Below are positions 1-37,110 of a stretch of 37,110 nt of DNA, in pieces. Source of the DNA: Candidatus Moraniibacteriota bacterium (GTDB lineage: Bacteria > Patescibacteriota > Minisyncoccia > Moranbacterales > UBA9337); contig JALSQF010000001.1 of NCBI GenBank assembly GCA_026985555.1, positions 1 through 37,110 on the forward strand. Reading direction: 5' to 3'. The notes beneath the pieces were generated by a model. That model saw nothing but the letters and a program-made list of their open reading frames with translations. It did no database searches and was not told the DNA's origin. Each line of letters opens with the position of its first letter. The stretch's first letter is position 1. A program made the position numbers and the translations under genes.

Positions 1-78
1 AGTAAGAAGAAAGATAAAAAGTATGTTAAAAGTTCTAATTCATTTAAAAAATTAAAGTCTTCTGCAGTGTCATTTTAA
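1..78 (+). CDS. C-terminal fragment of a truncated Lys/Ser-rich protein (SKKKDKKYVKSSNSFKKLKSSAVSF*)
   Basis: Open frame from base 1 to TAA at 76-78; too short to identify. Confidence 0.3.
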   Translation, partial: SKKKDKKYVKSSNSFKKLKSSAVSF

Positions 79-357
79 ATGATAGAATATTAGCTATTTG
101 GATGTTGTAATTATATGATTTGATACATACCAATGTTCGTTTTATAAACATTCCTACTAAATTTTTATTTTAGATTTTTACTTATTTAAAAGTGTTTATA
201 GTCTATTTTATTTTAGTAAAATATATTAATTATATAAAAACAATATAATTAAATTCATTAAAATGCTTAATTAATAATAAATTAAATAAAAATAATAAAA
301 AAATTAAAATATTATAAATAAGAAAATATTATTAAAAAAATAAAGATCCACAAAAAA

Positions 358-756
358 CTAAACACAAGTATAAATCTCTTCCACTATTCCCTTTTTTTTA
401 ATAAAATTAACCGAAACACTTTCATCTCCTTGTTGTTTTTCTTTTTCTTTTTTTATTTCTTGATAATATTTTTTCCAATATTTATCCCATTTACGTGCTT
501 CTGTATTTTTTTTAGTAATTAAATTATTTTTATAGTTATAAAATTTGACTACCAAAATAGACTCGTCCGAAGCTTTAACATCTTTAATTTTTTTTAAATT
601 TCCTTTTTTATCAAAATAAACTAAACGAACAGAAAAAATTTTTTGAACTAATTTAGTTTTTTCTGCTTTTACTGATTCAACGCTTAAAAAAATATTTGCA
701 TTTAATAATACTATAATGCTAATAAATTTAATTATTTTGTTCACCCTTATTTTCAT
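358..756 (-). CDS. Small secreted/lipid-anchored-like hypothetical protein with N-terminal signal sequence
   Basis: 132-aa ORF, hydrophobic N-terminus, charged C-terminal part; stop is TAG. Confidence 0.6.
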   Translation of the reverse strand: MKIRVNKIIKFISIIVLLNANIFLSVESVKAEKTKLVQKIFSVRLVYFDKKGNLKKIKDVKASDESILVVKFYNYKNNLITKKNTEARKWDKYWKKYYQEIKKEKEKQQGDESVSVNFIKKKGIVEEIYTCV

Positions 757-776
757 TTAAAAAATTTAATTTATAT

Positions 777-2762
777 TTATTTATCTTGACCTATAATAAT
801 AACTATTTCTTTTTGTCGCTCTTCTTGATTATTGGCTTTTTTTACTATAATTTTTTTCTTACTGTATTTTTCAACAATCTCTTTTTTTATTAAATTAGCC
901 AACTCCTCGTTTTTGTCATCACTATAATACAAAGTTATATTGGCATAATTTTTATTAAGAGCATTTTTAGCTTCCACATTTTCATAGCCATATTCTTTTA
1001 GAATATTTTTCATTTTTCCAGCTGATCCTGGTACAGCTCCCCCATTTAAGACTACTATTTCAACTTTTTTAAAATTATTCTTTTCTTTTTCATTTACAGA
1101 AATATTTTTTATTTCTTGATTTATATATTGTTCTTTTTTTTCTGTGTTATTGTTTATAATTTCCCCACCTACAGAAGAAATGGAAATTTCTTTTTTTATT
1201 TCTGCTTTATTGTTTTTATTTAAATAATAAATAAAAACAATTCCTATCAAAATAAATATTATGATAATTATCCACCACTTATTGTTTTGAAAAAATAGTT
1301 TTATTTTCTCTTTTTTATTTTTTTTCTCTAAATTATTTTCTGTTATTACATTGTCTTCGTTTTCCGTATTATTATTTTTTTCTGCTTCTTCTTTATTTAA
1401 AGATGGAACTAAAATAGTTTGACCAGTTTTAAGAGTATAGGGTGGCTTTAATTTATTTGTTTTAGCTAGCACTTTCCATTTAATTTGATACTTTTCGGCT
1501 AAATTATTAATATTATCTCCTTCTTTTATTTCGTATTTTATCCATCCTTCTCCTCCATATTTCTTTTTTTGTCTATATTTCCAAATCTTATATCCTAGAT
1601 ATACTATAATTAATATTATTATAGCTAACACTATTTCTCTCCATGGAATAATCCAAATCTTAATTTTATCCGTAAAAAGAGTATGAACTTGATTGTTTGA
1701 ATCTTTATATTTTATTTCTTTTTGAAAACTATACCACCCAAAACGAGGATTGTGCCATCCGTAATTAGAATCAAATTTACTTCCTCTTAATACTTGAAAT
1801 TGACGTTCAATATTTTCTTTTTTGGTTTTAAAAATCAAATTTTGAATATGAATAATATCTTGATGTTCAATGCTTACATTGCCCTCATTTTTAATTGTTG
1901 AACTTACTATATATTCTTCCGGTTTTGGATTTCCTTTACCTATCCAATAAGCAAAAAAGTAACGACTTAAATCAAATTCTTTAAAATTCTTTTTAACACT
2001 AAATTTTTCTAGTTTTAATTTCTTAACAACTTTTCCTGGAACAGTTTCGTATATTCTAACCCCTATTCTAATCGTTAATTTAACCGCTGATCCTCCTACA
2101 TTAATATTTTTATTATCATCAACTTTTTGAATAAGAATCCCTCCTATATGTTCTCCTACATCTACATTTTGAGGCACCTTAAAAATAAAAGGAACAATAA
2201 CTCTTTCTTGAGGTTTAAGTTTTAATTTAACTAATTTATTTCCCTTACACCATTCTTTTAATAACTCCTGTTGATTTTGATTGATATGTTTTTTCTTTTC
2301 TAAAAATCCGTATTCTTGCATATCTTTTTCTAAGTCTGCTATGCTTGTTTGACATAAATAAGTAATTTTATTTTCTTTTTTCTTTTGAAAAATATCTATA
2401 AAAAAATCAGGAGGATTATTTGGATAAAGAGTTAACCAGGTTCCTACTTCTGTTTGTTTATCGGCTAATTGCTTTAAAGCGAAACCACCCGAGGAACCAA
2501 CTACTCCATCAGCAGGATAAATAAATACTGTCTTAATCTTATTAGAATTATTTACAACTAATACTCCATCTTCTTTAGTTTCTCCTGGACTTAAATTATA
2601 AATAAACCAAGAAGAGCTATTTTTTATATTAGGATCAGGATAAGCTGGTCGTCCACCTAATGTTTCATAGCTAATAGCTTGAGCTACTGATTGTGAAAAA
2701 AAAACAAAAATAAATGAAAATAAAATAAAAAAACCAATTTTTTTTACCTTTTCAGCCAACAT
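777..2762 (-). CDS. DUF916-like (WxL-partner) extracellular domain membrane protein with LysM and LytR_C-like C-terminal domains
   Basis: ORF track start is 2846, but the internal MLAEKVKKIGFFILFSF start (2762) begins a signal peptide. N-part resembles PF06030 (SSWFIYNLSPGETKEDGVLVVNNSNKIKTVFIYPADG...VPQNVDVGEHIGGI); LysM-like YEIKEGDNINNLAEKYQIKWKVLAKTNKLKPPYTLKTGQTILVP; LytR_C-like VEIVVLNGGAVPGSAGKMKNILKEYGYENV. Confidence 0.7.
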   Translation of the reverse strand: MLAEKVKKIGFFILFSFIFVFFSQSVAQAISYETLGGRPAYPDPNIKNSSSWFIYNLSPGETKEDGVLVVNNSNKIKTVFIYPADGVVGSSGGFALKQLADKQTEVGTWLTLYPNNPPDFFIDIFQKKKENKITYLCQTSIADLEKDMQEYGFLEKKKHINQNQQELLKEWCKGNKLVKLKLKPQERVIVPFIFKVPQNVDVGEHIGGILIQKVDDNKNINVGGSAVKLTIRIGVRIYETVPGKVVKKLKLEKFSVKKNFKEFDLSRYFFAYWIGKGNPKPEEYIVSSTIKNEGNVSIEHQDIIHIQNLIFKTKKENIERQFQVLRGSKFDSNYGWHNPRFGWYSFQKEIKYKDSNNQVHTLFTDKIKIWIIPWREIVLAIIILIIVYLGYKIWKYRQKKKYGGEGWIKYEIKEGDNINNLAEKYQIKWKVLAKTNKLKPPYTLKTGQTILVPSLNKEEAEKNNNTENEDNVITENNLEKKNKKEKIKLFFQNNKWWIIIIIFILIGIVFIYYLNKNNKAEIKKEISISSVGGEIINNNTEKKEQYINQEIKNISVNEKEKNNFKKVEIVVLNGGAVPGSAGKMKNILKEYGYENVEAKNALNKNYANITLYYSDDKNEELANLIKKEIVEKYSKKKIIVKKANNQEERQKEIVIIIGQDK

Positions 2763-2811
2763 TTTTTTAATTTTAATTTTTATTTTTTTATCATAACACA
2801 AAATCAAACAA

Positions 2812-2842
2812 AATAAAAACCAACTAATAAGCTGGTTTTTAA
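2812..2842 (-). terminator. Rho-independent-like hairpin downstream of the 2902-3594 gene
   Basis: AAAAACCAACTAATAAGCTGGTTTTT inverted repeat with T tract. Confidence 0.5.
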
Positions 2843-2901
2843 ACAAGAATTAATTTATATTTTATGAAAACTAAATTTACATTTATTTTTTTGTTATTTA
2901 A

Positions 2902-3594
2902 TTAACTTATTGTTAGATTCATTGTAAGAGTATAAGTACCTGGAGATTGTCCCGCTGGAATACCTTGGGTTAAATTTACACCAGTTAAATCCCAACGACA
3001 ATAAGTTGCTGCGCCTGAAGAAGCTGACATTAAATCAATATTATCAGTAGTTCCTTCTACATAGCTATCACTAGACCCAGTAGAAATATTACTCGTAGAG
3101 CAACCAGAAACTCCTGTAATAGTTGCTCCACTAGGATCTACTGTCATTTGCCCCCCCACTGAATCAGCATCAGATCCATCTGTATAGCCACTACCATCAT
3201 TAAAATCATAAGTGTGACTTCCATCACTCCAAGTAGCCGTAGTAGATGATCCGGCTAAATTAACTGTCCAAGTATCTGTGGAAGTTGGATTATAAGCTCT
3301 AATTCTTTCATCAGACGTTCCTAGTGTTCCTGTACCATCTTGCGTATCAAAACTGTAAGTTAAGGCACCAAAAGTTACAGATGGATTAGAAACACTAGCT
3401 CCCGAAGAATCCACTATATCCACGGCTAATGTTCCATCATTAATTGTCTGACTTAATTGCGACCAATCAGCAGCTAATACTTGTAAGCCAGCTAAAAACA
3501 TTACCAATGTTACTAATTTTAATGTTTTTTTTATAATTCTCCCTATTTTTTTTATTTGCCCAGGAGGAGGCAAAGTTTGTGTTTTTGTTTTCAT
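2902..3594 (-). CDS. Secreted protein with WxL-like C-terminal domain
   Basis: Signal peptide; TWTVNLAG motif and C-terminal PAGQSPGTYTLTMNLTIS; paralogous to the C-terminus of the 3801-6416 product. Confidence 0.6.
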   Translation of the reverse strand: MKTKTQTLPPPGQIKKIGRIIKKTLKLVTLVMFLAGLQVLAADWSQLSQTINDGTLAVDIVDSSGASVSNPSVTFGALTYSFDTQDGTGTLGTSDERIRAYNPTSTDTWTVNLAGSSTTATWSDGSHTYDFNDGSGYTDGSDADSVGGQMTVDPSGATITGVSGCSTSNISTGSSDSYVEGTTDNIDLMSASSGAATYCRWDLTGVNLTQGIPAGQSPGTYTLTMNLTIS

Positions 3595-3676
3595 TTTTTT
3601 TATAAATTAATTATTAATTATTTATGTTATTATTATTTTTTAATTATAAATTATAGATAAAGAATTATAGAATAAA

Positions 3677-3706
3677 CAAAAAAGCGAATTCTCACCCTAA
3701 GAATTC
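3677..3706 (-). terminator. Rho-independent-like terminator GAATTCT-TAGGGTG-AGAATTC-GC-TTTTTT (minus strand)
   Basis: 7-bp stem, 7-nt loop, followed by six T on the minus strand. Confidence 0.55.
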
Positions 3707-3775
3707 ACCCTTATATTCAAACTATAATCTTGTAAGTTATTTCTCACAACTTTCCTAAATTTAACTTACAATTCT

Positions 3776-3804
3776 ATTATACACCAAAGGCATAATCTTG
3801 TCAA
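3776..3804 (-). promoter_or_regulatory. Perfect sigma70-type promoter TTGACA-17-TATAAT
   Basis: Minus strand: -35 TTGACA (3804-3799), 17-nt spacer, -10 TATAAT (3781-3776). Confidence 0.75.
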
Positions 3805-6416
3805 GAAACAGTTAATGTCATATTTATAACGTAAGGAGAAGAATCTACTTGCTGTCCAGCAGGTATATCTTGAGTTAAATCAATTCCAGTAATATCCCAG
3901 TAACAATTTGTATCAGCTGTTCCATCCGCGTTTACTAAAGTAATATTATTATTAGAATCAAAATAAGCAGCTAATCCTTTTGATATTCCCGTATTTGAAC
4001 AACCTGTTTGAGGTGTAATTGTAGAATTGCTGGGATCAACCTCTAGTCTCCCCGTGCTAGCTGTTCCATTGTAATCATAGGTATAATTACCACTATTCCA
4101 TAAAGCACTTGCTCCTGCTGTGGCTGAAATAGAAAGAGACCAATTGGGTGTAGAAGTTGTATTGTTTATTCTAATTTTTTCATTAGCTACACCTAATATT
4201 CCCGTTGTTTGTTGAGCATCCCAATCAAAAGTGGTAGATGAAAATGTTACAGATGGACTACTAACACTATTTCCATTTGCATCAACAATATCTACATTTA
4301 AAAACCCATAAGATATATCCGTTAAATCAATAGATTGAACCCAAGCTGCCCAAGCTTGCCCAGAATATTGACGAAAAGCCTTCAATGTAGTAGCGCCAGT
4401 ATGTCTTACTCCCCAATAAGGACGAGGAAAAGCTGTTCCTGTTCCGTTAGAAGAATTATATTGTAGCCCAAAACGTCCAATTGTATAAGATGGAGTTACA
4501 GAAAATATTAAAAATAAATAAGGAGGACTATTATCTACTCCCTGAACCGTATCACTGGTTCTACCAGCTTTCCAAGCTACATTATCCGTCGTTCCTGTGC
4601 TTTCTTCAATAATAATATATCCCACTGTTTCAGATAATCGTGTTGTATTTGTATCTCCTCCGACATGACGTCCAATATAAATAGCAGAAGATGAAGGAGG
4701 AGAATTTCTGTTTCCATTACTACTCCAAAAAGTTTGCCAATTTGTATCATTAACTGTTTCTATCTGACCTAATACGATAGGAGAGGTATAAGAATTCACA
4801 GGAGCTATTTGTGTCATAGCAGAATTTCCCCAGCTGTTTTTATAATTAACACCTGAAATATTTACTGTTCCCGCTTCTACACTAATTCCTCCTGGGAGAG
4901 TATGCGCTCCTGAATTAAGTGCTATCCAATAAACATCACCACTTGTAGGAGTTCCACTAGAACTTGCCGCTTGTAAATAAACATCAAAACTAGAGTTAGA
5001 AATATTATTTACTCTTGTAACTGTCGGAGTATTTGCGCTAGACGTTATATTGTAAGTTGTAACTACAACAGGATTATTTAAAGTATTGTTAAAATTAACC
5101 GTGGTAGATGTTGTTCCCACTGAAGAAACAATTCCATATTCTCCAATAATATTTCCTGCACTATCTCTTATATTTCCGGCTGTTCCTTTTTCAAACATCC
5201 AGTAATCTACTTGTTCCGTAGTATGATTTCTTTCACTGTCAGCAATTTCATCTTCATCAATAGCTATTTTAAAAGAAGTACCTACAGAATTATTTCCATA
5301 AAGAATAGCCCACCCACCATCATTACCGTCCATAGCTGATTGATTTAGAACGCCTAGCATACCTACATTTACATTTTGATAAGTTTCACCTGATTTAGAA
5401 TCAACCGTATGGTTATAATTAAGATTATTAGCATTACCATCTGATTTAAAACGATAATCTACCTTAGCATCACTGTGTTCTAAAACAAAAACATCTACAC
5501 TTCTATTATCCGAATACTCAGCTCCCACCGCCACTGTTGTTTCTGTCATATTTTGATTAACTCCATCTCCTAAGGTAGCTACTTGTCCTGACCAAGAATC
5601 TCCAATTCCTCCATCATTAGTATATCCTGCCGCCCATATCCAAGTATTGTTTCTATTAACAGAATTGATACTAGCTGTATTATATTCTGTGGTAGAATTT
5701 ATTCCATTTCCTCCTGCATTACCAGTAACTACTACATGTTGAATATTCCATTCAGATCCCCATTCTACAACATAAACAGTATAAATTCCATCATGTGCTG
5801 TTGTCCCACAACCTGCAGAGTTTCTCGTTATATTAATTGTGTTATTACCTGATGGATATATTCTTCCATGACCATAACAATGATCATTACTAGCACCACC
5901 AGACACAGTTACTCCTCCTCCTCTAATTCCTCCAAAAGTTACTACCTGATTAATATCATTCCAAGATGAAGATGTTGCTGTAGCTGATTGAACACCTGTC
6001 CCTGATACAGTTATCGTTTTAACATCTAATAATTTAAATCCTGATTGATTAGAATCTCCTAAAGATTCCACAACTGTTACTGTTCCACTCCAATTTCCAG
6101 CTGCACTAGCTCTTTTTAATCTAATTTTATTACTAGCGCCAGAAACACTTAAATCCCCTGTTCCATTAGGATCACGTGTTACCCTCACAAAATCAGCCGA
6201 GGCGTTTCGTGTGACACCACCTGAAGCACCTCCCCTAATCATCACAAAGTAATCATCTTTTAAGTCTTGATTAAGAGTTAAATCATATCTATCACCATTA
6301 AATTTAGTAATTTCATAGGTAGTAACACGAAAAGTATTATCTGCTTCGGCTTGAAAAACAGAAAAAAATAAGCTAATAAAAACAATTAAAAAAATTGAAA
6401 GATTTTTTATCTTCAT
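3801..6416 (-). CDS. Large secreted adhesin-like protein with repeated beta-sandwich / H-type-lectin-like segments and C-terminal WxL-like domain
   Basis: ORF track start 6455; MKIKNLSIFLIVFISLFFSVFQAEA start at 6416 gives a signal peptide. NWSLSIS motif; C-terminus homologous to the 2902-3594 product; stop is TGA. Confidence 0.6.
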   Translation of the reverse strand: MKIKNLSIFLIVFISLFFSVFQAEADNTFRVTTYEITKFNGDRYDLTLNQDLKDDYFVMIRGGASGGVTRNASADFVRVTRDPNGTGDLSVSGASNKIRLKRASAAGNWSGTVTVVESLGDSNQSGFKLLDVKTITVSGTGVQSATATSSSWNDINQVVTFGGIRGGGVTVSGGASNDHCYGHGRIYPSGNNTINITRNSAGCGTTAHDGIYTVYVVEWGSEWNIQHVVVTGNAGGNGINSTTEYNTASINSVNRNNTWIWAAGYTNDGGIGDSWSGQVATLGDGVNQNMTETTVAVGAEYSDNRSVDVFVLEHSDAKVDYRFKSDGNANNLNYNHTVDSKSGETYQNVNVGMLGVLNQSAMDGNDGGWAILYGNNSVGTSFKIAIDEDEIADSERNHTTEQVDYWMFEKGTAGNIRDSAGNIIGEYGIVSSVGTTSTTVNFNNTLNNPVVVTTYNITSSANTPTVTRVNNISNSSFDVYLQAASSSGTPTSGDVYWIALNSGAHTLPGGISVEAGTVNISGVNYKNSWGNSAMTQIAPVNSYTSPIVLGQIETVNDTNWQTFWSSNGNRNSPPSSSAIYIGRHVGGDTNTTRLSETVGYIIIEESTGTTDNVAWKAGRTSDTVQGVDNSPPYLFLIFSVTPSYTIGRFGLQYNSSNGTGTAFPRPYWGVRHTGATTLKAFRQYSGQAWAAWVQSIDLTDISYGFLNVDIVDANGNSVSSPSVTFSSTTFDWDAQQTTGILGVANEKIRINNTTSTPNWSLSISATAGASALWNSGNYTYDYNGTASTGRLEVDPSNSTITPQTGCSNTGISKGLAAYFDSNNNITLVNADGTADTNCYWDITGIDLTQDIPAGQQVDSSPYVINMTLTVS

Positions 6417-6511
6417 TGTTTTTATTTTATCATATTTTATTATATATAAAAACAAAAGAAGGACTTAATATTTAAACACATTAAATCCTTTGTATTTTAC
6501 AAAAAATAAAA

Positions 6512-6940
6512 TTATGGTTTTAAAGAAGAATGGTGGTGAATTATTTTCCATGTATTTCTGTTGTGGAAAACTCTTTCCCATAAATCCAATATCCAATTTT
6601 TTCTTTTCCAGGAATAAGAAAATCTAGCTTCAACAATTTTTCTTTTTCCTTTGTGCTTATCATCATCTACTTCAAAATTATATAATCCACAATGTAGATA
6701 ACAACGCGCACCTATTTTTTGGACAGATTGTTTTACTATTTTTCCGTTAGGATGTATCTGTAAAAAATGTTCAAAATATTCTTCTGCTTCCATTTCTCCT
6801 ATTCTGAGCTGGGGAGACATAGTTGGCAAAAAAGTTGCTTTGGAATCATACATTGTAGCAACTTGATGAGGATCTCCACTTAATAAAGCCTCCGCCCATA
6901 ACTTAAAATTTTCTTCAGCAATTTTTTCTAATTTTTTCAT
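6512..6940 (-). CDS. NTF2-like / SnoaL / CaMKII-association-domain-like protein
   Basis: LWAEALLSGDPHQVATMYDSKATFLPTMSPQLR ... VEARFSYSWKRKNWILDLWERVFHNRNTWKIIHHHSSLKP pattern. Confidence 0.65.
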   Translation of the reverse strand: MKKLEKIAEENFKLWAEALLSGDPHQVATMYDSKATFLPTMSPQLRIGEMEAEEYFEHFLQIHPNGKIVKQSVQKIGARCYLHCGLYNFEVDDDKHKGKRKIVEARFSYSWKRKNWILDLWERVFHNRNTWKIIHHHSSLKP

Positions 6941-6985
6941 AGTTTTTCTCCTTTCTTTTTAAATAACACTTATTTAAAACAAATT

Positions 6986-7027
6986 AAAAAAGCAATCTAA
7001 AAAACTTTTCCGTTTTTATTGCTTTTT
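6986..7027 (-). terminator. Terminator of the atp operon
   Basis: AAAAAAGCAAT ... ATTGCTTTTT inverted repeat overlapping the atpC stop. Confidence 0.6.
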
Positions 7028-7454
7028 ATATGACACCTTTCTTTTTTAAATATTTTTTAGCTACCCTAATTTTAATCAATTCCATTTCTAATGCCGCGGC
7101 AACTTTGGCGTATTCTTTTTCATCAGTAATTTTTCTTTGCATTAAATCTTCTGCTCTTTTTCTAGCTTTTTCCGCCTCCTCCACATTAATTTCCTCTGCT
7201 CTTTCAGCAGCATCTGATAAAATTATTAAATTATTTTTATGAAACTCCACAAACCCTCCTGTTATAGCTAGATATTCTATTTCCTTATTTTCTTTATTTT
7301 TAGTTAAAACTTCTCCTGCTTTTAGACTAGCAATATAGGAACGATGGTTAGGTAAAATGGTTATTTGCCCATCACTAACTGGCAAAGTTATTTGATAAGC
7401 TTTCCCTTTGTAAACTACTTTTTCTGGAGTAATAATTTTAACTTTAATTTCCAT
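7026..7454 (-). CDS. atpC: F-type ATP synthase epsilon subunit
   Basis: MEIKVKIITPEKVVYKGKAYQITLPVSDGQITILPNHRSYIASLKAGEV; operon context. Confidence 0.93.
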   Translation of the reverse strand: MEIKVKIITPEKVVYKGKAYQITLPVSDGQITILPNHRSYIASLKAGEVLTKNKENKEIEYLAITGGFVEFHKNNLIILSDAAERAEEINVEEAEKARKRAEDLMQRKITDEKEYAKVAAALEMELIKIRVAKKYLKKKGVI

Positions 7455-7489
7455 ATTTAAATACTATATTTTTTCTTTATAAAAAATAA

Positions 7490-8908
<1,419 letters not shown>

Positions 8909-9022
8909 TTAAATAATTTCAATTAAAAACAAATTATTTCTGTTTTATGATTTATAATTTAAACACTTTTAAATCATAAATTTTAAAACACAAAATGTCA
9001 ATTTTTTATAAAAACAAATTCC

Positions 9023-9050
9023 TTGACTTTATTTTTTTTTATGTTACAAT
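9023..9050 (+). promoter_or_regulatory. Promoter TTGACT-16-TACAAT for the small ORF at 9127
   Basis: -35 at 9023-9028, -10 at 9045-9050. Confidence 0.65.
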
Positions 9051-9126
9051 GCGAAGTTAAAAGTATAATATTTAAGTTATTTATTCGGTTCTTTAATGTT
9101 TTTAACAATTAAAAAAGGAGGAAATC

Positions 9127-9300
9127 ATGAAAAAAGTTAAATTAGTTGATTCAATCCCTGTGGTGGGAACAATTTTTTATTTAATAAGATGTAAATGTAA
9201 AAAGAAATCTATTTTTCCTATAATTTTAATTTTAAGTTTAAGAGATATCTCTTTCATCTGTCTGATAATACTAATTTTATTTTTTTATTCTTTAACTTAA
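9127..9300 (+). CDS. 57-aa small membrane protein encoded antisense within the atp operon
   Basis: AGGAGG at 9116-9121, 5-nt spacer, ATG; MKKVKLVDSIPVVGTIFYLIRCKCKKKSIFPIILILSLRDISFICLIILILFFYSLT*; followed by a strong terminator. Confidence 0.65.
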   Translation: MKKVKLVDSIPVVGTIFYLIRCKCKKKSIFPIILILSLRDISFICLIILILFFYSLT

Positions 9301-9312
9301 TTTCAATTAGGG

Positions 9313-9342
9313 CTAGCAAGTATTTTTTACTTGCTAGTTTTT
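9313..9342 (+). terminator. Rho-independent terminator
   Basis: Perfect 10-bp stem CTAGCAAGTA/TACTTGCTAG (9313-9322/9328-9337), 5-nt loop, T tract. Confidence 0.8.
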
Positions 9343-9404
9343 AATTTTTAATGAACTAAATGCTAATTTATAATAATATCAATTATTTGCTATAATTTAA
9401 ATTG

Positions 9405-10361
9405 TTATTCCAAGGCAGCTCTTCCAGCAGAAATCTCAGAAATTTCTTGAGTAATCTTCATTTGACGAATTTTATTATAAGCTAAAGTAAGACTCTCACT
9501 CATTTCTTGAGCTGCCTCCGTTGCATTTCTCATTGCTATCATTCTAGCTGATTCTTTAGATGCGTTTGATTCTAATATGGCGTGATAAATTTGCATTTTT
9601 ATTAAACGAGGAAAAATTTCTTTTAACACCTTCTGAGGATGAGGCTCTACTTTATATTCAAATTTAGCTTCATTAAGTCCGTACTCTTTTACTAAACTGT
9701 CCATATCGTTGATTTGTTTTTCTAAATCAATTCTAGAAATAGGTAGCACTTGTCTAATTTTAGCTTCCTGTTTTAAAGCAGAAACATAATCAGTATAAAC
9801 AATAGCTACTTTGTCATAATTTTTCTTCTCATATTCTTCTATTATTATTTTAGATAGAGGATAAATACTCTCAATTTTAGGCAAATAAGTTAACTGAGGA
9901 AAACTAGCAATGATTTTTTTCTTTAAATGACGCACCAAATCATCTCCTTTTCTACCTATTGTTATAAAATCTACTTTTAGATCTTTGTTAGATGTATCCG
10001 TTTCTATTTTTTTTATCCCTATTCTGTTAATTTTTAGTTTATCAGGATTTTTTAATTCTTCAGTAATTTTTTTAATTACTTGCGCATTAAATGCACCACA
10101 AAGTCCTCTATTAGAAGTTACCACTATTATTAAAATATTTTTAACTGGTCTAATTTCTAATAAACCATAATCATAATTTTCAAAAGCACGTGCTAAATTG
10201 GTTAAAATACTCCAAGCGCTATGAGCATAATCGCGTATTTTTAAAACGCTTTCTACGGAACGTCTCATTTTAGCTGCCGAAACCATCTCCATAGCGCGCG
10301 TAACTTTAGCTGTGTTATTAATAGATTTTATTCTTCTTTGAATCTCTTTAGAACTAGACAT
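9405..10361 (-). CDS. atpG: F-type ATP synthase gamma subunit
   Basis: EIQRRIKSINNTAKVTRAMEMVSAAKMRR and C-terminal EISEISAGRAALE. Confidence 0.96.
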   Translation of the reverse strand: MSSSKEIQRRIKSINNTAKVTRAMEMVSAAKMRRSVESVLKIRDYAHSAWSILTNLARAFENYDYGLLEIRPVKNILIIVVTSNRGLCGAFNAQVIKKITEELKNPDKLKINRIGIKKIETDTSNKDLKVDFITIGRKGDDLVRHLKKKIIASFPQLTYLPKIESIYPLSKIIIEEYEKKNYDKVAIVYTDYVSALKQEAKIRQVLPISRIDLEKQINDMDSLVKEYGLNEAKFEYKVEPHPQKVLKEIFPRLIKMQIYHAILESNASKESARMIAMRNATEAAQEMSESLTLAYNKIRQMKITQEISEISAGRAALE

Positions 10362-10377
10362 TGTAATAAAATTATTT

Positions 10378-11898
10378 TTAAACTAATTCAAATTCTTTTA
10401 ATGCTTTTTGCAAAGATTCTTCCATTACAGAGGAAATTTCTCCTGTTTCTTTAATATTTTCTAAAATATCTTTATGCATAGTTGCTAAATATTTATAAAA
10501 TTTTTCTTCCCACTGAGATATTTTATTTATAGGAACATCATCTAAATAACCATTAGTTAAAGCATATAAAATAACTACTTGATTTTCTATAGGTAAAGGA
10601 GCATATTGATTTTGTTTTAACACTTCTATTGTTCTTTTTCCTCTTTCTATTTGTTTTTTAGTTTTTTCGTCTAAATCAGAACCAAATTGCGCAAAAGCTT
10701 CTAATTCTCTAAATTGAGCTAAATCTAAACGCAACTTCCCAGCTACTTTTTTCATAGCTTTTACTTGAGCTGCTGATCCTACTCTTGAAACAGATAATCC
10801 TACATTAAGCGCTGGACGAACCCCCTTGTAAAATAAATCACTTTCCAAATAAATTTGACCATCTGTAATAGAAATAACATTAGTAGGAATATAAGCAGAA
10901 ACATCTCCTGCTTGTGTTTCAATAATAGGTAAAGATGTGATTGATCCTCCGCCAAAAGCATCATCTAATTTTACACTTCTTTCTAATAAACGGGAATGCA
11001 AATAAAAAATATCTCCCGGATAAGCCTCTCTCCCTGGAGGGCGACGTAAAATTAATGATATTTGCCTATACGCCCAAGCATGTTTACTTAAATCATCATA
11101 CACAATTAAAACGTCTTTACCTTGATCCATGAAATATTCTGCTAAAGCTGTTCCTGCATAGGGGGCAATAAAAGAAAAAGAAGCTGGCTCTGAGGCTCCA
11201 GCTACTATTACTGTTGTGTATTCCATAGCTCCATATTTTTTTAATTCGTTGACAATTCTAGCTACTTTAGATTCTTTTTGTCCAATAGCAACATAAATAC
11301 AAATCATATTTTGCCCTTTTTGATTAATAATAGTATCAATAGCAATAGCAGTTTTTCCTGTTTGACGATCACCAATAATTAATTCTCTTTGTCCTCTTCC
11401 AATAGGAATCATAGAATCTATAGCTTTAATTCCTGTTTGAACTGGCTGATTAACAGACTTACGTTCAATTACCCCTGGTGCAATTTTTTCTATAGGATAA
11501 TATTTATCAGTTTTTATTTTTTCTTTACCATCAATAGGCAATCCAAGAGGATTAAGCACTCTTCCTATAGATTTTTCACTTACAGGAATAGAAAGAATTT
11601 TTCCCGTAGCTTCAACCTGATCGCCTTCTTTAATTTTTTCATAATCTCCTAATATCATTATTCCTATTTCATCTTCTTCTAAGTTTAACGCTACTCCATA
11701 AATATAATTTTTATCACTTTTATCATCATCCACGATGAAACGAACCATTTCAGAGGCCATGATATTTGATAACCCTGACACTCTAGCTATTCCATCTCCT
11801 ACTTCTATTACTTCCCCAACTTTTTGCATTTCTTCTTGAGTATCAATTTCCTCTATTTGTTTTTTTAGTTCCTCAATTATATAATTTTTATTATTCAT
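10378..11898 (-). CDS. atpA: F-type ATP synthase alpha subunit
   Basis: [19 protein letters not shown]; strongly conserved family. Confidence 0.98.
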
Positions 11899-11927
11899 AA
11901 CAATACAATTTAATTTATATATTATAT

Positions 11928-12323
11928 TTAATTTGTTATTTTGTCTTTTAATTTTCTTAATTGCTTAGCAATACTTTTATCAATAACATCTTCGTTGTTG
12001 ATTTTAATTTTTATCCCTCCTTTTAGCTCTGGCTTTACTTTTGAAATTAAGTCTATTTCTTTCGCACTATATTTTTCTTTTAAAAAATTACTAATATTAT
12101 TTTTTTCTTGTTCTCTTAATTTTTCTGTTGAAAATATTTGAACATCTATAATATTGTTTTTTTGATTATAAATTTTTTTAAATTTTTTTATGATTTCTTC
12201 TATCTGATTTAATTTTCTATTTTTTTGTAAAAATAAAACAAATTTTTTTAAATTTTTTTTTATTTCTTCCGGAGATTTATTCTTTGTTAAATCATATAGA
12301 ATTTGAGCATATCTTTTAACCAT
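11928..12323 (-). CDS. atpH: F-type ATP synthase delta subunit
   Basis: [11 protein letters not shown] ... [29 protein letters not shown]; position between atpF and atpA. Confidence 0.88.
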
Positions 12324-12337
12324 ATTTTTTAAAAAAA

Positions 12338-12829
12338 TTATTTTTCTTTTATAATTTTTTCTATTAAATTCTTGTCTGTTTTAGCCTTCATTTTTTCATT
12401 AACAACTTTTTCTGTAGCAAGAAAAACTAGGTTAGCTATTTCTGATTTAGCTTCTTGCAATATCTTTTTTTTCTCTTTTACTATTTCTTTTTGAGCTGAT
12501 TGCATTATTGTTTCTGCTTTTTTCTGGGCATCTTTTAAAATTTCATCACTATTTTTTTGAGCTTGCTTTTCTGCTTTTTCTATAATTTTTTGTGCTTCTT
12601 GACGCGCTTTTTTTAAAACTCTTTTTTCTTCTTTTTTAATAACTTCCAATTTTTTTTCTGCCTCTTCTGCATCTTGCAATCCTTTTTTAATTTTTGTTTG
12701 TCGCTGTTCTAACACGTTTAATAAGGGTGTATAAACAAATTTTTTAAGCACCCAAAGTAAAATAAGAAAATTAATTATCTGTGCTAATAATAATTTTCCA
12801 TTAATACCCAAATTTCCTAATAATTCCAT
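12338..12829 (-). CDS. atpF: F-type ATP synthase b subunit
   Basis: N-terminal TM plus long charged coiled coil; operon position. Confidence 0.93.
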   Translation of the reverse strand: MELLGNLGINGKLLLAQIINFLILLWVLKKFVYTPLLNVLEQRQTKIKKGLQDAEEAEKKLEVIKKEEKRVLKKARQEAQKIIEKAEKQAQKNSDEILKDAQKKAETIMQSAQKEIVKEKKKILQEAKSEIANLVFLATEKVVNEKMKAKTDKNLIEKIIKEK

Positions 12830-12937
12830 ATATTTAGAAGAAAGACTGCTATAATTTTTTTTAGATTTTTGAACTAAAAAATACTAAAGACATCTAACTC
12901 CTGATAATTCTAATTAAAACGGGTCTTTCTAAAAATT

Positions 12938-13219
<282 letters not shown>

Positions 13220-13271
13220 TTAAGAATTATAGTTTATAAATTAATTTTAATTTATAAACTATAATTCTTAA
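13220..13271. repeat. 25-bp perfect inverted repeat between atpB and atpE
   Basis: Arms 13220-13244 and 13247-13271 (TTAAGAATTATAGTTTATAAATTAA and its reverse complement), 2-nt centre. Confidence 0.85.
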
Positions 13272-13277
13272 AAATAT

Positions 13278-14024
13278 CTAATGATGTTCTGTGGCTATTT
13301 TCATAAAAACTAAAGCTAACATTGCAAATACTAACGCTTGAATAAATCCTACAAATATCTCTAATAATAAAAATGGCAAAGGTAAGAAATAAGGAACCAA
13401 TGTTAAAGCAACTGTCAATAAGACTTCACCTGCAAAAATATTACCAAATAGACGAAAGGAAAACGATATTATTTTAGCAAACTCTGAAATAATTTCAAGT
13501 GCCCCCACAAAAGTCCCTACAAAATAAGGTTTTTTTAAAGGACTAACTAAAAATTTACCGGTATATTTTTTAACACCTAAAGCAGTAATTCCTATAAACT
13601 GAACCAAAATAACCACCACTAAAGATAATGCTAAAGTCATATTTAAATCTGCACTATTACTGCGAATAAAAGGAATTATGCCTTCTTTACCTTCTTGAAA
13701 ATGCTTTAATCCGATTGTGCCTAATCCTGGAACTATTTCTATCCAATTAGACAAAATAACAAAAATAAAAATCGTAGCGACAACAGGAAAAAATTTTCTT
13801 GTTTGTTCTCTATTTTTAGTAACCCCATCTATTAATTCTAATAGATTTTCTAGTATCCATTCTAATATATTTTGAAAACCCTTAGGAATTAAATTTATTT
13901 TTCGTTGCAATAAAAAAGAAGTTATTATAATTAATAAACTAATTATAATAGTAATAAAAAATGTATTCGTAATGGGAAAACTCCCTAGATAAGCAATCGT
14001 TTCTGGAGCTAAAGAAATTTCCAT
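13278..14024 (-). CDS. atpB: F-type ATP synthase a subunit
   Basis: Polytopic; SFSFRLFGNIFAGEVLL motif. Confidence 0.96.
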   Translation of the reverse strand: MEISLAPETIAYLGSFPITNTFFITIIISLLIIITSFLLQRKINLIPKGFQNILEWILENLLELIDGVTKNREQTRKFFPVVATIFIFVILSNWIEIVPGLGTIGLKHFQEGKEGIIPFIRSNSADLNMTLALSLVVVILVQFIGITALGVKKYTGKFLVSPLKKPYFVGTFVGALEIISEFAKIISFSFRLFGNIFAGEVLLTVALTLVPYFLPLPFLLLEIFVGFIQALVFAMLALVFMKIATEHH

Positions 14025-14046
14025 AAAAATTATTTAATTAATTAAA

Positions 14047-14295
14047 TTATTTTTTACCTCTTTTTTTGTTTGATTGTTTTTCAATTAAACCTAAATAATT
14101 ATTTAACTTTTTATAAATTAAATAAGTAGTGAAAAAAATAGCTAAAATAATACCTATTAAAAAAAACCAGGGCGCAGAATTTATTTTCTTATCTAAAAAT
14201 TTCCCTCCTAAAGAAAATAATAATAAAGGAATAACAATTAAATATCCCATCTCCCACGCTATCCCTAACATTGACCAACTATCATTTTTTTTCAC
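14047..14295 (-). CDS. AtpZ/AtpI-like small membrane protein
   Basis: 82 aa, two TM, precedes atpB. Confidence 0.65.
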   Translation of the reverse strand: MKKNDSWSMLGIAWEMGYLIVIPLLLFSLGGKFLDKKINSAPWFFLIGIILAIFFTTYLIYKKLNNYLGLIEKQSNKKRGKK

Positions 14296-14387
14296 GATTT
14301 TTTAATTTACATTTATTAACTTTTTTATCTTATTATTGCTCTATTAAATTGTCAATATTTTTTAGATAATTTTCTTAACTAAACCAT

Positions 14388-14419
14388 AAACAAAACTCTT
14401 CTTTAGAAGAGTTTTGTTT
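14388..14419. terminator. Hairpin terminator between the HU gene and the atp operon
   Basis: 14-bp perfect stem AAACAAAACTCTTC/GAAGAGTTTTGTTT with TTTA loop. Confidence 0.7.
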
Positions 14420-14452
14420 CTATCTTTTTGTTTTTGTTAATTTTATTATAAA

Positions 14453-14737
14453 TTAATTTACTGCATCTTTCAAGGCTTTTCCAGCAGAAAATTTTGGCAC
14501 TTTACGTGCAGGAATTTTGATTGATTCTCCTGTTCTAGGGTTTCTACCTTGTCTTGCTTTTCTTTTAGAAACTTTAAAGGTTCCAAATCCAGTTAAAGTT
14601 ATTTTATGACCTTTTCTAAGTTCTTGAGTTACTTTATCAGTAAAAGCTTCTAAAGCAGCTCCAGCCGCTTTTTTAGAAATATCAGCAGAAGAAGCTATTG
14701 TGTTAACTAGAACTTCTTTAGTTATATTTTTTGCCAT
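14453..14737 (-). CDS. hup: HU-family DNA-binding protein
   Basis: MAKNITKEVLVNTIASSADISKKAAGAALEAF ... GFGTFKVSKRKARQGRNPRTGESIKIPARKVPKFSAGKALKDAVN; GGAGGTG upstream supports the ATG at 14737 over the track start 14746. Confidence 0.95.
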   Translation of the reverse strand: MAKNITKEVLVNTIASSADISKKAAGAALEAFTDKVTQELRKGHKITLTGFGTFKVSKRKARQGRNPRTGESIKIPARKVPKFSAGKALKDAVN

Positions 14738-14815
14738 GTAAAACACCTCCCTTCAAAATTAATTTAAATATTTACTTTAAAATTCTATAATTTTACTAAA
14801 AATAACGCAAATAAG

Positions 14816-14824
14816 TTATCCACA
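14816..14824 (+). promoter_or_regulatory. Perfect DnaA box TTATCCACA upstream of the HU gene
   Basis: Exact motif in the intergenic region. Confidence 0.45.
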
Positions 14825-14875
14825 GTTTATATTTTAATATAAGCTTTGTATAAATTATATATTGCATAAACTATT

Positions 14876-16408
14876 TTAACGAGCGTATTCCACAGCCCTT
14901 AATTCTCTTAATACATTTACTTTTATTTCACCAGGATATTTAAGTTCTTCTTCTATTTTATTAGCAATCTCTTTAGCTAATTTTATAGCTCTTAAATCAT
15001 CTACTTCTTCCGGTGAAACAAAAACTCTAATTTCTCTACCGGCTTGAATAGCAAAAGATTTTTCCACTTCTTCAAAAGAGTTAACGACATTCTCTAGCTC
15101 TTCTAATCTTTTTAGATAATTTTCTAGTGTATCTTTACGCGCTCCTGGACGAGCAGCAGAAATAGCATCTGCAGCTGCTACTAGATAAGATTCTTGAGTA
15201 GCAAAAGGATAATCTTCATGATGAGATTTCATTGCATCAATAACTTTTTTATCTATTCCAAATTTCTCTAAAATTTTTATACCTATTTCTATGTGTGTTC
15301 CTTGAATTTCATGATCTACAGCTTTACCAATATCATGAAAAAGTCCTGCTTTTTTTGCTAGATTTACATCCGCTCCTAATTCCGCAGCTAGAGCTCCCGC
15401 TAAATGAGCTACTTCTATAGAATGAATTAAAACATTTTGACCAAAACTAGTTCTATAACGAAGTCGTCCTAAAAGATAAACTAATTTAGGAGGTATTCCA
15501 GCTATACCCACATCATAAGTAGCCGCTTCTCCAGCTTCTCTAATTTTTTTATCAATTTCTTCTTTAGCAAATTTCACTGCTTCATCAATTCTAGTAGGAT
15601 GAATTCTGCCATCCTCTATAAGTTTTTCTAGCGCAATTCTAGCAATTTCTCTTCTTACTGGATCAAACCCAGAAATAACTAATGCTTCTGGTGTATCATC
15701 AATTATTATTTCTACACCTGTTTGTTGTTCTAATGTTTTAATATTTCTTCCTTCTCGCCCTATAATTCTTCCTTTAATATCATCTGAAGGTAAAGAAATA
15801 GTTGTGGTAGTTATTTCAGCAGCATGAGATGAAGCATATTTTTGCACTGCTGTTGTTATCATATCACGAGCTTTTTTTTCTATTTCGTCTTTGGCTTCTT
15901 TTTCTAGTTTGCTTAATCGTTCTGTTAATTCTTTCTTATTTTCTTCTTCTGTTAATTGCAATAATACTTGTTTAGCTTGTTCTTTATTTAAAGAAGCTAT
16001 TTTTTCTAATCTTTTCATCTCTTCTTCTTTTATTTCTTTCGTTTCTTCTTTAATCTTTTTAATTTCTTCCGCTTTTTGCTTTAACATTTCCGTTCCCTTA
16101 TCTAAATCTACCATTTTTTTATCTATCATTTCTTCTCTTTTTGCTAAACGAGATTCCATTTTTTGAATTTGGGTTTTTCTTTCTTTTTCTTCCTGTTTAA
16201 TATCATCAAGAATATTAACCGCTTTCTTTTTAGCGTTTAATAAAATGTCTTCGGCTTTTTTTTCTGCATCTTTAATTATTTTCTCTGCCTTACCCTCTGC
16301 GGTAGAAAGTTGTTTTTTGGCAATTGTTTGTCTAGCATAATATCCTAAAACAGAACCTAATGAAATAGAAACAATAACGGTTCCTAACATAAATAAACTT
16401 ATTTCCAT
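14876..16408 (-). CDS. rny: Ribonuclease Y
   Basis: N-terminal TM, coiled coil, KH domain GRIIGREGRNIKTLEQQTGVEIIIDDTPEALVISGFDPVRREIA, HD domain. Confidence 0.97.
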   Translation of the reverse strand: MEISLFMLGTVIVSISLGSVLGYYARQTIAKKQLSTAEGKAEKIIKDAEKKAEDILLNAKKKAVNILDDIKQEEKERKTQIQKMESRLAKREEMIDKKMVDLDKGTEMLKQKAEEIKKIKEETKEIKEEEMKRLEKIASLNKEQAKQVLLQLTEEENKKELTERLSKLEKEAKDEIEKKARDMITTAVQKYASSHAAEITTTTISLPSDDIKGRIIGREGRNIKTLEQQTGVEIIIDDTPEALVISGFDPVRREIARIALEKLIEDGRIHPTRIDEAVKFAKEEIDKKIREAGEAATYDVGIAGIPPKLVYLLGRLRYRTSFGQNVLIHSIEVAHLAGALAAELGADVNLAKKAGLFHDIGKAVDHEIQGTHIEIGIKILEKFGIDKKVIDAMKSHHEDYPFATQESYLVAAADAISAARPGARKDTLENYLKRLEELENVVNSFEEVEKSFAIQAGREIRVFVSPEEVDDLRAIKLAKEIANKIEEELKYPGEIKVNVLRELRAVEYAR

Positions 16409-16631
16409 TTTTTTAGAATATTTTTCGTCTATAAAAAGTTTATTTTCTAAAAATTTTTATAAATTCAAAAAGTAATGCGCTATTATATTTTTATTAAAGT
16501 AAACTAATTTTTGATTTTTTTTAATTGACGTCATTAAATTTTTAACAATCACTTTATTTATACTTATAGAACGAAAAATAATTTTATTAATAAAATTATA
16601 CTTTAGCAAGTATACTTTAATTATCGTTTTT

Positions 16632-16660
16632 TGTCAAAGATTTAATAAAATGTTATAATA
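16632..16660 (+). promoter_or_regulatory. Promoter of gpmI: TTGTCA-17-TATAAT
   Basis: -35 16632-16637, -10 16655-16660. Confidence 0.6.
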
Positions 16661-16695
16661 AAAAAATAAAATTTTATTTTTTTATTTTTTAATTT

Positions 16696-18264
16696 ATGTT
16701 GCAACCTGTTATATTAATTGTTTTAGATGGTTGGGGAATTAGTACTTCAAAAAGAGGTAATGCTATATCTAAAGCAAATAAACCCACTATCACTAAACTT
16801 AACAAATATTATCCTATGACTGCTTTACAAGCTTCGGGTATTTCCGTAGGAATACCTTGGGGCGAACCAGGTAATAGTGAAGTAGGTCATATGACACTAG
16901 GAGCAGGACAAATTATTTATCAAAATTTACCTAGAATAAGTTTAGCTATTCAAGAAGGTACCTTTTTTCAAAATAAAACTTTTTTAGATGCAATGACCAA
17001 TGTAAGAAAAAACGATTCTTCTTTGCATCTTATGGGATTAGTTGGTTCTGGAACTACTCATTCTTACATAGAACATCTTTATGCTTTATTAGAATTAGCT
17101 AAATTACAAAAAATAGAAAAAGTGTTTGTACATATTTTTACTGATGGAAGAGATTCTCCTCCCACTAACGGAGTCGGAATAGTAAAAAATATTCAAGAAA
17201 GAATGAAATATTTACAAACAGGAAAAATAGCTTCTGTTTGTGGTAGAAGTTTAGCTATGGACAGAAATAATAATTGGGAACGAACTGAAAAAGTTTATAA
17301 TTTATTAACCAAAGGAGAAGGAGAGCCAATTGAAGATGTGGTTACTTATTTACAAATGTCTTATGATAAAGGAATAACCGATGAGTTTATTTCTCCAGGC
17401 ATAGTTATGAATAATCAACAACCTTTAACTACTATTAAAGATAAGGATTCAGTAATATTTTTCAATTTTAGAGAAGATCGTGCGAGACAATTAACTAAAG
17501 CTTTTGTTTTACCTTCTTTTGATAAATTTCCTCGTTCTAAAAAACTTGATTTAAATTTTGTTACTATGGTTAATTATGAAAAAGATATACCCGCCAATGT
17601 AGCTTTTCCACCTAAAGAGATTAAAAATGGATTAGGAGAAATATTAAGTCAAAATCACAAATTACAACTTCGTATTGCTGAAACAGAAAAATATGCTCAT
17701 GTTACTTATTTTTTTAATGGAGGAAAAGAACAACCTTGGCCAGGAGAAGATAGAATTTTAATTCCATCCCCCACTGTTTCTCATTTTAATGAAACTCCAG
17801 AGATGAGTGCTTATCAAATTACTGAAAGAGTTATTCAATCTATAGAATTAAAAAAATACGATTTTATTCTTATTAATTATGCTAATCCTGATATGGTAGG
17901 ACATACTGGTGATGAAAAAGCTACTATCAAAGCTATTGAAATAGTGGACGAATGTCTTTCTATGTTAGTTCCTACCGCTTTAAAATTTAACCATAAAATA
18001 TTAATCACCGCTGATCATGGAAATGCTGAACAGTTAATAAACCCTAATACTGGTGAAATAGACACCCAACATACCAGCAACCCTGTTCCTCTTTGGTTTG
18101 TTACACCTGATAATCATAGAGAAAAAGATCCTGCTAATACACATATTGAGGACATAGAAACAGGAGGTATTTTAAGTGACGTTGCTCCTACTATTTTAGA
18201 ATTATTAAATTTAGAAAAACCTAAAGAAATGACTGGAGAAAGCCTTCTTCCTATTTTAAGATAA
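16696..18264 (+). CDS. gpmI: 2,3-bisphosphoglycerate-independent phosphoglycerate mutase
   Basis: VILIVLDGWGIS, PGNSEVGHMTLGAGQIIYQ, ADHGNAEQ. Confidence 0.97.
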   Translation: MLQPVILIVLDGWGISTSKRGNAISKANKPTITKLNKYYPMTALQASGISVGIPWGEPGNSEVGHMTLGAGQIIYQNLPRISLAIQEGTFFQNKTFLDAMTNVRKNDSSLHLMGLVGSGTTHSYIEHLYALLELAKLQKIEKVFVHIFTDGRDSPPTNGVGIVKNIQERMKYLQTGKIASVCGRSLAMDRNNNWERTEKVYNLLTKGEGEPIEDVVTYLQMSYDKGITDEFISPGIVMNNQQPLTTIKDKDSVIFFNFREDRARQLTKAFVLPSFDKFPRSKKLDLNFVTMVNYEKDIPANVAFPPKEIKNGLGEILSQNHKLQLRIAETEKYAHVTYFFNGGKEQPWPGEDRILIPSPTVSHFNETPEMSAYQITERVIQSIELKKYDFILINYANPDMVGHTGDEKATIKAIEIVDECLSMLVPTALKFNHKILITADHGNAEQLINPNTGEIDTQHTSNPVPLWFVTPDNHREKDPANTHIEDIETGGILSDVAPTILELLNLEKPKEMTGESLLPILR

Positions 18265-18268
18265 AAAA

Positions 18269-19894
18269 TTATATATTCTCCAAACTATCATTTTCTTTTC
18301 CTAATAACTTAATTTTAAAACTAGTTTTAAATTCTTTTAATTCTTGAATTTTAAATTTTTCTGCTATTAAATAAAAACTTACTACACCTAGTATTCCCGC
18401 TACAACCAATTGAAATAAAACTGCCCAAAAAGTATTAAGAATAATAAAATAGCTTATTAAATAACGTGTTAAATAAATAACTATACTAGCCAACAAACTA
18501 GTTAAAAATATTTTTTTTACAGAAAAAAAGGTTTTTTGTAAATCTTTTTTTATTATTATTTTTCTCAGGAAAAATAATAATAAAAAAGTATTAATTATAC
18601 TGGATAAAGAAAAAGCTAATGCTAAACCAATTACTCCCCACCTTTTTATAAAAATAAATAAACTTAATAAATTAATAAATTCGCTAATTAAAGCAATAAA
18701 AAAAGGGGTTTTTGTGTCTTGAAGAGAATAAAAAGCCCTAGAAAATAAAGGTATAAGAGCTTGGGCAAAAAGACTAAAAACTAAAACACCTAAAACAGAT
18801 AATGTTCTTAATGTATCATTCCAGTTAAATTTTCCTCCTCCTAAAATAACCCTTACTATTTCTGCTCTTAAAACAAAGAAAAATAAACTAATTGGAACAA
18901 TAAAAAAAAGTATTCTTCGTATGGTTCGTGTTAAAATATGACTAAATTTTTTAAAATTATTTTCTGCAGATAAAGAGCTTAATAAAGGAAAAACTGCCAC
19001 AGCAAAAGGAATACTAAAAAGACCTAGTGGTATACTTTGAATATTATTTGCTAAATTAAAAACAGCTAATGAACCCGCTGTTAAAGTAGAGGCAAAAATA
19101 GTAATAATTAATAAATTTATTTGAGAAACACCCATAGCTAAAGAACGGGGCAACATAAGAATTATTATTTTTTTAAGATCATTTTTTATTAGTGACCAAT
19201 TTATTTTTCTTTGAAAACGAAAATCAATTTGCTTAATAAATCCTATTTGAATTAACATATGCAAAAAAGCACCTAAAACAACTCCCCAAGCTAAACCAAT
19301 ATCCCCTAAAATTGGCACTAACACTAAAATACCAAAAATAATACCTAAATTATAAAAAATAGGAGCTAATGAAAAAGCTAAAAAACGTTTAAAGGAAACT
19401 AAAATACTTCCAAAAATAGCGCTTATTCCTAGAAAAAACGGGCTAAGAAACATAATTTTAGTAAAAATTATTGTTTTTTCTAATTTTTCAAATGAAAAAC
19501 CTGGTGCAATTAAATGTATTAAAGGATAAATAAATAAAAAAAGTATAATACCAATAAACAACATTGTTACTATTTCTAAAATTAGTAAAGATTGTGATAA
19601 TTGCCAAGCTTCTTGTTTCTTTTTTTTAACTATTAAATCAGTAAAAACAGGAATAAAAGCAGCATTTAACGCTCCTACTATTAAAAAATTATAAACTAAA
19701 TCAGGAAGACGAAAAGCTGCATAATAAATATCTAAAACATCGCCAGCACCAAAGGAAGACGCCAATATTCTATCTCTTATCAATCCTAATATTCTACTAA
19801 ATATACCCGCTACTGAAACAACTAGAGCTGCTCCAGCTACTGTTTCGTTGGGTAATTTTTGAAAAGTTTTTTTGTAAAAATTTTTCCAATTCAA
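18269..19894 (-). CDS. murJ: Lipid II flippase MurJ
   Basis: GIFSRILGLIRDRILASSFGAGDVLDIYYAAFRLPDLVYNFLIVGALNAAFIPVF. Confidence 0.94.
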   Translation of the reverse strand: MNWKNFYKKTFQKLPNETVAGAALVVSVAGIFSRILGLIRDRILASSFGAGDVLDIYYAAFRLPDLVYNFLIVGALNAAFIPVFTDLIVKKKKQEAWQLSQSLLILEIVTMLFIGIILFLFIYPLIHLIAPGFSFEKLEKTIIFTKIMFLSPFFLGISAIFGSILVSFKRFLAFSLAPIFYNLGIIFGILVLVPILGDIGLAWGVVLGAFLHMLIQIGFIKQIDFRFQRKINWSLIKNDLKKIIILMLPRSLAMGVSQINLLIITIFASTLTAGSLAVFNLANNIQSIPLGLFSIPFAVAVFPLLSSLSAENNFKKFSHILTRTIRRILFFIVPISLFFFVLRAEIVRVILGGGKFNWNDTLRTLSVLGVLVFSLFAQALIPLFSRAFYSLQDTKTPFFIALISEFINLLSLFIFIKRWGVIGLALAFSLSSIINTFLLLFFLRKIIIKKDLQKTFFSVKKIFLTSLLASIVIYLTRYLISYFIILNTFWAVLFQLVVAGILGVVSFYLIAEKFKIQELKEFKTSFKIKLLGKENDSLENI

Positions 19895-19922
19895 GTTTTT
19901 AAAAATTATTTTTTACAATAAA

Positions 19923-19948
19923 AAATACCTTCTTATTATAAGGTATTT
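19923..19948 (-). terminator. Hairpin terminator downstream of the PBP gene
   Basis: AAATACCTT/AAGGTATTT inverted repeat with A/T tracts. Confidence 0.55.
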
Positions 19949-20012
19949 AAAAATTTAAGCAATAAACAATAAAACACTATTTTATATAATATTTTTATAA
20001 ATACTAATATAA

Positions 20013-22520
20013 TTAAAAAATTACTCTAATATTTTTAGCTTCCTCCACTTCATTATTGTTTTCATCTATTATTTTTGCTCTTATATTTATATTAGAATTA
20101 TTTTTATTATTAGGAATTATATAATTATATTTTATTTCTTTATGTTTAGTTGATTTTACTTCATTTCCTTCTATATAAAGTTTTATTTTATTAATTCCAT
20201 AAATAGCTTCTGCCTTAGCTTTAATATTTAATACATTTCCATTTTGAGAAACAGAAAGATTAATTTCAGGCAAATATTTTTTAAAATCATCTTTTTTACA
20301 CTCTTCCGGCTTTTTTGCTTTAATATAATTTTCTTTTTTGTTTTGTTTATACCAGTCATCTACTCCTTTTTCCCAACGATTAAATTGAGGATCTTTTTCA
20401 GGATTTTGAGGATAATCACCTAATGGATCTTCTTTATTTACATACCATAAAATATTATGCACATCTGCAAAAATTTTCTTTTTTCTTTTTTCTTGAGGAC
20501 AATATTTATTAGCCAAACAATATTTATTGTGTTTTTTAGGTATTTCACAAACTTCAATTTCTTTTTTTAAATCTAACTCTCCTTTTAAAATAGGTTTTTT
20601 AATATCCTTAATCGTTTCCTCTTTATTATATTTCGGAAATTCTTCTTTATCATAGTTAACTAAAACCTTATCTAAAAATGCTCTCCAAATAGGCGCTGCT
20701 ACATTAGCACCCGCAGCCCCAATTTTCATAGGAGAATTATCGTTGTTTCCTGCCCAAACACCTACCGCTAATGAAGGTGTATAGCCAATTGTCCAACCAT
20801 CTCTAAATTCATTAGTAGTTCCTGTTTTAGCAACCACTTGTCTATCATTAAAACGTAAAGGGTTATTTTCACCGAAAGCAGGAGCTCTATATTTATTAGT
20901 AGATAAAATATGGTCTAACATCGCAATATATTTTTTATCTACAATTTTTTCTCCTGAATAATTTTTATATTCTTCTAATACTTTCCCTTTATTATTAACT
21001 ATTTTTAAAATAGCTGTTTTATTTTTACGTATACCTTTATTAGCTAATGTAGCAAAAGCAGCTACATGATCTAATAATTTAACCTCACCACCTCCTAAAA
21101 CTAAAGATAATCCATATCTTTTAGGATTATTTAAACTAGTAATACCTAACTGTTTAGCAGTAAAAATAGCATTTTTTATTCCCACTAAATAAAGCATTTT
21201 TACTGCTGGAACATTTAAAGACATCCCTAAAGCATTTTTTACTTTAATAGGCCCATGAAAAACACCATCATAATTTTGAGGAATGTAGTTTTTATCTGAA
21301 CCTGCTTCAAAATCAGTTTTCACATCAAATAAAATTGTTTCTGGCGTATATCCTTTCATAAAACCAGTTAAATAAACATAAGGTTTAAAAGATGATCCTG
21401 GTTGCCTTTCACGGATAGCTACATTTACTTGTCCATCTATAGATTTATCAAAATAATCTTTACTACCAACCATCGCTAAAATTTGTCCTGTTTTAGGATC
21501 TATAGCTACTAAAGCAGCATTAGTAGCTTTCCATTTTAAAGTATTTTTTTCTACACCTTCTTTAATTACTTTTTCTGCTATTTGTTGCTTATCCCAATCT
21601 AATGTTGTATAAACATTTAAACCACCTTGTTCTATTACATCGTCACCATATTTATTTTCTAAATATTCTTTTACATACATAACAAAATGAGGAGCCTTAA
21701 TATTTTCTTTATGAGGAATAATTTTTCGAAAGGTATCTATATTAATTGCTTCTTGATATTGTTTATCTGTAATAAAACCTAAATTTTTCATAATTTCTAA
21801 AGTTCTTCTTTGACGTGCTTTTAATTTTTCTATATGAGATCCATAAGGAGAATAAAAAGTAGGCGCCTTAGGAAGGGAAGCTAATAAAGCTGCTTCATCT
21901 AGAGTTAGTTTTTGAGCTGGTTTTCCAAAAAATGTCTGAGCAGCTGCTTCTATACCATAAGCATTTGAACCATAAGGAATTTCATTTAAATACATCTGTA
22001 AAATTTCATCTTTACTAAATTTTTGTTCAATTTCTATCGCTAATATAATTTCTTTTATTTTTCGAGTAAAAGTTCTTTCATTAGTTAAAATAGAATTTTT
22101 TATAAATTGTTGGGTAATAGTAGATCCTCCTTGCGCTACTCCTTTATGTAAAATATCTTTTAAAGCTGCTCTAAAAATAGAAGAAATTTTTATACCATGA
22201 TGAAAATAAAAATCCTGATCTTCTAAAGAAATTGTGGCATATTTTACACTAGTGGGTATATCTTTAAATTTTATAACAGTTCTTTTTTCCTCTCCATGTA
22301 TTTCATAAAGCAAATGTTTACCTGTTCTATCAAAAATTTTAGTTGATTCTGGTATAAACCTTTTGTTTATTTTTTCAGGATTAGGTAAATCTTTACTATA
22401 ATATACAAAAATTCCGAAAATAAATAATATTATTATTAAAAAAGAAATTAAAGAAAAAATAAAAAAATATTTAAACCATTTTTTTATATCTCTTTCTTTT
22501 CTTTTTATTTGATTATACAT
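20013..22520 (-). CDS. Class A penicillin-binding protein (transglycosylase/transpeptidase)
   Basis: SLEDQDFYFHHGI, GGSTITQQFIKN, RQPGSSFKPYVY, KTGTTNEFRDGW. Confidence 0.96.
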   Translation of the reverse strand: MYNQIKRKERDIKKWFKYFFIFSLISFLIIILFIFGIFVYYSKDLPNPEKINKRFIPESTKIFDRTGKHLLYEIHGEEKRTVIKFKDIPTSVKYATISLEDQDFYFHHGIKISSIFRAALKDILHKGVAQGGSTITQQFIKNSILTNERTFTRKIKEIILAIEIEQKFSKDEILQMYLNEIPYGSNAYGIEAAAQTFFGKPAQKLTLDEAALLASLPKAPTFYSPYGSHIEKLKARQRRTLEIMKNLGFITDKQYQEAINIDTFRKIIPHKENIKAPHFVMYVKEYLENKYGDDVIEQGGLNVYTTLDWDKQQIAEKVIKEGVEKNTLKWKATNAALVAIDPKTGQILAMVGSKDYFDKSIDGQVNVAIRERQPGSSFKPYVYLTGFMKGYTPETILFDVKTDFEAGSDKNYIPQNYDGVFHGPIKVKNALGMSLNVPAVKMLYLVGIKNAIFTAKQLGITSLNNPKRYGLSLVLGGGEVKLLDHVAAFATLANKGIRKNKTAILKIVNNKGKVLEEYKNYSGEKIVDKKYIAMLDHILSTNKYRAPAFGENNPLRFNDRQVVAKTGTTNEFRDGWTIGYTPSLAVGVWAGNNDNSPMKIGAAGANVAAPIWRAFLDKVLVNYDKEEFPKYNKEETIKDIKKPILKGELDLKKEIEVCEIPKKHNKYCLANKYCPQEKRKKKIFADVHNILWYVNKEDPLGDYPQNPEKDPQFNRWEKGVDDWYKQNKKENYIKAKKPEECKKDDFKKYLPEINLSVSQNGNVLNIKAKAEAIYGINKIKLYIEGNEVKSTKHKEIKYNYIIPNNKNNSNINIRAKIIDENNNEVEEAKNIRVIF

Positions 22521-22531
22521 TTATTTATTAA

Positions 22532-23668
22532 TTATTTTTTTATAGGCATTAAAATATATTCAAAATTATTCTTTTTGTTGTTACTTTCAGTTATAATAAT
22601 CGGCTTATCGGAATCTATTATTTTAAGATTAACTATATCACTATCTACCACACTTATACCATCTAATAAATATTTACTATTAAACACAATATCTTGATTA
22701 TCTCCTTGAATATCAGCTTCTAATATTGTTTTATTTTCACCTATTTCTTGTTCTTGAGAATTAATAATTAACTGATTTTTTTTATTGTCAATTTTCAAGT
22801 TTAATTCCCCTTTATTATTAAAAACTAAAGCTAAACGAATAGCTTGTAATAAACTATTTTTATCTATATTTACTTTTGTATTAAATTTTTGAGGAATTAT
22901 TTGACTATAATCCGGATATTTACCATTAATTAAACGAGAAGTTAATAATATATCATTATCAAATTTAATAAATATTTGATTTTGATCAGTTATAAATTCT
23001 ATTTCTTTACAATTATTATCTATAATTCTATTTATTTCTAATAAAGTATTAAAAGGTATTATTAATGTTTCTTTTTTTTCTATTATTTCTTTATAATTAC
23101 TTCCTTTTTCTTTATTATTTAAATCAATTATTATTTTACTTAATCTAAAGCTATCCGTACTAGCTAATTCTAAATAATTATCTTTAAAAATAATATTAAC
23201 ACCTGTAAATTCTAATCTCGTATCTTGATTAGAAACACTAATATTTAATTTATTAATAATCTCTCTTAAAATATCTGCTTTAATTTTAAAAAGAAATTCC
23301 TTTTTTGTTTGAGGTATTATCGGAAAATCATCATTAGATATTATTTTAATTTTAGTTTTATTATTATTACTACTAATATTTAAAAACTTTTCATCAGATT
23401 TTAATTGAATTTTATTAATAAAGTTAAAGTTATTAATAAAATTATTAATAATTTTAGCAGGAACAGCTATTTTTCCATTTTTTTCTATTTTTGCTCCTAT
23501 TTTTAAAATTATACCTAATTCTAAATTAGTGGCTGATATTTTTAATAAACCTTTTTCTGTTTCTAATAAAAGACTACTTAAAATTGGTAAATCATTATTT
23601 TTTCCTGTTATTTTTTCTGCTAAAGAAATAACTTTTTTTAATTTTTCTAAATTAGTAGTAATATTCAT
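22532..23668 (-). CDS. dnaN: DNA polymerase III sliding clamp
   Basis: Clamp-like architecture, ending MPIKK, adjacent to dnaA. Confidence 0.92.
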   Translation of the reverse strand: MNITTNLEKLKKVISLAEKITGKNNDLPILSSLLLETEKGLLKISATNLELGIILKIGAKIEKNGKIAVPAKIINNFINNFNFINKIQLKSDEKFLNISSNNNKTKIKIISNDDFPIIPQTKKEFLFKIKADILREIINKLNISVSNQDTRLEFTGVNIIFKDNYLELASTDSFRLSKIIIDLNNKEKGSNYKEIIEKKETLIIPFNTLLEINRIIDNNCKEIEFITDQNQIFIKFDNDILLTSRLINGKYPDYSQIIPQKFNTKVNIDKNSLLQAIRLALVFNNKGELNLKIDNKKNQLIINSQEQEIGENKTILEADIQGDNQDIVFNSKYLLDGISVVDSDIVNLKIIDSDKPIIITESNNKKNNFEYILMPIKK

Positions 23669-23723
23669 ATATTTAATTATTTATATTATTGACTATAATG
23701 ATTAAATATTAAAAAATTGTGGA

Positions 23724-23764
23724 TAACTATTATTTTATTAAGTATATTAATAAAATAATAGTTA
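23724..23764. repeat. 18-bp perfect inverted repeat in the candidate oriC
   Basis: TAACTATTATTTTATTAA (23724-23741) / TTAATAAAATAATAGTTA (23747-23764). Confidence 0.85.
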
Positions 23765-23825
23765 ATAACTTATGGATAAAAACGGAGATAATTTCTTGAA
23801 TAAACTGGTGATTATTTTATAATTT

Positions 23826-23863
23826 ATTTGTTTACTATTTTTATTTAAAAATAGTAAACAAAT
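23826..23863. repeat. 17-bp perfect inverted repeat in the candidate oriC
   Basis: ATTTGTTTACTATTTTT (23826-23842) / AAAAATAGTAAACAAAT (23847-23863). Confidence 0.85.
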
Positions 23864-23942
23864 TATACTAATGTTATTAACAAATAAATTATAATTATCA
23901 AAACATTATTAACAACTTATCCACAAAATTATCCACAGTTAT

Positions 23943-25385
23943 TTATTTTTTGGAATATAATAAATCTTTTATGTAATTCAAATCATCTTGTAATTTTTCA
24001 TCATCTTGTAATTGTTGTTTTATTTTTTCATAACCATGAATAGCTGTAGAATGATCTCTTCCTCCAAAAAAATCACCAATCCAAGGAAATGAAGCATTTA
24101 ATTCAGTTTTCATTAAATACATACCTATTTGACGAGGAAAAGCAATTCTTTTTTTTCTTGTTTTAGTGAAAAAGTCATTTTCATTAATACCATAAAAATC
24201 AGCTAAAACTTTAATAATATGTTTATGTGTAATTCCTTTCTTTTTTTGATTATTAATATTTTCTTTTAAAATACTTTTAATAAAATCCAAATTAGGATTT
24301 ATTTTTTTTAATTGGCTAATAGCAATAATTTTATTTAAAATACCTTCTAATTCTCTAATGTTACTTTGAATATTTTGAGCTATATATTCAATAAGATTAT
24401 CTTTGAGAAAAAAATTCTTTTCTTCAATTTTACTTTTTAAAATAGCAATACGTGTTTCTAAATCAGGTAAACTAATATCTACAATCATACCTCCTTCAAA
24501 ACGGGAACGTAATCTTTCTTCTAAGACAGATATATTTTTAGGAGAACGATCACTACTAATAATAATTTGTTTATTTATTTGATAAAGAAAATTAAATATA
24601 TGAAAGAAAATATCCTGAGTTATTTCTTTTCCAGAAATAAATTGTATATCATCAATAATTAATAAATCTACTTGTTTATATTTATTTTTAACATTTTCAA
24701 TGGTTTTATTTTGGATAGAAGTAATAATTTCATTAGTAAAGTCTTCTGATGAAGTATAATAAACTTTTTTTTCTAAGGAATTATTTTCTAAAATCTTATT
24801 ACCTACCGCTTGTAATAAATGTGTTTTTCCTAATCCTACTCCTCCATAAATAAATAATGGATTATAAGTAGTTCCTAAATTTTCAGTAACAGATAAACAA
24901 GCTGCGTGAGCTAATTGATTATTTTCTCCTATAATAAAATTTTCAAAAGTATAACGAGGATTTAAATTAGAAAAATTATGATTTAAAAAAAGATTATTAT
25001 TTTTATCATAATTTACAAAAAAATCATTTTTATGAGTAGCTTGTTTAGAATTATTTTTAGGTGCTACAACGGCATCAATTTTTTTTGTAGTAGTTATATT
25101 TTTTTTTGAGCTATCTATTAAACATTGAATATTCTTTATTTCAGGGTGATATTTATTAAGAGCTTTTAAAATTTGCCCATTAAATTTATTTTCTAACCAT
25201 TCTTTAGCAAATCCATGAGCTACATTAATAAAAGCAATATGATTTTCAATTTTTATAATACTGGTTCCTTTAAACCAAGTTACAAATTGAGCTTCGGAAA
25301 CAGTGGATTCAATTTCTCCTAAAACAGCTTTCCATAAATCTTCCTTATTTAATTTTTGTTGATTTTTGCTTTTAAAAATACCCAT
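23943..25385 (-). CDS. dnaA: Chromosomal replication initiator DnaA
   Basis: PLFIYGGVGLGKTHLLQAVGNK, IIDDIQFISGKEITQDIFFHIFN, GGRDHSTAIHGYEKI. Confidence 0.98.
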   Translation of the reverse strand: MGIFKSKNQQKLNKEDLWKAVLGEIESTVSEAQFVTWFKGTSIIKIENHIAFINVAHGFAKEWLENKFNGQILKALNKYHPEIKNIQCLIDSSKKNITTTKKIDAVVAPKNNSKQATHKNDFFVNYDKNNNLFLNHNFSNLNPRYTFENFIIGENNQLAHAACLSVTENLGTTYNPLFIYGGVGLGKTHLLQAVGNKILENNSLEKKVYYTSSEDFTNEIITSIQNKTIENVKNKYKQVDLLIIDDIQFISGKEITQDIFFHIFNFLYQINKQIIISSDRSPKNISVLEERLRSRFEGGMIVDISLPDLETRIAILKSKIEEKNFFLKDNLIEYIAQNIQSNIRELEGILNKIIAISQLKKINPNLDFIKSILKENINNQKKKGITHKHIIKVLADFYGINENDFFTKTRKKRIAFPRQIGMYLMKTELNASFPWIGDFFGGRDHSTAIHGYEKIKQQLQDDEKLQDDLNYIKDLLYSKK

Positions 25386-25459
25386 AAAACAATATAGATA
25401 ATAAAAAAAATAAAAAAGGTTAGTTTCTTTATTATAGAAATAACTGAAAAAACGTCAAG

Positions 25460-25499
25460 TTATCCACAATAATTAAAAATGTTAATAACTTGTGGATAA
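25460..25499. promoter_or_regulatory. DnaA-box pair upstream of dnaA
   Basis: TTATCCACA 25460-25468; TGTGGATAA 25491-25499 (convergent). Confidence 0.65.
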
Positions 25500-25712
25500 A
25501 ACGTGGAAAATTGTGAATTTTATATAAATTTTTAATAAAATTAAGATATAAAATAGAATTAATTTTATTAAATATATATTTAATAAAGATATTTTAAATA
25601 AATTAACAATTTTTAAAAAACAAATATGAGTTTTATTTAATTAAAAACATTGACTTTTTAATATATATTGCTAAACTGCTAGTGATTTTAATGAAAGTTA
25701 ATTAATAAAAAT

Positions 25713-25850
25713 ATGCCTCAAAGAACTTATCAACCCAAAAAATTAAAAAGAAAAAGAAGACATGGATTTAGAAAAAGAATGCAAACAAAAGATGGACAAA
25801 CAGTTATAAAACGTCGCCGTAAAAAGGGACGTAAAAATATAACTGTATAA
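25713..25850 (+). CDS. rpmH: 50S ribosomal protein L34
   Basis: [45 protein letters not shown] (45 aa; not in the ORF track). Confidence 0.95.
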
Positions 25851-25860
25851 TTTTATTTTT

Positions 25861-26226
25861 ATGTTAAATAAGCAATATCGCTTAAAAAACAAAAAAGAGA
25901 TAGCTTTTGTTTATAAATCAGGAAAAAAAACAGCAGGTAAAAACTTAATTTTAAGATTTATTTTAAATAATAAACAATTAAGGTTTGCTTTTGTTGTGAG
26001 TAAAAATAAAGTAAAAAAAGCTGTTGAACGTAATAAAATAAAAAGGATGTTGAGAGTTATAATTAATGCTAAAATAGACAAAATTATTAAAAAAGCCGAT
26101 ATTGTGATAGAATATAAAGGTTATATTAATTTTATTAATTCTAAAGAAGAATATAAAAAAATAAAAATTATTTTAGATAAAGAAATTGATTTTTTATTTC
26201 AACAGAATAATTTTTATTCTTTTTAA
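25861..26226 (+). CDS. rnpA: Ribonuclease P protein component
   Basis: FAFVVSKNKVKKAVERNKIKRMLR; rpmH-rnpA-yidC context. Confidence 0.93.
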   Translation: MLNKQYRLKNKKEIAFVYKSGKKTAGKNLILRFILNNKQLRFAFVVSKNKVKKAVERNKIKRMLRVIINAKIDKIIKKADIVIEYKGYINFINSKEEYKKIKIILDKEIDFLFQQNNFYSF

Positions 26227-26232
26227 ATATTT

Positions 26233-26976
26233 ATGTTGCATTTGTTTAATATATTAGTTTATCAACCGCTTTATAATATACTTATATTTTTTTATAATAT
26301 TATTCCAGGAAAAGATTTTGGAATAACTATTATTATAGTAACAATTTTAATTAAATTACTATTAGTTTCATTATCTAAAAAACAAATAGAATCACAGAAA
26401 AAATTACAAGAACTACAACCTAAAATTAAACAATTACAGGAAAAATACAAGGATGATAAAGAAAAACAAACTAAGGAATTAATGAAGTTTTACAAAGAAA
26501 ACAAAGCTAATCCTTTTGGAGGATGTTTTCCGATGATTATCCAATTAATATTTTTTATTGCTCTATATAGAGTAATTATTAATCTTTCTAATGGAGGATT
26601 AGAAATAGATGGTAATAATTTATATCATTTTATACATAATCCAGAAAAGATTAACCACTTTTTTTTAGGAATAATTGATTTAACTAAACCAAGCTATATT
26701 TTGGCGGTTTTAGCTGCTATAGGGCAATATTGGCAAACAAAAATGATGATGAATGAAAAAAAAGAAGAGAAAAATAAAATACAAAACAAAAAAGAAAAAA
26801 AAGAACCTGATTTTTCTCAATTAATGAGTCAACAAATGACTTATTTAGGACCGCTTTTAACTCTTTTTATTGGAATTAAATTTGCTGCGGGATTAGCTCT
26901 TTATTGGTTGGTTTCTACTTTATTTTCTGCTTTTCAACAAAAATATATATTTAATCAAGTTAAAAAAGATAAATAA
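26233..26976 (+). CDS. yidC: Membrane protein insertase YidC
   Basis: Five-TM YidC-like with NPFGGCFPMIIQLIFFIALYRVI. Confidence 0.94.
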   Translation: MLHLFNILVYQPLYNILIFFYNIIPGKDFGITIIIVTILIKLLLVSLSKKQIESQKKLQELQPKIKQLQEKYKDDKEKQTKELMKFYKENKANPFGGCFPMIIQLIFFIALYRVIINLSNGGLEIDGNNLYHFIHNPEKINHFFLGIIDLTKPSYILAVLAAIGQYWQTKMMMNEKKEEKNKIQNKKEKKEPDFSQLMSQQMTYLGPLLTLFIGIKFAAGLALYWLVSTLFSAFQQKYIFNQVKKDK

Positions 26977-26989
26977 GATATATAAATTT

Positions 26990-27484
26990 ATGTTAAAAAA
27001 AGAAGAAGATAAAAATAAAATAATACAAGAAACAATAATTTTAATGTTAAAATTAATGGATTTTAATAATTATGAATTAGAAACAAAAGACTATTTAGAA
27101 AATACTAATGAATTAGTTTTTAATATTAAAACAAAAAATAATACAGATTCAAGTTTTTTAATTGGTCAAAAAGGTATTAATTTAAGATCTTTTCAACATT
27201 TAGTTAGACTACTTGTTTCTAAAAAAATACAAGAAAAAATACGTTTTATAGTGGATGTTAATAATTATATTCAAGAAAATAATCAGCGATTAATTCAGCA
27301 GACTCAAATGGCAGTGGATGAAGCGATTAATAAACATAAAACAATTATTCTTCCTCCTATGACAGCTTATCAAAGAAGATTAATTCATTTAATGTTAGAG
27401 AAAAATAATAAAGTAACCACAGAAAGTACAGGAGAAGGTCCTGAGAGAAAAATAATTATTCAACCTAAGTCAGATATTTTATAA
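26990..27484 (+). CDS. jag: Jag/KhpB-like KH-R3H RNA-binding protein
   Basis: LIGQKGINLRSFQHLVRLLV and R3H MTAYQRRLIHLML..TTESTGEGPERKIII. Confidence 0.9.
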   Translation: MLKKEEDKNKIIQETIILMLKLMDFNNYELETKDYLENTNELVFNIKTKNNTDSSFLIGQKGINLRSFQHLVRLLVSKKIQEKIRFIVDVNNYIQENNQRLIQQTQMAVDEAINKHKTIILPPMTAYQRRLIHLMLEKNNKVTTESTGEGPERKIIIQPKSDIL

Positions 27485-27497
27485 TTTTTTATATATT

Positions 27498-28907
27498 ATG
27501 TTAGCGCGTAAAATTGCTTATAATGTTTTTGCTAATGCTATAATGAAAGTTTTAGCTACAATGTTAGCTTTAATAAGTATAGGATTTTTAACGCGCTATC
27601 TTGGCCAAGCTGGTTTTGGTGATTATGCAACTGTCTTAGCTTTTTTTGCTTTTTTTAACGCTCTAGCAGATTTAGGTTTATATGCTACAGCTACGAGAGA
27701 AATTTCTCGTCCCCAAGCTAATGAAAAAGAAATTATTAGCAATGTATTTACTTTAAGATTAGTTGTTTCAATTTTAATTCTTTTAATAACTCCTTTTATA
27801 ATTTATTTTTTTCCATATTCTTATCAAATTAAACTAGGTATATTTACAGTAGCTATTGCTTTTATTTTTTCTTCTTCTTATATGGTTTTAAATGGAATTT
27901 TTCAAAAACGTTTAATTATGGATAGAGTGGCTCTGATAGAATTTTTAGGAAAAATTGTTCAGGTTAGTTTTATTATATTAGTTATTTGGAAAAAATTAAG
28001 TTTTAATTGGATTATTTTTTCTTTATTATTATTTTCTTTTTTTAATTTTAGCTTAATTACTTTTTTAGCTCGTCGTTATGTAAAATTTAATTTAAAAATT
28101 AATTGGCAATATTGGAAAAAATTTTTAAAAATGTCTTTACCTATGGGAGGAGCTACTTTAATTACTTTTTTTTACTTTAAAACCGATACAATCTTACTTT
28201 CTTTATTAAAAGGTAGCCAAGCAGTAGGAGTTTATAATGGAGCTTATAAAATTGTAGAAAATATTACCTTTTTTCCCGGAATGATAATGGGATTAGTTCT
28301 CCCGCTTATTTCTAGATATATTTTTACAAAAAAAGAAAAATTTAAGCAAATAAGTGACAAAACTTTTAAGGTTTTTTTTCTATTAGTAATTCCTTTGGTA
28401 ATAGGAAGTTGGTTTTTAGCTTCCAATATAGTTTTAATTATTGGAGGGAAAGAATTTCTTTCATCAGCTCCCATTTTGCGGATCTTAATTTTTTCTTTAG
28501 CTTTTATCTTTTTTGGTAATTTATTTAATAATATTTTATTAGCGGGGAATATGCAAAAAAAACTTATGCAGGTGTTGTTTTTTTGCGCTTTTTTTAATGT
28601 TTTTGCTAATATTTTATTTATTCCGCTTTATTCTTATTGGGCGGCAGCGGTAATTTCTTTAATTACAGAAGCAATGGTTGTTTTTCTTACCGCTTATCTT
28701 ACGAAAAAATATTTAAATTATATTCCTTCTTTAAATAATTTGTCAAAATTTATTTTGTCAGGAGCAATAATGGCTTTTTTTCTTTATTTAAGTCCATATC
28801 ATAATTTCATTTTCTTGTTAATAGGAAGTTCTATTTTATATTTTTTAATGCTATATATCACTCAAGCTATTACTAAAGAAGAAATATTAAGTATTTTCCA
28901 AAAATAA
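27498..28907 (+). CDS. Polysaccharide/oligosaccharide flippase (Wzx/MOP superfamily)
   Basis: About 12 TM, N-terminal FLTRYLGQAGFGDYATVLAFFAFFNALADLGL. Confidence 0.85.
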   Translation: MLARKIAYNVFANAIMKVLATMLALISIGFLTRYLGQAGFGDYATVLAFFAFFNALADLGLYATATREISRPQANEKEIISNVFTLRLVVSILILLITPFIIYFFPYSYQIKLGIFTVAIAFIFSSSYMVLNGIFQKRLIMDRVALIEFLGKIVQVSFIILVIWKKLSFNWIIFSLLLFSFFNFSLITFLARRYVKFNLKINWQYWKKFLKMSLPMGGATLITFFYFKTDTILLSLLKGSQAVGVYNGAYKIVENITFFPGMIMGLVLPLISRYIFTKKEKFKQISDKTFKVFFLLVIPLVIGSWFLASNIVLIIGGKEFLSSAPILRILIFSLAFIFFGNLFNNILLAGNMQKKLMQVLFFCAFFNVFANILFIPLYSYWAAAVISLITEAMVVFLTAYLTKKYLNYIPSLNNLSKFILSGAIMAFFLYLSPYHNFIFLLIGSSILYFLMLYITQAITKEEILSIFQK

Positions 28908-28973
28908 TAAAATATTTTTTATTTTGAAATAATTTCTTGCATAAAATTAAAGAGAAGTTATAATTAAAAGAGT

Positions 28974-29933
28974 ATGAAATGCTTTATAATAACTAAAAAA
29001 CTCTTTTTCTTTCTTTTTCTCTTTATTTTTGTTATTTTAATTTTATTTAACAAAAAAAATCAGCCACTTAAAGTAAAAGCAAGTAGTTTTGATACTTTTA
29101 AAACTGTTTATTTAAAAGATAATAATATTCAATGTCAAATCATTACAGGGGCAAACTCTGTAGAGGATTTTTTAAAAGAAAACAAGATAAAAGTTACAGA
29201 AGATGATCTTGTTTATCCTACTTATTCAACTAAAATAGTTAATGGGAGTAAAATTATTATTCAAAGAGGGAAACGATTTCAAATATTAACTGGAAATAAA
29301 ATATATCAAGGAAAAACACAAAGTGAAACGGTGAAAGATTTACTAGAAAAAATAGGAATTAATTTAAAGCAAGAAGATATAGTTATACCTAAATTGGATA
29401 GTTTTATTTACGATGGTATAAAAATTAAAATAATTTTTGTAGAAATTAAAGAAATCACTATAAAAAAAACCATAAAATATAAAACAATTATTAAAAAAGA
29501 TGATAAATTAAGCTGGCGGATGCGTAAAATAAAACAAAAGGGAAAAAATGGAATAAAAACCATAACTTATAAAGTAATTTATCATAACAATAAGGAAATC
29601 TCCAGGAAACAAATAAAAAAAGAGATAATGCAAAAACCGCAAACAGAAATTATTATTCAAGGCGATTATATTAAATTAGGCAAAACACATCGGGGGCAAG
29701 CTAGTTGGTATAAATTCACAGGAAAAATGACGGCAGCTAATCCCTGGTTGCCTTTAGGAAGTTATGTAAAAGTTACTAATTTAGATAATAATAAATCAGT
29801 AATTGTAAAAATTGTTGACAGAGGTCCGTTTGGAAAAGGACGGATTATTGATTTAGAAAAGAATGCTTTTAGTAAAATAGCTTCTTTAGGTAAAGGTATA
29901 ATAAATGTAAAAATGGAAGAAATAAAAAATTAA
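28974..29933 (+). CDS. Secreted DUF348/G5-like protein with RlpA-like double-psi beta-barrel domain
   Basis: Two DUF348-like repeats, G5-like segment, C-terminal GQASWYKFTGKMTAANPWLPLGSYVKVTNLDNNKSVIVKIVDRGPF..GRIIDL. Confidence 0.82.
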   Translation: MKCFIITKKLFFFLFLFIFVILILFNKKNQPLKVKASSFDTFKTVYLKDNNIQCQIITGANSVEDFLKENKIKVTEDDLVYPTYSTKIVNGSKIIIQRGKRFQILTGNKIYQGKTQSETVKDLLEKIGINLKQEDIVIPKLDSFIYDGIKIKIIFVEIKEITIKKTIKYKTIIKKDDKLSWRMRKIKQKGKNGIKTITYKVIYHNNKEISRKQIKKEIMQKPQTEIIIQGDYIKLGKTHRGQASWYKFTGKMTAANPWLPLGSYVKVTNLDNNKSVIVKIVDRGPFGKGRIIDLEKNAFSKIASLGKGIINVKMEEIKN

Positions 29934-29936
29934 AAT

Positions 29937-30755
29937 ATGTCGGCTCCATTAGGACAAAATTTTTTAAATAATAAAAAAATAGCGCAAAAAATAATTCAAG
30001 TATCTAAAATAAAAAAAGGAGATAGTATTATAGAAGTAGGACCAGGAAAAGGAATTTTAACCCAATTATTAATTAAGAGAGGAGCTAAAATAATTGCCAT
30101 TGAATTAGACCAAGAATTATTTTTAAAACTCAAGTATAAATTTAAGAAGAATAAAAATTTATTTCTTCTTAATGAGGATATTCTTGCAATAAACTTTAAT
30201 AAATTAATTAAAGACCAAAAAATAAACGATTATAAAATAGTTGCTAATATACCTTATTATATAACTTCAAAAATAATACGTTTATTTTTAGAAAGTCGTT
30301 TTTCTCCCCAAAAAATGATTTTAATGGTGCAAAAAGAAGTGGCTAATAGAATGGTTGCGCCAATGGGAAAAACAAGCAAACTATCAATAATGGTGCAATA
30401 TTATAGTGTGCCTAAATTTTTGTTTTCTGTTTCATCTGAAAATTTTTCTCCTCAACCAAAAGTAGACAGTGCTATTATTGAATTAAAGATCAAAAAGCAA
30501 TTTTTAAATTTAACCGAAGAAAAATTTAAGAAAAATAAAGAAAAAAGTAAAAAATTTTTTAGAGTAGTTAAAGTAGGATTTGCTAGTAGAAGAAAAACAT
30601 TATTAAATAATCTTAAAAATGGATTTTCTCACTTAAGAAAAGAAAAAATAATTCAAATAATGGAAGAGATAAATTTAAATAAAAATACCAGAGCTCAAGA
30701 ACTTTCTTTAGAAAAATGGAAAAAACTAGTCAAACAACTAGAAGTATTTTTATAA
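29937..30755 (+). CDS. rsmA: 16S rRNA (adenine(1518)-N(6)/adenine(1519)-N(6))-dimethyltransferase
   Basis: LGQNFLNN, IIEVGPGKGILTQLL, VANIPYYITSKI. Confidence 0.95.
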   Translation: MSAPLGQNFLNNKKIAQKIIQVSKIKKGDSIIEVGPGKGILTQLLIKRGAKIIAIELDQELFLKLKYKFKKNKNLFLLNEDILAINFNKLIKDQKINDYKIVANIPYYITSKIIRLFLESRFSPQKMILMVQKEVANRMVAPMGKTSKLSIMVQYYSVPKFLFSVSSENFSPQPKVDSAIIELKIKKQFLNLTEEKFKKNKEKSKKFFRVVKVGFASRRKTLLNNLKNGFSHLRKEKIIQIMEEINLNKNTRAQELSLEKWKKLVKQLEVFL

Positions 30756-30763
30756 AATAAACT

Positions 30764-31045
30764 TTATGAAGCCCAGTTTTCTCTAGCTAAAACAAAAAAT
30801 CTTTCTTTTTCTTTTTCGTTCATTGTAATGCAGACAACTTTAACTGAGTAATTATTTAATTTTTTTATTATAGAATTAATTAATAATTGTTTGATAGGAA
30901 CATTAGCAAAAGGTAATTTTAATTCTATGAACCATTTTTCCTTCTATTTTTTTATATTGCCAATCATACCTAAAGCTAAAAGACTCATGTTGATTTCAGG
31001 ATGTTTTAGTTCGTCTAATTGTTTTTCTATTTTTTTAGGATTCAT
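30764..31045 (-). pseudogene. DUF59/MIP18-like small protein ORF interrupted by one in-frame TAG (30944-30946)
   Basis: Single frame MNPKKIEKQLDELKHPEINMSLLALGMIGNIKK*KEKWFIELKLPFANVPIKQLLINSIIKKLNNYSVKVVCITMNEKEKERFFVLARENWAS*; start overlaps the stop of the upstream gene. Confidence 0.55.
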
Positions 31046-32069
31046 TTTTTTTATAATTTTTAAAACTATAATTAAAAATATATAACCAAAGAAAAAATAA
31101 AACAAAATAAAAAATGTAAGAAAACCATTCTAAAAAGAAAAGATGAGAGATTTTGTAAAATTGAAAAGTAGCTAAAGTAAATGCTCCTGTGGGAAACACA
31201 AAAGCCCACCATAGTTCAGAAAGAGGAATGTGCGTCTTTTCTTTTATTATACGATAATATAGAGTTAATAAACCGCCTATTACCCACAAACCATAGCCAT
31301 AAAACAAGAAGGAATAAAGAATACTAATTTGAAAAAATAAAGTTCTTATATTAAAACTAAAGGGAGAAATTTTTAATAATTGAGAAAGTGATAAAAGAGC
31401 TAAAATAGAAACAGCTACAGGAGCTAAAACAATATGAAAAGTAGGAATCATTTTATTTTCTATATCTTGTTGTATTTTACTTTTATAATAAATAAGATTT
31501 AAAGTAAGAAAATACAGAATAAAAGCAGGTCCTAATAAAAATAAATTAAATATTTTAATAAAATTTTGCAAAGAAGAAACTTTTAAAGCTAAAACAGAAC
31601 CAGCGGTAATTAAAACAAATAATCCTACGGGAGGCAAAAACCAAGTTCCTGCAATATGTTGAATTTGAGAACGAAATTTTAAGTTAATGGGAATAATAAC
31701 AACAAAAAATAAGGAGAAAAATAAGCTAATTAACCAAAATAAAATAGCTAATTTTAAGGAATAAACAGAAAACAGAGGTAAGCCTATATTAACTAACATT
31801 AAAGTTATCAAAGCTGAAGCAATGGGCATAGCTGAATAAAGATTAGTTTTGGCTGGATTTTTAATGTTGTCAATAAAATTATTCCAATTATAAATATGTT
31901 CTAAAAGTAAAATAAAATAATAAAGAAAAATTATAATCACACTAACTTCTAACAAAAAAGCTAGCCAATGAAATATTTTTGCAGAAAAGAGAAGTTGAGA
32001 AGCTAAGGCTAAAGCAGATGTTCCCATTAAAGCGATGAAAACAATTAAATTGAGAGATTTTTTAAACAT
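31035..32069 (-). CDS. SLAC1/TehA (TDT) family anion channel/transporter
   Basis: About ten TM; NLYSAMPIASALITL, HIAGTWFLPPVGLFVLITAGS. Confidence 0.75.
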   Translation of the reverse strand: MFKKSLNLIVFIALMGTSALALASQLLFSAKIFHWLAFLLEVSVIIIFLYYFILLLEHIYNWNNFIDNIKNPAKTNLYSAMPIASALITLMLVNIGLPLFSVYSLKLAILFWLISLFFSLFFVVIIPINLKFRSQIQHIAGTWFLPPVGLFVLITAGSVLALKVSSLQNFIKIFNLFLLGPAFILYFLTLNLIYYKSKIQQDIENKMIPTFHIVLAPVAVSILALLSLSQLLKISPFSFNIRTLFFQISILYSFLFYGYGLWVIGGLLTLYYRIIKEKTHIPLSELWWAFVFPTGAFTLATFQFYKISHLFFLEWFSYIFYFVLFFLWLYIFNYSFKNYKKNES

Positions 32070-32248
32070 AAGCTTAATTTTTAATAATAATAAAAGAAGA
32101 TATAAAAAAGTTATAAATAGATATTAAGATAGAAGATATAAAGTTATTTTTATTATAATAATAGATAAAAATTGGTCAATATTTTTATAAATATCAAAGG
32201 ATAAATTTTAGAATAGTAAAAAAATAAATTTGTTTTTGTGTCTATACT

Positions 32249-32590
32249 TTAAAATATATTTTTAAAAAGTAATAAGCCGACAAAAAAGGAAGTTGCATTA
32301 ATAATAAGAGATAATTTTAACATACTTAAATAGCTTTTTCTTGTGGCAAATTGTAATAAAATTGATTCTATTATTACAATAAGTATTTCTAAGTTAATAA
32401 TTGAAATATAATTAATAAGGACAAGATAAAAAAAAGAATTTATCCACAAAAAGTAAGAAAGTAGAGGATGTGTTATTAAGTTAATAAAAAAAACAGCAAT
32501 TAAAATTTTTTTATTTTTGAATCCTAAAATATAGGTAATAAAAACTTCAATTATTATGGTTAAAATAAGTGCTAAAAAATAATTATTCAT
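32249..32590 (-). CDS. Small hypothetical membrane protein
   Basis: 113-aa hydrophobic ORF. Confidence 0.55.
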   Translation of the reverse strand: MNNYFLALILTIIIEVFITYILGFKNKKILIAVFFINLITHPLLSYFLWINSFFYLVLINYISIINLEILIVIIESILLQFATRKSYLSMLKLSLIINATSFFVGLLLFKNIF

Positions 32591-32601
32591 TGTTATATTT
32601 T

Positions 32602-32862
32602 TTATTTTTTTCTTAATTTAGCTAGTACTACAAAAGAAGTAATGGCAATAATTATAACTAGTATACCAATAATAATATATAAAGGAAATGGACCTACAAG
32701 CGAATTTGGATCTAGGGAAGTATCTGTTATATCAGTTTCGCCACCTGGAAGTAAATCAGCTAATGTTTTTGGAGTGGATGTTAATAGATTTAAAACTAAA
32801 ATCAAAAAAGCAATGGTAAGTATATTCCTTTTTTTAGTACTTTTTATAGTAATTGTTTTCAT
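32602..32862 (-). CDS. Small secreted/membrane hypothetical protein
   Basis: 86-aa, signal peptide plus C-terminal TM and KLRKK tail. Confidence 0.55.
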   Translation of the reverse strand: MKTITIKSTKKRNILTIAFLILVLNLLTSTPKTLADLLPGGETDITDTSLDPNSLVGPFPLYIIIGILVIIIAITSFVVLAKLRKK

Positions 32863-32866
32863 TAAA

Positions 32867-33949
32867 TTATAAATTAATTTTTAGTTGATTTTTAAAATAA
32901 TTATATAACACTTTGAAACTAAAAAGCAATGCACTAGCAGAAATAATAATAATTAAAAAGGTAATCCAATGATTATTGAATAGAGGTTTAATACCTAAAT
33001 AAACAGGAATAGCACCGATTATTAAAGCTAATACAGTTAAACCAAAGGCAGTAGCTGGTCTTCCGGGAAGCATATTAGATAAAGCAGTAAGGGTGATAGG
33101 CATTGTTATTTGAAACAAAAATGCGCCAATAATTACTAATAAAGGTGAATATTGGAAAAAAGCAAGAAGAGGTGCGGAAAATGTTAGGGCGATGATAGCT
33201 GTTTTTATCCAGCCAAACTTGTCTGCAAAAAATCCACCTAAAGCTTTTCCTCCTACTATTGCAATAGTTAGCGCAAAGAGTAAATTAACATTTGATTTCC
33301 AGGCAAAAACAGCTGTTAACCCATAAAGTGCTCTTATTGATACAGAAAGTAATAGAAGAAAAATTACTAACTCAAAATAGTTTATTTTTGGTTTAATAGA
33401 AGTTTTTTGATAGTTGATAGTCGGAATTCTACTAAAGATAATGAATAAACAAGATGCAAATAAAAGCAAAACAAATGGCCAAAAAGTAAGAGTTCCACTT
33501 TTACCTAAAAGAACGCCGATGGTTAATCCTAATGCGCCAGGTGCTACAAAAATGCCGGGAGCAGTAGCTTTTTGTGGATTAAAGTTTAAACTAATACTTC
33601 CTCCGCCCACATGAAAAAAAGCATTCCCTATTCCAGACAATATTACAACCAAAAAAGGTATATTAAAGAAAAAGAAAGAAGATAAAACTAAGAGAGATCC
33701 AATAAAAGCACTTTCTCTAGGAGCTTGATATCTATCTACTAAAAATCCAAAAGGTGCTTGTAATCCAAAAGCAATGAGATTATAAATGACAACAAAAACA
33801 AAAATATTGCTAAGATTAAAATTATGATGCAATAAACTGCTAAAAACAACTGTCGCACAACTTAAATCAATAATTCCGTGAATAACACTGTAACCAAGCA
33901 ATGTTATTGTTAAATTGTTTTTTGTATTTTTTTTGTTTGTAACTCTCAT
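32867..33949 (-). CDS. Major facilitator superfamily transporter
   Basis: About 12 TM; start MRVTNKKNTKNN (33949) preferred to track start 34105 because the upstream 52 aa is AT-rich low-complexity. Confidence 0.7.
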   Translation of the reverse strand: MRVTNKKNTKNNLTITLLGYSVIHGIIDLSCATVVFSSLLHHNFNLSNIFVFVVIYNLIAFGLQAPFGFLVDRYQAPRESAFIGSLLVLSSFFFFNIPFLVVILSGIGNAFFHVGGGSISLNFNPQKATAPGIFVAPGALGLTIGVLLGKSGTLTFWPFVLLLFASCLFIIFSRIPTINYQKTSIKPKINYFELVIFLLLLSVSIRALYGLTAVFAWKSNVNLLFALTIAIVGGKALGGFFADKFGWIKTAIIALTFSAPLLAFFQYSPLLVIIGAFLFQITMPITLTALSNMLPGRPATAFGLTVLALIIGAIPVYLGIKPLFNNHWITFLIIIISASALLFSFKVLYNYFKNQLKINL

Positions 33950-33970
33950 TGTATTATCTTTTAATATTGC

Positions 33971-34021
33971 ATTGTATTGTTTTTTTAATATTATAATATA
34001 ATGATAAAATAACAATACAAT
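33971..34021. promoter_or_regulatory. Candidate operator: inverted ATTGTATTGTT/AACAATACAAT upstream of the MFS gene
   Basis: 11-bp arms at 33971-33981 and 34011-34021 flanking a TATAAT-containing spacer; a further ATTGTATTAT copy at about 33948. Confidence 0.4.
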
Positions 34022-34144
34022 ATATAAAATATATTTAATTTTTTTATCTATTTTTATATTTATAATTAATAATTGTAGATAATTATAATAAACTTTTAAA
34101 AACAATTTGTTTTTATGTAAATCCTTGTTTTATTAATTCTTTAT

Positions 34145-34231
34145 AGACAACGTTTCGGTATATCTGAAGTTCTGACGAAGTCAGAATTTGGGGATTTTTC
34201 GCAGGAGAATCCCAGATAATCGCTGTTATAT
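34145..34231 (-). other. attC-like site 1
   Basis: Minus strand ATATAAC...CAGATAT..ACGTTGTCT: imperfect inverted repeat with terminal AAC/GTT and unpaired bases. Confidence 0.55.
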
Positions 34232-34314
34232 GCCCCGAAGAAAATCTTTGATTTTCTGAGAGCCTGCAAGGTGTGGTGCGAACGATGTGAGCAAGTCAGT
34301 GGAGTGGCGTTTAT

Positions 34315-35271
34315 CTAATAAGAAGTCGTTCTTGTCAAATGATATGGTTTATCATTTTTTAATTTCTTTTGTCCTAACAACCAAAGATGATCATTAACAT
34401 GAATAGAATCAGCGTGTGCAATCTTCTTTTTTACCTTTTGTTTTATCAATTCAACAACCCAAATGGTATTTGCTCTTAGCTCTATTTCTTCCTCGCTGTC
34501 TTTTTCTATTGGTTCTTGATTATCAATTTTATCAGCGAGGTAATCTGAATAAGAGAAAATACCTAATCTTCTTAAAACAAAAGGTAATTTATAATCGGCA
34601 CACGCAGTTAATTCATTGATATTTTTTAATCTGCCAAATTCGTGCCCGTCAAAAGATTGAACAATATCAGATATTAAGAGTTGGGCACGTTTGTAAAAAT
34701 AAACTCTTTTACCCTTGTAAGTTGATGAGTCTTCAAAAGAAGGAAAATTCTCAACTATCAAACTCAATAATTTTTGTGAATCGCCATTTGCTTTTTTTAT
34801 GAGATTAGTAAAATCGCCACCAAATTTTTTAAGCAATGTTGTTCCAATTTCTCTTAAAATATTCAATCTTTCTTCAAAAAGAGGAATTTGAACATTGCCC
34901 TCTAAGATTTTACTAAGCTCTGATTCTTTAATCTCAGAAAGAAACTTTGCGTCCAAAATGGGAACATTATTTTCAATTGCTCTGGCAATGGCACAAATCA
35001 TTCCATAAACACCATCAACTTCTTTGGAATGATACTGTATTTTCCATTTTGGATCGCCCCAATATGAAAAACTAATAGAGTTAAAGACAAGTAAAAAATG
35101 TAATCTATCTTTTGGATTTAACTTTCTGAGATTAAATGGCGATTCATCAATCCAATGTTTGATATGAGAATGATTAAAATAATTAACAAACTCATCAACT
35201 TTTTTAGAATTTATTTTTACGTGTTGAGAATTTTCAACAATGAATTTGGCAGATTCTATAACTCTATTCAT
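34315..35271 (-). CDS. Queuosine-salvage protein (DUF2419 / Qng1-like N-glycosylase)
   Basis: SFSYWGDPKWKIQY, DGVYGM, LTACADYKLPFVLRRLGIFSYSDYL, YKRAQLLISDI. Confidence 0.85.
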   Translation of the reverse strand: MNRVIESAKFIVENSQHVKINSKKVDEFVNYFNHSHIKHWIDESPFNLRKLNPKDRLHFLLVFNSISFSYWGDPKWKIQYHSKEVDGVYGMICAIARAIENNVPILDAKFLSEIKESELSKILEGNVQIPLFEERLNILREIGTTLLKKFGGDFTNLIKKANGDSQKLLSLIVENFPSFEDSSTYKGKRVYFYKRAQLLISDIVQSFDGHEFGRLKNINELTACADYKLPFVLRRLGIFSYSDYLADKIDNQEPIEKDSEEEIELRANTIWVVELIKQKVKKKIAHADSIHVNDHLWLLGQKKLKNDKPYHLTRTTSY

Positions 35272-35348
35272 GTTATAAATTGAAAAATGATACTATTTAA
35301 AAAAGGTTTCGGGAACGACTTTCACTTTGTAGCCACTCAACTGATTGC

Positions 35349-35489
35349 GTATAACGTTCCAGTATATGAGAAGTTTTGCCGACCTCCTTTTAATTATATC
35401 ATAAGGAGGCGAAATTTGGAAGAAAGAAATTTGCATTCTTTATTAAATATAAATCGCAAATTTCTTGAACCTCATATACTTTGTTATCG
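35349..35489 (-). other. attC-like site 2
   Basis: Minus strand CGATAACAAAGTATATGAG ... CTCATATACTGGAACGTTATAC: 9-bp GTATATGAG/CTCATATAC arms, AAC/GTT ends, extra bases on one arm. Confidence 0.7.
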
Positions 35490-35509
35490 GATGTATTTAA
35501 TTTATTTTT

Positions 35510-35860
35510 TTATTCTATATCACTGACACGCTTAAACTCTTTAATTTCAATATCTATCGGTAATGCAATATAAACGTTTCTAGTATATTTTCTCTGTTTT
35601 GAAGGTAGTCCTTGTTTCTCTCTTTGCTGTTTGTATGATATAGGATCTTCTATCTCAGCAATACAAACATAACCATTTGGTCCCGCATACTTTTTTTGCT
35701 GTTTGGATATCAGATGTAAAATAAACAACACTACCTTCTATAACATCCATTCTTTCTACTCCTGTAGGTGTATTAAATTTATCAAACTTTTTTTAGTGCT
35801 ATGATATAGAACCTTTTTACCTTCAGGTGTTTCTTGTGGTGGAATTTCATAACCCTTCAT
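35510..35860 (-). pseudogene. ADP-ribosyltransferase-like small protein, frame-disrupted at two A7 tracts
   Basis: Joined frames give MKGYEIPPQETPEGKKVLYHSTKKKFDKFNTPTGVERMDVIEGSVVYFTSDIQTAKKYAGPNGYVCIAEIEDPISYKQQREKQGLPSKQRKYTRNVYIALPIDIEIKEFKRVSDIE. Confidence 0.55.
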
Positions 35861-35895
35861 AATTTTATATGCTTAAAAAATAAATTAAACATTTT

Positions 35896-35988
35896 AGACA
35901 ACGTCTGGGCTTAAACGAAGTTTTTGGCGAAGCCAAAAATTTGGGAGAGCGAAGTGCAACGAGCGAACCCTTTAAACCCCGTTATACG
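35896..35988 (-). other. attC-like site 3
   Basis: Minus strand GTATAACGGGGTTTAAAGGG ... CGTTTAAGCCCAGACGTTGTCT; internal perfect TTTTTGGC/GCCAAAAA hairpin. Confidence 0.6.
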
Positions 35989-36061
35989 AGGCGAGGACGA
36001 AGTCCGAGAGTGCAACGTCCCCGAGCGACTGAAAGGAGCGAAGGCGTTGCCCGTAGCCCGC

Positions 36062-36475
36062 CTATTTTATTTTTGTTAAATCTCCATTAATAATAATCGA
36101 CTTTACAGCTTCAATTTCTGTTTTGTAATATGGTATATCGGGAATTGGGTTCCATAAGAAAATTTTTTGGTTTAACACATGAGCAAAACCGATTTCCATT
36201 AAAGTATTTCCACCAATATAATTTTTAATGCCATTTTTATCAAAGTTCAAAACAAGAACAGCATCAGCGCCTTGCATAGCTCTCCAAAATTCACGAATTG
36301 CATCCATGTTATATTTTTGATGAAGTTTGATTCTTTCTTTTTCCTCATCGGTTTTGCCAACTAATGCTTTATGAAGATCTGTAACAAAAGCATCATGACC
36401 CAATTCCCGAAGTTTATCTCTAACTTCAAGCATTTTCTCAGTAAATTGCATTGAGCCGATTATTCCAATTCTCAT
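36062..36475 (-). CDS. Nucleoside 2-deoxyribosyltransferase-like protein
   Basis: MRIGIIGSMQFTEKMLEVRDKLRELGHDAFVTD ... ADAVLVLNFDKNGIKNYIGGNTLMEIGFAHVLNQKIFLWNPIP. Confidence 0.7.
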   Translation of the reverse strand: MRIGIIGSMQFTEKMLEVRDKLRELGHDAFVTDLHKALVGKTDEEKERIKLHQKYNMDAIREFWRAMQGADAVLVLNFDKNGIKNYIGGNTLMEIGFAHVLNQKIFLWNPIPDIPYYKTEIEAVKSIIINGDLTKIK

Positions 36476-36784
36476 ATTACTATGTTAAATTTAAGATTTT
36501 TATAAATGTTACTTTTTGGCGGGCGGAGGGCAATGTTGCCTAACTGGTTTTTATGCGAAGTAAATTTCGTGATAAATACGGAAATTTGACAAAATACGAA
36601 TAATTGATAAGATACAAACAAACAAGTTTAAGTTTAAAATTATTCTTTTTTTGTCTAATCTAATTTTATTATACATGAAAAATATTATTTTACAAGCAAA
36701 AAATTATTTTAAAGCGGATATTTATTAGTGTCGCACAACCTTATAATTTGTAATTATTATGATAATAAATGTTTAGATTAATTA

Positions 36785-37110
36785 ATTTTATGTCGCACAA
36801 CCTCCTTTCCATAACTTTTCCACACTTTATGAATCCCCATGTTCCACGTGGAACATTTTATCTCTCAAACCCACATTTTTTAAAAAATCTAAAAAACTCA
36901 ATGTTCCACGTGGAACATTCTCAAACCTCCTTTCCATAACTTTTCCACACTTTATGAATCCCCATGTTCCACGTGGAACATTTTATCTCTCAAACCCACA
37001 TTTTTTAAAAAATCTAAAAAACTCAATGTTCCACGTGGAACATTCTCAAACCTCCTTTCCATAACTTTTCCACACTTTATGAATCCCCATGTTCCACGTG
37101 GAACATTTTA
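36785..37110. repeat. 125-bp exact tandem repeat (about 2.5 units seen, running off the window end)
   Basis: ACCTCCTTTCCATAACTTTTCCACACTTTATGAATCCCCATGTTCCACGTGGAACATTTTATCTCTCAAACCCACATTTTTTAAAAAATCTAAAAAACTCAATGTTCCACGTGGAACATTCTCAA repeated. Confidence 0.9.
36840..37105. promoter_or_regulatory. Five parS-like palindromes TGTTCCACGTGGAACA
   Basis: Exact copies at 36840-36855, 36902-36917, 36965-36980, 37027-37042, 37090-37105. Confidence 0.85.

Follow-up and report, generated by a model that had tools for sequence, protein, structure and literature searches.

A tandem array of parS sites near the replication origin of a Moranbacterales genome: a probable ParB-loading centromere

Organization of the locus

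The window, i.e., the whole stretch of DNA analyzed here (37,110 nucleotides), is a contig (C1) of the 741-kb, 11-contig assembly of a Candidatus Moraniibacteriota bacterium (GCA_026985555.1). It bears dnaA, dnaN, and ATP synthase genes, and its right-hand end is occupied by a tandem repeat with five copies of the 16-bp palindrome TGTTCCACGTGGAACA (Table 1). The cumulative GC skew reaches its minimum at dnaA, at about 26 kb, and the gene has consensus DnaA boxes on either side (positions 23718, 23917, 23929, 25460, and 25491); on these two grounds, we place oriC at dnaA. The first parS site lies 11.5 kb from the dnaA start (about 12 kb in a preliminary description made from the sequence alone), so that the array is situated in the right replichore and, by its distance from dnaA and the skew minimum, in the origin domain. 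The GC skew is locally reversed from 34000 to 38000, around a queuosine-salvage gene (34315 to 35271) and the array, which suggests that the DNA separating ksgA from the array was rearranged or inserted.

Table 1. Coordinates of the features discussed in the text (positions in the window)
Feature	Position	Strand	Remark
dnaA	23943..25385	-	GC-skew minimum and consensus DnaA boxes here
Flanking motif GTTGTGCGACAC	36728..36739	-	One mismatch to GTTGTGCGACAT
Flanking motif GTTGTGCGACAT, exact	36790..36801	-	
125-bp tandem repeat	36799..37110	.	2 parS and one DnaA-box-like TTTTCCACA per unit
parS site 1, TGTTCCACGTGGAACA	36840..36855	.	
parS site 2	36902..36917	.	
parS site 3	36965..36980	.	
parS site 4	37027..37042	.	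Possibly the C2:39 site itself, if the contigs are joined minimally
parS site 5	37090..37105	.	Possibly the C2:102 site itself, if the contigs are joined minimally

The palindrome matches the parS consensus, and all five copies are exact at the positions given in the preliminary description, where 0.02 matches would be expected even with up to three mismatches allowed. The start-to-start gaps of 62, 63, 62, and 63 bp were also measured correctly there, but the description was incomplete: the true repeat is a 125-bp unit with two parS sites, present in 2.5 copies of 100% identity, and the 62/63 alternation arises because this one block was duplicated. Outside parS, the two halves of the unit agree at 24 of 46 positions (shuffled expectation, 14.7; p ~0.002), and an older duplication of ~62 bp may therefore have preceded that of the 125-bp block. 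The + strand of the unit outside parS holds 27 C and 1 G, a composition at odds with the leading-strand bias in that replichore and unlike that of the relatives. The DnaA-box-like TTTTCCACA is found once in every unit (36816, 36941, and 37066) and provides candidate boxes. A coding repeat was rejected, since 125 is not divisible by 3 and the open stretches of 60 to 98 codons on the + strand look incidental, and so was a structured RNA, the array being without a match in Rfam.

Continuation of the array and number of sites

As the preliminary description had noted, the array runs off the window, and we traced it onto the start of a second contig, C2, which begins inside the array with parS sites at 39, 102, 164, 227, and 289. 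Searches of the genome at up to one mismatch recovered no parS beyond those at the end of C1 and the start of C2. The last 122 bases of C1 exactly overlap the first 122 of C2, and the units of the two contigs are identical apart from a 3-nt variant, TTTTATCTCTC in the C1 units and TTTTACCCCTC in the C2 units, which marks the expansion of the array as recent. C1 stops just before the variable triplet and C2 starts just after it; both contigs break at this branch point, the mark of an unresolved repeat. The minimal join of the two, T-T-C-C, would comprise 4 units with 8 parS sites, and the true count can be larger. We accordingly give at least 4 units and at least 8 sites as a floor, the join having been made from the overlap in sequence rather than from reads.

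Segregation proteins encoded in the genome

The preliminary description had proposed a search for parAB and regarded the absence of a ParB homolog as fatal to its reading; both proteins proved to be encoded, and the one ParB is of the parS type (see below). This protein of 330 aa (C10:20975) has the N-terminal, helix-turn-helix, and C-terminal (dimerization) ParB domains and a CTP-binding motif, GERRWRA, at residue 127 that fits GERRxRA. The ParA ATPase (C10:253821) is a protein of 261 aa recognized by PF13614 (E = 6.8e-67), and an SMC is also encoded. The genes for ParB and ParA are far apart, and neither is on the contigs of the array.

The nucleoid occlusion site, bound by Noc (NBS), is of the ATTTCCCGGGAAAT type. 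We ruled out such sites, which go with the residues Q/K/K/R in the protein, given that the site here is parS and that the four positions distinguishing ParB from Noc read R, K, S, and G (within GKSR at 198 and GHAK at 229). In an alignment with the solved chains of ParB and Noc, the protein has R201 and G229 where Noc has Q and R. These two residues match the invariant pair of parS-specific ParB proteins, R and G at Caulobacter positions 173 and 201 (PMC7383237), and the specificity is thus predicted to be of the parS type and not of the Noc type.

parS clusters in relatives and in other bacteria

The parS motif was recovered from all 10 of the family genomes examined, with zero matches to a reversed control, and 7 of the 10 have 5 to 11 copies. 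In six relatives (G003 and G005 to G009), clusters of 5 to 11 sites extend over about 0.45 to 1.55 kb and use the same 16-mer as the array described here, while their spacers are unrelated in both sequence and length; of these clusters, that of G006 alone shares the regular tandem organization (68/118 bp, against the 125-bp unit here). Four of them (G003, G006, G008, and G009) lie directly upstream of dnaA, at a distance of about 0.2 to 2 kb, as opposed to 11.5 kb here. The remaining relatives, G001, G002, and G004, have 1 or 2 sites each, at contig ends. Contigs end within ~120 bases of a parS in several family genomes (G001 C39, G002 C66, G004 C51, and G006 C26), indicating that short-read assemblies can break at the origin because of parS arrays and that the site counts of these relatives may be underestimates. 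The comparison shows that the origin region in the very small genomes of this family normally has parS sites in a dense cluster, and that tandem duplication can enlarge such a cluster with only the 16-bp ParB site being kept.

At the level of the order, 33 of the 78 genomes sampled have at least two parS sites 40 to 70 bp apart. A scan of GTDB recovered at least 119 dense parS stretches (three parS at 46- to 76-bp spacing), those listed coming from Bacilli, Clostridia, Flavobacterium, Treponema, Verrucomicrobia, Moranbacteria, and others. Seven loci from other phyla (L017, L018, L033, L042, L047, L084, and L115) share with the present array a head-to-tail arrangement of parS at a fixed period, with one site per 36 to 76 bp in place of two per 125 bp. 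The array at L033, from an uncultured Bacilli genome, has 15 parS at a period of 35 to 37 bp and is thus a denser regular array than that of the window.

A closely comparable published system is that of Myxococcus xanthus, in which 22 to 24 parS sites (consensus TGTTCCACGTGGAACG) are spread over about 3 kb, 30 to 35 kb from ori, and the DNA of the cluster is bound by ParB in vitro (PMC3899335, PMC3778016). The two share a dense chromosomal parS cluster near ori; they differ in that the ~3-kb M. xanthus cluster lies ~4 kb from parAB, whereas parA and parB are elsewhere in the genome here, and in that the present sites, at least 8 in number, are identical and contained in a 125-bp tandem unit. 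A passage of the M. xanthus paper that cites Livny et al. gives one to four parS sites for most species, five to eight for several, and twenty or more for a few. In a limited literature search, we found no paper on parS in Patescibacteria. The preliminary description considered the clustering unusual, parS sites being usually dispersed single copies; this view does not hold, as clusters are usual in the family, common in the order, and published for Myxococcus. The kind of cluster is therefore already known, and what is particular to this one is its displacement from dnaA, the recent amplification of a 125-bp unit, the almost G-free strand, and a second motif in its flanks.

Interpretation of the array

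We interpret the array as the parS centromere of the chromosome in a reduced genome, whose size and gene content suggest a member of the Patescibacteria (CPR). ParB would be loaded at the array near oriC and its regular spacing would be a product of duplication; we assign this reading a probability of roughly 0.9. The preliminary description had likewise suggested a centromere-like platform for ParB loading, and this remains the best reading of exact parS sites near oriC in a genome that encodes a cognate ParB of the parS type, ParA, and SMC. We infer a sequence of steps in which ParB dimers would bind each parS palindrome, close as CTP-dependent clamps, and slide into the flanking AT-rich noncoding DNA, so that one partition complex would form about 11.5 kb from oriC. 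This complex would be moved by ParA, SMC would probably be loaded at the array, and the many adjacent sites would provide a higher local loading rate along with redundancy. The 62/63-bp spacing, which this mechanism would not need, would stem from tandem duplication of the 125-bp block, perhaps after an older duplication of ~62 bp. Counted against this reading are the separation of parA and parB from each other and from the array and the greater distance from dnaA than the one seen in relatives.

The preliminary description stressed that the sites would all sit on the same face of the helix, and a more elaborate version of this idea is that ParB dimers lined up on one face build an ordered higher-order structure for which the spacing was selected. 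In this genome, the observation stands: at 10.5 bp per turn, 62, 63, and 125 bp are all within 0.1 turn of whole turns. As a designed feature, it fails, for the perfect identity of whole units already accounts for the spacing, and the comparison with relatives that the preliminary description had proposed showed irregular gaps, e.g., in G006, where gaps of 68 and 118 bp alternate, 0.48 and 0.24 turn away from whole turns. Over the family, 13 of 35 gaps are in phase (within 1.5 bp of whole turns), with 10 expected (Rayleigh p = 0.08 at 10.5 bp), and the gaps in the 119 GTDB stretches listed are in phase in 85 of 290 cases, against 82.9 expected. Among those matches listed, there is a weak preference for a phase of 4.9 bp, i.e., the opposite face, and the regular arrays have periods of 36, 48 to 49, 54 to 57, 63 to 64, and 74 to 76 bp, those at 36, 49, 55, 57, and 76 bp speaking against a common phase. 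Sliding clamps, as understood from the ParB-CTP literature, would also have no evident need for one. Selected phasing is thus very improbable, and since gaps are irregular in relatives and display no in-phase excess in the GTDB stretches listed, the spacing is best taken as a coincidence preserved by duplication. Even spacing in a single genome should not be taken as evidence of helical design.

As an alternative that we consider possible but rather unlikely, a single ancestral parS may have undergone neutral or selfish tandem expansion, without gaining any function beyond that of one site. This would fit the recent growth indicated by units that are identical but for one 3-nt variant. It would also fit the view, given in a review (PMC7022226) and in the title of a Pseudomonas paper, that a single parS close to oriC can suffice; according to the review, further sites may make the system more robust. 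The recurrence of multi-parS loci with unrelated spacers in the family, and their occurrence across the order, argues instead that several sites are favored by selection, without implying this for the 125-bp unit itself. The position of the array at a contig end and the local skew reversal at 34 to 38 kb could be taken as signs of a plasmid, a phage, or an integrated element, or of an assembly artefact. This is extremely unlikely: searches with the array against plasmid and phage records and with the unit against viral contigs found no match, the contig carries dnaA, dnaN, and ATP synthase genes, the array holds the only parS sites of the chromosome, and the clusters of relatives occupy the same origin region. 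The specific artefact envisaged in the preliminary description, a single copy multiplied in assembly, did not materialize either.

A second motif in the flanks

The array, here read as a centromere, is flanked by copies of a further motif, GTTGTGCGACAT(TAAT), which are inverted across it and point outward, two on the left (Table 1) and six on the right. The latter, on the + strand of C2:384-796 (L011), have up to two mismatches to GTTGTGCGACAT, with 0.017 copies expected by chance, and the genome has three copies of the exact core TTGTGCGACAT, every one of them at the flanks of the array. At the family loci examined, the only GTTGTGCGACAT near a parS cluster is a single copy differing at 2 positions, some 280 bp away from that of G005, and paired copies were absent from all other genomes in a set of 194 drawn from the class. 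A composite centromere could be envisaged, in which the parS array is bracketed by ~GGTTGTGCGACATTAAT and the latter is perhaps read by another DNA-binding protein that sets the limits of the ParB complex or helps it, but we regard this as quite doubtful. Just to the right of the repeat-rich region (L011, 961 to 1190) is the remnant of a dockerin-like reading frame (DVNCDGNSNSTDAMLILRYSLGLDMSG).
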